64,000 bases of DNA, taken from NCBI RefSeq assembly GCF_009497155.1, contig NZ_WINI01000007.1:627137-691136 (forward strand). The letters are read 5' to 3'. This DNA is from Glaciimonas soli (GTDB lineage Bacteria > Pseudomonadota > Gammaproteobacteria > Burkholderiales > Burkholderiaceae_D). The translations under genes and the position numbers were made by a program. Below are positions 1 through 64,000 of this stretch, piece after piece; position 1 is the first letter of the stretch, and each line of letters opens with the position of its first letter. A model generated the notes under the pieces. The model did not search any database and was not told the origin of the DNA. It saw only the letters and a list, made by a program, of their open reading frames with translations.

Positions 1-146
1 GTGGTCGCTATGAAACCGTATCGGACGCGGGAGCCAGTTCGGGCAAACACAGTAGCAAATATCAGATAGTTGAAATCGCTGGTTTGTATTGGCACTTTGT
101 CGATTTGGTGTGGGTATTTATTTTTGCGTTGTTTTATCTATGGTAA
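1..146 (+). CDS. Cytochrome c oxidase subunit III family protein, C-terminal end (partial)
   Basis: The window opens inside this reading frame. Codons start at base 3 and the stop is TAA at 144-146. The visible 47 residues end in a hydrophobic helix, LYWHFVDLVWVFIFALFYLW, typical of the last transmembrane segment of haem-copper oxidase subunit III. The following gene encodes a subunit IV-like protein, which supports an oxidase operon of the inner membrane. The fragment cannot distinguish a cytochrome c oxidase subunit from a quinol oxidase or NorE-like subunit. Confidence 0.75.
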   Translation, partial: GRYETVSDAGASSGKHSSKYQIVEIAGLYWHFVDLVWVFIFALFYLW

Positions 147-159
147 GGAGGTGATCATC

Positions 160-507
160 ATGAGCGCCGATACTAAACTGCCCGCCGAACTGCCTGCAGA
201 ACAGCACACACAAGATCATCCGATCAGCTTTTATTTAAAAATCTGGGGGCTGCTCTTCGTCCTCAGTACGTTCTCCTATCTGGTTGATTATTTCAACTTC
301 CACAGCTATCTGCGCTGGGGCCTGATTTTGATTTTGATGCTAATGAAAGCGGCTCTGATCGTGGCTTTTTTCATGCATATGGCATGGGAAAGACTGGCGT
401 TGATCTTCGCCATTTTGATACCGCCGTTGTGCTTGCTGGTGCTGGTGGGATTGATGGCAACTGAGGCAGACTATACGTTTGCTACGCGCTTGCTGTTTTT
501 TCGATGA
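160..507 (+). CDS. Cytochrome c oxidase subunit IV family protein
   Basis: A small membrane protein of 115 residues. The frame is open from base 70, but ATG 160 is preferred because a strong ribosome site, AAGGAGG, lies 8 bases before it and the stop of the subunit III gene lies at 144-146. Three hydrophobic helices are visible, with FFMHMAWER between the second and third, as in prokaryotic subunit IV proteins. It is probably an accessory subunit of the terminal oxidase encoded upstream and co-transcribed with subunit III. No metal ligands are expected in this subunit. Confidence 0.8.
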   Translation: MSADTKLPAELPAEQHTQDHPISFYLKIWGLLFVLSTFSYLVDYFNFHSYLRWGLILILMLMKAALIVAFFMHMAWERLALIFAILIPPLCLLVLVGLMATEADYTFATRLLFFR

Positions 508-604
508 AATATGCTTTATGTTTTATTTTAAATAAAAAACAAACATGCTAAGTAAGGCAGCGTAGTCAGTTTAATAAAAATTACCTCAATCCAATCTGCG
601 TTGT

Positions 605-630
605 CCCCGCGTTCGCGGGAATGACGGATT
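605..630. repeat. Copy of a GTCATTCCCGCG palindromic repeat
   Basis: An intergenic inverted repeat centred on CCCGCG-TT-CGCGGG and followed by AATGACGG. Related degenerate copies lie at 11378-11420, 29941-29988, 31449-31464 and about 54431-54456. Repeats of this type are common between genes in proteobacteria. The function here is unknown. Confidence 0.6.
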
Positions 631-685
631 TTTAAAATTGATTACGTTGGATCACTTATGCACGATAAATTAAATTCGCATCCAT

Positions 686-717
686 AAAAAAACGCCCCAA
701 CTTGTGGGGCGTTTTTA
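686..717 (-). terminator. Rho-independent terminator downstream of gap
   Basis: The stem AACGCCCCAAC / TTGTGGGGCGTT is flanked by A-rich sequence on one side and T-rich sequence on the other, so it can work in both directions. It lies 51 bases beyond the gap stop codon. Confidence 0.8.
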
Positions 718-767
718 TGTTCTGTCACTTGATAGAACTAGCTGCATATTGTATGCAGCCAAAGCAT

Positions 768-1778
768 TTATTTAGCAGACATCAGCGCTACGGTTGTATC
801 GAGCATACGATTGGAGAAACCCCACTCGTTGTCATACCAGCTGGATACTTTGACCAGATTGCCGGAAACTTTAGTCAACGTTGCATCGAAGTTCGACGAT
901 GCAGGGTTGTGATTAAAGTCGACAGAAACCAGCGGCTCAACGTTGTAAGTCAATACACCTTTCAACGCGCCTTCTGATGCTTCTTTCAGAATCGCATTGA
1001 CTTCATCAACCGTAGTTTCACGCGTTGAAACGAAAGACAAATCGACCAGCGAAACGTTGATGGTTGGCACGCGAATCGCGAAACCATCCAGCTTGCCATT
1101 CAGTTCTGGCAACACCAGACCAACCGCAGCGGCTGCGCCGGTTTTGGTTGGGATCATGCTCATGGTTGCAGAACGGGCGCGGCGCAGATCTTCGTGATAC
1201 ACGTCGGTCAATACTTGATCGTTAGTGTAGGCATGGATAGTGGTCATCAAACCGTTTTCGATACCGATTTTGTCGTTCAATGGCTTAACTAATGGTGCCA
1301 GGCAGTTGGTGGTGCATGATGCATTCGAAATCACTGTATCTGTCGCTTTCAGGACAGAGTGATTAACGCCATAGACTACGGTTGCATCGACATCTTTGCC
1401 GCCTGGTGCGGAGATGATGACTTTCTTGGCGCCGCCGTGGATATGCGCGCTGGCTTTTTCTTTGGTGGTGAAAAAACCGGTACATTCCAACACGACATCA
1501 ACCTTCAACTCGCCCCATGGCAATTCAGCTGGATTACGTTGTGCAAAAACTTTGATACGGTCGCCGTTGACCACAATCGCATCGCCATCAACTGTCACTG
1601 TGCCAGGAAATTTTCCGTGGGCGGTGTCATATTGTGTCAAATGCGCATTCGTTTTTGGATCGCCCAGATCATTGATGGCGACGATTTCGATATCGTGCTT
1701 TTTGCCACCTTCGTAATGAGCGCGAAGGATGTTACGACCGATACGGCCATAGCCGTTAATTGCAACGCGAATTGTCAT
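768..1778 (-). CDS. gap: Glyceraldehyde-3-phosphate dehydrogenase, type I
   Basis: Converts glyceraldehyde 3-phosphate, NAD and phosphate to 1,3-bisphosphoglycerate in cytoplasmic glycolysis and gluconeogenesis. The 336-residue protein has the full family length. It starts with the Rossmann motif [10 protein letters not shown] and carries [12 protein letters not shown], with catalytic Cys155 and partner His182. The start is preceded by AGGAG. The gene follows tkt and a GNAT gene on the same strand. One of the four 83-nt structured elements (1829-1911) lies 51 bases upstream of the start. The downstream terminator is at 686-717. Confidence 0.97.
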
Positions 1779-1828
1779 GCTGTTTCTCCTAAGGTAAAAA
1801 TAAATCTTCTAACTAAATTAAAACTTGC

Positions 1829-1911
1829 GCAAACTTGTCCCAGCAAGGCAGACCGACGACGGCAGTACAAACGTACGGCCAGGAGCGATAACGCCGCCGG
1901 GGCAAGTTTGC
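1829..1911. repeat. Structured 83-nt interspersed element, copy 1
   Basis: The ends GCAAACTTG and CAAGTTTGC pair perfectly. In the middle is a small GTAC-AAAC-GTAC hairpin, followed by AGGAGCGATAACGCCG. Copies 2 to 4 are at 9825-9908, 17930-18012 and 61899-61973, all in the same orientation. The outer stem sequence differs between copies but remains paired. It lies between the GNAT stop and the gap start. Confidence 0.75.
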
Positions 1912-1917
1912 GTCAGT

Positions 1918-2487
1918 TTAAGCACGGATGGTGCGCCAGCCGTAGCCTGCCTCTTTCAAATCCAGTCCATCCCAATTAAATGCTTGTTCGACTAATAACT
2001 CAGCGCCGAGCTTGAGATAAAAATCACGAGCGATTTTGTTTTCTGTCAGCACCCATACCAACATATTATTCGCTCCAGCGGCGGCCAGTGCGGTGGCAAC
2101 GTGTGCCACCAGACGGCGACCGATGCCTGCGCGTTGTACTGATGGAATCAGGTACAGGGCGGATAACTCTCCGTCATAGCCGAGCTTGGATTCTTTCAAC
2201 GTATGTCCTGCCGCGAAGCCGACAATCTCGCCTTCAATTTCAGCCACAAAAACACAAGCAGCATCTGAAGAAGCGCTTAATACACGCGTCCAGATAGCTG
2301 TGCTGTCTGCCAGCGTCATGCCGTCCAGATAGGCATCTGGAATGATTCCGCGATAAGTCACACGCCAGCTATCGATGCGCACTGCCGCGATGTCTTCGGC
2401 ATCATCAACAGTGGCGCGGCGTACCGTAAAGTTTCCGACGATATTGGTGATGTCTTTAGCGACCTTTTTATTGGAAGCTACGTTCAT
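1918..2487 (-). CDS. GNAT family N-acetyltransferase
   Basis: A 189-residue acyl-CoA dependent acetyltransferase of unknown substrate. After about 20 residues the GNAT fold starts ([16 protein letters not shown]). The acetyl-CoA binding region is [17 protein letters not shown] at about residues 112-128, matching the Q/RxxGxG/A signature. The ATG overlaps the tkt stop by four bases (ATGA), so it is translated together with tkt. This coupling does not reveal the substrate: small-molecule or ribosomal-protein acetylation are both possible. Confidence 0.85.
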
Positions 2488-4481
2488 GCCAAAATCATCT
2501 TGGTTTTGGCCACAACGTTTTCAACCGTAAAGCCAAAGTGCTTGAACAACACGCCAGCTGGTGCCGATTCACCGAAAGTGTCGATACCAACTACTGCGCC
2601 TTCCAAACCAACGTATTTGTACCAGTACGATGTCACACCCGCTTCAATCGCTACGCGTGGCACGCCACGTGGTAACACGCTGGCTTTGTAAGCCGCATCC
2701 TGGCGATCAAATACGTCGGTGCTTGGCATCGATACAACGCGCACGGCGATGCCTTCAGCGTTTAAGGCATCCGCTGCTTTAACCGCCAATTCAATTTCTG
2801 AGCCGGTCGCAATGATCACTGCTTTTGCATTTTCAGCATCTCGTAACACATAGCCACCGCGTTGAATATCAGCGATTTGCGCTGCTGTACGCTCTTGGAA
2901 TGGCAAGTTTTGACGCGAGAAAATCAAGGTGCTTGGACCATCGTGACGCTTGACTGCGTAACCCCACGCTACCGCGGATTCAGTCGTGTCGCATGGGCGC
3001 CAGTTATCCAGATTCGGAATCAAACGCAAACTAGAAACATGTTCAACTGATTGATGGGTGGGACCATCTTCGCCCAGACCAATTGAATCGTGCGTGAACA
3101 CAAACAGCGAACGCACTTTCATCAACGCAGCCATACGCAAAGCATTGCGGCTGTAGTCAGAGAAAGTCAGGAATGTTGCGCCAAAAGGAATGTAACCGCC
3201 GTGCAGCGCGATACCGTTCATCATTGCGCTCATACCGAATTCACGCACGCCATAATTGATGTGATTGCCCCACTGATCTGCGCGTACTGCAACGCATTCT
3301 TTCCAGTTGGTTAAATTGGAGCCGGTCAAATCGGCCGAACCGCCAAGAAACTCTGGCAAAATTGGTGCCAACGCTTGGATCGCATTTTGGCTAGCTTTGC
3401 GTGTAGCGATGGTTTCTTTTTTATCTACGCAGGTAGCAATATAAGCGCTGAGTGTTGCGTCAAAATTGCCTGGCAATTCGCCCTTCATGCGACGCGTTAA
3501 TTCTGCAGCTTGCGCTGGAAATGCAGCACTGTACGCGGCAAATTGCGCATTCCATTCGCCTTCAAATTGCTGCCCTTGTTTCTTCGCATCCCATGCCTCG
3601 TATACATCGGCTGGAACTTCAAACGGCGGGTATTCCCAACCGATCGCTGCACGTACTGCGGCGATTTCTTTATCGCCTAAGGCAGCACCGTGAACTTTAT
3701 CTGTGCCAGCCAGATTCGGCGAACCTTGACCGATCACCGTTTTGCAGCAAATCAAGGTTGGCTTATCAGCCAATTTTGCTTGATGAATTGCCGCATTAAC
3801 CGCTTCAACGTTGTGACCGTCAACCGCGCGGATGACGTTCCAACCGTACGCTTCAAAACGTTTTGGAGTGTCGTCTTTGAACCAGCCTTCAACATGACCA
3901 TCAATGGAAATGCCATTGTCATCATATAAAACGATCAATTTCGACAAACGCAACGTGCCTGCCAATGAACAAGCTTCGTGCGAAATACCTTCCATCAAAC
4001 AACCATCGCCGACGAAGGCATAAGTATGGTGATCGACGACTGAAAATTCCGGGCGATTAAATTCTGCCGCCAACAGTTTCTCCGCCAACGCCATACCAAC
4101 CGCATTGGTCAAACCTTGACCCAAAGGACCGGTGGTAGTTTCGATACCTGGTGTAACGTCAACTTCTGGATGACCTGGCGTTTTGGAATGCATTTGACGG
4201 AAATTACGGATCTCGTCCATAGACAAGTCATAACCAGTCAAGTGCAATAAAGCGTATTGCAGCATAGATCCATGACCATTTGACAATACAAAGCGATCGC
4301 GATTAATCCATTTTGGATTGGCAGGATTGTGGCGATAGTGCTTGGCCCACAGAGCCACTGCGATTTCGGCCATACCCATCGGCATACCGGGATGACCGGA
4401 GTTGGCTTTTTGTACAGCATCCATTGCCAAAGCGCGGATCGCATTGGCCATCTTTGTAGTCGGGAGTGTGGTGGTGGTCAT
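2484..4481 (-). CDS. tkt: Transketolase
   Basis: A thiamine diphosphate enzyme that moves two-carbon ketol units between sugar phosphates in the non-oxidative pentose phosphate pathway. The frame is open to 4538, but the methionine at 4481 ([21 protein letters not shown]) matches the usual N-terminus and gives about 665 residues, the normal family length. Visible motifs are [11 protein letters not shown], the ThDP-binding [12 protein letters not shown], and the C-terminal domain with [11 protein letters not shown] and [15 protein letters not shown]. The gene is divergent from rsmE and coupled downstream to a GNAT gene and then gap, grouping glycolytic and pentose phosphate steps. Confidence 0.96.
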
Positions 4482-4651
4482 TTTTCGCTGAATAATCTTA
4501 AGGTGAAGACGGTAAATTGACAAATCGCAGCACAACACAAATTACGAACGTGCCGCAAAGTCCGTTATTTTACCAAACCCCCGCTAACCTCGGGCCGATT
4601 CTGCGCTACCATCCCCTAGAGCACCCTAACTATTTATCTGATTATCTATCC

Positions 4652-5377
4652 ATGCCCCGTTTTTACATCCAGAATACTTTAGAAATTGGCAACACATTGC
4701 CATTACCAGAGGCTGTTTCTCACCATATTCAAGTCCTGCGCTTAGCCATCGGCTCCCCCATCACTTTATTTAATGGCGAGGGCGGCGAATACACGGCGGT
4801 CATCAGTACTTTAGAAAAAAAACGTGTCAGCGTTGAAATTAAAAATTTCTCATCACGTGAAGTCGAGCTACCCTATGCCATCACTGTGGCACAAGCGCTG
4901 CCCGAAGCATCCAAGCTGGATTGGATTATCGAAAAATCAGTTGAGTTAGGCGCAACGGCGATCCAACCACTCTCTGCGCAGCGTTGCGTAGTCCGTTTAA
5001 ATGCGGAGCGTGCTGAGAAAAAACAAGCACACTGGCAAGCGGTGATCGTCTCTGCCGCCGAACAAAGCGGTCGCAATCGCTTGCCGCATCTGGCGCCGTT
5101 AGCCTCTTTCAACGATTGGGTGTCGCAGCAAGGTTTGCATAAACGCATATTGCTTTCGCCGCGCGGCGAAGAATCGCTATCGAGTTGGGCGCGTCATCAA
5201 CCGCCGCAATCGGTTTCATTACTGATCGGCCCTGAAGGTGGCTTTACTGAAGCAGAAGAAAATGTCGCCTGTGCGCAAGGCGTCATCATGCTGGCGATGG
5301 GACCGCGTATTTTGCGCACCGAAACTGCCGGGTTAGCGGCACTGACGGCATTGAATGCAATTTGGGGCGAGATGTAA
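4652..5377 (+). CDS. rsmE: 16S rRNA (uracil(1498)-N3)-methyltransferase
   Basis: Methylates U1498 of 16S rRNA in the assembled small subunit using S-adenosylmethionine. The upstream frame is open from 4517, but the protein starts at MPRFYIQNTL, ATG 4652, giving 241 residues. An N-terminal PUA-like domain is followed by the SPOUT knot. Typical motifs are EKSVELGATAIQPL, AAEQSGRNRLP, LLIGPEGGFTEAE and the knotted GPRILRTETAGLAALTAL at the C-terminus. Its promoter lies between it and the divergent tkt gene. A strong hairpin terminator follows at 5379-5410. Confidence 0.95.
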   Translation: MPRFYIQNTLEIGNTLPLPEAVSHHIQVLRLAIGSPITLFNGEGGEYTAVISTLEKKRVSVEIKNFSSREVELPYAITVAQALPEASKLDWIIEKSVELGATAIQPLSAQRCVVRLNAERAEKKQAHWQAVIVSAAEQSGRNRLPHLAPLASFNDWVSQQGLHKRILLSPRGEESLSSWARHQPPQSVSLLIGPEGGFTEAEENVACAQGVIMLAMGPRILRTETAGLAALTALNAIWGEM

Positions 5378-5378
5378 A

Positions 5379-5410
5379 AAGACCTGCAGTACTCACATAC
5401 TGCAGGTCTC
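5379..5410. terminator. Bidirectional terminator between rsmE and the GntP permease gene
   Basis: A perfect 12-base-pair inverted repeat, AGACCTGCAGTA / TACTGCAGGTCT, with a six-base loop lies between two converging genes. The right flank is short of T residues, so efficiency is uncertain. Confidence 0.65.
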
Positions 5411-5445
5411 TATAACAACTACTCCTCAATCATCGATGGTGTTGA

Positions 5446-6795
5446 TCACACCACCATAGACAGCGCCAACGTAAACAACAGCGCTAATACCGAAATCAAG
5501 GTTTCACACACTGTCCATGTCTTGAATGTTTCAGCAACAGTCATGTTGAAATATTCTTTGACCAGCCAGAATCCACCGTCGTTAACATGCGACAAAATCA
5601 ACGAGCCGGCACCAGTAGCCAGCACCATCAACTCAGGACGCGTGCCGCCAACGCTTGCGACAATCGGCGCCACAATACCGCAAGCGGTAATCATGGCAAC
5701 AGTGGCAGAACCTGTGGCGATACGAATCAATGCAGCGACGAACCAACCTAGCAATAACGGCGACAAGTTGGCATGCGTAGCGAGCGCAACGATAGCCGTT
5801 GAAATTCCGCTGTCTTTCAGAATCTGCCCAAAGCCGGCGCCAGCGCCAACGATCAAGGTAATTCCAGCGATTGGCGCCAGACACTCGTTGGTAAATTTGA
5901 GAATCGCTTCGCGATCAAAACCACGGGCTTTACCAAAGGTGTAGAAACTCACCAGTGCAGCGATCAGCAAGGCGATAACCGAATTGCCAATCAAGCGCAG
6001 AAAATCGTTGAGGAACGTTTTTGGGGCGAAGAATACGTCTGCCCAACTACCTAACAACATCAACACAACCGGCAATAAAATCGTGAATAAAGTGATACCT
6101 AAACCTGGCAAATCACGATTGCTATCTTTTTCAACAAATTGCGCCAGGAGTGGATTTTCTGGATTTGGGAAAACAAATTTCGAAACGAGTTTAGCGAATA
6201 CAGGTCCGGCAATGATAGCGGTTGGAATACCGACGATCAACGCAAACAAAATGGTGTGACCAATGTCAGCGTTATATGCCGTGACGGCGTACAAGGCAGC
6301 CGGATGCGGCGGAATCAAACCGTGCACTACCGACAAACCGGCAACCATAGGAATGCCAACTAAAATCATCGAAGTTCCAGTGCGCTTGGCAACGTTGAAT
6401 GCGATCGGTATCAACAGCACGAATCCGACTTCGAAAAATACCGGCAAACCCACAATCAAGGCCACCACCATCATGGCCCAATGCACGTTTTTTTCACCGA
6501 AGGCACCGATCAAGGTATTCGCGATACGTTCAGCAGCGCCTGATTCAGCCATCATTTTGCCGAACATCGTTCCCAGCCCGACCACCAAAGCAATATGACC
6601 GAGCGCGCCGCCGACCCCGGTTTCATACGACTTGACGATACCAGCCATCGGCATGCCAACTGCGGCGCCCAAAATAATCGACACCACGATCAATACGATG
6701 AATGGATTCATCTTGAATTTTGCGATCAGTACCACCAACGCCATGACTGCGATCAGTGCATACAATAACAACATGTTCCCTTGCACCATCTCCAT
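5446..6795 (-). CDS. GntP family gluconate-type proton symporter
   Basis: A polytopic inner-membrane permease of 449 residues with about 12-14 hydrophobic segments and typical GntP motifs: GLPVFFEVGFVLLIP, GLIPPHPAALYAV and the C-terminal LSHVNDGGFWLVKEYF. Family members take up gluconate and related aldonic acids with protons. It is the last gene of the minus-strand operon rpiR, D-aminoacylase, ridA, permease. The neighbours suggest that the cargo is an N-acylated amino acid or amino sugar acid, perhaps N-acetyl-D-glucosaminate, rather than plain gluconate. That substrate is inference. Confidence 0.88.
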   Translation of the reverse strand: MEMVQGNMLLLYALIAVMALVVLIAKFKMNPFIVLIVVSIILGAAVGMPMAGIVKSYETGVGGALGHIALVVGLGTMFGKMMAESGAAERIANTLIGAFGEKNVHWAMMVVALIVGLPVFFEVGFVLLIPIAFNVAKRTGTSMILVGIPMVAGLSVVHGLIPPHPAALYAVTAYNADIGHTILFALIVGIPTAIIAGPVFAKLVSKFVFPNPENPLLAQFVEKDSNRDLPGLGITLFTILLPVVLMLLGSWADVFFAPKTFLNDFLRLIGNSVIALLIAALVSFYTFGKARGFDREAILKFTNECLAPIAGITLIVGAGAGFGQILKDSGISTAIVALATHANLSPLLLGWFVAALIRIATGSATVAMITACGIVAPIVASVGGTRPELMVLATGAGSLILSHVNDGGFWLVKEYFNMTVAETFKTWTVCETLISVLALLFTLALSMVV

Positions 6796-6894
6796 AACCC
6801 TCTCCTCTGTCTGAATACGCCAGTCTTGCTTTTGTTGTTACTGGCTATATGCAATACGGTTTATTTTTCGTATCAATTTTTAAAATTCATTCAA

Positions 6895-6920
6895 AATAAT
6901 TCGAACTGCTTCGAATTATT
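6895..6920. repeat. TTCGAA-rich inverted repeat between ridA and the permease gene
   Basis: AATAATTCGAA and TTCGAATTATT pair perfectly over 11 bases around a CTGC loop, and the right arm is then partly repeated. It lies just beyond the ridA stop. It may be an mRNA processing or stabilising hairpin, or a protein site. Confidence 0.5.
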
Positions 6921-6925
6921 TCGAA

Positions 6926-7309
6926 TTATTTCTTATATGCGATGCAATCCACTTCCACTTTGCAATCAACAACCATCGCCGATTGTACGCAAGCGCGCGC
7001 TGGAGGATTAGCACCAAAATATTCTTTAAACACTTTATTGAACGATTGAAAATCACGAGTATCGTCAAGCCAGACGCCACAACGGACAACGTGTTCAGGT
7101 CCGTAGCCAGCTTCAGCTAAAATTTTCAAGACATTTTTAATCGTTTGATGCGACTGAGCGACGATGCCGCCGTCAATCACTTCGCCATCGACCATCGCCA
7201 CCTGACCTGACACATACAGCCAGCCGTCGGCTTCGACAGCGCGGGCAAATGGCAAATGCTGACCGCCTGTACCGGAACCACCTTCTACACCGTAGCGTTT
7301 GATAGACAT
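6926..7309 (-). CDS. RidA family (YjgF/YER057c/UK114) protein
   Basis: RidA proteins hydrolyse reactive enamine and imine intermediates released by PLP-dependent dehydratases, forming 2-oxo acids and ammonia. The frame is open to 7375, but ATG 7309 has GGAGAG directly before it and gives 127 residues, the normal length. The core contains WLYVSGQVAM and the late-conserved ANPPARACVQSAMVVDCKVEVDCIAY, whose arginine is the usual carboxylate-binding residue. Its place beside a D-aminoacylase and opposite a PLP dehydratase-like gene fits a housekeeping role for that enzyme's intermediate. Confidence 0.9.
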   Translation of the reverse strand: MSIKRYGVEGGSGTGGQHLPFARAVEADGWLYVSGQVAMVDGEVIDGGIVAQSHQTIKNVLKILAEAGYGPEHVVRCGVWLDDTRDFQSFNKVFKEYFGANPPARACVQSAMVVDCKVEVDCIAYKK

Positions 7310-7386
7310 TTTTTCTCTCCTGTTAAATAAAAACAAATCCTTCTCCCTATTTTGAAGAAGGACTAAATCAGTCAATTTTCACACTT

Positions 7387-8877
7387 TCACTGCCGCGCTA
7401 AAAACCGCCCTGCTCTATCGCCCGTCGCGGCTTTCTCCGCACCGCCGCGATAAGACAACACACCGTTAACCCATACAGCTTCGATTCCGTCGGCGGGCTG
7501 CATCGGGTCGGTAAACGTCGCCGCATCTCGTACCGTGTCTGCATCGAATAACACCAAATCGGCCCAATAACCTACCCGAACCAAACCACGTTCTTTCAGC
7601 CCAAATCGCTCGGCCGACATACCCGTCATTTTGTTAATGGCGACCGCCAGCGGAAACAATTTTTGTTCACGACTGTAATAACCCAATACCCGCGGAAATG
7701 CGCCCCACAAGCGTGGATGCGGTAATGGGTCATTCGGCAAACCGTCGGAACCGACCACGGTTGCCGGGTGGCTGAGAATGCGATTGACATCGTCATCTTG
7801 CATGCAGTGATACACCGCGCCAGCAGGTTGCAAACGTTTCGCCGCTTCGAGCAAATCGACCTGCCACTCCGATGCAATCACCGCCAGCATTTTTCCGCCC
7901 ATTTCCGGATGAGGTTCTGACCATGTGACTTGAATATCTATGGTGTCTGTCACTTGTTTCAAATCCAGCGTGGAGGAACTGGCAGTATAGGGATAGCAAT
8001 CGCAGCCAACTACCTGATAACGCTGTGCTTGCTCCAGCGCAGCCATCACTTCACCGCTGCGTCCCCAATTTTCTACGCCAGCACACTTCATATGCGAAAT
8101 CACCACGGATACACGTGCGTGTTTGCCGATGCGAAAAGCTTCTTCCATGGCTTCCAGAATATCGGCAAACTCACTACGCAAATGCGTGGCGTAAATACCG
8201 CCTGCGGCCGCCAAAGGTGCGGCTAATGCCATCACTTCCGAAGTCGGAGCATTGATCGCATTGCCGTAAGCCAGACCGGTGCTCAGACCTAATGCACCGT
8301 GCGTCAGTGCTTCGCTTAATTGTGCGCACATCGCTGCAATTTCATCATCGGTCGCGGCGCGATCTAATTTGTCCATGTGGTTGCTGCGTAAAGCCGTGTG
8401 ACCAACCAGGGCGGCAACATTAATAGAGGGTTGCGCCTGATTGACGGCTGCAACATAGCTGGCAAAAGTTGGGTAGCTGAACGCTGCTGCCGTCCCCAAT
8501 AAATTCATAGGATCAGGCGGTATCGAATGCGGATCTTGCAGACTGACTGGCGCTGCGCTAATGCCGCAATTACCGACCACGACCGTGGTGACGCCTTGCG
8601 ACAATTTCGGCAGCATTTCTGGTTGACGAATGACATTGGTATCGTCATGCGTGTGGACATCAATAAAGCCGGGACTGAGCACTTTACCGCTGCCATCGAC
8701 TTGATGAGTAGCTTGCCAGTCATGCATTGCGCCTGCTGCCGCAATATGTTTGATTCGGCCATCAGCCAGTGCGACATCGGCAGACACATTCGTCGCAGCA
8801 CCGCTACCGTCGATCAGCGTAACGTTACGAATGATGGTGTCGTACGTTTTTTCCAATTGTGAGCTGGTCTTCATCAT
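7387..8877 (-). CDS. N-acyl-D-amino-acid deacylase (D-aminoacylase, amidohydrolase superfamily)
   Basis: A 496-residue metal-dependent amidohydrolase that removes the acyl group from N-acyl-D-amino acids. The metal and catalytic set of the family is visible: His75 and His77 in GFIDVHTHDD, Cys104 in VGNCGIS, His232 in YATHLRSE, His262 in VISHMKCAG and Asp378 in VVGSDGLPNDPLPHPR. The start lies one base after the rpiR stop and uses an AGGAG inside the end of rpiR, so the two are translationally coupled. Exact substrate is unknown; the island's kinase and aldonic acid permease suggest an N-acetyl amino sugar acid. Confidence 0.88.
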   Translation of the reverse strand: MMKTSSQLEKTYDTIIRNVTLIDGSGAATNVSADVALADGRIKHIAAAGAMHDWQATHQVDGSGKVLSPGFIDVHTHDDTNVIRQPEMLPKLSQGVTTVVVGNCGISAAPVSLQDPHSIPPDPMNLLGTAAAFSYPTFASYVAAVNQAQPSINVAALVGHTALRSNHMDKLDRAATDDEIAAMCAQLSEALTHGALGLSTGLAYGNAINAPTSEVMALAAPLAAAGGIYATHLRSEFADILEAMEEAFRIGKHARVSVVISHMKCAGVENWGRSGEVMAALEQAQRYQVVGCDCYPYTASSSTLDLKQVTDTIDIQVTWSEPHPEMGGKMLAVIASEWQVDLLEAAKRLQPAGAVYHCMQDDDVNRILSHPATVVGSDGLPNDPLPHPRLWGAFPRVLGYYSREQKLFPLAVAINKMTGMSAERFGLKERGLVRVGYWADLVLFDADTVRDAATFTDPMQPADGIEAVWVNGVLSYRGGAEKAATGDRAGRFLARQ

Positions 8878-8878
8878 C

Positions 8879-9805
8879 TTAATCTCCTAATGGCTCTCGG
8901 TTGCCATTGCCGCCAACGCCACGATGCGTATCTAAAGTGAATTTCAGACGTCGCAGCAGTTCCTGACTATGTTCTTTTTGCAGCAAAGCCAGTTCTGTCA
9001 TCAAGACGTCAAGCACCATCATCATGGCGTAGCGCGATGAAGATGGTTTGAAAATAAAATCGGTTTCCAACGATTTCACCGGCAACAACACATCGGCCAT
9101 CGCTGCCAATGGCGAACCCAGCGCAGTAATGGCAATCAATTGCACACCATATTCTTTAGCAATCGCACAACTGGCAAGTAGCTCAGGCACATTTCCAGTG
9201 GTCGACAGCACTAATATCACGTCGCTTTTGTCTATCGTCGCAGCCACCATACGCTGCAACATGGCATCGTGATAAGTTGCCACTGGACGCCCCAAACGCA
9301 GCAAACGATAACGTGCTTCGTCAGACAACATGGTCGAACCACCACCCATGCCGAAGCTATAAATCATGCGCGCTTCCAGCAAACATTGCGCGGCTCGTTG
9401 TAAAACATTCTGATTCAGCATGGCGCGATTGACTGCCAATATGTCGGCAATGTCGCCATAAATAATATCGGCCAGGTGTGCAGGCTGCGGCACTTCACCA
9501 TCGGACAGTGGGATTTCTGTTTGCAGAAAGCGTTGGCCAATGGCGACCGCCTGCGCCAGCTTCAACTTCAGATCACGCACATCGCGGCAACCCATCTCCT
9601 TGGCAAAACGCGTGACAGTGGCGACACTAACATCGGCTTGCTTTGCCAAAACGTTAATGCTGGCACTGGCGGCAAACGGTAGATCGCCTAAAATAACTTG
9701 CGCTACTTTTTGCTCCGCCAGACGCAATTGCCCGCTACGCGCGGAAATGCGCGAAACGATGTCTACAGCAATGTTTGGAGAAGGAATATCGGACATGGCA
9801 TTCAT
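8879..9805 (-). CDS. MurR/RpiR family transcriptional regulator with SIS domain
   Basis: An N-terminal helix-turn-helix domain (about residues 15-90, LAKQADVSVATVTRFAKEMGCRDVRDLKLKL) is followed by a phosphosugar-binding SIS domain (about 120-260, IYSFGMGGGSTMLSDEARYRLLRLG and VLSTTGNVPELL). The frame is open to a GTG at 9847, but that end overlaps a structured repeat. ATG 9805 or ATG 9796 is more likely, and neither has a clear ribosome site. It heads the operon with D-aminoacylase, ridA and the permease, and is divergent from the PLP enzyme gene. It probably controls both from the shared promoter and senses a sugar phosphate made by the pathway. Confidence 0.88.
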   Translation of the reverse strand: MNAMSDIPSPNIAVDIVSRISARSGQLRLAEQKVAQVILGDLPFAASASINVLAKQADVSVATVTRFAKEMGCRDVRDLKLKLAQAVAIGQRFLQTEIPLSDGEVPQPAHLADIIYGDIADILAVNRAMLNQNVLQRAAQCLLEARMIYSFGMGGGSTMLSDEARYRLLRLGRPVATYHDAMLQRMVAATIDKSDVILVLSTTGNVPELLASCAIAKEYGVQLIAITALGSPLAAMADVLLPVKSLETDFIFKPSSSRYAMMMVLDVLMTELALLQKEHSQELLRRLKFTLDTHRGVGGNGNREPLGD

Positions 9806-9824
9806 TCGTATGGTTAGGGCGTAC

Positions 9825-9908
9825 GCAAAATTGTTCCAGCAAGACACGACTACTAAGACGATACTTCAAGTACGACGAAGAGGATTAACGCCGTTGCGGC
9901 AATTTTGC
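9825..9908. repeat. Structured interspersed element, copy 2
   Basis: GCAAAATTG and CAATTTTGC form the outer stem. Inside are CAGCAAGACA, an ATAC-TTCA-AGTAC hairpin and AAGAGGATTAACGCCG. It is 84 bases long, against 83 for copies 1 and 3. Compared with copy 1, the stem base C34 has become A and its partner G has become T. The element lies 20 bases upstream of the chosen rpiR start. Confidence 0.75.
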
Positions 9909-9958
9909 ATAAGCACAAGCCTTATGAGGCCGAACTTTAGCATGCTCGAGTAGCTTTG

Positions 9959-9973
9959 TGTTACTTTGTAACA
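9959..9973. promoter_or_regulatory. HexR/RpiR-like palindrome in the divergent promoter
   Basis: TGTTACTTTGTAACA is a perfect 6-3-6 palindrome in the TGT-N9-ACA format of HexR-type RpiR operators. It sits beside a TATACT box at 9974-9979 and between the divergent rpiR and PLP enzyme genes. It is a good candidate operator for the RpiR protein of this island. Confidence 0.5.
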
Positions 9974-9998
9974 TATACTATATTGATCTGATATTTCA

Positions 9999-10018
9999 AT
10001 TTTTCCCATAGGAAAAAT
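9999..10018. promoter_or_regulatory. Second perfect inverted repeat in the divergent promoter
   Basis: ATTTTTCC-CATA-GGAAAAAT is an 8-4-8 perfect inverted repeat 47 bases before the PLP enzyme start. It could be a second regulator site or a hairpin in the 5' untranslated region. Confidence 0.4.
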
Positions 10019-10064
10019 ACTCCTCATTGATTCTCACTCCTTACCAGCAAAAGAGAAATTCATC

Positions 10065-11357
10065 ATGAATGATACAAACTACCAAGACACGTACCAACAT
10101 CCGGTAATCGATCCGCTACACAAAGGTTTAGGGGCTTATCAAGCGCCACTGGCGGCGTCCGAAGTCAAATCATTACAGTGGAATTTGTTGCGAGAAGAAG
10201 TGAGCTTGCCAACTGCGGTCTTGTACGAAGAGCGCATACAGCACAATTTGGAGTGGATGCAGCAGTTCGTCACCGAGTATGGTGTCAAACTGGCACCACA
10301 TGGCAAAACGACCATGGCGCCAAAATTATTCGCCCGCCAATTAGCCGGCGGCGCCTGGGGCATCACCTTGGCAACCGCGCATCAAACCCGTGTCGCTTAT
10401 CAACACGGCGTGCGTCGCATCATTATGGCCAATCAGTTGGTTGGCAAACAAAATATGACGGTAATTGCGGATTTGTTAAAGGATCCGTCCTTCGCTTTTT
10501 ACTGCCTGGTGGATTCAGTTGAAGGCGTGGATTTACTCGGCGCCTTCTTCAAGGCGCACCAGCAGAAAATATCCGTGCTATTGGAATTGGGTCCGGTTGG
10601 CGGCCGCACTGGTGTGCGCACAGCTGAGCAACAAAGCGCTGTATTGGAAGCCATCGCACGCTGGAAAGACCACGTCGTTCTGGCGGGTATTGAAATTTAT
10701 GAAGGCGTATTGAAAGAAGAAGCAGAAATTCGCCAATTTTTACAGCGTGCCGTCAACTGCGCCAAAGAATTAGCGCAAGCAGGAAAATTTGCAGAACATG
10801 CGGCACAGCTTCCGGTGATTTTGACTGGTGCAGGCACTGCATGGTACGACGTTGTGGCCGATGAGTTTTCTAAAGCCGACATAGGTTTGCCACTGGATGT
10901 GGTGCTACGTCCCGGCTGCTATTTAACCCACGACGTTGGCGTCTATCGTGCATCACAAGAGCAGATTCAAACTCGCAATCCCATCGCACGCAAAATGCGC
11001 AGCACCTTGCAACCGGCATTGCAGTTATGGGCCTACGTGCAATCCATTCCGGAATCTGGCAAAGCCATCATCGCTCTCGGTAAACGCGATGCCGCATTTG
11101 ATGCAGGATTACCGCTGCCGGCATTGCACTATCGCCCCGGCAATTCTGCGCCCAGCGCCACGCCATCGCATTGGGCGGTAACGGGCATGATGGATCAGCA
11201 TGCTTACATGACAGTGGCTGATGGTGACGATATTAAAGTCGGCGACATGATTGCCTTTGATATCTCTCACCCTTGTTTAACCTTCGACAAATGGCGTCAA
11301 ATTTCCGTGATTAATCCGCAATATGACGTGATTGATGTGGTGCAGACCTTCTTTTAA
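10065..11357 (+). CDS. PLP-dependent D-amino-acid dehydratase/deaminase (DSD / D-threonine aldolase-like, alanine racemase fold)
   Basis: A 430-residue fold-type III PLP enzyme. The PLP lysine is Lys81 in LAPHGKTTMAP. A zinc site of the D-serine dehydratase (DSD1) type is visible as His402 and Cys404 in ISHPCLTFDKW near the C-terminus. LRPGCYLTHD and GLPLP regions are also typical. Members act on D-serine, D-threonine or related D-amino acids with a beta-hydroxyl, giving a 2-oxo acid and ammonia. The next gene is a KDG-type kinase, so D-glucosaminate, which would give 2-keto-3-deoxygluconate, is an attractive inferred substrate. D-serine or beta-hydroxy-D-aspartate remain possible. Confidence 0.85.
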   Translation: MNDTNYQDTYQHPVIDPLHKGLGAYQAPLAASEVKSLQWNLLREEVSLPTAVLYEERIQHNLEWMQQFVTEYGVKLAPHGKTTMAPKLFARQLAGGAWGITLATAHQTRVAYQHGVRRIIMANQLVGKQNMTVIADLLKDPSFAFYCLVDSVEGVDLLGAFFKAHQQKISVLLELGPVGGRTGVRTAEQQSAVLEAIARWKDHVVLAGIEIYEGVLKEEAEIRQFLQRAVNCAKELAQAGKFAEHAAQLPVILTGAGTAWYDVVADEFSKADIGLPLDVVLRPGCYLTHDVGVYRASQEQIQTRNPIARKMRSTLQPALQLWAYVQSIPESGKAIIALGKRDAAFDAGLPLPALHYRPGNSAPSATPSHWAVTGMMDQHAYMTVADGDDIKVGDMIAFDISHPCLTFDKWRQISVINPQYDVIDVVQTFF

Positions 11358-11377
11358 ATAAGCTTGAATCTTCGATT

Positions 11378-11420
11378 TAAAAACCATCGTCATTCCCGCA
11401 TACGCGAGGATGACGGTGAA
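11378..11420. repeat. Degenerate CGTCATTCCCGC inverted repeat
   Basis: ACCATCGTCATTCCCGC and CGCGAGGATGACGGT flank a short loop between the PLP enzyme and kinase genes. It belongs to the same family as the repeat at 605-630. It could act as a weak hairpin between the two cistrons. Confidence 0.5.
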
Positions 11421-11476
11421 GGTTTTAATTGTTGAGCTTGTATTTGACATTCAAATCGTTTTTTACACTTTATTAA

Positions 11477-12442
11477 ATGAACTGTCCGAGCAATAAAATG
11501 AATAAACATAACAGCGGTTCCACTATAGATATTTTGGCCTACGGCGAAGCTATGGTGGAATTCAATCAGCGTAAAACCGATGCGCTAATGTACTTGCAAG
11601 GTTTTGGTGGCGACACGTCTAATTTCTGCATCGCTGCTGCGCGTCAAGGTGCTCGTACAGGGTATATCAGCGCTGTTGGCAATGATCATTTTGGTGAAAA
11701 ATTGCGCGAGCTGTGGCTGGATGAACAAGTCAATTACCAGCATGTCCAGACTAATCCGGATGCCGCGACTGGCGTGTATTTTGTCTCGCACCAGGAAGAC
11801 GGGCATCACTTTGATTATTTGCGCAAAGGCTCGGCCGCCAGTTTGTATGGCGCCGCACAATTGCCGCTGGACTCCATTGCTGCGGCCAAGGTCTTGCATC
11901 TTTCCGGCATCAGCCTGGCAATTAGCGAAAGCGCCTGCGATGCTGGTTTGGCAGCAATGCGACATGCGCGGGCAAATGGCGTGAAAACTTCGCTAGACAC
12001 TAATCTGCGACTACGCTTGTGGCCACTAGAACGTGCTCGTATCAAAATGCGCGAAGCGTTTTCCCTGTGCGACATTTGCCTTCCAAGCTGGGATGACATC
12101 AACACCCTCACCGGCCTTGATGATCGTGATGCCATTGTGGATGAACTATTGTCCTATGGCATAGGCTTAATCGCCTTCAAACTCGGCGCTGAAGGCTGTT
12201 ATGTCGCTACGCCAAACGAGCGTCGTTTGGTGCCGGCTTACATGGTCGATGCAATCGATGCCACCGGCGCAGGAGATTGCTTTGGCGGCGCATTCATCGC
12301 GCGCCTGGTGGCGGGTGATGATCCGTTTACTGCAGCACGTTATGCCAATGTGACGGCAGCACTATCAACGACCGGATATGGTGCAGTAGCACCGATCCCG
12401 CAGGCGGCACAAGTAAAAACAGTATTAGAATCAGCAAAATGA
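11477..12442 (+). CDS. PfkB family sugar kinase, 2-dehydro-3-deoxygluconokinase type
   Basis: A 321-residue ribokinase-superfamily kinase. The N-terminus, DILAYGEAMVEFNQ, followed by GFGGDTSNFCIAAARQG, is characteristic of KDG kinases. The C-terminal signature is DAIDATGAGDCFGGAF with catalytic Asp267. It would phosphorylate 2-keto-3-deoxygluconate to KDPG in the cytoplasm, feeding Entner-Doudoroff reactions. An alternative start at 11498 (MNKHNSG) is about equally likely; neither has a good ribosome site. It lies downstream of the PLP enzyme gene, and no aldolase is present in the window. A hairpin terminator follows. Confidence 0.85.
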   Translation: MNCPSNKMNKHNSGSTIDILAYGEAMVEFNQRKTDALMYLQGFGGDTSNFCIAAARQGARTGYISAVGNDHFGEKLRELWLDEQVNYQHVQTNPDAATGVYFVSHQEDGHHFDYLRKGSAASLYGAAQLPLDSIAAAKVLHLSGISLAISESACDAGLAAMRHARANGVKTSLDTNLRLRLWPLERARIKMREAFSLCDICLPSWDDINTLTGLDDRDAIVDELLSYGIGLIAFKLGAEGCYVATPNERRLVPAYMVDAIDATGAGDCFGGAFIARLVAGDDPFTAARYANVTAALSTTGYGAVAPIPQAAQVKTVLESAK

Positions 12443-12448
12443 TATCGC

Positions 12449-12487
12449 GCAGGTCGGAAGGTACCAGGCTTTTCTGACCTGCATTTT
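12449..12487 (+). terminator. Terminator downstream of the sugar kinase gene
   Basis: GCAGGTCGGAA pairs with TTCTGACCTGC, with one mismatch, and ATTTTT follows. It separates the catabolic island from chaC. Confidence 0.7.
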
Positions 12488-12521
12488 TACCTTATGTGAT
12501 TTTTGACATATGCTATAGAGC

Positions 12522-13217
12522 ATGAACCGTCCCCCATCACGCATCACTCGCGAAGATCTCGAACAAAACCGCATACGGACCATGCTGGACAACACGCCCG
12601 GAGCGCCCGCCTTGCTCAGCGAGGATGCTTTAGAGGCATCCTGGCGTAATGCTTTAACCTCACTCCCCGCACCACATGAAGATATCTGGCTGTTTGGTTA
12701 TGGCTCACTGATCTGGAACCCGATGGTGGAGCATACCGAACGCTGTCCGGCCAGGTTGCACGGCTATCATCGCGGCTTCTACTTATATTCACGTATCAAT
12801 CGAGGAACGCATGACAATCCGGGCTTAGTGCTGGGCCTGGATCGCGGCGGCAGTTGCTGCGGTATCGCCTTTCGCATTCCTGCGGCCAGTTTAGAAACCG
12901 AATTACCAATGTTATGGCGACGTGAAATGCTGACAGGTGCTTACCTCCCGCGTTGGTTGCCACTGCGGCTTTTTGAGCAGAATGGCAGACACGCCATCAA
13001 GGTTAAAGCACTCACTTTTGTCATGAACCGCCAGCATCCCGGCTATTGCGGGCGCCTGCCCGATTCGACCGTGGTTGCGCACTTACGCGATGCGTCTGGC
13101 TTATACGGCTCTTCACGGGATTATTTATGGCATACGCTGGAAGGGCTGCGCAAAGAAGGTTTTGACGATGTTTATTTATCACGACTATGGCAGCAATTAG
13201 AGCTCGATCGTAGTTAG
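12522..13217 (+). CDS. chaC: Gamma-glutamylcyclotransferase, ChaC family
   Basis: A 231-residue protein with the ChaC substrate-binding motif FGYGSLIW at about residues 53-60, followed by ARLHGYHRGF and the catalytic glutamate region RREMLTGAY. Family members cleave glutathione to 5-oxoproline and cysteinylglycine in the cytoplasm. The protein has the usual length. It stands alone between the catabolic island and the histidine-rich peptide gene, on the same strand as both. Confidence 0.9.
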   Translation: MNRPPSRITREDLEQNRIRTMLDNTPGAPALLSEDALEASWRNALTSLPAPHEDIWLFGYGSLIWNPMVEHTERCPARLHGYHRGFYLYSRINRGTHDNPGLVLGLDRGGSCCGIAFRIPAASLETELPMLWRREMLTGAYLPRWLPLRLFEQNGRHAIKVKALTFVMNRQHPGYCGRLPDSTVVAHLRDASGLYGSSRDYLWHTLEGLRKEGFDDVYLSRLWQQLELDRS

Positions 13218-13454
13218 CTCTTTCCCCATCTTTCTGCATTTGAGAGATGATATAAAAACACGCGGCTATGAGCTATGCAGCGATACACAACAGGAATAAT
13301 CCGATCTCTCTATCGCAGACCACAATAAAAATGTGATTTTTTTGCTATTTGTTGCAAAACATCATGGTCACTTTCACTTTTAACCAGTAATATGTATTAG
13401 CCAGAAGATGTAATCGTATTTATTTTTCACTCACCTTAAACAAGGAGTTTTTTC

Positions 13455-13766
13455 ATGAAAAAAATGCATGCAATCGTCTTTACCTCGTTGGTCGCCCTAG
13501 CTGGTGTCGCATCAGCGCAAGACAGCGGTATCAGCGCTAGCCGTATTTCAGACTCAGAGTATGCTGCTACTGTGGCAAAAGCCCAGTCACTCCAAAATGG
13601 CCCGACATCAGCCCCAATGGCTGAACACGAAGCGCATCATAAAGGCCATGGTAAGCATCATGAAGGCCATGGCAAACATCATAAAGGTCATGGCAAGGGT
13701 AAGCATCATAAAGGCGGCAAACATGACGCTACTCCAGCAGCTGCGCCAGCACCAGCAGCACAATAA
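13455..13766 (+). CDS. Secreted histidine/glycine/lysine-rich peptide, putative metal-binding
   Basis: A 103-residue protein with a clear signal peptide, MKKMHAIVFTSLVALAGVASA, probably cleaved before QDSG, so the product should be periplasmic or secreted. Residues 57-90 are repeats of HHKGHGKHHEGHGKHHKGHG type. The tail is alanine and proline rich. The dense histidines suggest binding of nickel, zinc, copper or cobalt, which is inference. A good ribosome site (AAGGAG) precedes the ATG, a 237-base promoter region lies upstream and a strong terminator follows, so it is a monocistronic gene. No domain family is recognised. Confidence 0.8.
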   Translation: MKKMHAIVFTSLVALAGVASAQDSGISASRISDSEYAATVAKAQSLQNGPTSAPMAEHEAHHKGHGKHHEGHGKHHKGHGKGKHHKGGKHDATPAAAPAPAAQ

Positions 13767-13785
13767 GACACGATATTCGAACAAT

Positions 13786-13813
13786 AAAAAAACGCACCGT
13801 CAGGTGCGTTTTT
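13786..13813. terminator. Bidirectional terminator between the histidine-rich gene and leuA
   Basis: AAAAAACGCACC-GTCA-GGTGCGTTTTTT is a perfect hairpin with T-tracts on both strands between convergent genes. Confidence 0.88.
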
Positions 13814-13837
13814 TTATTGTGCTCAAACCATCACATC

Positions 13838-15409
13838 TTACAACTGCGGATTCAATTTCTCCGATTTTGAATGCAGTTTATTTAGTGCTGATAAATATGC
13901 CTTTGCCGAAGCAACCACGATATCCAAATCGCTGCCAACGCCGTTAACGATACGACCTGATTTAGATAAGCGCATGGTAACCTCACCTTGCGATTGGGTT
14001 CCGGTAGTAATCGCATTGACAGAGAATAGCAACAATTCTGCGCCGCTTTGGACACTGCTTTCAATCGCATTGACGATAGCATCAACCGGACCGTTTCCTT
14101 GGCCCTGACATTTGACTTCTTCGCCATGCGCCGAGAACACCACGTCAGCAGTCGGCTTTTCGCCAGTTTCAGAGTGCTGTGACAATGAAACAAAACGATA
14201 ATGCTCTTCGCTATGCGACTGCTGCTCCTGTGAAACCAGCGCAATGATATCTTCGTCAAAAATTTCTGATTTTTGATCTGCCAGTTCTTTGAAACGGGCA
14301 AATGCCGCATTGGTTTCTGTTTCCGAATCGAGCTCAATGCCTAGCTCTTGCAAGCGTTGCTTGAAAGCGTTACGGCCAGACAGTTTGCCCAATACGATTT
14401 TGTTTGCGCTCCAGCCAACATCTTCGGCACGCATGATTTCGTAAGTATCACGCGCTTTCAATACGCCGTCTTGATGAATCCCGGATGCATGGGCAAATGC
14501 ATTTGCGCCAACCACGGCTTTATTCGGCTGCACAATAAAGCCGGTAATTTGGGAAACCAATCTTGACGCTGGCACGATTTGTGAGATATCGAGGCCGATA
14601 TCAAGATTGAAGTAATCACGGCGAGTTTTGACCGCCATCACGATTTCTTCCAAAGCGGTATTACCGGCACGTTCGCCCAATCCGTTGATGGTGCATTCCA
14701 CCTGACGCGCGCCGCCGATCATGACACCCGCCAGAGAATTGGCAACAGCCATTCCAAGATCGTTATGACAATGTACTGACCAGATCGCTTTGTCAGAATT
14801 AGGGATGCGCTCGCGTAGGGTGCGCAGCATATGACCATACAACTCTGGCACACCATAACCAACTGTGTCAGCAAAATTGATGGTGGTCGCACCTTCGGCA
14901 ATTACCGCTTCCAATATGCGGCACAAGAAATCCATATCGGAGCGGCTGCCATCTTCCGGGCTAAATTCAACGTCATCCGTGAAGTTACGCGCATAACGAA
15001 CCGCCGACTTGGCTTGCTCAAATACTTGATCCGGTGTCATCCGCAGTTTCTTTTCCATATGCAATGGAGAAGTAGCGAGGAAAGTATGAATACGCTTACG
15101 TTCCGCTGGCTGCAGCGCTTCCGCTGCGCGCGCGATGTCTTTGTCATTAGCGCGGGATAGTGAACAGATAGTGGAATCTTTGACAATGCCGGCAATCGTT
15201 TTGATGGCATCAAAATCACCGGGAGAAGCCGCAGCAAAACCAGCTTCAATCACGTCCACCTTCATCCGCTCCAATTGTTTAGCGATACGAATTTTTTCAT
15301 CTTTGGTCATTGATGCACCAGGCGATTGCTCACCATCACGTAGCGTGGTGTCGAATATGATGAGTTTTTCCGGAGGTGGTAAGGATATTGTTGATGCTGT
15401 TGCAGACAT
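13838..15409 (-). CDS. leuA: 2-isopropylmalate synthase
   Basis: Condenses acetyl-CoA with 2-oxoisovalerate, the committed step of leucine synthesis. The frame is open to 15472, but ATG 15409 ([31 protein letters not shown]) has AGGAG seven bases upstream and gives 523 residues. The HMGL-like TIM barrel carries [12 protein letters not shown], the metal ligands [12 protein letters not shown] and [10 protein letters not shown]. The C-terminal LeuA regulatory domain (about residues 380-515) gives leucine feedback inhibition. It lies downstream on the same strand as ilvB, ilvH and ilvC, separated by phospholipid and other genes. Confidence 0.96.
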
Positions 15410-15510
15410 GCTGTGCTCCTGATTATTCTTAGTGAAAGCTGAGATTTTAAAGACTTTATAATGATAGAACAAAAATAGTAACGTTTTATTTTCAAGGTCT
15501 GTTTGCTTAT

Positions 15511-15540
15511 AAAAAATGCCGAGACTAGCTCGGCATTTTT
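15511..15540 (-). terminator. Terminator downstream of kbp
   Basis: AAAAAATGCCGAG-ACTAG-CTCGGCATTTTT is a strong hairpin between the kbp stop and the leuA promoter region. It makes leuA transcriptionally separate from kbp. Confidence 0.85.
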
Positions 15541-15555
15541 AGAAACAATTGCGAA

Positions 15556-16053
15556 TTACCATGTTTTAGGTGGAATTCTCAAACTTTGGCCTGGATAAAT
15601 TTTATCCGCATTAACAATCATAGGCTGATTAGCGTCGACAATTTTTGGATAGTCGTTGGCATTGCCGTAGTAATGCGCAGCAATTTTTGACAAATTATCA
15701 CCACTAACAACCGTGTAGTACTCCGAAGGATCTGAAGGTGCAGTCACGGACATTTCATCCGTTACTACGGTTACCCCATGCACATTACCGCAGCAAAGAA
15801 GAATTTTCTCCTTGGTTGCCTGATCTGCCGCTTCGCCCTGCACGGTGACCGTTGATGATTTTGCATCAAACGCCACCAGCAAACCATCTGCAGTTAAATT
15901 GTTTGCCGCAATATTAGCTGTAATTGCATCTGCTGCTTTTTGTTCCAAATCTTGAAGATTAGGCGCTGCAGTTGTCGCAGCAGCTTTGGCCTCGCCAATA
16001 CCAAAAGCTTTGCTAATTGCGCTACCTATGCCAGAAAAATTCAAAATACCCAT
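15556..16053 (-). CDS. kbp: BON and LysM domain protein, potassium-binding protein Kbp (YgaU) family
   Basis: A 165-residue protein without a signal peptide. An N-terminal MGILNF and a linker are followed by a BON domain (about residues 35-105) and a C-terminal LysM domain (about 110-162, YYTVVSGDNLSKIAAHYYGNANDYPKI and KIYPGQSLRIP). The order and sequence match E. coli Kbp, a cytoplasmic potassium sensor. Here the BON domain contains a Cys-Cys pair (LLCCGNVHG) where the relative I recall has LVAVGN. The gene is flanked by its own terminator and a 120-base upstream gap, so it is probably monocistronic. Confidence 0.88.
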   Translation of the reverse strand: MGILNFSGIGSAISKAFGIGEAKAAATTAAPNLQDLEQKAADAITANIAANNLTADGLLVAFDAKSSTVTVQGEAADQATKEKILLCCGNVHGVTVVTDEMSVTAPSDPSEYYTVVSGDNLSKIAAHYYGNANDYPKIVDANQPMIVNADKIYPGQSLRIPPKTW

Positions 16054-16173
16054 TTTTTTCCTCCAGTATGGTTAAACAACAGTAAAGAAATCATCTACAA
16101 CAGCTTGCACAACGAGCCTGCAGTCTAACAACATTCGATCCGATTGCTGACGTTTTTAACGATTGTTGTCATT

Positions 16174-17067
16174 TTATTTCTCGTCATGCTCATGTTCTGT
16201 TTGCACGATACTGACCGGTTTACCTTTGAATAAGCGCCAGAAATACACAACAAAACCGGATAATCCGTACAACACAAACGCACCAAACAATACTTGCGCA
16301 GGTGCGCTGGAAATAACGACTAATACAAGGACAATGACAAAAGCAAAAATAAACGGTATCGGCTTGCGCAGATTAATCGTTTTAAAACTATAAAACGGTA
16401 CGTTACTTACCATGGTCAAGCCAGCATACAAAGTAATGACCCACGCTAGCCAGCTAAAATCTGATCCTGCAAAACCCATGTCATCCATGATCCAGACTAA
16501 ACCGGCCACCAGAGCTGCTGCAGCCGGGCTGGGCATACCTTGAAAATATCGTTTATCGACGACGGCAATATTCGTATTAAAACGCGCTAAGCGTAATGCA
16601 CCGCCTGCACAATACACAAACGCAGCCAGCCAGCCCAATTTGCCCATGCCGCGCAACGACCATTCATACACCACCAATGCCGGCGCAGCACCGAACGAAA
16701 CCATGTCGGACAAACTGTCGTACTGCGCACCGAATTCACTTTGGGTGTTGGTCATGCGGGCGACTCTGCCGTCTAGAAAGTCGAGCACCATCGCTACAAA
16801 AATCGCAATCGAAGCATAGTCAAAGCGCAAATTCATCGCCATGACAATCGCAAAAAAGCCGCAGAACAATGCTGCAGTAGTAATTGAGTTGGGTAGCAAG
16901 TAAATGCCGCGACGCCTTAATGTGGGTCGGATTGAGCGTGCAGGTGCGTCATCGTCTTCGTCGTCTTCATGTCGATACGATGAGCGCAAAGCGTTTCTAT
17001 TGATACGCACCGATCTGGGAAATGACGTGGCATGACTCTTCGCCTTACGGCGGGGGAATTTTGGCAT
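16174..17067 (-). CDS. pssA: CDP-diacylglycerol--serine O-phosphatidyltransferase
   Basis: Makes phosphatidylserine from CDP-diacylglycerol and serine at the inner membrane. A 297-residue protein with a charged, acidic cytoplasmic N-terminus (HEDDEDDDAP) and about eight hydrophobic segments. The CDP-alcohol phosphotransferase signature DGRVARMTNTQSEFGAQYDSLSD at about residues 99-121 has all the conserved Asp and Gly positions. psd lies 171 bases upstream on the same strand, so the two steps to phosphatidylethanolamine are adjacent, as in related Burkholderiales. Confidence 0.93.
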   Translation of the reverse strand: MPKFPRRKAKSHATSFPRSVRINRNALRSSYRHEDDEDDDAPARSIRPTLRRRGIYLLPNSITTAALFCGFFAIVMAMNLRFDYASIAIFVAMVLDFLDGRVARMTNTQSEFGAQYDSLSDMVSFGAAPALVVYEWSLRGMGKLGWLAAFVYCAGGALRLARFNTNIAVVDKRYFQGMPSPAAAALVAGLVWIMDDMGFAGSDFSWLAWVITLYAGLTMVSNVPFYSFKTINLRKPIPFIFAFVIVLVLVVISSAPAQVLFGAFVLYGLSGFVVYFWRLFKGKPVSIVQTEHEHDEK

Positions 17068-17098
17068 CTGATTTCCGCTTTAAGCTTTCATCTTGAGG

Positions 17099-17205
17099 AA
17101 CTCTCTTCTTCCACTGGAAGAAGAGTTGAAGAGAGGGAGTACTTCACATGTTTTCACTGTGAATCTCCCTCGCATCTAACCTCTCTCGCACAAGCTGGAG
17201 AGAGG
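17099..17205. repeat. Cluster of CTCTC/GAGAG hairpins between psd and pssA
   Basis: Three adjacent inverted repeats are visible: TTCTTCC-ACT-GGAAGAA inside AACTC/GAGTT; GGGAG...TTCAC/GTGAA...CTCCC; and CCTCTCTC/GAGAGAGG at 17180-17205. This resembles the GAGAGGG-type intergenic repeats widespread in proteobacteria. It may reduce readthrough from psd into pssA. Confidence 0.55.
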
Positions 17206-17238
17206 AAAACATATAATTTCTACAAAATTTCAGTCGAA

Positions 17239-17883
17239 TTAAAATTCAGCCAAAATCGTTTCAGTTGCCGAAACTTTATCACCAACAGCCACTTTTGGCG
17301 TTGCCGTCAGCGGCAAATACACATCAACACGCGAGCCAAAACGAATAAAACCGTAGCGTTGGCCGCGAGTCAGAACGTCCGCAACTTTGACGTAACAAAG
17401 GATGCGACGCGCAATCAACCCGGCAACTTGCACGCAGGTCACGGTTTGACCATTGGCAGCGGTAATGACTAAAGCATTGCGTTCGTTTTCAACGGATGCT
17501 TTGTCCAGGTCGGCATTCACGAATTTGCCCGGGAAATATTGTATTTTCTCGATCTTGCCGTCAACTGGCGCACGATTCGAATGAACGTTAAATACGTTCA
17601 TGAAAACACTAATTTTCAATGCTTCACGATTTGCATATGGATCCTGGACTTTTTCAACTACAACGATCCGGCCATCCGCTGGGGAAATCACTGCGTTAGG
17701 ATTTTGCGGGATGACACGTGGCGGATCACGGAAAAATTGCAAAACAAACAAAAATATGATCCAGAAAGGAATAGACCATGCCGTCGACAGGAAAGTGACG
17801 AGCAATGCCACGGCTAAAGCAATCCCTAAAAATGGCCAGCCTTCACGGGCAATGATGGGATGTGGGTAGTTATTATTATTCAA
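17239..17883 (-). CDS. psd: Phosphatidylserine decarboxylase proenzyme, short (archaeal-type)
   Basis: Decarboxylates phosphatidylserine to phosphatidylethanolamine. The 214-residue proenzyme has one or two N-terminal transmembrane segments (about residues 17-50) and the core [18 protein letters not shown]. It self-cleaves at the Gly183-Ser184 bond in [12 protein letters not shown], where Ser184 becomes the pyruvoyl cofactor. The short length is normal for this class. One of the 83-nt structured elements lies 47 bases upstream. It is followed by pssA. Confidence 0.94.
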
Positions 17884-17929
17884 CGGCTCTCCGAATGTTC
17901 TGAATAGGGGAAATTTAATGAGTAAATCT

Positions 17930-18012
17930 GCATAACTATGTAGACCAGATGCCTCACCCCAGACTGTACTTTAGTACAACAAAGAGGGGCAACAACGTAT
18001 AAATAATTATGC
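17930..18012. repeat. Structured 83-nt interspersed element, copy 3
   Basis: GCATAA and TTATGC are the paired ends. The middle holds GTAC-TTTA-GTAC followed by AACAAAGAGGGGCAACAACG. Length and layout match copies 1 and 2 although most stem bases differ. It lies 47 bases upstream of psd. Confidence 0.65.
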
Positions 18013-18123
18013 AGACTTACTTAGCGTGGCTATTCTAGACGAGCCGAGAGCAAATGCAACCAATTGCGCTCTTAGAGCTGAGTTGTTATGCAAAAAATTA
18101 GCACGACAACAGCTGAAAGCGGA

Positions 18124-18363
18124 CTATTTTTGCCCTTCATCAGCAGCATCACTGTTTTTCATCCTATCTTGCAATTGCTGCTGCATTTGCTTTTCCAGCC
18201 CTTTCGCTTTATCCAAAGCATCACGCTGTTCTTTGAGAAGCTCCGGATGCGGCGTGGTTGGCTTTTGTGGCTTGCACGCTGCCAACGTCATGAGCATCAC
18301 GCTCGAGAAAGCCAATGCTGCAATCGGTACCAATTTTGCATTTTTAAAAATACTTGTCATCAT
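18124..18363 (-). CDS. Small putative lipoprotein
   Basis: A 79-residue protein with a lipoprotein signal sequence: a basic start, a hydrophobic stretch and the lipobox LAAC with Cys30 as the acylated residue. The mature part is short, charged and glutamine/lysine rich (LLKEQRDALDKAKGLEKQMQQQLQDRM), predicting one helix or coiled coil. It lies 30 bases downstream of the SIMPL gene on the same strand and is likely co-transcribed with it. Probably anchored to the outer membrane. No family is recognised and the function is unknown. Confidence 0.7.
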   Translation of the reverse strand: MMTSIFKNAKLVPIAALAFSSVMLMTLAACKPQKPTTPHPELLKEQRDALDKAKGLEKQMQQQLQDRMKNSDAADEGQK

Positions 18364-18393
18364 TTCATGTTGGCCATGGATGTTAAGTTGCTT

Positions 18394-19155
18394 TTATTTA
18401 AAACGAACTTTGCCAACTGCGCGCATCGTCAACGTTGTTTCCCCGGGTTCAAAGCTAGGCTCCTCTACTGGTTCAGGAGCAGCCATCGCGGCACGTGCCA
18501 TCATCATTTTTGGCGCGCGATCACTCGCTTCTGCGTAATTACCTGAGCCTTCAAAATCAATGGTATCTAACACCCCTTCTGCCGGACTGCGTCCCATCGC
18601 ATGGGCAATCGAAGCGATTCGCTCCGTCAGATTTTGATAAGTAGCGGCAATGCGCTGATCATCCAGTTTTTTAGCTGTGGCGCTACTTAAACCAAAGTTT
18701 ATGCCGTTCAAACCTAATACGCTTTGTACCGCCGCTACCGTTTTTGGCAAGTTGTTCAGATTCGTGGTGGTAGCGTCGAGATATTGCCCGACGCGCCAGC
18801 CAGTGGGTTGGCGTAACTTGTTAGGAGTATTACTGATACGCGGTTGTGGCTGTTCTTCCGGGTACACCGGATAAGTGTAATAGCCATGCGTTTGCAAAAT
18901 TGCGCCAGGATCCTCGCGCTTTAGAATCTCAGTCCCTTGCTTCATCTTCAGATTGACCTTGGACGCTGCCGTTGCTTTGTCTTTGTCTTGCTCTTCCACT
19001 GTAAAAGTCATTCTTACCTGATCGTTAGCATGTTTGACTTCGCCGTAGGCTGGAACCACAACCAATGTGCCATTAGTCGATTGCGTCTGCGCATGTGCGC
19101 TGATGCTCACCGCTGCCAACATGGATGAAAGGATGAGATTGCGGGATCGTGACAT
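18394..19155 (-). CDS. SIMPL domain (DUF541) periplasmic protein
   Basis: A 253-residue protein. The frame is open to 19188, but ATG 19155 has GGAGAC upstream and begins a normal signal peptide (MSRSRNLILSSMLAAVSISAHA). The mature protein fits the SIMPL/DUF541 fold: a beta strand with EVKHANDQVRMTFTVEEQDKDKATAASKVN, an internal alternating segment, and a C-terminal TLTMRAVGKVRF strand. Family members are periplasmic or outer membrane proteins of unclear function, some linked to oxidative stress. It precedes a small lipoprotein gene, probably in one operon. Confidence 0.82.
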   Translation of the reverse strand: MSRSRNLILSSMLAAVSISAHAQTQSTNGTLVVVPAYGEVKHANDQVRMTFTVEEQDKDKATAASKVNLKMKQGTEILKREDPGAILQTHGYYTYPVYPEEQPQPRISNTPNKLRQPTGWRVGQYLDATTTNLNNLPKTVAAVQSVLGLNGINFGLSSATAKKLDDQRIAATYQNLTERIASIAHAMGRSPAEGVLDTIDFEGSGNYAEASDRAPKMMMARAAMAAPEPVEEPSFEPGETTLTMRAVGKVRFK

Positions 19156-19309
19156 AGCGTCTCCAAAAAAAATTAAGCGGCTAACCAATTTCTGACATTC
19201 TGAGTATTTCTGAACCTGTTCTGACTGTATGCGCCGCCGGGTTTAGTTAATACTAGCGAGTCTATCTTTTAAACACAAGGTGATGCAAACAAGACCACTT
19301 TGTTCAACA

Positions 19310-20242
19310 TCATTTGGGCTTTTTCTTTCGTCCGGCCATATCCAAAAGATCGGCCCCCAAACCGGCGGCACTGGGGTCGTATTGATAAGCGGGCAATTCT
19401 TCACCGCAGTGTTTACAAAACAGCGCATCGGCATCATGCCCTTCGGTCAGACAATGCTCGCAGGTGCGAGTCGTTGGTGCGCCGCGCATCATGCTCATCG
19501 CCAACTCAACACCAACGATACCGGTCGGCAGTGCGATGATGCCGTAACCAAGCAACATCGCCATCGAAGTAATTAATTGCCCCATCGGGGTTTTAGGATG
19601 AATGTCACCGTAACCAGTCGTGGTCAGGGTCACAATGGCCCAGTACATCCCGACTGGAATACTGGTAAAACCATTTTCCGGGCCTTCGATGACGTACATA
19701 ATCGTGCCGAGAATGACACTCATGATTATCACGGCACCAAGAAATACCAGTATCTTGTGACGGCTATTGCGTAGTGCTTGTAGCAGCACTTGAGACTCAT
19801 CGAAATAACGCGGCAATTTCAAGACCCGGAATACCCGCAACATCCGCAACAACCGAACATCAATCAGAGAATGAAATTCCGGGAACAGAATAGCCAGATA
19901 AGTCGGTAAGATAGAGAGTAAATCAATGACGCCAAACAAACTGGTCGCATATTTCAATGGCCGTTTTACGCACATCAAACGCACGATATATTCAACCGTG
20001 AATAAAATAGTAAACAACCACTCCAGGCCGCCCAACACCCACAATTGACGTATACGTATCGCACCGATACTGTCGATAATCACGGTCGCCACACTCAACA
20101 CGATCATGATCAGCAACGCAGTATCAAAGCGCCGCCCAGCCACGGTGTCTGCTTCAAAAATTATCGTATAGAGCCGCGCTCGCCAACCTTGATCCGGTTT
20201 GCCGTAGCGATTGAAGGGCATTTTTCTCGATGTAGTAGCCAT
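19310..20242 (-). CDS. Voltage-gated potassium channel-like ion transporter with C-terminal zinc ribbon
   Basis: A 310-residue inner-membrane channel with six transmembrane segments. S4 is visible as RLLRMLRVFRVLKLPRYF (about residues 130-147) with spaced arginines, and the selectivity filter is TTTGYGD at 207-213. After S6 the tail carries CEHC at 261-264 and CKHC at 276-279, which would form a zinc ribbon. This suggests a cytoplasmic metal or redox regulatory module; that role is inference. The gene has its own upstream region, with a bidirectional terminator separating it from ilvC. Confidence 0.9.
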   Translation of the reverse strand: MATTSRKMPFNRYGKPDQGWRARLYTIIFEADTVAGRRFDTALLIMIVLSVATVIIDSIGAIRIRQLWVLGGLEWLFTILFTVEYIVRLMCVKRPLKYATSLFGVIDLLSILPTYLAILFPEFHSLIDVRLLRMLRVFRVLKLPRYFDESQVLLQALRNSRHKILVFLGAVIIMSVILGTIMYVIEGPENGFTSIPVGMYWAIVTLTTTGYGDIHPKTPMGQLITSMAMLLGYGIIALPTGIVGVELAMSMMRGAPTTRTCEHCLTEGHDADALFCKHCGEELPAYQYDPSAAGLGADLLDMAGRKKKPK

Positions 20243-20288
20243 TATTCTTTCACAAATGGATTTACTGCGGTGACCACGACTTTATAGC

Positions 20289-20317
20289 AAAAAGGGACGC
20301 ATTTGCGTCCCTTTTTT
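20289..20317. terminator. Bidirectional terminator between ilvC and the channel gene
   Basis: AAAAAGGGACGCA-TT-TGCGTCCCTTTTTT is a perfect hairpin with T-tracts on both strands. It is the second hairpin downstream of ilvC. Confidence 0.8.
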
Positions 20318-20334
20318 ATTTACTCTTGAAGCAC

Positions 20335-20381
20335 TTAGTTCTTCGATCGATCGACCATCTTGTTTTTTGCAATCCAAGGCA
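20335..20381 (-). repeat. Duplicated 3' end of ilvC (downstream remnant)
   Basis: These 47 bases match the last 14 codons and stop of ilvC at 20483-20529 with only two differences. Read on the minus strand the remnant encodes [14 protein letters not shown]-stop, where the gene has [14 protein letters not shown]-stop. One change is synonymous (AAA/AAG) and one is Gln to Arg. The offset is 148 bases. Confidence 0.85.
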
Positions 20382-20391
20382 CGCGAAACCG

Positions 20392-20420
20392 AAAAAAAAG
20401 CTGCGCCTGCGCGCAGCTTT
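20392..20420 (-). terminator. Terminator downstream of ilvC
   Basis: AAAAGCTGCGC-CT-GCGCGCAGCTTTT is a strong stem between the two copies of the ilvC tail. It has A-tract and T-tract flanks and should end the ilvBHC transcript. Confidence 0.75.
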
Positions 20421-20482
20421 TCGGTTGAGCGCTGTAATCGCCTACGTGCGACTACAGCATGATGCCCGTCAGTCGAAACATC

Positions 20483-21574
<1,092 letters not shown>

Positions 21575-22066
21575 TTAAGCTTTTAAGATGCGTTCGCCGC
21601 GCCCGATACCAGAACCACCGGTACGTACCGTTTCCAAAATAGAAACGCGATCTATCGACTCAATAAAGGCATCCAGCTTACTCTTATTGCCGGTCAATTC
21701 GATGGTGTAGGTTTTGTCAGTGACGTCAATGATGCGACCACGGAAAATGTCTGCGGTGCGCTTCATTTCTTCACGTTCTTTGCCAACGGCGCGTACTTTA
21801 ATCAACATCAGTTCGCGTTCGATATGTGCGCCTTCGGTCAGGTCGACCACTTTGACGACTTCAATCAAGCGATTCAAATGTTTGGTGATCTGTTCGATCA
21901 CTTCATCCGAACCTCTGGTCACGATGGTCATTCGTGACAAGGTCCCATCTTCAGTCGGTGCGACTGTTAATGTCTCAATATTGTAACCACGCGCCGAAAA
22001 CAGTCCGACCACGCGTGATAACGCACCGGCTTCGTTTTCCAACAAAACAGAAATAATATGCTGCAT
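21575..22066 (-). CDS. ilvH: Acetolactate synthase small (regulatory) subunit
   Basis: A 163-residue subunit that binds the catalytic subunit and gives valine feedback inhibition. The N-terminal ACT domain begins HIISVLLENEAGALSRVVGLFSARGYNIETL. The C-terminal domain follows from about residue 80. The start codon overlaps the ilvB stop by one base (TAATG), indicating translational coupling and a 1:1 supply of subunits. Confidence 0.96.
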   Translation of the reverse strand: MQHIISVLLENEAGALSRVVGLFSARGYNIETLTVAPTEDGTLSRMTIVTRGSDEVIEQITKHLNRLIEVVKVVDLTEGAHIERELMLIKVRAVGKEREEMKRTADIFRGRIIDVTDKTYTIELTGNKSKLDAFIESIDRVSILETVRTGGSGIGRGERILKA

Positions 22067-23817
22067 TACAGATCCTCCGAACCTAATAACATTTCAGACA
22101 AACCTTTACCCGACTTGACCATAGGCCAAACGTTTTCGGTTTGATCGGTAATGAAGTTCATAAAGACCAGGCGATCTTTCATGTCAAACGCTTCTTTCAA
22201 TGCCCCGTCGATATCAGCAGGGTTTTCAATTTTCATGCCGACATGGCCGTAGGATTCCACCAGCTTGGTAAAGTCTGGCAGAGAATCCATATACGATTCA
22301 GAATAGCGCGAACCGTAATCAATCTGTTGCCACTGACGGACCATACCGAGGAAGCGGTTATTCAACAAAATGATTTTTGGCGTCAGATGATATTGCTTGC
22401 AGGTAGCCAGTTCCTGGATACACATTTGTATCGATGCTTCGCCAGTAATACAAGCAACTGTCGCGCCGGGGTTGGCCATCTGCACACCCATCGCATACGG
22501 CAAGCCAACGCCCATGGTGCCAAGGCCGCCGGAATTAATCCAACGGCGTGGTTTATCAAAATTGTAGTATTGCGCCGCCCACATTTGATGTTGCCCAACA
22601 TCGGAAGTAATGAAGGCATCACCACCAGTGATATCCCATACTTTTTGCACCACCGATTGCGGCTTGATCACTTCTGACGAATTTGTATACTTCAGACATT
22701 CACGGCCGCGCCATTGATTGATTTGCTTCCACCAATCTGACAATGCGGCTGCATTCGGCTTCGTTTCGGCCGTATCCAATTGCGACAGCAATTCGATCAA
22801 CACATCTTTAACGTTGCCGACGATAGGAATATCAACTTTGACGCGCTTGGAAATCGACGATGGATCGATATCAATGTGAATGATTTTGCGCGAAGCGGAG
22901 GCGAAATGTTTAGGATTGCCGATCACGCGATCATCAAATCGCGCACCGATTGCAATCAACACGTCGCAATGCTGCATCGCCATGTTGGCTTCATAAGTAC
23001 CGTGCATGCCGGGCATACCAACGAATTGTTCGCTAGATGCTTTATAGCCGCCCAAACCCATCAGGGTGTTGGTGCAAGGATAGCCAAGACGATCAACCAG
23101 CTGATTTAGTTCAGGCGATGCATTCGCCAAAATCACACCGCCGCCGGTGTAAATCATCGGGCGTTCGGCAGAGAGCAGTAGCTGCAAAGCTTTACGAATT
23201 TGTCCTGAATGACCTTTATCGACCGGCTTGTATGAACGCATCTCGACCTCTTTCGGGTACGAGTACGTGTGGCGATGCATGGAAATATCTTTAGGAATAT
23301 CAATCAACACAGGCCCCGGACGACCAGTGGTGGCGATGAAAAAGGCTTTTTTGACAGTTTCTGCCAAATCCTTCACATCTTTGACGAGGAAATTATGCTT
23401 CACACACGGACGTGTGATACCGACGGTATCGCATTCCTGGAAGGCATCTTCACCAATTGCGTACGATGGCACTTGCCCGGAAATCACGATCATAGGGATC
23501 GAATCCATATAGGCAGTCGCCAAGCCAGTCACTGCATTAGTGACACCCGGCCCAGAAGTCACAATCGCGACACCAACTTTCTTGGAGCTGCGCGAATAGG
23601 CATCGGCCGCATGAATCGCAGCTTGCTCGTGACGCACCAGTATGTGTTGGAATTTATCTTGCTGGAAGATAGCATCGTAGATGTAAAGCACCGAACCGCC
23701 GGGATAACCGAAAACGTGTTCAACGCCCTCTTCTGCCAGACAACGGACTAAAATTTCCGCGCCGGTGATAGGTAAATTACTATCTTGCTTAGTATTGTTA
23801 CTCGTTGTATTGCTCAT
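22066..23817 (-). CDS. ilvB: Acetolactate synthase large (catalytic) subunit
   Basis: A ThDP and FAD enzyme that makes 2-acetolactate or 2-aceto-2-hydroxybutyrate from pyruvate and 2-oxobutyrate. The 583-residue protein has the full three-domain structure. Motifs include VFGYPGGSVLYIYDA with RHEQAAIHAADAYSR near the active site glutamate, and a ThDP-binding region ITGEASIQMCIQELATCKQ (the usual GDG is GEA here). It heads the ilvB-ilvH-ilvC operon. A 592-base upstream region carries a possible leader with a hairpin. Confidence 0.96.
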   Translation of the reverse strand: MSNTTSNNTKQDSNLPITGAEILVRCLAEEGVEHVFGYPGGSVLYIYDAIFQQDKFQHILVRHEQAAIHAADAYSRSSKKVGVAIVTSGPGVTNAVTGLATAYMDSIPMIVISGQVPSYAIGEDAFQECDTVGITRPCVKHNFLVKDVKDLAETVKKAFFIATTGRPGPVLIDIPKDISMHRHTYSYPKEVEMRSYKPVDKGHSGQIRKALQLLLSAERPMIYTGGGVILANASPELNQLVDRLGYPCTNTLMGLGGYKASSEQFVGMPGMHGTYEANMAMQHCDVLIAIGARFDDRVIGNPKHFASASRKIIHIDIDPSSISKRVKVDIPIVGNVKDVLIELLSQLDTAETKPNAAALSDWWKQINQWRGRECLKYTNSSEVIKPQSVVQKVWDITGGDAFITSDVGQHQMWAAQYYNFDKPRRWINSGGLGTMGVGLPYAMGVQMANPGATVACITGEASIQMCIQELATCKQYHLTPKIILLNNRFLGMVRQWQQIDYGSRYSESYMDSLPDFTKLVESYGHVGMKIENPADIDGALKEAFDMKDRLVFMNFITDQTENVWPMVKSGKGLSEMLLGSEDL

Positions 23818-24409
23818 AATGCACTACGTCCTTTCAAGGTCCATTGGAAATTGATCGGATGCTCTTTCCTGACGAAAGCAGTGTTGGCGTATAAATTGAT
23901 AGGAGAGGCATTCCTTCTTTGTGCGGTCACGTCATTCCGTTGCGCAGCCGTAGATGCGATTCAAAATGCCGCTTAACGCGACTCGTTCAGCCAGTTACCA
24001 TCAAAAAACCGTTACTGCATTCTCGCGCTTGTGGCGCGGGTTAGAACAAACAGCTTTCAAAAATGAAGCGCGTCTTCATCATCATGCTGCATGATGTGCT
24101 GCGAATGAGAAGACCATAGGTACAACCCAGGATGCTGAGGTGGATTGCCACCATAATATGCCACACCATTTAGGTCAAGCGTAATTCACTAAAAACGCTT
24201 ATCAATTACCTAAAATGCAATTAAATACTTGTTTGATTTTCCAGATAGATACAAAAACAAGCCTGGATTACCGACAAAATACCCCACGAGTTAAGCCTTT
24301 TTTGCTAGGATTCGGGCTGCCACAAACAGTTGTGGCAAAAAAAATTACATTAACGCCACATTGCAACACCTTTACAGATGGCGACCTATGACACAGCTCG
24401 CCACATCGC
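23818..24409. other. Intergenic region with the ilvB leader and sigma gene promoter
   Basis: No gene-sized ORF is supported here. On the minus strand it holds a possible ilvB leader: an 11-codon ORF (24082-24117), an overlapping antiterminator-like stem and a terminator-like hairpin (24059-24082), then a CGCGC-CACAA-GCGCG stem near 24030-24045. On the plus strand it holds a perfect palindrome, TGCCACAA-ACAG-TTGTGGCA, at 24318-24337, about 70 bases before the sigma gene. Confidence 0.5.
24059..24117 (-). promoter_or_regulatory. Possible attenuator-like leader of the ilvB operon
   Basis: A short ORF (24117 to 24082) encodes MVFSFAAHHAA. Its 3' half can fold as CATCATGC/GCATGATG, which would compete with the stem ATGAAG-ACGCG-CTTCAT followed by five T residues. 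The arrangement resembles an attenuator, but the peptide is not rich in Ile, Leu or Val and its ribosome site is weak. Confidence 0.3.
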
Positions 24410-24979
24410 ATGGCCACTAATAAAGAACTTTCAGATTTTCTTGAAGACGTAGAACGTCGCGCCTTTAAGCAAGCGATTTACGCAGTCCGCAAGGACGAAG
24501 CCGCACTTGATATCGTTCAGGATGCGATGATTAAACTAGCTGAAAAATATGGCGATAAGCCCGCTGCTGAACTGCCAATGCTATTTCAGCGGATACTACA
24601 AAACACGATTCTTGATTATTTTCGGCGAGAAAAAGTCCGTAATACCTGGGTTAGCCTGTTTTCCAGCCTGGGGCATGACAAAGCCAGCGATGAAGATTAT
24701 GACGTTTTGGAAACTTACGAGTCCGAAGAAGGCTCACAAGCCACCGAATCGAGTGCGACTAAGTTGGAACGAGAGCAGGTTCTTAATATAATCGACGAAG
24801 AAGTACAAAAACTGCCGGCACGTCAACGAGAAGCGTTCCTGATGCGTTATTGGGAGGACATGGATGTCGCCGAAACGGCCAGTGCAATGGGATGCTCCGA
24901 GGGGAGCGTGAAAACGCATTGCTCTCGAGCAACTCACACCTTGGCACATGCGCTAAAGGCAAAAGGAATTACCTTATGA
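24410..24979 (+). CDS. RNA polymerase ECF-type sigma factor
   Basis: A 189-residue sigma-70 family protein. Region 2 spans about residues 10-80 (DEAALDIVQDAMIKLAEKY...LDYFRREK) and region 4 about 125-180 (LPARQREAFLMRYWEDMDVAETASAMGCSEGSVKTHCSRA). An acidic linker lies between them. The ATG has no clear ribosome site; a ten-codon upstream ORF starting at 24388 overlaps the start and may influence translation. The stop overlaps the following DUF3619 gene by four bases. The sigma, DUF3619, DUF3106 and RDD order is shared by related Burkholderiales. Confidence 0.92.
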   Translation: MATNKELSDFLEDVERRAFKQAIYAVRKDEAALDIVQDAMIKLAEKYGDKPAAELPMLFQRILQNTILDYFRREKVRNTWVSLFSSLGHDKASDEDYDVLETYESEEGSQATESSATKLEREQVLNIIDEEVQKLPARQREAFLMRYWEDMDVAETASAMGCSEGSVKTHCSRATHTLAHALKAKGITL

Positions 24980-25443
24980 ACCACTCTGAAACCCAAGCGG
25001 ATATTAATTTCGCTTATAAAGTGCGACACGCACTGAATGAGCAAATTGATAGCATTTCACCAGAAACCGCCAGCAAACTTGCTGCGGCACGTCAACTCGC
25101 GCTAAGCAAAAAGAAGGCGGATGCGCCTGCACGCGTATTTGCGCATCAAAACGTATTAGCGGGTCATGGGCAAAGTCTGGGTCAAAGCAGCCATTTCTTC
25201 CAACAGCCGTGGGCCTGGCTTACACGTCTGGGGGTAGCCGCTCCTATTTTGGCTGGCATCGTCATGTTCTCTGGCTTGTATCAATACGAACAGCAACACC
25301 ACATTAAAGAGTTGGCATCGATTGATGCCGCAGTGCTGGCTGATGAAGTGCCACCTGTAGCTTATTTGGATAGCGGCTTTGATGCATATCTGTCGCAAAA
25401 CGTTGCTCCGAGTCTTGCTCCAAACACTGAAAATAGCAAATAA
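24976..25443 (+). CDS. DUF3619 family membrane protein, possible anti-sigma factor
   Basis: A 155-residue protein. ATG 24976 overlaps the sigma stop (ATGA), so it is translationally coupled; the longer frame upstream is rejected. About 80 cytoplasmic residues (NFAYKVRHALNEQIDSISPETASKLAAARQLAL) are followed by one transmembrane segment (about 83-103, WLTRLGVAAPILAGIVMFSG) and a periplasmic tail. That topology and position directly after an ECF sigma gene suit an anti-sigma factor, but no zinc-binding motif is present. The assignment is inference. Confidence 0.8.
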   Translation: MNHSETQADINFAYKVRHALNEQIDSISPETASKLAAARQLALSKKKADAPARVFAHQNVLAGHGQSLGQSSHFFQQPWAWLTRLGVAAPILAGIVMFSGLYQYEQQHHIKELASIDAAVLADEVPPVAYLDSGFDAYLSQNVAPSLAPNTENSK

Positions 25444-25452
25444 GAAAGAAGC

Positions 25453-26202
25453 ATGGCAATAAAAAATACTCCTGAATCGGAACGGATTGCATCAACCATC
25501 AGTACTTCCAGTGCTACTGGCAATGCAGCGCCAGTTTCGCGTCTAAGAAAAATAGGGCAACTGTTTGCCATCCTGTTTTTTTTGGCCGCGCTGCTATCCG
25601 TGTTAGGCGTATTTGTCTCTTCCTTTTTTACTCCTGCCCCCGTCAAACACAACATTGTTAGCAGTAACAATAGTGGCACTAGTCCAGCCATCGACACGGC
25701 AAAAAAAACGGCAGCAACGCAAGCTACTGAAGATCGCCCTTTAGTCGAAGCAACATCTGACTGGGCAAAATTAACGCCTATCCAACAAAAAATCCTGGCG
25801 CCACTCGCTCCCAATTGGAGCAAGTTAAAACCGGCGACCAGAAACAAGTGGCTGGAAATCAGTCAACACTATGCTGCGATGAAGCCTGCAGAACAAGCGC
25901 GCGTGCGGGAACGCATGCATGACTGGGTAGATTTGAGCCCAAAAGAAAGACAAATTGTTCGGGAAAATTACGCCCGCAACAGCCAGCTCGATACAGAGCA
26001 AAGAGCCGAGCGTTGGGTGCAATATCAGCAACTCTCTGATGAGGCAAAACAAAAACTGGCGGCGCAAGCGCCCCCGCAAGAAGCCACCAAACGTGTTACA
26101 GCGCCAGCGCCGATTATAGAAAAGAGCATGCCTGCAAACCCGATTAACTTGTCGCCGCCTGACCCTATATTGTCGCCCGACGAAGGTTTGAAGCACCCTT
26201 GA
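25453..26202 (+). CDS. DUF3106 family protein
   Basis: A 249-residue protein with an N-terminal transmembrane anchor (about residues 32-56) and a mostly periplasmic body. The middle part has the DUF3106 pattern of repeated W-x-x-L-x-P-x-x-x helices: WAKLTPIQQKILAPLAPNW, KWLEISQHYAAMKPAEQARV and WVDLSPKERQIVRENY. A proline-rich tail follows. It begins 9 bases after the DUF3619 stop and belongs to the sigma factor operon. Function is not known; an RNA-polymerase-linked stress or envelope sensing role is only suggested by context. Confidence 0.82.
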   Translation: MAIKNTPESERIASTISTSSATGNAAPVSRLRKIGQLFAILFFLAALLSVLGVFVSSFFTPAPVKHNIVSSNNSGTSPAIDTAKKTAATQATEDRPLVEATSDWAKLTPIQQKILAPLAPNWSKLKPATRNKWLEISQHYAAMKPAEQARVRERMHDWVDLSPKERQIVRENYARNSQLDTEQRAERWVQYQQLSDEAKQKLAAQAPPQEATKRVTAPAPIIEKSMPANPINLSPPDPILSPDEGLKHP

Positions 26203-26291
26203 TCGGTATTTGAGGGATTACTTCAGACTGCGCGTAGAATCTCGGCACGGAAATAATCATTCCACATTAGTCAGCCCTCAACATTTTAATT

Positions 26292-26852
26292 GTGAAGTCA
26301 CTTCCTTTGAAATTTCCCGCTCCGACCTCTGCGACAGAAGCAACACCCTCATTAAAACGCCGCTTCGGCAGCATGATGTATGAGTCCATGCTGTTGTTTG
26401 GCATCGTCTTTGTTTCTGCCCTGATTTTTTCCACTTTGCTACAACAGCGCAACGCACTTTATCTGCGTCATGGTCAGCAGGCGTGGTTATTTTTGGTCGT
26501 GACAGTCTATTTTGTATGGTGCTGGAGTCACGGCGGCCAGACTTTAGCAATGAAGACTTGGCGATTACAACTGAAGAACAAAGATGGCAGCGCACTCAAA
26601 ATGCCAAAGGCATTGTTGCGTACTTTGTTAGCCTGGAGCTGGTTCTTGCCGGGTCTCGCATTGGCATGGGCGTTGGGCGCACATACCTGGATGCTTATAT
26701 GGATTCCCATCGCCAATTTCGTACTGTGGTCGCTGACGATTTATCTGGATCCACACCGCCAGTTTTTACACGATAGAATCGCCGGCACAAAAATCACCGA
26801 CATGGATGTCATTGCGCCACGCAAAGGTGGCAAGCGGCGCTGGTACGACTAA
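26292..26852 (+). CDS. RDD family membrane protein
   Basis: A 186-residue inner-membrane protein with about four hydrophobic segments. The RDD pattern is visible in the first segment (RRFGSMMYESMLLFG), and in the C-terminal aspartates of YLDPHRQFLHDRIAGTKI. Function is unknown, though some family members have been linked to ion exchange. It lies 89 bases after the DUF3106 gene and completes the conserved sigma module. Confidence 0.85.
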   Translation: MKSLPLKFPAPTSATEATPSLKRRFGSMMYESMLLFGIVFVSALIFSTLLQQRNALYLRHGQQAWLFLVVTVYFVWCWSHGGQTLAMKTWRLQLKNKDGSALKMPKALLRTLLAWSWFLPGLALAWALGAHTWMLIWIPIANFVLWSLTIYLDPHRQFLHDRIAGTKITDMDVIAPRKGGKRRWYD

Positions 26853-26884
26853 GAGACTATGTCGGTCGCTTGTTGCGCTGTTTT

Positions 26885-27763
26885 CTATGCTATTTGCTCT
26901 GCTGTTTGTTGCAACGCGGTTAATTCATCTTCTGAAAACCCAGCCTCACGACGCGCAGGCAAATTGAAGGGGCCGCGCAATTTCGGGGCTTCATACTGCA
27001 CCAGCAAAGCGGCAAATGTCGCAACCGGCTCTAATCCACGCGCGGCGCATAGCCAACCATACCAATGGTTACCAATAGCGACATGTCCTACTTCATCACG
27101 CAAAATAATATCGAGTATCGCTGCCGCAGGCATATCACCGGCTTGTGCTAATTTTGCTCTGGTGGATGGCGTGGCATCCAAGCCGCGCGCCTCCAACAAA
27201 CGTGGCACCAAAGCCATGCGCGCTAAAACATCTTGCTGCGTTTTCTCGGCCATTTCCCACATGCTGCCATGTGCCTGAAAGTCACCATAAGCGTGGCCTA
27301 AAGTCTGCAAATGCTGCACCAGCATGCTGAAGTGATAGGCCTCTTCAGCAGCCACTTTCAACCAGTCAGTGTAATATTCCGGCGGCATGTCCGCAAAGCG
27401 ACAGATGGCATCCAAGGCCAGGTTAATCGCATTAAATTCGATATGCGCAAGCGCATGAATCAATGCAGCCCGACCTTCATCGGTGCGCATCGAACGACGT
27501 TTCAACAATCGTGGAGCAACTAACTCCGGTAGCAAGGGGCGTCCTGGAATCAGGGACACTTCAACAGCATCCATCAGTGACGCACCGACCATTAAAGACA
27601 ACGCACCAGCTTTGGCATCAGCTGCTAATCGCGCAACGCCAGTAACTTTGTCGCTCGGATCAGCGATAAGCAGATTTTGCAAAGCTGCAGCGCGTAACTC
27701 ATGCAGTTCAGTAACCGCGTTATCTTGTGTGGCAAAGAAAATAGGATCAGACATACTCTTCAT
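26885..27763 (-). CDS. DUF455 family ferritin-like protein
   Basis: A 292-residue protein of the ferritin-like superfamily. Metal ligands are suggested by LAHIEFNAINLALDA and AAEEAYHFSMLVQHL in the first pair of helices, and DIILRDEVGHVAIGNHWY in a later helix, giving the ExxH pattern of a diiron site. Related proteins include MiaE-like hydroxylases. A start at 27754 (MSDPIFF) is possible. It is convergent with the RDD gene and divergent from the carbonic anhydrase gene. Substrate unknown. Confidence 0.82.
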   Translation of the reverse strand: MKSMSDPIFFATQDNAVTELHELRAAALQNLLIADPSDKVTGVARLAADAKAGALSLMVGASLMDAVEVSLIPGRPLLPELVAPRLLKRRSMRTDEGRAALIHALAHIEFNAINLALDAICRFADMPPEYYTDWLKVAAEEAYHFSMLVQHLQTLGHAYGDFQAHGSMWEMAEKTQQDVLARMALVPRLLEARGLDATPSTRAKLAQAGDMPAAAILDIILRDEVGHVAIGNHWYGWLCAARGLEPVATFAALLVQYEAPKLRGPFNLPARREAGFSEDELTALQQTAEQIA

Positions 27764-27824
27764 GCTAGCAGCGGTAAAATAGCCAATTAATCAAAAGTAC
27801 GCATTCTACGGAGATTTACCCATA

Positions 27825-28349
27825 ATGAGTATCTACCAATTAGGTGAACACGCCCCTGACATCGCCGCCACAGCCTATATTGCCGATACGGCAAGCATCA
27901 TCGGCAAAGTCAACATCGGTACAAATGCCAGCGTCTGGTTTGGTGCCACCATACGCGGTGATAACGAATTAATCACGGTTGGTCACAACAGCAATGTACA
28001 AGAAAACAGCGTGCTGCATACCGACATGGGTTTTCCACTGACGATAGGCGAGAATGTCACCATCGGCCATCAAGTCACATTACATGGCTGCACTATCGGC
28101 GATGGTGCATTGATTGGGATTCAGGCCGTAGTACTAAACGGTGCCAAAATTGGTAAGAATAGTTTGGTCGGTGCCGGCGCCTTGGTTACTGAAGGTAAGG
28201 AATTTCCCGATAACGCATTGATCATCGGCTCACCCGCAAAAGTAGCGCGCATGCTAACCGAGCAAGAAATTGCCGGGCTAGCACGTAACAGCCAACATTA
28301 TGTTGAAGCTGCGCAAACGTATAAAACACAACTCAAAAAAATAGCTTAA
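27825..28349 (+). CDS. Gamma carbonic anhydrase family protein
   Basis: A 174-residue left-handed beta-helix protein built of hexapeptide repeats (IGKVNIGTNASVWFGATIRGDNELITVGHNSNVQENSVLH). Zinc ligands are suggested by His66 in VLHTDMG and by the two histidines of IGHQVTLHGC. Family members hydrate CO2 or bind acyl-CoA; activity of this short YrdA-type form is often unproven. It is followed 14 bases later by hslO on the same strand, which suggests co-transcription. Confidence 0.9.
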   Translation: MSIYQLGEHAPDIAATAYIADTASIIGKVNIGTNASVWFGATIRGDNELITVGHNSNVQENSVLHTDMGFPLTIGENVTIGHQVTLHGCTIGDGALIGIQAVVLNGAKIGKNSLVGAGALVTEGKEFPDNALIIGSPAKVARMLTEQEIAGLARNSQHYVEAAQTYKTQLKKIA

Positions 28350-28363
28350 CAGCTACCTTCAAA

Positions 28364-29320
28364 ATGACTATCAAAGAAATAAACCCAGATGTAACTCACG
28401 ACAACCTGCAACGATTCATGGTGGAAAACGCTGCCGTACGGGGTGAGTTGGTCGAGCTCTCCAACACATGGCAGCACGTGCTGGCACGACGTAGCTATCC
28501 CAAAGCTGTCATCACATTTCTAGGTGAAATGCTGGCAGCATCGGCTTTGCTCACTGCGAACTTAAAATTCAACGGTGTCATCGTGATGCAAATTCACGGC
28601 GATGGCCCGGTGCGACTGTTAGTAGTTGAATGCGATGATAAATTGCAAATGCGCGCGACCGCAAAGCTTGCTCCAGATGCAGTGATCGCAGATGATGCGA
28701 CGTTAACGCAATTAGTTAATGTGAATGGCCATGGCCGGTTTGTCATCACGCTGGACCCTAGCGATAAAATGCCGGGACAACAAGCCTATCAAGGCATCGT
28801 TCCGCTTGACGGCGACAGTGTAGCGACCGTGATCGAAAATTACATGCTGCGCTCAGAACAACTCGACACCAAGCTATGGCTTGCGGCCAATGATCAAGTA
28901 TCACGCGGCCTGCTGTTGCAAAAACTACCCAATCATGGCGGCACCGAAGCGCCCGTAGATGATGCATTGGAAAACTGGCATCGCGTCACCATGCTGGGCG
29001 CAACTTTGCGCAATGAAGAAATGTTAGTCACGGATATTCAGACGTTGATGCGCCGTCTGTTTTGGGAGGAATCAATACGCGTTTTCGAACCACAGCACCC
29101 TACTTTTGTCTGCAACTGCACGCGTGAAAAAGTGGGCAATATGCTTAAGATGTTGGGGCAACATGAGATTAATGACGCATTGGTCGATGTAGAAAAACTG
29201 GCGGTTAATTGCGATTTTTGCGGACAACATTATGAATTCGACAAAGTCGATTGCGCACAATTGTTTGCTAGCGATGAACCTGTGGAAACCTTGATCGCGC
29301 CGGGCGATGTGAAACACTAA
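28364..29320 (+). CDS. hslO: Redox-regulated chaperone Hsp33
   Basis: A 318-residue cytoplasmic holdase switched on by oxidation. The N-terminal domain (about residues 15-190) includes LTANLKFNGVIVMQIHGDGPV. The C-terminal redox switch carries the zinc cysteines CNC near residue 246 and CDFC near 287 in the CxC...CxxC pattern. A further cysteine follows in FDKVDC. The protein is slightly longer than the E. coli form. It lies directly downstream of the gamma carbonic anhydrase gene. Confidence 0.95.
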   Translation: MTIKEINPDVTHDNLQRFMVENAAVRGELVELSNTWQHVLARRSYPKAVITFLGEMLAASALLTANLKFNGVIVMQIHGDGPVRLLVVECDDKLQMRATAKLAPDAVIADDATLTQLVNVNGHGRFVITLDPSDKMPGQQAYQGIVPLDGDSVATVIENYMLRSEQLDTKLWLAANDQVSRGLLLQKLPNHGGTEAPVDDALENWHRVTMLGATLRNEEMLVTDIQTLMRRLFWEESIRVFEPQHPTFVCNCTREKVGNMLKMLGQHEINDALVDVEKLAVNCDFCGQHYEFDKVDCAQLFASDEPVETLIAPGDVKH

Positions 29321-29377
29321 ACACACTAGTAGGATGGGTGTCGCTGCACTCCACCCATTCTACGATTAGGTACTTCG

Positions 29378-29827
29378 TTAATCTTTCACCATAATTTCTG
29401 AGGCCTGAATTGGTTTAGTCACATTTTTCACGCCAGCTTTATTCGCCACCTTGCCATCCTGCTTTGCGACCGGTTTCGGCGCTACCGCAGCGTCCACTTT
29501 ATCCAATAATTGCTGCGCTTCTTGCTTGTCGGCTGCCGATACTGTTTCCACATTATTTGGATCGAGTAACTGCACAAAAATTTCGTCTTTTTTGATCATT
29601 CCCAGCTCAGAGCGAGCGCGTTCTTCAATCGCACCAGTACCGTTTTTTAAGTCTTGTACTTCGGAGTTAAGCTTGGCATTGCGCAGGGCAAGTTCGTCAT
29701 TTTTTTCATGTGCGGCATGCACTTGTTGTGTCATGTCCGCTACTTTGAGCCAGCCGCCCTTGCCCAGCCACAGTGGGTATTGAATCAAGATCAGCAGGGC
29801 AGCAAGACAAATAGCGATGAGGCGCAT
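29378..29827 (-). CDS. ftsB: Cell division protein FtsB
   Basis: A bitopic division protein of 149 residues. It has a short cytoplasmic start, one transmembrane segment (about residues 3-22) and a periplasmic coiled coil ([51 protein letters not shown]). It links FtsL and FtsQ in the divisome. The C-terminal 50 residues, rich in Ala, Lys and Val, extend beyond the length of the E. coli protein. It is the last gene of the pyrG-kdsA-eno-ftsB group. Confidence 0.88.
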
Positions 29828-29940
29828 TAACTATCCAGATAGTGGTTTGAGATTAAACATCTTTCGGAACCGACTCTCAACAAACTGAGCCAACGATTTC
29901 GAAAAAAGTCTATTTTAAGTAAGATTTACGTATTATTCTG

Positions 29941-29988
29941 AAATTGCTACCATCCTTCCCGCAAACGCGGGAAGGATGGTAGCAATTT
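29941..29988. repeat. Perfect 22-base-pair inverted repeat between ftsB and eno
   Basis: Twenty-two bases at 29941-29962 pair without mismatch with 29967-29988 around an AAAC loop. The core, CCTTCCCGC-AAAC-GCGGGAAGG, resembles the CATTCCCGCG repeat family. On the plus strand it is followed by T residues and on the minus strand it is flanked by AATTTC. Confidence 0.9.
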
Positions 29989-30027
29989 TTCAAAGCTATT
30001 ATTTCGCATTACTTACAAGCCATGATA

Positions 30028-30072
30028 CAAAAAATCCGGCCAACGATTAAAAAATAATCACTGACCGGATTC
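30028..30072 (-). terminator. Terminator downstream of eno
   Basis: AATCCGG and CCGGATT form the outer stem, with a smaller GATTA/TAATC stem inside, and seven T residues follow on the minus strand. Transcription of ftsB beyond it would need readthrough or its own promoter. Confidence 0.75.
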
Positions 30073-30104
30073 TTACATATTACTTATTTTGCGTACAAGC
30101 TTGA

Positions 30105-31388
<1,284 letters not shown>

Positions 31389-31448
31389 TTATTTCTATCT
31401 CCGTAGTGATGACGAATAAAACCAAACTAAAATTTATGATCACACTCT

Positions 31449-31464
31449 ATCCCGCATGCGGGAC
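31449..31464. repeat. Short TCCCGC-AT-GCGGGA palindrome
   Basis: A compact member of the CCCGC palindrome family in the kdsA-eno spacer, upstream of eno on the minus strand. Confidence 0.45.
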
Positions 31465-31515
31465 AAAGAGAAAACAATCTCATTGCAGCAATAATGTACG
31501 CGAATAAAACAGCAA

Positions 31516-31539
31516 AGCCATCATTGCAAAATGATGGCT
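31516..31539 (-). terminator. Hairpin downstream of kdsA
   Basis: AGCCATCATT-GCAA-AATGATGGCT is a perfect 10-base-pair hairpin 12 bases after the kdsA stop. The T-tract on the minus strand is broken (TTTGCTGTTTTATT), so it may be a partial terminator within the operon. Confidence 0.55.
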
Positions 31540-31551
31540 GGCATATGGCTA

Positions 31552-32406
31552 TTACTTGAAATTACTTTCCAAAAATCCGTTCTTTTTGACCACGCGATCC
31601 AAATCTATCATAGTCGACAACAATTCCTTCATCCGTCCCAACGGCACCGCATTAGGGCCATCAGACATCGCTTCAGCCGGATTTGGATGTGTTTCCATAA
31701 ACACACCAGCAATCCCTACTGCAATTGCCGCACGTGCCAACACCGGAACGAATTCACGCTGACCGCCAGAAGTGCTACCTTGACCACCTGGCAATTGCAC
31801 TGAATGTGTGGCGTCGAACACTACCGGGCAACCGGTTTCGCGCATGATGGCGAGTGATCGCATGTCGGAAACCAAATTGTTATAACCAAACGAAGCACCA
31901 CGCTCACATGCCATAAAGTTATCTTCTGGCAGACCTGCAGCCTTCGCTGCAGCACGCGCTTTAGCAATCACGTTAGTCATATCATGCGGGGCTAAAAACT
32001 GCCCTTTTTTGATGTTGACCGGACGGCCGGATTGCGCGCAAGCGTTAATGAAATCCGTTTGACGACAAAGAAACGCAGGCGTCTGCAGCACATCAACCAC
32101 ACTGGAAACCGGTGCAATTTCATCGATTTCATGAATATCGGTCAACACCGGTACACCGATGGTTTTTTTGACGTCAGCCAGAATATCCAACCCCATTTCC
32201 ATGCCTAAGCCACGGAAAGAGCTACCGGATGAGCGGTTGGCTTTATCAAAAGACGACTTATAAATGAAGTTAATACCCAAAGCGCTGGTAATTTCCTTCA
32301 ATTGACCAGCGGTGTCCAATGCCATTTGGCGTGATTCAATCACGCAAGGACCGGCGATCAAGAAAAATGGATGTTCTAAACCGATATCAAAGCCGCAAAG
32401 TTTCAT
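31552..32406 (-). CDS. kdsA: 3-deoxy-8-phosphooctulonate synthase (KDO-8-phosphate synthase)
   Basis: Condenses arabinose 5-phosphate and phosphoenolpyruvate to KDO 8-phosphate for lipopolysaccharide inner core. The 284-residue TIM-barrel protein shows IAGPCVIES at about residues 18-26, [16 protein letters not shown], and [11 protein letters not shown]. It starts 13 bases after pyrG on the same strand with a GAGGAG ribosome site. The conserved order pyrG-kdsA-eno is seen in many proteobacteria. Confidence 0.96.
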
Positions 32407-32419
32407 GGTTGTGCTCCTC

Positions 32420-34420
<2,001 letters not shown>

Positions 34421-35833
34421 ATGAGCAATCTTTTCAGCGACCTTGAAGGCGACGACGGCATTCCTGGCGCGCAACGACGTTTGGCGATTATCGTCATGGT
34501 TTTGGGTACCTCCATGACAGTGTTGGATGGCTCCATTGTCAATGTCGCCTTACCGATGATTGCACGCGATTTGCAAGTTGATCCTTCGGCGGCAGTCTGG
34601 ATTGCCAATGCCTATATGCTGGCCGGTGCGATGACCATCGTGGCTTTTGCATCTCTGGGCGAAATTATTGGTTTCCGGCGTTTGTATATTGGTGGTTTTG
34701 CGCTGTTTACGGTGACATCGCTGGGTTGTGCACTGTCGCCTAACCTGATGACACTGAACATTTTCCGCTTCTTTCAAGGCTTGGGTGCCGCCGCAGCAAT
34801 GTGTATCGGGCCGGCGCTGTATCGCACTATCTTTCCAACCCGATTGCTGGGGGCTGCGCTGGGTGTGAATGCTACTGTGGTCGCGTCTTCTCTTGCTGCC
34901 GGACCGGCCATTGGTGGCGCTATATTGGCTGTGGCTGATTGGCCATGGCTGTTTGCAGTGAATGTGCCAATTGGCATTTTTACCTTGATTTTGGCGCGCA
35001 AGGCCTTGCCGCATGATCGTGGTCGTGGCGGCAAATTCGACGTGATGGGGGCACTGTTGTCGGCGACAGCCATGGCTGCCATCATTTTTGCCATCGACGG
35101 CATATCTGATCAGCACAATAGGGAAAAAGAATGGGCTTTTGTCGGTATCGCGCTGATCGCCACCCTGCTTTTCATCTGGCGTCAGCAACGTGCCGCGGCG
35201 CCTTTGCTGCCCTTAGATATTTTTCATTCCAAACGTTTTTCGATGTCAGTCATCACCTCGTTATGCTCTTTCACTGGGCAAGGTATTGCCTTTATCGCTT
35301 TGCCATTCTTGTTTCAAGGCGCTTACGGTTTCAGCCCTTTGATGTCGGCTGCATTATTCACGCCATGGCCGGTTGCCATAGCCATCGTTGCACCGATTGC
35401 CGGGCGCATGGCCGACCGCCACCCGGCAGCAATATTGTCGACCAGCGGTTTGGCCGTATACGCCATAGGTTTGGCACTTCTCGCCTGTCTTGGCGATCAT
35501 GCTTCGGTCACTGATATTTTGTGGCGCGCTTTTATTTGCGGAATTGGCTTTGGCTTCTTCCAAAGCCCAAACAACCGTGAAATGCTAAGCAGCGCACCTC
35601 GCAACCGCAGCGGCACAGCTTCTGGCGTGCTGGCAATTATCCGCACTTTTGGCCAATCGATGGGAGCATCATTAGTGGCGATTTTATTAGCATTTGCTGG
35701 CGTTAGTCATGCCGCAAATAGTGCTGCGGCGATTGATGCCAGCGCAGTGCATATCGCGCTATGGGTGGCTGCAGGCGTGGCGTTGTTGGCGACAATAGTG
35801 AGTGGGCTACGGATACAACGACAAAAGAGTTAG
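34421..35833 (+). CDS. MFS transporter, DHA2 (EmrB/QacA-like, 14 TMS) drug efflux family
   Basis: An inner-membrane proton antiporter of about 470 residues with some 14 hydrophobic segments. Motif D1, LDGSIVNVALPMIARDL, motif A-like GEIIGFRRLYIGG and motif C-like ASSLAAGPAIGGAIL are in place, as in EmrB relatives. The frame is open from 34370, but the methionine at 34421 (MSNLFSDLEGDD) resembles the usual start. No adaptor gene is adjacent, so it may work alone or with an unlinked EmrA. Substrate unknown. Confidence 0.85.
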   Translation: MSNLFSDLEGDDGIPGAQRRLAIIVMVLGTSMTVLDGSIVNVALPMIARDLQVDPSAAVWIANAYMLAGAMTIVAFASLGEIIGFRRLYIGGFALFTVTSLGCALSPNLMTLNIFRFFQGLGAAAAMCIGPALYRTIFPTRLLGAALGVNATVVASSLAAGPAIGGAILAVADWPWLFAVNVPIGIFTLILARKALPHDRGRGGKFDVMGALLSATAMAAIIFAIDGISDQHNREKEWAFVGIALIATLLFIWRQQRAAAPLLPLDIFHSKRFSMSVITSLCSFTGQGIAFIALPFLFQGAYGFSPLMSAALFTPWPVAIAIVAPIAGRMADRHPAAILSTSGLAVYAIGLALLACLGDHASVTDILWRAFICGIGFGFFQSPNNREMLSSAPRNRSGTASGVLAIIRTFGQSMGASLVAILLAFAGVSHAANSAAAIDASAVHIALWVAAGVALLATIVSGLRIQRQKS

Positions 35834-35950
35834 GCCTAGAAAAGTTGTTTTCCATCAGTCGCCATATAACGTATTTCAGCACCGCCAGAGCTGTTGCTTT
35901 TGACGTTGATTTTGAATTTCGCATTGGACGTTGCCAAATGTGACGACTGT

Positions 35951-36140
35951 CATTCGGGAATTATAGGAAGACATGTTTGAGCCGCAGGCGAGTTGGTCTT
36001 TCCTCCCGAATGCTAGCCGTAATTTGGGGATCACTCGTCAAAGACGAGTGACGGCTTTGGCAGGAGCAGTGCTCCTGCCCTTCTTTTGCTTACTTTTCTT
36101 GGCGAAGCAAGAAAAGTAAGCAGCTGTCGGGCTACCCCCG
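35951..36140. repeat. Mosaic of five consecutive hairpins
   Basis: The stems in order are: CATTCGGGA/TCCCGAATG (35951-36012), enclosing GGAAGAC/GTCTTTCC; AGCCGT/ACGGCT enclosing TCACTCGTC/GACGAGTGA (36015-36056); GGCAGGAGCA/TGCTCCTGCC (36059-36079); GCTTACTTTTCTTG/CAAGAAAAGTAAGC (about 36088-36122); and TGTCGGG/CCCCGACA (36125-36143). The fourth is a repeat I recognise from many Burkholderiales genomes. The whole block fills most of the 390-base gap between the MFS gene and folE; no gene is seen in it. Confidence 0.75.
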
Positions 36141-36223
36141 ACACAGTAGCCACTACGGAGTGATGCTCCAATCAAGATCACTTATCTGAATAGCAATAAA
36201 ACTAGATATATCCAATAAAAATA

Positions 36224-36856
36224 TCACCGCCCAATCGCATGCAAAAACTCAACCCGCGCCTGCGCATTATGCTCAAATTCACCAACGTAACACTGAGTGA
36301 CAACCCGCTCATCTCCACGTCGATTCTCACCCATCAATAGACACAACTGCTCCGCCTCAATCAGACAAGCCGCACCACGTGCCTCTCCGTGCGTCATCAA
36401 AATATTAGCAATATCATTAGTCATCCACTCTTGATAAGTGTAACGATGACCGATTGCATCAATCATGCGGGCAATCCGGCCAAATCCATGCAAACGCCCG
36501 CCAGGTAAATAAGCCACATGCGCCACACCACGAAACGGCAACAAATGATGCGGGCAAACCCCATGTACTGCCATACTCCGTATCACCACCATATCGCGAC
36601 GGGTATCTTCAAAACCGGTGCCAAGCGCCTCTGCAGGATCAACCTCATAACCGTCAAGCAACCGCGTTTGCCACAACTCACGCACCCGTTGTGCCGTCTT
36701 TCCGGTATGCGCCGGATCGATTTCCAAGCCGCTGGCCTCAAGCATATTGGTGACTGCGTTCTCGAACGCTATAGCGTCAAATGGGCGCACACGCCGGATA
36801 CCGATTTGCGCTGATTCAGAATTGCAATGCTGGTGATCATGATCCGTCGAGGACAT
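36224..36856 (-). CDS. folE: GTP cyclohydrolase I
   Basis: Converts GTP to 7,8-dihydroneopterin triphosphate, the entry to folate and pterin synthesis. A 210-residue protein with the zinc ligands preserved: Cys101 and His104 in HGVCPHHLLPFRGVAHVAYLP, and Cys172 in AEQLCLLMGE. The body is divergent from the common enzyme, for example GQ is absent and YTYQEWMTNDIANILM replaces the usual RLQVQERLT. A histidine-rich N-terminus (DHDHQH) is present. It may be a second, specialised paralogue, for instance for low-zinc or pterin cofactor needs. Divergent from the RND operon. Confidence 0.87.
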   Translation of the reverse strand: MSSTDHDHQHCNSESAQIGIRRVRPFDAIAFENAVTNMLEASGLEIDPAHTGKTAQRVRELWQTRLLDGYEVDPAEALGTGFEDTRRDMVVIRSMAVHGVCPHHLLPFRGVAHVAYLPGGRLHGFGRIARMIDAIGHRYTYQEWMTNDIANILMTHGEARGAACLIEAEQLCLLMGENRRGDERVVTQCYVGEFEHNAQARVEFLHAIGR

Positions 36857-36996
36857 ACCTTATTCCTTAGATGTGGCACGATTTTTCATGCCGGTTATTT
36901 CATGCCGATTACATAATAGGTTAACCGATTATTGAATCACTACCCAAATTACTACCGGAGTTTAGGTTTGCAGTTGTCAAAAGAGTTCAGGGAATC

Positions 36997-37010
36997 TGAC
37001 AGATTTGTCA
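36997..37010 (+). promoter_or_regulatory. CusR/CopR-type response regulator box upstream of the RND operon
   Basis: TGACAGATTTGTCA matches the CusR box core TGACAANNTTGTCA at all but one position and lies in a longer palindrome CTGACA-GATT-TGTCAG. It is 41 bases before the first gene of an operon that ends with an OmpR-type regulator of the CusR/IrlR group. It is a likely autoregulatory site. Confidence 0.6.
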
Positions 37011-37050
37011 GTTTCAAGACAGCAAGCCGTCCCCGATGGAGGACTACAGT

Positions 37051-38607
37051 ATGGAGGTAAAATTTACTCTCCTATTGTCCATGACATCCTCCAAATCTCC
37101 CCCTTTGCTTAATCTTCGGCTGACGGCTGTCGCCGCCGCTGTTTCAGTAATTTCATTATTAGCGGGCTGCGCAGTTGGGCCGGACTATGCGCGACCAAAA
37201 ATGGACATGCCAACGGCATTTAAAGAAACCGGCCTCAAGGAAAACCAATCGTGGAAAACTGCGACGCCACAACAGATTAATGCCGATCACCGTTGGTGGG
37301 AAATTTACGGCGACAGCACACTCAACAATTTGATTGAACAAGCGAATCAGGCTAACCAGAGCATTCAACTGGCTGAAGCACAGTATCGCCAGGCACAGGC
37401 GGTAGCGAATGAAGCACGCGCTGGTTTGTGGCCGACACTGGGTGTAAACGCTGGGGCCGGACGAGCACTTACTAATTCTAACGGCATTAAGCTAGGCAAT
37501 TACTACGACATTGCGGCTAATGCAAGCTGGGAGCCCGATATCTGGGGTGGCGTCAGACGTGCCGTTGAGTCCGGCCAGGCAGGTAGCCAAGCCAGTGCAG
37601 CTGATTTAGCCGCAGCGCGCTTGAGCATTCAAACCACGCTGGCCCAAGATTATTTGCAACTGCGGATTACTGACCAGCTAAAACAACTTTACGCAGACAC
37701 CATCACTGCCTATACCCGCTCGCTAAAACTGACGCAATCTCAATACAACGCAGGTGTCGCTCTGCGTTCCGATGTGGCGCAAGCAGAAACGCAATTGAAA
37801 TCGACAGAAGCGCAAGCCATCGATCTGGATGCCCAACGCCGTCAATTGGAACATGCGATTGCCATCCTGGTAGGTAAAACACCGGCAGCGTTTTCCATAC
37901 CCGCAGAAGCATCGGCAGATACCGCAACTTTACAACTGGCCGCGCATTTACCCGCCATCCCAACCGGCTTGCCTTCTGAACTGCTGGAGCGTCGCCCCGA
38001 TGTCGCTGCTGCAGAACGCCGTGTAGCACTTGCCAATGCCAATGTCGGCGTTGCCAAAGCAGCGTTTTTCCCATCGCTGATGCTAAACGTCAGCGGCGGT
38101 TTTGATGCTGGCAGTTTGGCGCAATGGTTTGCCGTACCTAGTCGCGTCTGGTCGCTCGGCCCTGCCCTGGCACAAACCATTTTCGATGGCGGTCTGCGGC
38201 GCGCGCAAAGTGCGCAAGCCATTGCTGCTTATGATGCTTCGGTCGCGCAATACAAACAAACCGTGCTGAGCAGTTTCCAGGATGTAGAAGATAACCTGGC
38301 GTTGTTGCATGTTCTCGATCAGGAAACTACGGTGCAAGATCAGGCGGTCACGGCAGCACAATTATCTGAACGACTGGCGCTGGCGCAATACAACGCCGGC
38401 ACCAGTCTCTATTTGAATGTCGCTACTGCGCAAGCGCTTTCATTAAGCAATCAACGCACTGCAGTGCAATTACGCGGCCGCCAACTGGTGGCTAGTGTGG
38501 CGTTGGTCAAAGCGATAGGCGGCGGTTGGGATGCCGCTGAGCTGGATAAAACACCCACAGTTAGCGCCGATAGTAAAAATAGCCAAACGACAGCAATTGC
38601 TCACTAA
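37051..38607 (+). CDS. RND efflux outer membrane lipoprotein, NodT/OprM family
   Basis: The outer membrane channel of a tripartite pump, about 518 residues. ATG 37051 has GGAGG seven bases upstream; ATG 37081 (MTSSKSPPLL) would give a more typical signal length. The lipobox is LLAGCAVGPDYARP. Two OEP repeats follow (about residues 75-290 and 300-495), with typical NQSIQLAEAQYRQAQAVANEARAGLWPTLGV and LLERRPDVAAAERRVALANANVGVAKAAFFPSL. It heads the five-gene efflux operon behind the CusR-type box. Confidence 0.9.
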   Translation: MEVKFTLLLSMTSSKSPPLLNLRLTAVAAAVSVISLLAGCAVGPDYARPKMDMPTAFKETGLKENQSWKTATPQQINADHRWWEIYGDSTLNNLIEQANQANQSIQLAEAQYRQAQAVANEARAGLWPTLGVNAGAGRALTNSNGIKLGNYYDIAANASWEPDIWGGVRRAVESGQAGSQASAADLAAARLSIQTTLAQDYLQLRITDQLKQLYADTITAYTRSLKLTQSQYNAGVALRSDVAQAETQLKSTEAQAIDLDAQRRQLEHAIAILVGKTPAAFSIPAEASADTATLQLAAHLPAIPTGLPSELLERRPDVAAAERRVALANANVGVAKAAFFPSLMLNVSGGFDAGSLAQWFAVPSRVWSLGPALAQTIFDGGLRRAQSAQAIAAYDASVAQYKQTVLSSFQDVEDNLALLHVLDQETTVQDQAVTAAQLSERLALAQYNAGTSLYLNVATAQALSLSNQRTAVQLRGRQLVASVALVKAIGGGWDAAELDKTPTVSADSKNSQTTAIAH

Positions 38608-38628
38608 AACTGCAAACACATTTCCATT

Positions 38629-39891
38629 ATGACTAACAATAATTCCACCTCATTGCCCCCACGTCGCTCGAATCTACTGATTAGCGCTGCCATCATCGTA
38701 TTGATCGGCGCTGCTGTATGGGTTTATAAACATGAAACTGCAAGCGCTCCGGCGAAAACCCCGGATGCACCGGTAGAAATTACCAGCGTTTTAGTCAAAC
38801 AACAGGATGTGCCGCGCTACCTCACTGGCGTCGGTACAGTCACCAGCAATGCCAGCGTCACCGTTAGAACCCGCATTGATGGACAACTCGACAAGGTTGG
38901 CTTCGTAGAAGGTCAAGATGTTAAAGCCGGACAATTGCTAGCGCAAATTGATCCACGCGCTTTACAAGCGCAACTGGCACAAGCCGAAGCGCAAAAGGCC
39001 AAAGATCAGGCTTCGTTGATGAACGCCAAAATTGATTTGCAGCGCTACATCTCACTACGTCAACAAGACGCAGCGACCCAACAAACATTAGATACACAAA
39101 AATCTCTGGTAGCACAATTGGATGCTGCCGTTAAAACCGACGATGCGCAAATTCAATATGCCAAAGTGCAGTTGGACTATACCCACATCACTGCGCCAAT
39201 TAGTGGCCGCGTCGGTGCACGTCTGGTTGATCCGGGCAATATCGTGCATGCCGCCGACGCCAATGGTTTGGTCGTCATCAATCAAATCGATCCGATCGCC
39301 GTCGTGTTCACACTCCCGGAAGATAATTTCCAAGACATCAATAAAGCACTGCATGCATCATCACAACCACTGAGCGTTGGTGCTTTTGATCGTGATAGTA
39401 ATGCTGCGTTAGCGACTGGCCAATTAGTGTTATTGAACAATCAAATCGACACCACCAACGGCACCGTGCAACTTAAAGCAAAATACCAAAACCCGACGCA
39501 CGTACTGTGGCCGGGACAGTACGTCAATGCGCGCCTGCAATTGAGCGACTTGCCACAAGCACTGACGGTGCCTGCCGCAGTCGTCCAGCGTGGACAAGAT
39601 GGCACATATGTCTATGTCGTTAACGCGGATAACACGGTCAAAGACCAAGCCGTCCATGTCGTTCAGATTCAAGATGGTATTGCTGCCATCGATCAGGGAT
39701 TGAGCGCTGGTCAGCGTGTAGTATTAGACGGTCAATACAAATTGAAACCAGGCGCAACGATAGTTGAGCATGCAGATAACTCTGAACATGCTGTAGACCA
39801 TTCAAAACTCACCGCCGATGACGCCGTAGTTAGTACAACTGCCAATCAAACAGCGACTGCTAACAAGGCTGTAAGCGGAGCGGCTAAATGA
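38629..39891 (+). CDS. RND efflux periplasmic adaptor (membrane fusion protein), MdtA-like
   Basis: A 420-residue inner-membrane anchored adaptor with one N-terminal transmembrane helix (about residues 15-32). It shows the lipoyl halves (VTVRTRIDGQLDKVGFVEGQDVKAGQLLAQID), an alpha-helical hairpin, and the beta-barrel part (YTHITAPISGRVGARLVDPGNIVHAADANGLVVINQIDPIAVVFTLPE). The tail after about residue 375 is low-complexity and rich in Ala, Thr and Asp. It overlaps the permease gene by four bases (ATGA). Confidence 0.9.
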   Translation: MTNNNSTSLPPRRSNLLISAAIIVLIGAAVWVYKHETASAPAKTPDAPVEITSVLVKQQDVPRYLTGVGTVTSNASVTVRTRIDGQLDKVGFVEGQDVKAGQLLAQIDPRALQAQLAQAEAQKAKDQASLMNAKIDLQRYISLRQQDAATQQTLDTQKSLVAQLDAAVKTDDAQIQYAKVQLDYTHITAPISGRVGARLVDPGNIVHAADANGLVVINQIDPIAVVFTLPEDNFQDINKALHASSQPLSVGAFDRDSNAALATGQLVLLNNQIDTTNGTVQLKAKYQNPTHVLWPGQYVNARLQLSDLPQALTVPAAVVQRGQDGTYVYVVNADNTVKDQAVHVVQIQDGIAAIDQGLSAGQRVVLDGQYKLKPGATIVEHADNSEHAVDHSKLTADDAVVSTTANQTATANKAVSGAAK

Positions 39892-42800
39892 GTATTTCCG
39901 CAACCTTTATTAAACGTCCTATTGGTACGACCTTACTGGCGATAGCCATTATGGTGGTCGGTATCGCGGTTTGGCCGCTGTTACCGGTCGCACCTTTACC
40001 GCAAGTTGATTTCCCTACCATTCAAGTTTCTGCCAGTCTGCCGGGCGCAAGCCCTGAAACGATGGCATCGAATGTGGCGCAGCCATTGGAACGCCAGTTT
40101 TCACTGATTGCCGGCCTGTCGCAAATGACCTCGACCAGTACGCTGGGATCATCGCAAATCACTTTGCAATTTGATTTAAATCGCAATATTGATGCGGCCG
40201 CTTTGGATGTACAAGCTGCGATTAATGCTTCCAGCGGGCAGTTGCCAGCCAATCTGCCAAACCCGCCGACCTTCCGCAAAGTCAATCCTGCCGATGCGCC
40301 GATTTTAGTATTGGCAGTGCAATCGACGACATTGCCGCTGATTCAGGTCAATGACTATGCTGACAATATTCTGGCACAGCAAATTTCACAAATTGAAGGT
40401 GTCGGTTTAGTCTTTATCGGCGGCGCGCAAAAGCCGGCAGTACGGATCCAGGTCGATCCCACCAAGTTGACCGCATTCGGAATGAATCTGGAAGACATTC
40501 GCAATGTCATCGCCAATACCACTGTCAATCAACCGAAAGGCACGGTTGACGGTGATCACCAAAGCTTTACGGTTTACACCAACGATCAGTTACTGCACGC
40601 TGCTCCATGGAACGACATGATTTTGGCGTACAAAAATGGCGCTCCTGTCCGCGTACGCGACATCGGTGTCGCTATTGATGCACCAGAAAATGTCAAAGCC
40701 GCAGGTTGGGCATATGCAGGTAAAGCAGCACCGGCCGACAGTACCATTACCAATGGCCGCTCTATCGTGTTGGCGATCACCAAACAACCTGGTGCGAACG
40801 TAATTGAAACCGTGGATGCCATTAAAGCGGCATTGCCACGACTGCAAGCGGCGATCCCCTCTTCTGTGCGCGTCAACACCCTGATTGATCGTACGCAAAC
40901 TATCCGCGCATCTGTCAAAGATGTGGAATTCACACTGATGCTCACCATCGCCTTGGTCGTATTAGTGATTTTTATGTTCTTGCGTAACATTCCTGCCACC
41001 TTGATACCAAGTGTGACGGTGCCGCTCGCATTAATGGGTACCGCTGCCGTCATGTATCTGGTCGGCTTCAGTCTCGACAATTTGTCGTTGATGGCACTGA
41101 CGATTGCAGTTGGTTTCGTGGTCGATGATGCGATCGTCATGTTGGAAAACATTTATCGCTACATCGAAGAAGGTATGTCGCCGATGGATGCCGCCTACAA
41201 AGGCGCGGGTGAAATTGCGTTCACGATTGTCTCGATTTCGGTTTCACTGGTTGCAGTGTTTATTCCACTGTTGCTAATGGGCGGCATTGTTGGCCGACTG
41301 TTCCGGGAGTTTGCGATCACCGTCACCGTCACAATCGCTGTATCGGTCATCGTGTCGTTAACCTTGACACCAATGCTGTGTTCGCGTTTTTTACGGAATC
41401 ACAACGAGGAAAAGCACGGCAAAATTGCGCAATTGTTTGAGCGCGGTTTCCAGGCTATGCTGGACGCCTATAAACGCGGATTACATGTCGTGTTGCGCCA
41501 TCAATTTATTACACTTTGCACGTTCTTTGCCACCATGGCGATTACAGTCGTGTTGTTTGCCATCATTCCGAAAGGCTTCTTCCCGCAGCAAGATACAGGC
41601 TTCATTTTCGGCTTTGCCGAATCGGCCCAAGACTCTTCATTTGACTCAATGAAACAGCGGGTACTTCAACTTGCAGATGTGGTGCGCAAAGATAATGCGG
41701 TAGCAAGCTTCGGTGTCAGCGCTGGTCAAAACACCTATAACACAGCGAATTTTTTCATCGGCCTAAAGCCCAAAGATGAAGGTCGTAAAGCGAACGCCGA
41801 TGAAGTCATTGCACGACTGCGGCCACAGCTGGAAAAAATTCAGGGTGTCAAATTATTCTTACAGGCCGGGCAAGATATTAACGTTGGCGGCCGTCTGGCG
41901 CGTACACAATATCAATACACCATCGTCGATTCTTCGTTAGATGAATTGGATGTATGGGCGCCGAAATTAATGGCACGCTTTAAGCAACTGCCTCAACTGA
42001 CCGATGTCGCCTCGGATCAACAGAACGCTGCTGCAACTGCTACGCTGACGATAGATCGTGCCCGCGCTTCTAGCTTTGGCATTTCGCCAGCGCTAATTGA
42101 TTCCACCATATACGACGCCATTGGACAGCGTCAGGTTGCGCAATACTTCACCCAGGTGAATAGTTATCACGTGGTGTTGGAAGTGACGCCGGAACTACAA
42201 AAAGATCCTGCGATTTTTGATAAGTTGTACGTCACTTCACCGTTGACCGGTCAGCAAATCCCGCTGTCGAGCTTTGTGAAAGTGGATACAACTAAAACAG
42301 GTTACCTATCGATTAGCCATCAAAGCCAGTTCCCTGCAGTGACAATCTCATTTAACCTCGCGCCGGGCGTTGCACTTGGCGAGGCGGTAACAGCAATCCA
42401 AAAAGCGCAAGAGGCAATGAATGTACCGCATACCTTAACTGGCACATTCCAGGGTTCGGCCAAAGCATTCGGCGATTCACTTTCTTCACAACCGTATTTG
42501 ATCGCTGCAGCGTTGATCGCGGTGTATATCGTGCTGGGCTTGCTGTATGAAAGTTATATTCATCCGCTGACAATTTTATCGACCTTGCCATCGGCCGGTG
42601 TAGGAGCATTGCTGATCTTGATGGCTGGCGGTTATGATCTCAGCGTGATTGCACTGATCGGGATTATTTTATTGATCGGTATCGTCAAGAAAAATGGCAT
42701 CATGATGGTGGATTTTGCGTTGACGGCTGAACGTGAAAAAGGCATGAGTCCGGAAGAGGCGATTTATCAGGCTTGCCTGTTACGCTTCCGCCCTATCATG

Positions 42801-43058
42801 ATGACGACCATGTGTGCACTGTTGAGTGGATTGCCGTTGATGTTGAGCCACGGTTCTGGTTCGGAATTGCGTCGGCCACTCGGTTATGCGATGGTGGGTG
42901 GTTTGATACTGTCGCAGATGCTAACCTTGTTCACCACGCCAGTGGTCTATCTGTATTTGGATAGAGCGCATTTTTGGTACGAAAAACGCAAAGCAGCAAA
43001 ACGCGCACGGAAAGCAGCGGCTAACCAGATGCATCAAACACCGCCCGCAATAGAATAG
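39888..43058 (+). CDS. RND efflux permease, HAE-1 class (MdtB/MdtC-like)
   Basis: The 1056-residue inner-membrane proton antiporter of the pump. It has 12 transmembrane segments and two large periplasmic loops. The proton relay aspartates Asp413 and Asp414 are in [16 protein letters not shown], as in drug pumps (HAE-1), and the heavy-metal (HME) signature is absent. The opening [21 protein letters not shown] and [32 protein letters not shown] resemble MdtC. Only one permease is encoded, so it probably forms a homotrimer. A two-component system follows. Confidence 0.93.
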
Positions 43059-43066
43059 AAGTTAAT

Positions 43067-43783
43067 ATGAAAATCCTGATCGTCGAAGATGAGTTAAAGA
43101 CCGCAGACTACCTTTACAAAGGTTTGTCCGAGCAAGGCTGCGTGGTCGATCTGGCACATAACGGCATCGACGGTCAGCATTTGGCGTTAGAACACGATTA
43201 CGACGTGATTGTGCTTGACGTCATGTTGCCAGGTATCGATGGCTTTTCTGTTTTGCGCGCTTTACGTGCGGTCAAACATACGCCGGTTATTATGTTGACG
43301 GCACGTGATCGGGTTGAAGATCGGGTCAAAGGCTTGCATGACGGGGCCGACGACTACTTGATCAAACCCTTCTCTTTTCTTGAATTATTGGCGCGCCTGC
43401 AAGCTCTCACGCGCCGCGGTCGCACTCTGGAACCGACACAACTACACATCGGTGATTTGCATATAGATCTGCTTAGTCGTAAAGCATCGCGCGGCAATGG
43501 CGGTACAGGGGCACCAGTTACACGCATAGACCTCACTGCGAAAGAGTTTTCCTTATTGCTGGTATTAGCCAAACGCCAGGGAGAAATTTTGTCGAAAACG
43601 GCGATTGCTGAACTGGTCTGGGACATGAATTTTGATAGCAATACCAATGTGGTCGAAGTGGCGATCAAGCGTTTGCGCGCTAAAATAGATGGCCCGTTCA
43701 ACGTCAAGTTGCTGCATACGATACGGGGCATGGGCTATGTGCTGGAACCGCGCTCAGAAGTGCAAGGCGATCAATCACTATGA
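43067..43783 (+). CDS. OmpR/PhoB family response regulator, heavy-metal (CusR/IrlR) group
   Basis: A 238-residue regulator. The receiver domain has the phospho-accepting Asp51 in [17 protein letters not shown] and the conserved lysine in [21 protein letters not shown] winged-helix DNA-binding domain follows from about residue 130 ([33 protein letters not shown], and the end [10 protein letters not shown]). An insert of about ten residues ([12 protein letters not shown]) lengthens the linker. It starts 8 bases after the permease stop and overlaps the kinase gene by four bases. Confidence 0.93.
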
Positions 43784-45204
43784 AAATGTCATTCGGACGT
43801 TCCATCACGACCCGTCTGGTTGTAATGTTCGCCGTCGCCACGCTGTGCATATTTTCACTGATCGGCGCCTTGTTATATAACGTGGTGCACCGCGAACTTG
43901 AGCGCCATCAGCAAGAAGAATTGCATACGCTGTTTCAAGATATCCAATACATGCTGGAACATGTCGGCACGGTTGATCGATGGGTTAAAGTACAAGCAAA
44001 ACTGGATGCTCTGACGCCGCTTGATGGAACTAAACGTTTTTGGATACTCGGTGATGATCCGCGTTTTCAGTACGGTCGCGGCCTGGCCGAAATTGATCAA
44101 CTCAATCGCGACCGAAATGGCATAGGGGAGATTCAATTACGCAATCGCGCCTATCCATTACTGACCATGACAAAAACCATAGCGGCGTTTGAAGACAGGC
44201 AGCCAGTGCGCTTGATTGTTGCGATTGATACCGAACCCTATTTTCATACGATGCGTGCCTTCGTGATTGCTTTGGTCGCACTATCTTTGCTTGGCGTTTT
44301 ATTAGTTATGCTGCTTGGTTATTGGATCACCAAAGCCGGCTTACGTCCCTTGAAGCAACTTTCCAACGAGGCACTGTCGCTCGGCCCCAGAGCGCTCTCA
44401 CAGCGTTTGAACATAACACCGTTACCGAACGAATTATCGGCCCTGGTCACGGCGTTCAATGGCGCTTTGGAACGCATGGAAGGTGCCTATCAACAACTGG
44501 AGGCATTCAATGCGGATGTCGCCCATGAGCTGCGGACACCTCTTGCGAATCTGATCGGCACCACACAAGTTGCTTTATCGCGTGAACGTGGCGCAGCGCA
44601 GTTTCAAGAAGTATTGGAATCGAATCTGGAAGAGCTGGAACGCATGCGTTCAATTGTGAACGATATGTTGTTTCTGGCGCGGGCTGATCAAGGTGAACCG
44701 GCGACTGAATTAATCCGCACCTCGGTCGCACATCAAGTCAATAAAACGATAGAGTTTTTTGAGTTCGTCTTAGATGACAGTGCAATCACCGTCAGTCTAA
44801 TTGGCGATCTCGATGTTGAAGCGCCGATTGAAACCGCCTTGTTCCGTCGCGCAATGAGTAATTTATTACAGAATGCTATTCAACATTCCAGTGCAAATGC
44901 GCAGATTGTGGTCCGCATCACTGCAAGCGATTCGCTCATCCAGATTGCTGTCAGCAACCCCGGTGAAGCGATTTCTGAAGCGCATTTGCAACGCTTGTTC
45001 GATCGCTTCTATCGCGTTGATATTGCGCGTCATGATCATGGAGAACTACATGGTTATGGGCTCGGTTTAGCCATTGTGAAGGCTGTCGCAAAAATGCACG
45101 GCGGCAGTGTATTTGCTACCTGTGAACATGGTTTGACGACGATAGGATTTAGTTTCAGATCGACACTGGCAGCATCGCCAACGTCAGTAACGACTTCCGT
45201 CTAG
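43780..45204 (+). CDS. Sensor histidine kinase, heavy-metal sensor (CusS/IrlS) family
   Basis: A 474-residue membrane kinase. Two transmembrane segments (about residues 12-34 and 160-182) bracket a periplasmic sensor domain of about 125 residues. A HAMP domain is followed by the H-box [16 protein letters not shown] with His249, then N, G1 and G2 boxes ([27 protein letters not shown]). It is coupled to the response regulator by an ATGA overlap. The sensor domain is of the copper/silver type, but no metal ligand pattern can be assigned by eye. Confidence 0.92.
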
Positions 45205-45245
45205 CGCGGTAGCTGAACAATTGATGACTCAGCCGAAATCGCCGT

Positions 45246-45428
45246 CTATTTAATTTGCATTGCCTCGTCTGCGAGTTTTCGCACCAGCCGCGCTAACTCA
45301 GAACGATCTTTGTCACTCCAGTCTGCCAGCGCCTCTTCAAGCACGCTGTTACGGGCCACACTGATCTGCACATCGACAATCTGGACAGAGACGCATGGCG
45401 TCGTTGACCAAAAGCGGAAGGTGGCCAA
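45246..45428 (-). pseudogene. Remnant of a MarR-family regulator, C-terminal piece
   Basis: The last 37 residues, VARNSVLEEALADWSDKDRSELARLVRKLADEAMQ, match the final helices of MarR-type repressors. The frame opens only at a TTG at 45428 and has a TAA five codons upstream; no winged-helix domain can be read in front of it. It is probably the tail of a decayed regulator. The identification rests on a short pattern. Confidence 0.45.
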
Positions 45429-45467
45429 TTGGGACTGTGTCCTTTACCAGGGACAAACACTTTTCAA

Positions 45468-45695
45468 ATGACAGCAGAATGCCGCAGTAAGGAAGAGCCC
45501 GATCTGGTCGATGCAGAAAATCACTTCCTCAATGCTTACAAGTTAGCGCAAAGACAATTAATGCTGATATGCCCAGATGCTTACGTCGCGCTGATTGGGA
45601 ATGCGGCAGACCACAAAATAGTTGAGCAATATTTCGCACACTGGCTTGGCATGCGAACGCACAATATGACTAATGAAACTGGATCGATTATTTAA
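45468..45695 (+). CDS. Hypothetical small protein
   Basis: A 75-residue reading frame (MTAECRSKEEPDLVDAENHFLNAYKLAQRQLMLICPDAYVALIG...). It has a protein-like composition with two likely helices but no recognisable domain, signal peptide or ribosome site. It lies between the MarR remnant and the 4.5S RNA gene. It could be a decayed gene fragment or chance ORF. Confidence 0.3.
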   Translation: MTAECRSKEEPDLVDAENHFLNAYKLAQRQLMLICPDAYVALIGNAADHKIVEQYFAHWLGMRTHNMTNETGSII

Positions 45696-45773
45696 GACCG
45701 CCTGTATGCGTAAAATTTGCATACGGGCACGTTTGAAAATGCGTTGCGGAAAAAGAAAGGGAAAATAAGAAGA

Positions 45774-45869
45774 GGCGAGCCTTGTCTGCGGCACTTGTGG
45801 GGAACAGCTGTGGCTGCTTCGTTCCCGACCTGACCAGATTCACCGTGCCACAATGCGCAGGGGCCCGCC
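45774..45869 (-). ncRNA. ffs: 4.5S signal recognition particle RNA
   Basis: Read on the minus strand, the RNA has the conserved SRP domain IV apical region, GGTCAGGTCGGGAACGAAGC, with the second half of the loop AGCAGCC. The ends GGCGGGCC and GGCTCGCC pair to close a long rod of about 96 nt. A -10 box TACAAT lies seven bases before the 5' end, and a T-rich stretch follows the 3' end. It binds Ffh and targets membrane proteins. It is the only RNA gene I find in the window. Confidence 0.9.
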
Positions 45870-45876
45870 GGTCGGT

Positions 45877-45906
45877 ATTGTACCGCATCAGTGGTGTCAC
45901 TGACCA
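45877..45906 (-). promoter_or_regulatory. Promoter of ffs
   Basis: On the minus strand, TGGTCA (-35, 45901-45906) and TACAAT (-10, 45877-45882) are 18 bases apart, with the expected start at about 45869, the first base of the RNA. Confidence 0.6.
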
Positions 45907-45935
45907 GTACAAATACCGGTTTTGCATAATTTCAA

Positions 45936-47420
45936 TTACAAACCCAATTCCTGCCAGATCTGATCGACACGTGCTTTGATTTCAGGCGTCATTTGTATTG
46001 TTGTGCCCCACTCCCTGCTTGTTTCGCCTGGCCATTTATTGGTTGCGTCAATCCCCATCTTGCTGCCCAAACCGCTTACCGGGGAAGCAAAATCGAGATA
46101 ATCAATTGGCGTGTTATCAACCAAAGTGGTGTCGCGTAACGGATCGACCCGTGTCGTGATGGCCCAAATGACCTCTTTCCAATCGCGGATATTGACATCC
46201 TCATCAACTACAACGATGAACTTGGTATACATGAATTGACGCAAATAACTCCACACGCCAAACATGACTCGCTTGGCGTGACCAGCATAGGCCTTTTTAA
46301 TTTGCACCACCGCCATCCGATAGCTGCAACCTTCTGGCGGCAAATAAAAATCGAGAATTTCCGAAAATTGCTTTTGCAGCAATGGAATGAAAACTTCATT
46401 CAACGCCACACCCAGCACCGCCGGCTCATCTGGCGGTTTGCCTGTATACGTAGAGTGATAAATCGGATCACGGCGCATGGTGATGCGGTCTATCGTAAAG
46501 ACGGGGAAGTAATCTTGCTCGTTGTAATAGCCAGTATGATCGCCGTACGGGCCTTCCAATGCCATTTCGTAGCCGGACGGGTGATTTGCGTCTGGATAAA
46601 TATGTCCTTCCAGCACAATTTCTGCCGAAGCCGGTACACGTAATTCGCTGCCAATAGCTTTCACTAATTCCGTGCGACTGCCGCGTAACAGACCCGCAAA
46701 CTGGTATTCAGAAAGATTATCCGGCACCGGCGTCACCGCACCTAATATAGTTGCAGGATCTGCCCCCAACGCAACCGCAACCGGATAAGGCTTGCCGCCA
46801 GTGGCAAGCGCATGCTCGCGGAAATCGAGCGCGCCGCCACGATGCGCCAGCCAACGCATGATGACTTTATTACGCGATAAGACTTGTTGCCGATAAATAC
46901 CGAGATTCTGGCGTTTTTTGTGTGGTCCCTTTGTGATAACCAAACCCCAGGTAATTAAGGGAGCAATATCGCCGGGCCAGCAATGCTGTATCGGCAATTT
47001 CGCGAGATCAACGTCATTCCCTTCCCACACAATTTCCTGGCATGGCGCTGAACGATGCTCTTTTGGCGCCATATCCCATAGCGACTTCACTAAAGAGCCC
47101 AATCCCATCAAATCTTTAAAGTCTTTCGGTGGCTCCGGCTCTTTTAGTCGTGCGAGCACATGACCAATCCGGCGTAATTCGCTGACATCATCAGCCCCCA
47201 TGCCCAGCGCGACGCGACGCGGAGTGCCAAACAAATTCCCCAACACCGGTATGGTATGACCAACAGGTTTTTGAAATAGCAATGCCGGGCCTTCCGCGCG
47301 CAACGTGCGATCACATATTTCCGTCATTTCCAACACGGGCGATACCGGTAAGGAGATTTGCTTCAACTCCCCTAATTGTTCTAATTTGACAATAAAGTCG
47401 CGTAAATCTGTATATTTCAT
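45936..47420 (-). CDS. ubiD: 4-hydroxy-3-polyprenylbenzoate decarboxylase (UbiD family)
   Basis: A prenylated-FMN dependent decarboxylase of ubiquinone synthesis, 494 residues, typical of the family. It begins [22 protein letters not shown] and shows [17 protein letters not shown], the metal and cofactor region [25 protein letters not shown], the catalytic acidic residue stretch [28 protein letters not shown], and [17 protein letters not shown]. The 4.5S RNA gene lies downstream of its stop, read in the same direction but with its own promoter. Confidence 0.95.
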
Positions 47421-47976
47421 GTTGTCTTAATAACTATAGTTTTTGAAGGCTAAAATTTAAGCTTTTGCGGCAAGCGATTGATTTTATTGGATTTTATTTT
47501 TTACATGACAAATTATTTAGACATAAAAGTTATAGAAACAACGTTCTATAGTATTGACTGCGTATAATCACGCCCATACAATGCCCGTCGACTCTTGATG
47601 ATGCTATGAGGAATTAAAGTCTGAATTTGCAGTTGTACTTACAGTTGCGTTTCCATTTTTTCTCAGCAATCAACATTCACGGGATGGGGATCCCACACAA
47701 CATTTTAGGAGTGTTTTCAAAAGGCGTCTGCCTTCTTCCCCAAATTCTTGTTTGCTACTGATGGTCAATCTTTACCATCAGACTACAGCAAACTTCACGA
47801 CGTTTTGCGTGTTTCTGGCTTGCAGCAATTTTTACTGTTATCTCTGCAAGCAGATTCGCAGTCAGCGCCAAACGATATTGATTTCGTTACATACCAAGCT
47901 AAGCGGCATGATTTTGCTATATTCCGTGCCCTGTATCAGTAGCCGCCGTGTGTAACGTAACGATACTGGAGGTTCA
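47421..47976. other. Intergenic region, ubiD / lytic transglycosylase
   Basis: It contains a palindrome TATAGAA-ACAACG-TTCTATA (47531-47550) and a good sigma-70 promoter (47554-47582) directed to the transglycosylase. A hairpin CTGATGGT/ACCATCAG lies at about 47757-47780 in the long leader. Two overlapping frames near 47748-47955 lack credible starts and are not called. Confidence 0.5.
47554..47582 (+). promoter_or_regulatory. Sigma-70 type promoter upstream of the lytic transglycosylase
   Basis: TTGACT (47554-47559), a 17-base spacer and TACAAT (47577-47582). It predicts a 5' untranslated leader of about 390 nt. A perfect 7-base inverted repeat lies immediately upstream of the -35 box. Confidence 0.5.
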
Positions 47977-49068
47977 ATGTTTTCACGTACGATCAAGGTG
48001 GGATCCGTTAGGGTCAAAGTCGGCGAAAGCCGAACGCCACTAGAAATAACAAAGCAATTAGCAAATTTGTCCGTAGATGCAGTTAAAGCGATTCCAGGCA
48101 CCGTAGGCGGAATACTTGGCAATTATGGTAGCGCTGGCATGGTGGGCATGGTTGCCCTGATAGCCATCCTGCTGACGATTATCGGCGGCACTACCCTCGC
48201 AGTTAAACCGGAATTAACTGCGCAATTAAAAGCACTGCCTATTTTTGCGGATGCGCAATCCAACAAACAAGCTGCGATTACCCCGCAAGTTGTATTAGTT
48301 GATGATCCACAAACGACAGTTGCCACTGTTGCATCTGTAGCCCAAAATGCTGTGGCCAAGCCAGGCAATGCTGCTACTGATGTCAATAATAAGCTCAGTT
48401 TTGCAATAACACCGCCCGCAAAAACGAGCGACAGTGCTCAGCAACAAGTTACCAATTGGATTTCCAAGAAATATCGCGTTGCCGGTGATGCAAGCCATAT
48501 GTTTGTCAGCACAGCTTACAAAACAGCAAAAGAAACCAAGCTAGATCCGCTGTTGATTCTGGCAGTAATGGCGATTGAATCTGGCTTTAATCCATTTGCT
48601 GAAAGCCCAGTCGGCGCCCAAGGCTTAATGCAAGTAATGTCCAAAGTGCACCATGACAAATTTGCAAAATTTGGTGGCGTACAAGCAGCCATGAATCCAA
48701 CGGCAAATATCAAAGTCGGCTCGCAGATTTTGAAAGACTACGTTGTTCAGGGCGGCTCAATCGAAGCCGGCCTGAAACGGTATGTTGGTGCGGGAGCTTT
48801 TGCTACAGATGACGGTTATGGTTATCGTGTGCTGACTGAATATAAACGCTTGCAACAGGTTGCCACGGGAAAAAATATCTCGGCTAATGGTGGTGTGACA
48901 CCAATCGCCACGACACCGAAGCCACAGCCGGCACAAATTGTTCAGCCAATTGCACAAATACCTGCAACAGTGGTGCCTGCGGAAGCGTCCGCACTACCAA
49001 TAGAAATCAGCGATCAACACGTGGTGCGTCAGTCTAAATTGACGAATGATCAAGTGGCTGCGCTATAA
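47977..49068 (+). CDS. Membrane-anchored lytic transglycosylase, SLT domain
   Basis: A 363-residue peptidoglycan lytic enzyme. After about 55 cytoplasmic residues there is one transmembrane segment (about 54-75), a periplasmic linker, and an SLT (Slt70-type goose lysozyme fold) domain from about residue 160 to 290. The catalytic acid is Glu201 in ILAVMAIESGFNPFAESPVGAQGLMQVM. A proline and alanine rich tail follows. TGGAGG precedes the ATG. A strong terminator lies 20 bases after the stop. Confidence 0.9.
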   Translation: MFSRTIKVGSVRVKVGESRTPLEITKQLANLSVDAVKAIPGTVGGILGNYGSAGMVGMVALIAILLTIIGGTTLAVKPELTAQLKALPIFADAQSNKQAAITPQVVLVDDPQTTVATVASVAQNAVAKPGNAATDVNNKLSFAITPPAKTSDSAQQQVTNWISKKYRVAGDASHMFVSTAYKTAKETKLDPLLILAVMAIESGFNPFAESPVGAQGLMQVMSKVHHDKFAKFGGVQAAMNPTANIKVGSQILKDYVVQGGSIEAGLKRYVGAGAFATDDGYGYRVLTEYKRLQQVATGKNISANGGVTPIATTPKPQPAQIVQPIAQIPATVVPAEASALPIEISDQHVVRQSKLTNDQVAAL

Positions 49069-49087
49069 ATAGCTGGCATTAGTTGCA

Positions 49088-49117
49088 ACAAAAAAAGGAG
49101 CCTAGGCTCCTTTTTTT
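49088..49117. terminator. Bidirectional terminator, lytic transglycosylase / livF
   Basis: AAAAAAAGGAGCC-TA-GGCTCCTTTTTTT is a perfect hairpin with T-tracts on both strands between convergent genes. Confidence 0.88.
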
Positions 49118-49150
49118 ATTTACTCCTCCGAAGAAGAGTAATTGCTTATA

Positions 49151-49888
49151 TCAACCCTCACCCAGGTATGCTGCCTTAACCTTAGGATCATCCAGCATTG
49201 CCTTCGCATCGCCATTCATCGTCACTAAGCCGGAATCCATCACATAACCGCGATGTGCGGCTTGCAGTGCCAATTTAGCGTTCTGCTCAACCAGCAAGAT
49301 AGTGATGCCTTGCGCAGACACGGTACGGATAACCTCAAAGATCTTTTCGACCATAATAGGTGACAACCCCATCGAAGGCTCATCGAGCAACAACAGTTTC
49401 GGATGACTCATCAAAGCACGTGCCATCGCCAACATTTGCTGCTCACCACCGGACAGCGTTCCCGCCATCTGTGCAGCGCGCTCTTTCAAACGTGGAAAAA
49501 CGCTGAACCATTTGTCGACGTCCGCCGCAATACCAGCTTTGTCATCACGCACATAGGCACCCATCAATAAGTTCTCATAGATGCTCATACGCGTAAAGAC
49601 ACCGCGTCCTTCCGGTACCATGGCCAATTTAGTCTTGACCAGATCAAACGAATGGCTGCCTTTAATCGCCTTGCCCAGATAATGTATGTGGCCATCCACT
49701 TTACAATTTGGCAAAGTGCCAGTAATTGCTTTAAGCGTGGTGGTTTTACCGGCGCCGTTGGCACCAATCAAGGTAACCAGCTCGCCTTCATTCACTTCAA
49801 GATCAATTCCTTTAACCGCTTGAATACCACCGTAAGCGACTTTAAGACCTTCAATTTTTAGAACATTAGTAAGTGCGTTCGCAGCCAT
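49151..49888 (-). CDS. livF: Branched-chain amino acid ABC transporter ATP-binding protein LivF
   Basis: A 245-residue ATPase of a high-affinity amino acid importer. Walker A is GANGAGKTT, the ABC signature is LSGGEQQMLAMARAL, and Walker B is LLLLDEPSMGLSP. It is the last gene in livH-livM-livG-livF and overlaps the livG stop by one base. It pairs with LivG on the cytoplasmic face of the LivHM channel. Confidence 0.93.
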   Translation of the reverse strand: MAANALTNVLKIEGLKVAYGGIQAVKGIDLEVNEGELVTLIGANGAGKTTTLKAITGTLPNCKVDGHIHYLGKAIKGSHSFDLVKTKLAMVPEGRGVFTRMSIYENLLMGAYVRDDKAGIAADVDKWFSVFPRLKERAAQMAGTLSGGEQQMLAMARALMSHPKLLLLDEPSMGLSPIMVEKIFEVIRTVSAQGITILLVEQNAKLALQAAHRGYVMDSGLVTMNGDAKAMLDDPKVKAAYLGEG

Positions 49889-50658
49889 CAGTGACCACCT
49901 CCCAAATAAGCTTCAATCACGGCTGGATTTTTTTGTATATCTGCAGGCAAACCCTCCGCAATCGGTTTGCCGTAATCCAGCACCGTCATGCGATCGCATA
50001 GACCCATCATCAATTTGACGTCATGTTCAATCAACAAGATGGTTTTGCCTTCGTTTTTAATTTTGACCAATAATTCACGCAAGGCCAGCTTTTCAGTTGC
50101 ATTCATACCGGCTGCTGGCTCATCCAATGCCAGCAATTGTGGCTCTGTCGCTAACGCTCGGGCAATTTCCAGGCGACGTTGATCGCCGTAGGACAAATGG
50201 CGCGCCGTGCGGTCAGCGAAACGTTTGATACCAACAAAATCCAGCAGAGCCATCGAGCGCTCACGAATACCAGCTTCTTCACGACGGGCAGCCGGATGCC
50301 GGAAAACCGCACCAAACACGCCTTGATGGCTACGTACGTGACAACCGACCATGACGTTTTCGAGCGCCGTCATTTCGCCAAACAGACGAATATTCTGGAA
50401 AGTCCGGGCAATACCGGCTTTCGCCACCATATGCGGCGCTGAAGGGGAATACGGTTTACCGGCCAATTCAAACGAGCCTGTATCCGGTTGATATAAACCA
50501 GTGATCACGTTAAAGAAGGTGGTTTTACCTGCACCGTTAGGACCGATCAGACCATAAATCTGCCCCTTCAAGATCTTGATATTCACCTCAGACAACGCCT
50601 GCAACCCGCCAAAACGCTTGTTAACGCCGGAGATACTAAGAATAATTTGTTCACTCAT
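49888..50658 (-). CDS. livG: Branched-chain amino acid ABC transporter ATP-binding protein LivG
   Basis: A 256-residue ATPase. Walker A is GPNGAGKTT, the signature is LSYGDQRRLEIARAL and Walker B is LLALDEPAAGMN. The C-terminal extension EHDVKLMMGLCDRMTVLDYGKPIAEGLP is typical of the LivG subgroup. Start 50658 (MSEQIILSI) is preferred over 50664 because AAGGAG then has an eight-base spacing. Confidence 0.93.
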   Translation of the reverse strand: MSEQIILSISGVNKRFGGLQALSEVNIKILKGQIYGLIGPNGAGKTTFFNVITGLYQPDTGSFELAGKPYSPSAPHMVAKAGIARTFQNIRLFGEMTALENVMVGCHVRSHQGVFGAVFRHPAARREEAGIRERSMALLDFVGIKRFADRTARHLSYGDQRRLEIARALATEPQLLALDEPAAGMNATEKLALRELLVKIKNEGKTILLIEHDVKLMMGLCDRMTVLDYGKPIAEGLPADIQKNPAVIEAYLGGGH

Positions 50659-50670
50659 CTTCATCTCTCC

Positions 50671-51885
50671 TTAAGCCGCGACAACATCGCTGGATTTTGC
50701 CGGTTTATCGACATCGGGATCAGGTCTGTCCTCATGCTTAGGTGCTGGCCACAAGCCGGATGGACGCATCAGCATAATCACTACCATCGCCAAACCGTAC
50801 AGCAATTGACGCAATACTTCGGCGTCGACAAACACTTTGCCGAATAACGCCATCTGCACCGGCTCCACTGTGTGGCGCAATACTTCCGGTAAAGCGGACA
50901 ACAAGATCGCGCCCAATACCACGCCAGGAATATGACCAATACCACCCAACACTACCATTGCAAGCACGGCAATTGATTCGGTTAAAGAGAACGATTCTGG
51001 CGAAACAAAACCCTGGAACGACGCAAACATCGCACCAGCAACACCAGCGAACGAAGCACCCATCGCGAACGCCAGCAGTTTGACGTTACGTGTATTGATA
51101 CCCATCGCTTTAGCGGCAATTTCATCTTCCCGGATGGCGACCCAGGCACGACCCAAGCGTGAATGCTGCAAACGTGCGGTAATAAAAATAATCGCGATGC
51201 ACAGGACTAAGAACAAGAAGTAATAGGCATTCACCGAAGGCATTCCCCAATTACCGAGATAGACGGTTGCATTGGAGCCGCGTTCACCAGCGAGAGAAAC
51301 ACCGAAAATACGAATCGGGTCGATCAAGTTAATCCCTTGAGGGCCATTGGTGATATTGACTGGTGCGTTCAGGTTGTTCATGAAAATCCGGATGATTTCA
51401 CCAAAACCCAAGGTCACAATTGCCAGATAATCGCCACGCAACTTCAACGTTGGCGCACCCAGAATGACACCAAACAAGGCTGCCAGACCCGCTCCCAATG
51501 GGACGATGAACCATATCGATAAGTGAATCCCATTCTGAACAATTTCCGGGCCGTAAACTCTGACCAAAAAATCACCTACAACAGGATAAGTATTGACGAA
51601 AGATTCCAATACCGAAGCAAACTGTGGCGACGCCAACAAACCTGTCATATAGGCGCCAATCGCATAAAACGCGATGTAACCCAAATCCAACAAACCTGCA
51701 AAACCCACCACAATATTCAAACCTAGCGCCAGCATGATATAGAGCAGCGCGAAGTCCATGATACGCACCCAGGAATTGCCGAAATTCTGGGCAATAAATG
51801 GGAACGCAATGAATAACACCATCAAGATGGCCAAACTACTGTACGTTTTGCCGGGATTCTTTTTTGCATCAAAATAACTAGACAT
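50671..51885 (-). CDS. livM: Branched-chain amino acid ABC transporter permease LivM
   Basis: A 404-residue inner-membrane permease with about ten hydrophobic segments. The family pattern GLNIVVGFAGLLDLGYIAFYAIGAY is at about residues 55-80, and the coupling loop to the ATPase lies around AWVAIREDEIAAKAMGINTRNVKLLAFAMGA. The C-terminal tail is hydrophilic (APKHEDRPDPDVDKPAKSSDVV). It lies 42 bases after livH. Confidence 0.92.
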   Translation of the reverse strand: MSSYFDAKKNPGKTYSSLAILMVLFIAFPFIAQNFGNSWVRIMDFALLYIMLALGLNIVVGFAGLLDLGYIAFYAIGAYMTGLLASPQFASVLESFVNTYPVVGDFLVRVYGPEIVQNGIHLSIWFIVPLGAGLAALFGVILGAPTLKLRGDYLAIVTLGFGEIIRIFMNNLNAPVNITNGPQGINLIDPIRIFGVSLAGERGSNATVYLGNWGMPSVNAYYFLFLVLCIAIIFITARLQHSRLGRAWVAIREDEIAAKAMGINTRNVKLLAFAMGASFAGVAGAMFASFQGFVSPESFSLTESIAVLAMVVLGGIGHIPGVVLGAILLSALPEVLRHTVEPVQMALFGKVFVDAEVLRQLLYGLAMVVIMLMRPSGLWPAPKHEDRPDPDVDKPAKSSDVVAA

Positions 51886-51926
51886 ATATTCTCCTCAGTT
51901 TCTCTTCATCTGCTTATTTGTCAGCA

Positions 51927-52883
51927 TTAAGCCCGATCGGCCACACGCTCACCCATGATGCCGGATGGTCGCAAGGTCAACACAATGATCAACACGATAA
52001 AAGCGAAAATGTCTTGATAATTACTACCGAGGAAATTGCCGGTGAGATCACCGATATAACCCGCTCCCAGACTTTCGATCAAGCCAAGCAAAATACCGCC
52101 TAGCATCGCACCATAAATATTACCGATACCGCCTAGCACCGCCGCAGAGAAGGCTTTCAACCCGGGCACAAAACCCATTGCAAATTGAGCGGAAGAGTAA
52201 TTCGCCCCCCACATTACGCCAGCGACGGCAGCCAAAGCAGCGCCAATGGCAAAGGTCATCACAATCACTTTATTGGAATCAACCCCCATCAAACCAGCCA
52301 CACGCGGGTTTTCCGCAGTTGCACGCATCGCACGCCCCATCTTGGTGCGTTCAACCAGCCACACCAGTGCTGCCATCGCCATTGTTGCCAAAGCCAGCAA
52401 CATGATCTGTGTAGGTGAAATCAAAGCGCCCATGATATGCACCGGATCCGATGGCATAACTTGCGGCACCGGTAATGGGCTACGCCCCCAAATGATCATG
52501 GCAAAGGTTTGCAGCAAAATGGAAACGCCAATCGCCGTAATCAGCGGCGCCAGACGCGGCGCATTACGCAGCGGCCGATAAGCAACCCGTTCAATAATCA
52601 AACTGACGATGACGCACACTGGAATGGCACCACCAATAGCAATCATCAACTGGACGATGCCAGGCAGATCTGGAGCCACCTTCTGCACGAAGTTGAGGAT
52701 AGTTAAACCCACCATCGCACCTATCATCAGAATGTCGCCATGGGCAAAGTTAATCAGATTCAAAACGCCATACACCATGGTGTAACCCAGCGCGATCAAG
52801 GCGTACATGCTTCCCAGCACTAAGCCATTAATGATTTGTTGGATAAACGTATCCATAATTTCCTTCTTCTTAATGTGAATCAA
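51927..52883 (-). CDS. livH: Branched-chain amino acid ABC transporter permease LivH
   Basis: A 318-residue permease with about eight hydrophobic segments. Typical motifs are INGLVLGSMYALIALGYTMVYGVLNLINFAHGDILMIGAM and the ATPase-coupling loop MRATAENPRVAGLMGVDSNKVI. It may start at MDTFIQQIINGL (52856), which has AAGAAGGA upstream, rather than at 52883. First gene of the importer operon. No substrate-binding protein gene is found upstream or downstream in the window. Confidence 0.92.
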   Translation of the reverse strand: MIHIKKKEIMDTFIQQIINGLVLGSMYALIALGYTMVYGVLNLINFAHGDILMIGAMVGLTILNFVQKVAPDLPGIVQLMIAIGGAIPVCVIVSLIIERVAYRPLRNAPRLAPLITAIGVSILLQTFAMIIWGRSPLPVPQVMPSDPVHIMGALISPTQIMLLALATMAMAALVWLVERTKMGRAMRATAENPRVAGLMGVDSNKVIVMTFAIGAALAAVAGVMWGANYSSAQFAMGFVPGLKAFSAAVLGGIGNIYGAMLGGILLGLIESLGAGYIGDLTGNFLGSNYQDIFAFIVLIIVLTLRPSGIMGERVADRA

Positions 52884-53024
52884 GCCGAACTGAACATTCG
52901 ACGATGATATAACCCAATCAGTACCACAGTATTACAGAGCAAAAATCGTTCCCTCTATACCTTACATGCATAGATTAGCTTGAGCAAAATCGCAAATAAA
53001 ATTTCTATTGCTCCTCACTTAAGC

Positions 53025-53062
53025 AAAAAAGGGCATCCAGAAATGCTCCTGGTATGCCCTTG
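53025..53062 (-). terminator. Terminator downstream of the ispH-linked small ORFs
   Basis: GGGCAT with CCAG pairs with CTGG and ATGCCC (one bulged base), and six T residues follow on the minus strand. It ends the transcript coming from ispH before livH. Confidence 0.75.
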
Positions 53063-53076
53063 GACTTCATATCTGC

Positions 53077-53169
53077 TTATCTAATCTGCACAATCTGGGA
53101 GTCGAGCGACATCATCGCTATGAACATAGGCTGAGGTTGCAACGGGATACATATAACTGGCGTACGCAT
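53077..53169 (-). CDS. Putative 30-residue small protein
   Basis: The reading frame MRTPVICIPLQPQPMFIAMMSLDSQIVQIR is preceded by the strong ribosome site TAGGAGACAATC-ATG and followed 14 bases later by a terminator stem. It has a hydrophobic, proline-containing character without charged residues in the middle. No family is recognised. The ribosome site and terminator are the main support that it is translated. Confidence 0.5.
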   Translation of the reverse strand: MRTPVICIPLQPQPMFIAMMSLDSQIVQIR

Positions 53170-53178
53170 GATTGTCTC

Positions 53179-53388
53179 CTACGAAGTTTCTAATGGTTTT
53201 AATGGATTTATTATCCACTTTAGTGAGTTAGCATCATTTTTTAGTTGCTTAATTTGCATAACGCAACTCTTTTGATGTTCGCCGTCATCATAACGAGGAT
53301 AAGCAAAAACTATCGACGGAAAACGGTGCTCTAGCCAGAATTTTATTCCGTTCGCTTTCTCCGTTCGCTTAATATGCGCCGAATACAT
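53179..53388 (-). CDS. Hypothetical 69-residue protein
   Basis: A frame encoding MYSAHIKRTEKANGIKFWLEHRFPSIVFAYPRYDDGEHQKSCVMQIKQLKNDANSLKWIINPLKPLETS. It begins 39 bases after the ispH stop and ends nine bases before the 30-residue ORF, on the same strand. The composition is balanced and protein-like, with aromatic residues and no signal peptide. No good ribosome site is seen before its ATG. No family recognised. Confidence 0.4.
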   Translation of the reverse strand: MYSAHIKRTEKANGIKFWLEHRFPSIVFAYPRYDDGEHQKSCVMQIKQLKNDANSLKWIINPLKPLETS

Positions 53389-53427
53389 CTAACGGGCAAC
53401 ATGCCGAGCACTAAAAACCATTATGAA

Positions 53428-54372
53428 TTATGAAAGATGAGGTACGCGCGCCAATCCTTTCGGCATAGGGAAAGTCACATTTTCTTCAACACCCTCTAAT
53501 GGACGCACACTTTTTGCGCCATATTCCTTGAGTTTGTCGATAACTGCCTGGACCAAAACCTCCGGTGCTGAAGCACCAGCAGTGACGCCAATCCGCGGTT
53601 TATCTTGCAACCAGGCTGGATCAATTTCTCCGGCATTGTCGACCATATAAGCATGCGTGCCCATCTTCTCTGCCACTTCGCGCAGGCGATTGGAGTTAGA
53701 GCTGTTCGGACTTCCCACGACAATAACGACGTCGACTTGTGGCGCCATAAACTTGACCGCTTGCTGACGATTGGTCGTTGCATAACAGATATCACCTTTT
53801 TTTGGCTCGGTAATCTGCGGGAATTTTTGCTTCAAGGCTGCAATCACATCAGCAGTATCATCGACCGACAGTGTGGTCTGCGATACGTAGGACAACAATT
53901 CCGGATCCGTCACCTGCAATTTTTCGACATCAGCGACCGTTTCGACCAGATACATACCCAGCTCTGTTTGCCCCATAGTGCCCTCGACTTCAGGATGACC
54001 TTCATGTCCTATCATGATAATTTCGCGTCCTTCGCGACGCATCTTGGCGACTTCCATGTGCACTTTGGTTACCAATGGGCAAGTTGCATCAAACACCTTC
54101 AGACCGCGCATTTCAGCTTCAGCCTGTACCGCCTTTGATACGCCATGCGCCGAGAAAATGACCGTATTCCCTGCTGGAACATCTGCCAGCTCTTCAATAA
54201 AAACCGCACCTTTTTCACGCAAGTCCGCAACAACATAAGCGTTGTGCACAATCTCATGACGTACATAAATCGGCGCACCAAACTCTTGTAACGCTCGCTC
54301 AACAATTTCAATTGCCCGGTCAACACCTGCACAAAAGCCGCGTGGTTGCGCTAATAAAATTTCTTTATCCAT
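53428..54372 (-). CDS. ispH: 4-hydroxy-3-methylbut-2-enyl diphosphate reductase
   Basis: The last enzyme of the MEP isoprenoid pathway, making IPP and DMAPP. A 314-residue iron-sulphur protein. The three cluster cysteines are in [12 protein letters not shown] (Cys13), [12 protein letters not shown] (about Cys97) and [12 protein letters not shown] (about Cys198). The substrate-binding [18 protein letters not shown] and [10 protein letters not shown] stretches are intact. It follows fkpB on the same strand; this fkpB-ispH linkage is common in proteobacteria. Confidence 0.96.
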
Positions 54373-54430
54373 GATGATATTCCGCTGTTTATATAAGTGG
54401 TGCCAAATAATCGATTAGAAAAATACCACC

Positions 54431-54456
54431 ATCATCCTCACGAACGCACGGATGAC
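54431..54456. repeat. Degenerate copy of the CCCGC-type repeat
   Basis: CATCATCCTCACGAACGC followed by ACGGATGACG resembles the 605-630 repeat with several changes. It lies between fkpB and ispH. Confidence 0.35.
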
Positions 54457-54529
54457 GAGGTCGTGCGCCAAAGATAGTTTGACCTTACTTAATCAAAAAC
54501 TTAAATCGCTCGTTAAGAGTCAAAATAAC

Positions 54530-54985
54530 TTACAAAATTCCGATAATCTTTACTTCGAACTGCACCTGCTGACCTGCCAGCGGATGATTAAAGTCGAACA
54601 ATGCGCCTTGCTCGTCAATTTCGCGTACTACCCCCGCAAATTGACCGCCACCAGGTGCGGCGAACTCCACCAGATCACCAACGCGGTACTCCTCGCCCAA
54701 CTGCGAATTTTGTCTCAATGTAGTACGAGAAACGCGTTGCAGCAGCTCAGGATTACGTGGGCCAAAAGCTTGCTCTGGCGGCAGTTCAAATGTGGTGTGA
54801 GTACCTTCTGGCAAACCGAGTAGACAAGCCTCTAAGAAAGGTGCCAGTTGCCCCATACCAAATTGCAACGTTGCAGGCGACTCTTTAAAGGTACTGATGA
54901 TGTCATCACCGGCTTGTGAGGCTAAACGGTAATGCAAAGTCAAATAGGATGCTTCGGTAACGACGGGAACAGTTGAATTAGACAT
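54530..54985 (-). CDS. fkpB: FKBP-type peptidyl-prolyl cis-trans isomerase, SlpA/FkpB type
   Basis: A 151-residue cytoplasmic prolyl isomerase and chaperone. The frame is open to 55036, but the start at 54985 (MSNSTVPVVTEASYLTLHYRLAS) is standard. The FKBP core is split by the IF chaperone insert (LPEGTHTTFELPPEQAFGPRNPELLQRVSRTTLR), as in SlpA. The end, LFDFNHPLAGQQVQFEVKI, contains the conserved NHPLAG. It lies upstream of ispH in the same direction and diverges from radC. Confidence 0.93.
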   Translation of the reverse strand: MSNSTVPVVTEASYLTLHYRLASQAGDDIISTFKESPATLQFGMGQLAPFLEACLLGLPEGTHTTFELPPEQAFGPRNPELLQRVSRTTLRQNSQLGEEYRVGDLVEFAAPGGGQFAGVVREIDEQGALFDFNHPLAGQQVQFEVKIIGIL

Positions 54986-55126
54986 GGAAAAATAAAAAAG
55001 ATCAGCTAAATGCCGGAACCCATCATTGTAAGCCACCTTCTACCCTAAGGCTGTCATAGCTGCATTTAAGGCCGGTGATTTACATTGATTTCGTCGCCTA
55101 AATAACAAATAAACAAGAAAGAAAGC

Positions 55127-55801
55127 ATGGCAATTACTGATTGGCCCGTCGAGCAACGTCCTCGTGAACGCCTGATACGCTTGGGCCCAGAAGCCCTTTC
55201 TGACGCCGAATTGCTAGCTGTTTTTTTACGTGTCGGCGTTGCCGGGAAAAGCGCGGTCGATCTCGCGCGTGACATGACCGATCATTTTGGCTCTCTCAAT
55301 CGCTTGTTCAGTGCATCACTAAACGATTTTTCAGCCATTAATGGCTTGGGACTGGCCAAATTTGCGCAATTGCAGGCAGTCTTGGAATTGACTCGGCGCG
55401 CCTTGGCGGAAAAGCTACGTATAGGCGATCACCTGAACTCCCCCCAGATAGTCACGCAATATTTGCAATTACTATTGGGAAATAAATCTTACGAATCTTT
55501 TACCGTACTATTTTTAGATGTCAAAAATCACGTGATTTCAACCAGTGAATTATTTCGTGGGACTTTGGCGCATACCAGCGTCTATCCGCGTGAGATAGTC
55601 AAATCGGCACTATCGCACAATGCTGCCAGTGTTATTTTGGCGCATAATCACCCTACCGGCATAGCCAAACCCAGCGCTGCGGACCATCATTTAACCAGCA
55701 TGCTTAAACAGAGCTTATCTATGGTCGATGTGCGCGTGTTGGATCATTTTATTGTTGCTGGCAACACTGTGTACTCCTTCTCTGAACATGGCGATTTGTG
55801 A
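55127..55801 (+). CDS. radC: RadC family JAB/MPN domain protein
   Basis: A 224-residue protein. A helix-hairpin-helix-like N-terminus (SDAELLAVFLRVGVAGKSAVDLARDM) is followed by a JAB1/MPN metalloprotease-like domain with the metal motif HNHPTGIAKPSAADHHLT at about residues 174-191. The original link to DNA repair has been questioned; the molecular function is uncertain. It lies directly upstream of rpmB and rpmG, as in many relatives, but rpmB has its own promoter. Confidence 0.93.
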   Translation: MAITDWPVEQRPRERLIRLGPEALSDAELLAVFLRVGVAGKSAVDLARDMTDHFGSLNRLFSASLNDFSAINGLGLAKFAQLQAVLELTRRALAEKLRIGDHLNSPQIVTQYLQLLLGNKSYESFTVLFLDVKNHVISTSELFRGTLAHTSVYPREIVKSALSHNAASVILAHNHPTGIAKPSAADHHLTSMLKQSLSMVDVRVLDHFIVAGNTVYSFSEHGDL

Positions 55802-55870
55802 AGCAGCGATGTAAATCTTAAATTGTTAAATTTAAAAATCCAACAAGACACAATTGTTTTTCACAAGTCA

Positions 55871-55899
55871 TTGAATATTCTCAGTTTTTTATATATACT
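55871..55899 (+). promoter_or_regulatory. Promoter of rpmB-rpmG
   Basis: TTGAAT (55871-55876), a 17-base spacer and TATACT (55894-55899), 42 bases before the rpmB start. The region is AT-rich, as expected for a strongly expressed ribosomal operon. Confidence 0.65.
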
Positions 55900-55940
55900 C
55901 ACGTTTTTTCCAATTTCGGAAATCTATTCAGGAGTAAAAC

Positions 55941-56177
55941 ATGGCACGTGTCTGTCAAGTCACCGGGAAAGGGCCGATGGTCGGCAACAATGTTTCCCAT
56001 GCAAACAACAAGACAAAACGTCGCTTTTTGCCTAATCTGCAAAATCGTCGCATTTTTGTTGAGTCAGAAAACCGCTGGGTCTCCCTGCGCCTTTCCAACG
56101 CTGGTTTGCGCGTTATCGATAAAGTAGGCATTGATGCCGTACTAGTCGACATGCGTGCTCGCGGCGAAAAAGTCTAA
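55941..56177 (+). CDS. rpmB: 50S ribosomal protein L28
   Basis: A 78-residue ribosomal protein beginning [34 protein letters not shown], the standard L28 sequence of beta- and gammaproteobacteria. AGGAG precedes the start. It lacks the extra zinc cysteine pairs found in some lineages. It is followed 17 bases later by rpmG in the same operon. Confidence 0.97.
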
Positions 56178-56194
56178 ATTAAGAGGAGCCCATC

Positions 56195-56362
56195 ATGGCA
56201 AAATCAGGCCGCGACAAAATTAAGTTGGAATCGACTGCTGGTACAGGTCATTTCTACACAACAACTAAAAACAAGCGTACAACTCCGGAAAAAATGTCGA
56301 TCATGAAATTCGACCCGAAAGTTCGTAAGCATGTTGAGTACAAAGAAACCAAGATCAAGTAA
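56195..56362 (+). CDS. rpmG: 50S ribosomal protein L33
   Basis: A 55-residue ribosomal protein, [55 protein letters not shown]. This is the non-zinc (C-) type: the usual CxxC pairs are absent. AGGAGCCCATC precedes the ATG. A strong terminator follows 14 bases after the stop. Confidence 0.97.
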
Positions 56363-56375
56363 TTGATCGTTTCTC

Positions 56376-56416
56376 AAAAAAGCCCCTACAAGAGAGCATC
56401 TTATAGGGGCTTTTTT
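56376..56416. terminator. Terminator downstream of rpmG
   Basis: AAAAAAGCCCCTA and TAGGGGCTTTTTT form the outer stem, with T-tracts on both strands. It also faces the decayed DUF4019 gene on the minus strand. Confidence 0.88.
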
Positions 56417-56474
56417 ATTACTATTTTTTTTCACCCAGCGTCGCTAGGGCTGCCAATAATTCTCCCGCATACTG

Positions 56475-56935
56475 TTACTTCGCTATCTGCGTTACTAGCT
56501 GCGTCTTGCGGATAATATAACCGACTGGTGCCCAACCTTTACCATTTTGAACCAATGATACGGCTTCAGCAGTATCCGCATTAGCAAAACGCGAAAAAAA
56601 ATAACGTTGAGATATTCACCTTGCGGCAAATTGGCCGGTTGCCCCATTCGTATTATCTGCACCCAACCGCGACTAGTTAATTTACCTAATTCGGCATGCA
56701 AACTATTGAGATATTTTGCCCAGTCATCTTTGGAAATATTCTTTTGCATGATTACATTGCTTTCGCCACACATGTGACCCGCCTAATTAGCATCGGCCTG
56801 AACTGCCCAATCCGTTGCAGTTTTTACAGCAGCATCCAACGATGCCACCTAGGCAAAAACGGAAGCGCTGCACATTGATATACCGATCGCCAAAACATTC
56901 GCACATCCTAATCGTTTAAACGAAGTAGCTTGCAT
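56475..56935 (-). pseudogene. Decayed DUF4019-type secreted protein gene
   Basis: The frame starts at ATG 56935 after a GAGGGGA ribosome site and has a signal peptide (MQATSFKRLGCANVLAIGISMCSASVFA). It then meets two in-frame TAG stops, one right after the signal and one after WAVQADAN. The middle (WAKYLNSLHAELGKLTSRGWVQIIRMG...GEYLNVIFF) breaks at a run of eight T residues. One extra T would restore SRFANADTAEAVSLVQNGKGWAPVGYIIR to the stop at 56475. Several separate lesions indicate a true pseudogene. The family match is by pattern only. Confidence 0.75.
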
Positions 56936-57123
56936 CACGTTCCCCTCTCAAAATAATGAATAGTGTCAATTGAGAATCGATCCCACGCCCTTAACCAAGA
57001 AAAGTATTTGGCCAACAAAGTATTTATTGCAGATTACCGCCAAAGTATAAGGTTGATTTTAAATTGTTAAAAATTTCGCTACACCTGCAATGATGGAAGA
57101 ATGATGCGCACAAGCAAATTTGC

Positions 57124-57156
57124 AAAAAAAATGCCCCTGAATCAGGGGCATTTTTT
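57124..57156 (-). terminator. Terminator downstream of the desaturase gene
   Basis: AAAAAAATGCCCCTGA and TCAGGGGCATTTTTT form a perfect hairpin with T-tracts on both strands, 39 bases after the desaturase stop. Confidence 0.85.
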
Positions 57157-57194
57157 ATTCTATTGCATGCACTACAGTCATAACTTTCGACACA

Positions 57195-58403
57195 TCAAGA
57201 ATAACTACGCAAACGCAGAGAAAATTCTTGCAAAGCCTTAATTTTAGACGCTTCTGCACGTGCACACCAATCTTGCAACTGATGAAGCAATTGATCGCGC
57301 GTAAAATGCGAGCGCTCCCAAATTGCACCTAGCTCAACGCGCATCTCATGCATAGTCTGCAGTGCCTTGCTGTGTGTGAACAATTCAGTTAATTGTTGCT
57401 GTTGAGGCGCCTCCAACTTTGCTGGCTCACGTTGCAGCAATTTTTTAGCTGACTTCAAAAAGCCATCGCCCAACTTGGCTTGATTCGACAAATGCTCGCG
57501 CTCATCGTGCCAAGTGCTCTTCAATGATTTAGCGTACTTCGCCATCACATCGTAACGATTCACAATAACCGATTGCAAAGTATCTAAGTCTGGAACCAAT
57601 TTTGCGCTGTTGAATTTTGGTGCTGGTGCCACTTTCTTAACTTTAGCCAGACCAAATGTTTCAAGTATGCGGATATACATCCAGCCAATATCAAATTCAT
57701 ACCACTTCGACGACAATTTAGCCGAAGTGCCAAACGTATGATGGTTGTTGTGCAACTCTTCGCCACCGATAAGGATACCGAATGGGATGATATTCGTCGC
57801 CGCATCATTGCAATCGTAATTGCGATAGCCCCAATAGTGACCGATACCGTTAATGATGCCGGCTGCTGTAATCGGGATCCATACCATCTGAATTGCCCAG
57901 ACACTCAAGCCAATAACCCCAAACAAAGCGAGATCAATGAACAACATCAACACGATACCAAGCCCACTGTGCTTGGTATACAGATTCCGCTCAATCCAAT
58001 CGTCTGGCGTACCGTGGCCATATTTTTCCATGGTTTCTGGAACCTTGGATTCGACGCGGTATAACTCGGCGCCTTCCAGCAATACTTTTTTGATGCCGCG
58101 TGTCACCGGGCTATGTGGATCTTCTTCAGTTTCACATTTAGCGTGGTGTTTGCGGTGGATCGCTGCCCACTCTTTGGTTACCATACCCGTTGTCAGCCAC
58201 AACCAAAAACGGAAGAAATGACTAGGGATGGCATGCAAATCCAGTGCACGGTGCGCCTGGCAGCGATGCAAATAGATCGTCACGCCAGCGATGGTGATAT
58301 GTGTAAACACCAGCGTTGCGATAACCACTCCCCAGGCGCTTGCACCCGTGAGGCCGTTAGACAGAAAGTGTAAAATTGAATCTAGCACTAAGTATTCCTC
58401 CAA
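57195..58403 (-). CDS. Acyl-CoA (delta-9 type) fatty acid desaturase
   Basis: A 402-residue membrane di-iron desaturase that introduces double bases into acyl chains and alters membrane fluidity. The three histidine boxes are present: HRCQAH at about residue 47, HRKHHAK at about 84 and HNNHHTFG at about 218. About four transmembrane segments lie in the first 210 residues. The last 130 residues form a charged helical extension (LQREPAKLEAPQQQQLTELFTH) beyond the catalytic core, seen in related betaproteobacteria. A start at an internal ATG is less likely. GGAGGAA precedes the chosen start. Monocistronic. Confidence 0.9.
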   Translation of the reverse strand: MEEYLVLDSILHFLSNGLTGASAWGVVIATLVFTHITIAGVTIYLHRCQAHRALDLHAIPSHFFRFWLWLTTGMVTKEWAAIHRKHHAKCETEEDPHSPVTRGIKKVLLEGAELYRVESKVPETMEKYGHGTPDDWIERNLYTKHSGLGIVLMLFIDLALFGVIGLSVWAIQMVWIPITAAGIINGIGHYWGYRNYDCNDAATNIIPFGILIGGEELHNNHHTFGTSAKLSSKWYEFDIGWMYIRILETFGLAKVKKVAPAPKFNSAKLVPDLDTLQSVIVNRYDVMAKYAKSLKSTWHDEREHLSNQAKLGDGFLKSAKKLLQREPAKLEAPQQQQLTELFTHSKALQTMHEMRVELGAIWERSHFTRDQLLHQLQDWCARAEASKIKALQEFSLRLRSYS

Positions 58404-58546
58404 AATAATAAGATCGCAGCAGCTATTACGCTATTGCTATAACTGTACGACAATGTAAATTCGGAGCAAGTGCATTAGAAGTTCACAGCAAGTTCGCAGG
58501 TAGTTACGAACAACTTAACCGAAATTAGCCGACTATTATACTACTT

Positions 58547-59911
58547 TTATGGGGTTCTTTTGGGATTTGGCAAGGTCTGGTCATCATCTATTTTTGCAAC
58601 CTGTTGTGAATCCGCTCCAACCGCATCTTCTGCCACCATCCGCAAATCACGTCGCGGTTGTGCCACTTTAATATTGTGTTTTTGCAATACGCGCCAAATG
58701 GCCCGGTTTACATCAGACAGCACATTTAAGCGTCCGTTCTCAGGATCGAGTATCCAGAACCCGACCTCTATCTCTAAACCGTCTTGTCCAATTTTCAACA
58801 GCACAGCCTGCGGCATAATGTCATGCGTGACCCGCTCTATCACACTAGTCGCCTGCTCTAGCAAAAACAATATCTTTTCTACATCTTCTTGATAAACAAT
58901 TGTTATATGGGTCGCCAAGCGCAAAATTCGATGATTCAACGAGTAATTCTGCACCGCATTGGTCATAAAGACATCATTTGGCACGATAGACTCAACGCCA
59001 TCCAATCCCTCAAGGATGGTGAAGCGACTATTGATCTGGGTCACTTTGCCGTAGTAGGTGCTGACACCCACCATGTCGCCAATGGCAAGGCTGCGTTCCA
59101 GCAAAATCACGAACCCGGAAACATAGCTGCTGGCGATTTTTTGCAATCCTAGCCCCAATGCTACGCCCAGTGCGCCGCCGAATACCGACAACACGGTCAA
59201 ATCTATTCCTACCAGCGATAAGCTCAACATCAGAGCTACCAGTATCAAAAATGCGCGCCCCATACGTGCCACTACCGTGCGTAGTGATGAGTGCATGGTG
59301 TTCATGCGCATTAAGCGCTGCTCTAATACCGAACCTGCCCATAAGGCGATCAAGAGCGTAAACAATACCGACAACAATGCTTGCGATATATCCAACAACG
59401 ACACCTGATGCTTGCCGATCGGGATGACCGTACCATGTAAGTAGTCAATCACATCCGGCCACAAGCCTGTTATGTAAAGCAATACACCCGCCCAGACCAG
59501 CGCACCAAATAACTTTTCGAATAAAAGCAGAAATGCACTGACTCCGCTGTCTCGAACAAAAATGCGACGCAACGCATAAAACACAAAACGCATTAACCCC
59601 AGAGATGCCATCAATGGAATCGCCAGATGCACCACACTGACAGGAAGCTGCGATTTCACTAAAATTAATTTAGTGACCACTAACAGCACTAATATCAGCA
59701 AAGGGGTTAATACCTGCGAAAAACTACGCAAGCCAATTTGCATTACAGGCTGTGTCACATCCTCAACCACAAAAAAACGACGCACCAAGCGCGCTAACAT
59801 CCAGCCAAGTGCGCTGCATACCAGCACCACTGCAACCTGCAGTAACAAATCCTGCGCACGCAAATTGCGAGCAAAGTTATAAGCAGAATCGGAAAGCAGG
59901 TCTAATATCAT
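58547..59911 (-). CDS. MscS family mechanosensitive ion channel
   Basis: A 454-residue inner-membrane channel. Around six transmembrane segments precede the conserved pore helix and beta domain: GALGVALGLGLQKIASSYVSGFVILLERSLAIGDMV (about residues 245-280), then TILEGLDGVESIVPNDVFMTNAVQNYSL. A C-terminal alpha-beta domain and a hydrophilic tail complete it. The channel would release solutes on hypo-osmotic shock. Its stop is followed by nothing on the same strand for about 140 bases; it overlaps the preceding PLD gene by four bases. Confidence 0.92.
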   Translation of the reverse strand: MILDLLSDSAYNFARNLRAQDLLLQVAVVLVCSALGWMLARLVRRFFVVEDVTQPVMQIGLRSFSQVLTPLLILVLLVVTKLILVKSQLPVSVVHLAIPLMASLGLMRFVFYALRRIFVRDSGVSAFLLLFEKLFGALVWAGVLLYITGLWPDVIDYLHGTVIPIGKHQVSLLDISQALLSVLFTLLIALWAGSVLEQRLMRMNTMHSSLRTVVARMGRAFLILVALMLSLSLVGIDLTVLSVFGGALGVALGLGLQKIASSYVSGFVILLERSLAIGDMVGVSTYYGKVTQINSRFTILEGLDGVESIVPNDVFMTNAVQNYSLNHRILRLATHITIVYQEDVEKILFLLEQATSVIERVTHDIMPQAVLLKIGQDGLEIEVGFWILDPENGRLNVLSDVNRAIWRVLQKHNIKVAQPRRDLRMVAEDAVGADSQQVAKIDDDQTLPNPKRTP

Positions 59912-60525
59912 TTGGCGCTATTTTTTGGATTGTTATCTTTGCTAGCATCATAACGCACAGCATCTTGCCTATGGCGCTGCCAATTGAGTGCGTATCGTGC
60001 TGTTAACTGAGGATTTTTACGCACGATCAGGACATTTTCGGCGTTAGAGTGTTGTGCGGCCCACGTAAAATTAAAGCTACCGGTAATTAACACCGGATCC
60101 GTTGTGCTCGGATCAATCACGATAATCTTGTTATGGGCGTTTTGATATTTGGTTTCCAGCCAGACCGGAATTCCTGCAGTTGCAAGCACTGCGGCCTTAG
60201 CGTATCCCCCACTTTTGATTTGTTTGCCGTCCATTAAGACTTGTACGTCAACACCACGCCCCTTGGCCGACAATAATGCTGAAGCGATCTTCCCATTGGT
60301 CAGTAAATACGCCTGCACAAAAACCTGCTGCTTAGCCCCAGCCAGCGCCGACAATATCGCACCTTCGATGTTGTCCCACGGAGAAAATAACGCTTGCAGT
60401 GTTCCGGTTGCCGCCTGCGGTGGCGCAGGCGCATCAAAGGCATATCCCTGTGAGGCGACCAGAGAAAGCGCTGCAATTATCACTTTTAAGGCAGTGCGGT
60501 GCGTCACAGGAAAAACACGGAACAT
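59908..60525 (-). CDS. Secreted phospholipase D-like nuclease (single HKD motif)
   Basis: A 205-residue PLD superfamily protein with an N-terminal signal peptide (cleaved near QGYAFDAPAPP). The single HKD motif is His131, Lys133 and Asp138 in NAHNKIIVIDPS, followed by ITGSFNFTWAAQHSNAEN. This matches the Nuc-type endonucleases that act as homodimers in the periplasm or outside the cell. It overlaps the MscS gene by four bases, so the two are co-translated; the functional link is unclear. Confidence 0.9.
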   Translation of the reverse strand: MFRVFPVTHRTALKVIIAALSLVASQGYAFDAPAPPQAATGTLQALFSPWDNIEGAILSALAGAKQQVFVQAYLLTNGKIASALLSAKGRGVDVQVLMDGKQIKSGGYAKAAVLATAGIPVWLETKYQNAHNKIIVIDPSTTDPVLITGSFNFTWAAQHSNAENVLIVRKNPQLTARYALNWQRHRQDAVRYDASKDNNPKNSAK

Positions 60526-60555
60526 CGCTATCCTTTTGCTTGAACTAATGTGTTC

Positions 60556-61809
60556 CTATTTACGCACGAAAACCGCGGCAAAAAACCCATCCGTTTGATG
60601 CAGATGCGGCAGTAACTTAAGATAGTCCTGCATTTCCAGATCGATTTTTTGCTCAGCCAATACATCCTTCATCGGTACTAATGAAAAGTCTTCGTGATTT
60701 GCGAGGAATTGCGCTGCAATGGCTTCATTTTCTTCATCTAGCAAGCTACAGGTGCCGTACACCAAACGACCACCAGATTTCACCAGGCGCGCTGCGCTCG
60801 ACAAAATCGCGATCTGTTTCGCATTCATTTCAGTCACCGCATCTGGCGTTTGACGCCATTTCACATCGGGATTACGGCGCAAGGTCCCTAAGCCGCTGCA
60901 CGGTGCGTCGACCAATACACGATCAATTTTTCCCGCCAAACGCTTCACTTTCCCATCGTTTTCATGCGCAATCAACACCGGGTGAATATTCGATAAGCCG
61001 CTACGCGCCATCCGCGGTTTCAATTTGGCCAAACGCTTTTCGGAAACGTCGAAAGCATACAAACGCCCCGTGTTACGCATAGTCGCGCCCAAAGCCAGCG
61101 TCTTACCTCCAGCACCGGCGCAAAAATCGACGACCATTTCACCACGTTTAGCGCCGACAATTTGCGCCAGCAATTGACTTCCTTCATCCTGCACTTCAAT
61201 TGCACCGTCCTTAAATAATGGCAGGTTTTGCAAAGATGGCTTTTTCAATACCCGCAAACCCAATGGCGCATACGGCGTTGGTTCACAGAGTATTGGCGCT
61301 TCTGCCAAAGTTGCAATCACTTCATCGCGGGTCGCCTTCAAGGAATTGACACGCAGATCTAGCGGCGCTGGCGTGTTTAAGGCTTCAGCCAATTTCATCG
61401 CCTGCTCTTCTCCATCACGTTCAACTAATTTGTCGAATAACCATTTCGGCAAATTGGCACGCATTGCGGCTGGTAACAAAGAACGATCAATTGCGGTGAC
61501 GCGATTTAACCACTCTGTCTCTTCTTCGGTCAAACCACCTAAAGAGTCAACACCGACCGCATCAGCCAAACCCAACAAGGTCATACGACGCATAGGCGAG
61601 CCATTGCCCGATTCGGCAAAATTGGTATACACAGATTTATTTCGCAGCAAGCCGTACACAGCTTCGGCGATCACTCCTCGTTCGCGCGCGCCTAGCCTAG
61701 GATGATCTCGGAAATAACGCGACAAAGTGACGTCAGCCGGACCGGTAAATCGTAAAATTTCGCGCAATACTTCTTCGGTGTAACCGATGATCGCTGGAGG
61801 CAATCTCAT
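60556..61809 (-). CDS. rsmB: RsmB/NOP family rRNA cytosine-5 methyltransferase
   Basis: A 417-residue SAM-dependent m5C methyltransferase, most likely acting on 16S rRNA C967. The N-terminal NusB-like part (about residues 15-140) includes RYFRDHPRLGARERGVIAEAVYGLLR. The catalytic domain has VDFCAGAGGKTLALGA, LVDAPCSGLGTLRRNPDVKW with the PCSG cysteine, and GTCSLLDEENE with the TC nucleophile. One of the structured elements lies 90 bases upstream. The PLD gene begins 30 bases downstream. Confidence 0.92.
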   Translation of the reverse strand: MRLPPAIIGYTEEVLREILRFTGPADVTLSRYFRDHPRLGARERGVIAEAVYGLLRNKSVYTNFAESGNGSPMRRMTLLGLADAVGVDSLGGLTEEETEWLNRVTAIDRSLLPAAMRANLPKWLFDKLVERDGEEQAMKLAEALNTPAPLDLRVNSLKATRDEVIATLAEAPILCEPTPYAPLGLRVLKKPSLQNLPLFKDGAIEVQDEGSQLLAQIVGAKRGEMVVDFCAGAGGKTLALGATMRNTGRLYAFDVSEKRLAKLKPRMARSGLSNIHPVLIAHENDGKVKRLAGKIDRVLVDAPCSGLGTLRRNPDVKWRQTPDAVTEMNAKQIAILSSAARLVKSGGRLVYGTCSLLDEENEAIAAQFLANHEDFSLVPMKDVLAEQKIDLEMQDYLKLLPHLHQTDGFFAAVFVRK

Positions 61810-61898
61810 GATAAATCTTTCTTTAAAGACGCTTTCTTAACTTTTCAAGGAAGCGCGTGGTGCTACAAATGATGTGTGGAATGCTGTCAAGTAAGGCC

Positions 61899-61973
61899 GC
61901 ATAACTGTGAAAATCACACCGGCCCAAGCCATACAGCTGTAAGGCAGGAGAAACGATGTAGAAACAGTTATAC
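61899..61973. repeat. Structured interspersed element, copy 4 (75 nt, degenerate)
   Basis: GCATAACTGT and ACAGTTATAC pair with one mismatch. The middle has CATAC-AGCT-GTAAGGCAGGAGAAACGATG, aligning with the centre of copies 1-3. It lies upstream of rsmB, in the same orientation as the other copies. Confidence 0.5.
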
Positions 61974-61981
61974 CAACCTAC

Positions 61982-62587
61982 TTACTGGTGATGACGTACG
62001 CAACCATCAACTATGCGCAAACGTCCTTCGATAAACCAGCGCACAGCGAGTGGGTATATCTTATGCTCTTCAACCAAAATTCTTGCCGCTAACGTCGCCT
62101 CTGTATCGTCATCAAATACGGGGACAACAGCTTGCGACACAATCGGGCCATGATCCAGATCGGGAGTGACAAAGTGCACCGTCGCACCATGCACCTTAAC
62201 GCCGGCTGCTAGCGCCTGGCGATGTGTCGCTAACCCAGTAAAACTTGGCAGCAATGACGGGTGAATATTGAGCATGCGCCCCGCGTAGTGCAACACGAAT
62301 GGCGCAGTCAAAATCCGCATGAATCCTGCCAGCACAACGCAATCCGGCATATAACGATCAATTTCGACCTGTAATGCCGCATCGAATTGCGCACGATCAG
62401 GATAGTCTTTATTTGACACAACTGAAGTAGGAATGCCTAGTCTAGCGGCAAAAGTTAAGCCTTCGGCATCGGCTTTGTTGCTAATGACCGCGGCGATACG
62501 GACTGGCCACTGCTCGGCTTGTGCGGCGCGGACAATGGCTTGCATATTGCTTCCATGTCCAGAAATCAGGATAACGATGCTTTTCAT
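61982..62587 (-). CDS. purN: Phosphoribosylglycinamide formyltransferase
   Basis: Transfers a formyl group from 10-formyltetrahydrofolate to GAR in purine synthesis. About 201 residues, family length. The N-terminal ISGHGSNMQAIV and the catalytic set Asn-His-Asp are visible in MLNIHPSLLPSF, GATVHFVTPDLDHGPIVSQ. Start 62587 (MKSIVILISGHGSN) is more canonical than 62596. Ribosome site is weak at both. Confidence 0.94.
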   Translation of the reverse strand: MKSIVILISGHGSNMQAIVRAAQAEQWPVRIAAVISNKADAEGLTFAARLGIPTSVVSNKDYPDRAQFDAALQVEIDRYMPDCVVLAGFMRILTAPFVLHYAGRMLNIHPSLLPSFTGLATHRQALAAGVKVHGATVHFVTPDLDHGPIVSQAVVPVFDDDTEATLAARILVEEHKIYPLAVRWFIEGRLRIVDGCVRHHQ

Positions 62588-62687
62588 GGCGCGCATTGTA
62601 CCTGTTGCACTACGACTTAATCAAAAACGGCATCAAAATAAAGCCGTTCTATATAGTGGCAAAACAACAATCAAGGAAAAATTGTTG

Positions 62688-63086
62688 TTATTGAAATGAA
62701 TAAAAAACACGAAAAGCGACTTTCTTTTCCGCCCAAAAATCGGCGCTGTCGCGAAATACGTCAAGCAGGATTTCCCGCGCTTCTTTATCGCATTTGGGAG
62801 TATTCGGCAATTGCTCCAGAACCACGATGAATCCCGGTTGCGGCCCGGCTTTATAGGTTAAATCAGTGAGGCAATCGGCTAAAGCATCAAAATTCTTGCC
62901 AAAATATTTCGGGAAATGAAATGCTTGGGCAATGCATGCCAGCACTTGTTGTTTAGTCGTTGCTTCTGCGCAGTGCACATAGAGGAAATGCTGCCCAAGT
63001 CGCGCAGCTTCTGCCTGCAAGTCAGACACGCGAAAGGCGCGGATGGACTGCACTACATTGGGCGGCACGGTTTTAAACAAACTCAT
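62688..63086 (-). CDS. Barstar family ribonuclease inhibitor
   Basis: A 132-residue barstar-like protein. The longer frame up to 63281 is rejected; ATG 63086 (MSLFKTVPPNVVQSI) has a GAGGAA upstream. The barstar core is AFHFPKYFGKNFDALADCLTDL (about residues 70-92), whose aspartate and glutamate face the RNase active site, followed by GFIVVLEQL and the C-terminal helix. It follows the barnase-like RNase gene by 94 bases and should neutralise any RNase left in the cytoplasm. Confidence 0.9.
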   Translation of the reverse strand: MSLFKTVPPNVVQSIRAFRVSDLQAEAARLGQHFLYVHCAEATTKQQVLACIAQAFHFPKYFGKNFDALADCLTDLTYKAGPQPGFIVVLEQLPNTPKCDKEAREILLDVFRDSADFWAEKKVAFRVFYSFQ

Positions 63087-63180
63087 TTTTTCCTCAGCTT
63101 GGACTATGATGGATTGCGGCTGTTTGGGAGCTTCATTTCCCGGCATATTTTCCTGCCCTATCACTCTTTTTACACTTCCG

Positions 63181-63609
63181 TCATTCCTGGATGCGCCTGA
63201 AAGTCTCATAATGATTGTCAGTATAGTAATATTCGCCAGATGAACCAATTGCCCCGCCTGAAATAATACGGCGTGCACCACGATTTCTGCTGCGCGGTGT
63301 TTTTACGGTGAATTCGTGATAATACCCGCGCTTTTGTTTAGGTAAAAGCCCTTCGTAATTACCAAAGACAGCGCCATCTTTCGCGTACGGAAATGGGCCA
63401 CCTTGCTTAATCAACATTAACGTCTGTTGCGCCTGCGGAGGAAGTTGATCTACTGAAATTGTATCTGACGGCGACGCACTCCGCGCCAATACCTGCATTG
63501 ATAACAACAATCCAACAAAAAATAGCAAACAATAACGCGTTACAGCTGCGTGCCAACTGGGCGCAATAACCTGGCGCATTATTTTTTGCTTATTAGTATG
63601 ACTTATCAT
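63181..63609 (-). CDS. Secreted barnase-type ribonuclease (N1/T1 family)
   Basis: A 142-residue protein (or 132 from the methionine at 63579) with a signal peptide (CLLFFVGLLLSMQVLARSAS). The mature domain has the full barnase catalytic set: Glu99 in YYHEFTV, the arginine pair Arg113-Arg114 in GARRII, and His133 in YYTDNHYETFRRI. It would cleave RNA after guanine outside the cytoplasm. The barstar gene lies directly downstream in the same direction. Confidence 0.9.
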   Translation of the reverse strand: MISHTNKQKIMRQVIAPSWHAAVTRYCLLFFVGLLLSMQVLARSASPSDTISVDQLPPQAQQTLMLIKQGGPFPYAKDGAVFGNYEGLLPKQKRGYYHEFTVKTPRSRNRGARRIISGGAIGSSGEYYYTDNHYETFRRIQE

Positions 63610-63745
63610 TTGTTCAGACTAAGTATGTTGATGGCATAGAGTAACGTGTTGCTGAAAATGAATCAACTATTGCAATAGATTGCGTCTCCCAATAGGTAGT
63701 TGGCACCAACTTTACCGATTCTCTGATTGTGTTTTTTAATAACAT

Positions 63746-64000
63746 TTATTCGGCAAAGAAGTCCACCACATTCTGCCTGCGAGCAAAAGTATCTTTTTGC
63801 CCCATCGCAATCAGCTCTCGCGTATAACAAGACTCAAACAACAAATACGACGCCAATGCCGCACCACGCACTTCGCTCGCCCCTAACCCGCCCAACAGCG
63901 CTTTGATCGGTTTCGGCAAACTATCAAGATGGCGACCAGCCACATCATCAATGTGCTCTGATGGTGAAATGATCAGCATCTCTACCGGTCTTAATGTTGA
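63746..64000 (-). CDS. Patatin-like phospholipase, C-terminal part (partial)
   Basis: The frame runs past the end of the window (codons start at 64000). The visible 84 residues, including VEMLIISPSEHIDDVAGRHLDSLPKPIKALLGGLGASEVRGAALASYLLFESCYTRELIAMGQKDTFARRQ, match the C-terminal region of bacterial patatin-like phospholipases of the RssA type. The catalytic Ser and Asp would lie outside the window. Confidence 0.75.
   Translation of the reverse strand, partial: STLRPVEMLIISPSEHIDDVAGRHLDSLPKPIKALLGGLGASEVRGAALASYLLFESCYTRELIAMGQKDTFARRQNVVDFFAE

Follow-up and report, generated by a model that had tools for sequence, protein, structure and literature searches.

What does Glaciimonas soli feed on with the six genes found at positions 5446-12442 of the 64,000-nucleotide stretch of DNA analysed here (the window)? 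The sequence-only reading had proposed a divergent cluster for catabolism of N-acetyl-D-glucosaminate (GlcNAc1A) or another N-acyl-D-amino acid. Inspection of the window bears out the cluster itself, since six intact open reading frames with zero internal stops are present and each has a Pfam match to a named family. The features are as follows:

5446..6795, minus strand: GntP-family symporter, proposed GlcNAc1A importer replacing the published SSS importer OngIT (Pfam GntP_permease, 545 bits)
6926..7309, minus strand: RidA-family protein of 127 aa, OngD equivalent (Pfam PF01042, Ribonuc_L-PSP/RidA, 91 bits)
7387..8877, minus strand: predicted OngB-type N-acetyl-D-glucosaminate deacetylase of D-aminoacylase fold (Pfam Amidohydro_3, 136 bits)
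8879..9847, minus strand: RpiR-family regulator with a SIS domain, OngR equivalent (HTH_6 52 bits, SIS 60 bits)
9959..9973, no strand: palindrome TGTTACTTTGTAACA, candidate RpiR operator, conserved at the rpiR-ongC divergent promoter
10065..11357, plus strand: predicted OngC-type fold-III PLP deaminase of D-glucosaminate/D-amino acids (Pfam Ala_racemase_N 34 bits, D-ser_dehydrat 69 bits)
11477..12442, plus strand: PfkB kinase, proposed 2-keto-3-deoxygluconate (KDG) kinase (Pfam PfkB, 177 bits)

The minus-strand genes run in the order RpiR-deacylase-RidA-GntP with gaps of 1, 77 and 130 bases, the plus-strand genes in the order PLP enzyme-kinase with a gap of 119 bases, and the two divergent groups are separated by ~217 bases. 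This arrangement is not chance, because the six-gene set recurs with its order kept in 15/15 loci whose deacylase is at least 74% identical, a cut chosen after inspection of the data (the next locus, L087, stands at 73% and lacks the PfkB kinase). These closest loci include Collimonas, Herbaspirillum, Cupriavidus and Ralstonia. All loci were collected through the deacylase, the presence of which in every locus is thus no evidence, and two loci that proved to be the same DNA (L090 and L025) were counted once. The RidA frame reaches 7375 from a TTG start, and the RpiR frame starts with GTG at 9847, with an ATG inside it as the more probable start. The closest solved homologue is PDB 9g5m.

To place the cluster, we compared it with the ong, or oxidative chitin utilisation, pathway shown in Pseudoalteromonas prydzensis ACAM 620, which leads from GlcNAc1A through glucosaminate and KDG to KDPG (PMC9537276). 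Five cytoplasmic parts are common to both, namely RpiR/OngR, OngB, OngC, RidA/OngD and KdgK. The proposed substrate and order of steps to KDPG agree with that pathway, and the deacylase pocket and clade fit it as well. The gene set had been thought undescribed, which does not hold: all five parts were already published and GntP alone differs, and the literature searched on glucosaminate with GntP, RidA, D-aminoacylase or Burkholderia yielded the set only in PMC9537276. In contrast to the published cluster, which has the SSS-family importer OngIT, a GH20 enzyme (OngA) and a TonB receptor, the window cluster carries GntP and neither of the latter two, with no TonB-dependent receptor among its six genes. 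Its operons (ongC-kinase and rpiR-ongB-ridA-gntP) likewise differ from ongCRBD and ongIT-kdgK-ongA. Judged from sequence, the cluster is very probably a GntP-fed ong-type pathway for N-acetyl-D-glucosaminate. In such a pathway, GntP would import GlcNAc1A, the OngB-type zinc amidohydrolase would take off acetate to give D-glucosaminate, and the OngC-type PLP/zinc enzyme would eliminate ammonia to give 2-keto-3-deoxygluconate, with a putative role for RidA in hydrolysing the enamine/imine from that step. The PfkB kinase is predicted to form KDPG, and cleavage of this product to pyruvate and glyceraldehyde-3-phosphate would fall to a KDPG aldolase whose gene lies outside the cluster.

Inspection of the deacylase reveals 251 identical residues among 463 aligned with PpOngB (54%), and a match of 533 bits to PDB 9kb1 versus 452 for D-aminoacylase and 388 for N-acyl-D-Glu deacylase. 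The subtype-V metal site and catalytic Asp are kept (His75, His77, Cys104, His232, His262, Asp378), as are the pocket residues Ala193, Glu226, Ala256, Ser290-292 and Gln298 (PpOngB numbering). The metal site (Cys/His/His), catalytic Asp, Ser290-292, Gln298 and Glu226 are therefore common to the window protein and the PpOngB structures (PDB 9kb1/9kb3, PMC12017989), which differ at position 348, where PpOngB has Gly, the window deacylase Cys and many relatives Asn. AfDam (1M7J, a D-aminoacylase) and BbDam (3GIP, an N-acyl-D-glutamate deacylase) have the same fold family, metal site and carboxylate and acetamide contacts, but carry Thr292 and lack Gln298. The published rule for the side-chain pocket of these two enzyme types is Thr292 with Leu or Arg298 (PMC12017989), and this pair is not found in the window deacylase, which has Ser and Gln there. 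Position 298 of AfDam is Arg by MAFFT and Leu by structure (PMC12017989), so we used the absence of Gln, rather than the identity of its replacement, as the distinguishing feature.

Both discriminating GlcNAc1A contacts, Ser292 and Gln298, follow the division closely. Gln298 occurs in 98/98 and Ser292 in 97/98 distinct OngB-like sequences (the window, 80 loci and 17 distinct others), as opposed to 0/20 and 1/20 in a table of 20 of the 50 D-aminoacylase-like sequences. Ser290 and Ser291 do not discriminate, being present in 16/20 and 20/20 of the latter. In the tree, the window deacylase falls within the OngB clade (100/100) with PpOngB inside it, and AfDam and 22/22 other D-aminoacylase-like rows lie outside; BbDam was left out of both tree and residue table. 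A plain D-aminoacylase function was set aside on the grounds of clade and pocket residues, and the earlier proposal that this enzyme removes the N-acyl group from GlcNAc1A is favoured by a pocket and clade of the GlcNAc1A type, not the D-aminoacylase type.

The predicted Lys81 and zinc ligands His402/Cys404 of the PLP enzyme were confirmed, and the OngC-type call comes from families, residues and a 601-bit match to PDB 3gwq, the nearest solved PLP enzyme. Although labelled a D-serine deaminase, 3gwq is 98% identical to OngC of Paraburkholderia cluster L052 and is therefore the structure of an OngC-type protein, from a cluster type that, unlike the window cluster, has neither kinase nor GntP nearby. 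A known ammonia-removing system also leads from glucosaminate to a 2-keto-3-deoxy acid but acts on the phosphorylated sugar, unlike the route proposed here. RidA retains Arg105 and is 83-96% identical across the 15 closest loci. The GntP protein scores 508 bits with TIGR00791, above its cut-off of 293, and its gene is present in 15/15 of the loci at or above 74%.

Assignment of the kinase is less direct, as the protein reaches the cut-off of none of the kinase models it matches. Its best NCBIfam model is KDG/KDGal kinase (189 bits, cut-off 400), and among its solved relatives a fructokinase ranks second at 123 bits, against 128 for the first. Arg116, within YLRKGSAAS, is shared with 3/3 KDG kinases compared and is Val in fructokinase 5ey7. 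KdgK-like kinases fill this slot in sister clusters L091, L093 and L099 (342-375 bits, just below the cut-off of 400), and L087 has a GntK-type kinase that scores above its cut-off. The kinase tree groups the enzymes of L091, L093 and L099-L101 with 3lhx and 4e69 (100/99), the one grouping used, since long branches may join falsely. Downstream, a KDPG aldolase adjoins the kinase in 5/5 Cupriavidus/Ralstonia-type clusters, its family being assigned for Cupriavidus pauculus L009 (KDPG model 265 bits vs cut-off 241; KDPGal model 108 vs cut-off 207). The G. soli genome encodes a KDPG-type aldolase and also a KDPGal-type aldolase (L083).

The kinase had further been taken to imply a D-amino acid with a polyhydroxyl side chain. 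This is a fair argument for the window cluster, but the examined flanks of 64 distinct Burkholderia-type clusters contain no kinase or GntP while the same deacylase type, OngC and RpiR are kept. The deacylase type and kinase are therefore not always linked. No kinase was found either in the examined flanks of six Pseudomonas loci, three f4 loci, L092, L095 and L128-L130, all with this deacylase type, and GntP occurs without a PfkB kinase in L087, L128, L129 and the Pseudomonas loci. The flanks reached no further than 10 kb, and less where a contig broke off early, such that absence nearby differs from absence.

Other substrates would give the cluster a different meaning. Were it to serve N-acyl-D-serine or N-acyl-D-threonine, the deacylase would free the D-amino acid, the PLP enzyme would produce pyruvate or 2-oxobutyrate, and the kinase would serve some other purpose. 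Published OngC does deaminate D-serine and D-threonine (PMC9537276), the 3gwq label names D-serine, the GntP family includes the D-serine transporter DsdX (the window protein reaches 350 bits, below the DsdX model cut-off of 618), and in most clusters carrying this deacylase type no kinase is seen nearby. We nevertheless consider this quite unlikely, given that 15/15 closest loci have the kinase and five of them a KDPG aldolase as well, that the Gln298/Ser292 pair sets the window deacylase apart from D-aminoacylases, and that PpOngB is reported to have no detectable activity on N-acetyl-D-amino acids (PMC12017989, 2025) and at most a little on N-acetyl-D-serine and N-acetyl-D-glutamate (PMC9537276, 2022).

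The same chemistry could also act on the C4 epimer, N-acetyl-D-galactosaminate, through 2-keto-3-deoxygalactonate and KDPGal. A best kinase model that is a bifunctional KDG/KDGal kinase and the presence of aldolase L083 are compatible with this, but the aldolase adjoining the kinase in L009 is KDPG-type, and the KDPGal route was set aside on that ground. To our knowledge, there is no abundant source of galactosaminate, and we regard this option as very unlikely. Extremely improbable, in our estimate, is that the cluster serves mainly to take up D-glucosaminate in free form, or some other N-acylated aldonic amino acid, with incidental removal of acetyl. GntP specificity is unreadable from sequence, and 6/6 Pseudomonas clusters keep GntP-RpiR-OngB without OngC, RidA or KdgK nearby, as such a role would allow. 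Because loci were gathered through the deacylase, its occurrence in all of them does not count against this role; what does is the deacylase pocket, kept throughout, which is not expected of an unused enzyme.

Regulation of the proposed GlcNAc1A pathway would centre on the RpiR protein, whose best NCBIfam model is HexR (171 bits, below the cut-off of 296). The palindrome at 9959-9973 is likely its operator, a candidate proposed from conservation: each of 16 related loci has a single TGTTA-N5-TAACA-like site, placed at the same rpiR-ongC divergent promoter. Counts give a different picture. The exact TGTTACNNNGTAACA is a single site in the genome, and allowing at most 1 mismatch yields 5 sites, 1 of them exact, versus 15 for a reversed control pattern. 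The four inexact sites thus lie within noise, and a regulon beyond the cluster was rejected accordingly. Within the window, at most 2 mismatches gives 3 sites, where shuffles average 1.9 and 25/100 reach 3. The operator case is therefore one of conservation and not of site counts. Through this palindrome, RpiR may repress both divergent operons until a sugar phosphate is sensed.

Where GlcNAc1A would come from is a separate matter. The G. soli genome contains no AA10 LPMO (PF03067), no GH20 (and so no OngA for oxidised chitobiose) and no GH18 above cut-off, with one GH18 match below it; a membrane PQQ glucose dehydrogenase was not found either. No internal GlcNAc1A source was thus found; self-production by an own AA10 LPMO or membrane PQQ glucose dehydrogenase was set aside, and the associated idea that the organism oxidises chitin itself is not upheld. 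Given the absence of AA10, GH20 and GH18 above cut-off, which also separates G. soli from the ong organism in the first two, the window cluster is probably a scavenging variant of the known pathway, taking up GlcNAc1A that other organisms would make.

On a wider scale, we put at about even the chance that Betaproteobacteria possess a scavenging version of oxidised-chitin catabolism, in which free GlcNAc1A from the LPMOs of others enters by GntP or dipeptide-type ABC import, at least three kinase types fill the kinase slot, and the LPMO/GH20 front end is missing in several lineages, G. soli included. These Betaproteobacteria live in soil and fresh water. If true, GlcNAc1A would be a public good shared among microbes as well as an intermediate inside marine chitin degraders. 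The cluster extends a pathway known chiefly from marine Gammaproteobacteria to a broad set of Betaproteobacteria, and it suggests feeding on others' oxidised chitin ends by bacteria without chitin-cutting enzymes. It also predicts a new importer (GntP) and a new operator for N-acetyl-D-glucosaminate, and the two-residue rule (Ser292, Gln298) would change the annotation of many 'D-aminoacylases' and of some 'D-serine deaminases'.

Co-occurrence with chitin LPMO genes, suggested earlier as a check, is seen across the order, though not in G. soli itself. Among 300 genomes of the order, with at most five first-look candidates scored per genome, AA10 LPMO is encoded in 8/19 genomes with an OngB-like deacylase versus 14/281 others (Fisher p 1e-5), and in 0/38 genomes with a D-aminoacylase-like protein only. 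OngB-like here means at least 64% identity, a limit set after seeing a gap down to 53%, and the Fisher values are optimistic as the genomes are related. Counted by genus, with genera tallied by hand, the enrichment is 6/14 versus 8/121 (p 8e-4).

All six genes that the sequence-only reading had placed at 5446-12442 were found, each with an open reading frame and a match to its named family (GntP permease, RidA, deacylase, RpiR regulator, PLP enzyme and PfkB kinase), and Lys81, His402 and Cys404 of the PLP enzyme are as it had described them. The route proposed there for N-acetyl-D-glucosaminate (GlcNAc1A) is the same as the published one. In the sections available of Jiang et al. 2022 (PMC9537276), OngB of Pseudoalteromonas prydzensis deacetylates GlcNAc1A, OngC deaminates the product to 2-keto-3-deoxygluconate (KDG) and KdgK phosphorylates it; growth requires the RidA protein OngD, and the system also has the RpiR repressor OngR, an SSS importer, the GH20 enzyme OngA and TonB receptors. 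Achromobacter piechaudii is one betaproteobacterium named there with a complete pathway. Other papers describe an OngB structure with GlcNAc1A, naming the residues that set it apart from D-aminoacylases (Wang et al. 2025, PMC12017989), and a study of Aeromonas in which a search for the route brought no confirmation (PMC11653859). GntP goes unmentioned in all four GlcNAc1A papers found in a search of a library of open-access main texts.

Inspection of the deacylase places it with OngB. Among PDB chains it scores 533 bits against P. prydzensis OngB (PpOngB), 452 against D-aminoacylase and 388 against N-acyl-D-glutamate deacylase, with 54% identity to PpOngB and 48% to the D-aminoacylase AfDam; the chain 9g5m scores higher still, at 655 bits, and its annotation goes no further than 'amidohydrolase family protein'. 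In the pocket block the window enzyme has ASSSTLDLKQVT and PpOngB has ASSSTLDLNQVT. Gln298 (PpOngB numbering) is present in 98/98 distinct OngB-like sequences (the window, 80 related loci and 18 more, with L090, a repeat of L025, counted once), and Ser292 in all except L018, which has Thr. In 20 D-aminoacylase-like sequences, sampled from 50 matches with identity of 53% or less, Gln298 occurs in none and Ser292 in one. Three further relatives, from a 274-genome draw on the class of a Pseudomonas genome, which may include betaproteobacteria, keep both residues with positions 290, 291 or 348 altered. A 55-row tree gives 100/100 support to a 32-row clade holding the window enzyme, PpOngB and 9g5m; AfDam and 22 other D-aminoacylase-like rows fall outside it. 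The nearest named relatives are from Collimonas (82-84% identity), which makes the host a probable member of the Oxalobacteraceae.

The solved PLP enzyme PDB 3gwq bears the label 'D-serine deaminase'. It shares 98% identity with OngC from an ong-like cluster in Paraburkholderia (L052), so that label is probably too narrow.

No model gives the window kinase a score above its curated cut-off, and KDG/KDGal kinase comes highest (189 bits vs 400); KdgK-like kinases of sister clusters reach 342-375 against that cut-off. Its best solved relative is the KDG kinase 1wye (128 bits), with a fructokinase at 123. Arg116 (YLRKGSAAS) aligns with Arg in 3/3 KDG kinases (1wye, 3lhx, 4e69) and with Val in fructokinase 5ey7; we take this Arg to bind the KDG carboxylate. 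Because in-cluster kinases are of three types, each sugar-acid or KDG-like by best match, they argue for a sugar-acid intermediate, though most clusters show no kinase nearby.

Comparison of related loci reveals that importer and kinase are the variable parts. All six genes occur in 15/15 of the closest loci (deacylase at least 74% identical), and in the five of Cupriavidus/Ralstonia type a KDPG-aldolase homologue follows the kinase. Locus L087 lacks a PfkB kinase; its GntP is followed by a gluconokinase (159 bits vs cut-off 114):

L087:14689-15180, GntK-type gluconokinase in the place of the PfkB kinase, directly after GntP

Family f27 (L091, L093, L094) runs OngC-GntP-RpiR-OngB-RidA-kinase, the kinase being KdgK-like in both loci scanned, and L128 and L129 share this order with no kinase found. 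Within f5, L099-L101 run OngC-RpiR-OngB-RidA-kinase (KdgK-like); L092 and L095 have RpiR-OngB-RidA and no kinase, with OngC in L095 only (the L092 contig stops there). The six Pseudomonas loci have GntP-RpiR-OngB only. In L130, with OngC, OngB and RidA, an SSS importer adjoins RidA, as in the published P. prydzensis cluster. The 64 distinct Burkholderia-type loci (L013-L080 minus the six Pseudomonas loci, plus L088 and L096) retain the OngB pocket residues and have OngC, RpiR and OngB in 64/64 and RidA in 63/64, the remaining contig stopping short; in the flanks examined, GntP and kinase are each found in 0/64. Family f4 (L089, L097, L098) has OngC and RpiR-OngB-RidA, separated in both loci scanned by a transporter that is a possible importer of GlcNAc1A or oxidised oligosaccharides:

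L089:11343-16843, dipeptide-type ABC transporter (SBP_bac_5, permease, ATPase)
L097:2674-7162, dipeptide-type ABC transporter (SBP_bac_5, permease, ATPase)

In L099 a further protein and then a TonB receptor come after the kinase; several kb upstream lies a gene for a GH18 chitinase. This further protein, conserved and ~390 aa long (84% identical), follows kdgK at L099:11992-13176, L100:8620-9966 and L101:12305-13477, and all three genomes encode an AA10 LPMO. It has no Pfam match at E <=1 in the three loci and no NCBIfam match for L101, whose only PDB hint is GH18 (E 0.013); it may be a new hydrolase that acts on oxidised chitooligosaccharides.

The co-occurrence with chitin LPMO that the sequence-only reading had suggested as a check holds in several lineages, where an OngB-type enzyme accompanies the LPMO, but not in the window's own genome. 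Among 300 genomes of the order, with both tallies taken as one identical draw, 19 have an OngB-like enzyme, 22 an AA10 LPMO and eight both; the LPMO occurs in 14/281 genomes lacking an OngB-like enzyme and in 0/38 with D-aminoacylase-like matches only. It was found in 11 of the 40 genomes tested out of 80 with related loci: Pseudomonas 6/6, closest type 3/12 (of which one is a short fragment containing a stop) and Burkholderia-type 2/22. A search of the window genome (30 contigs, 4.27 Mb, completeness 100) found no AA10 LPMO, GH20 or membrane PQQ glucose dehydrogenase. Its single GH18 match falls short of the cut-off; three NagA-family genes score above theirs, and a KDPG aldolase is present. 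We infer that the host scavenges GlcNAc1A.

The rpiR-ongC divergent promoter contains a candidate operator:

9959-9973, palindrome TGTTACTTTGTAACA, the sole exact match in the genome to TGTTACNNNGTAACA

A relaxed pattern, drawn up after the sites had been seen, finds exactly one copy per counterpart region in 16/16 related loci (L001-L012, L084-L087) and none elsewhere there; Cupriavidus has the variant TGTTACTTTATAACA and Herbaspirillum the variant TGTTATTTACTAACA. The site takes five of the nine invariant columns in an alignment of 14 regions; a second conserved block lies downstream of it in other genera and is weak in the window. The main text of PMC9537276 contains no operator, palindrome, binding-site, binding-motif or EMSA wording.

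The cluster is flanked by ordinary genes: a ChaC-like one and, judged by eye from translations, those for a transketolase, an RsmE-type methyltransferase and a 2-isopropylmalate synthase. Two minor features were recorded in the window; the GTCATTCCCGC of the second one recurs at 615, on the opposite strand:

45771-45869, minus strand, bacterial small SRP RNA (76.6 bits), ordinary
11380-11426, in the ongC-kinase gap, short inverted repeat of REP-like type, GTCATTCCCGC...GCGAGGATGAC
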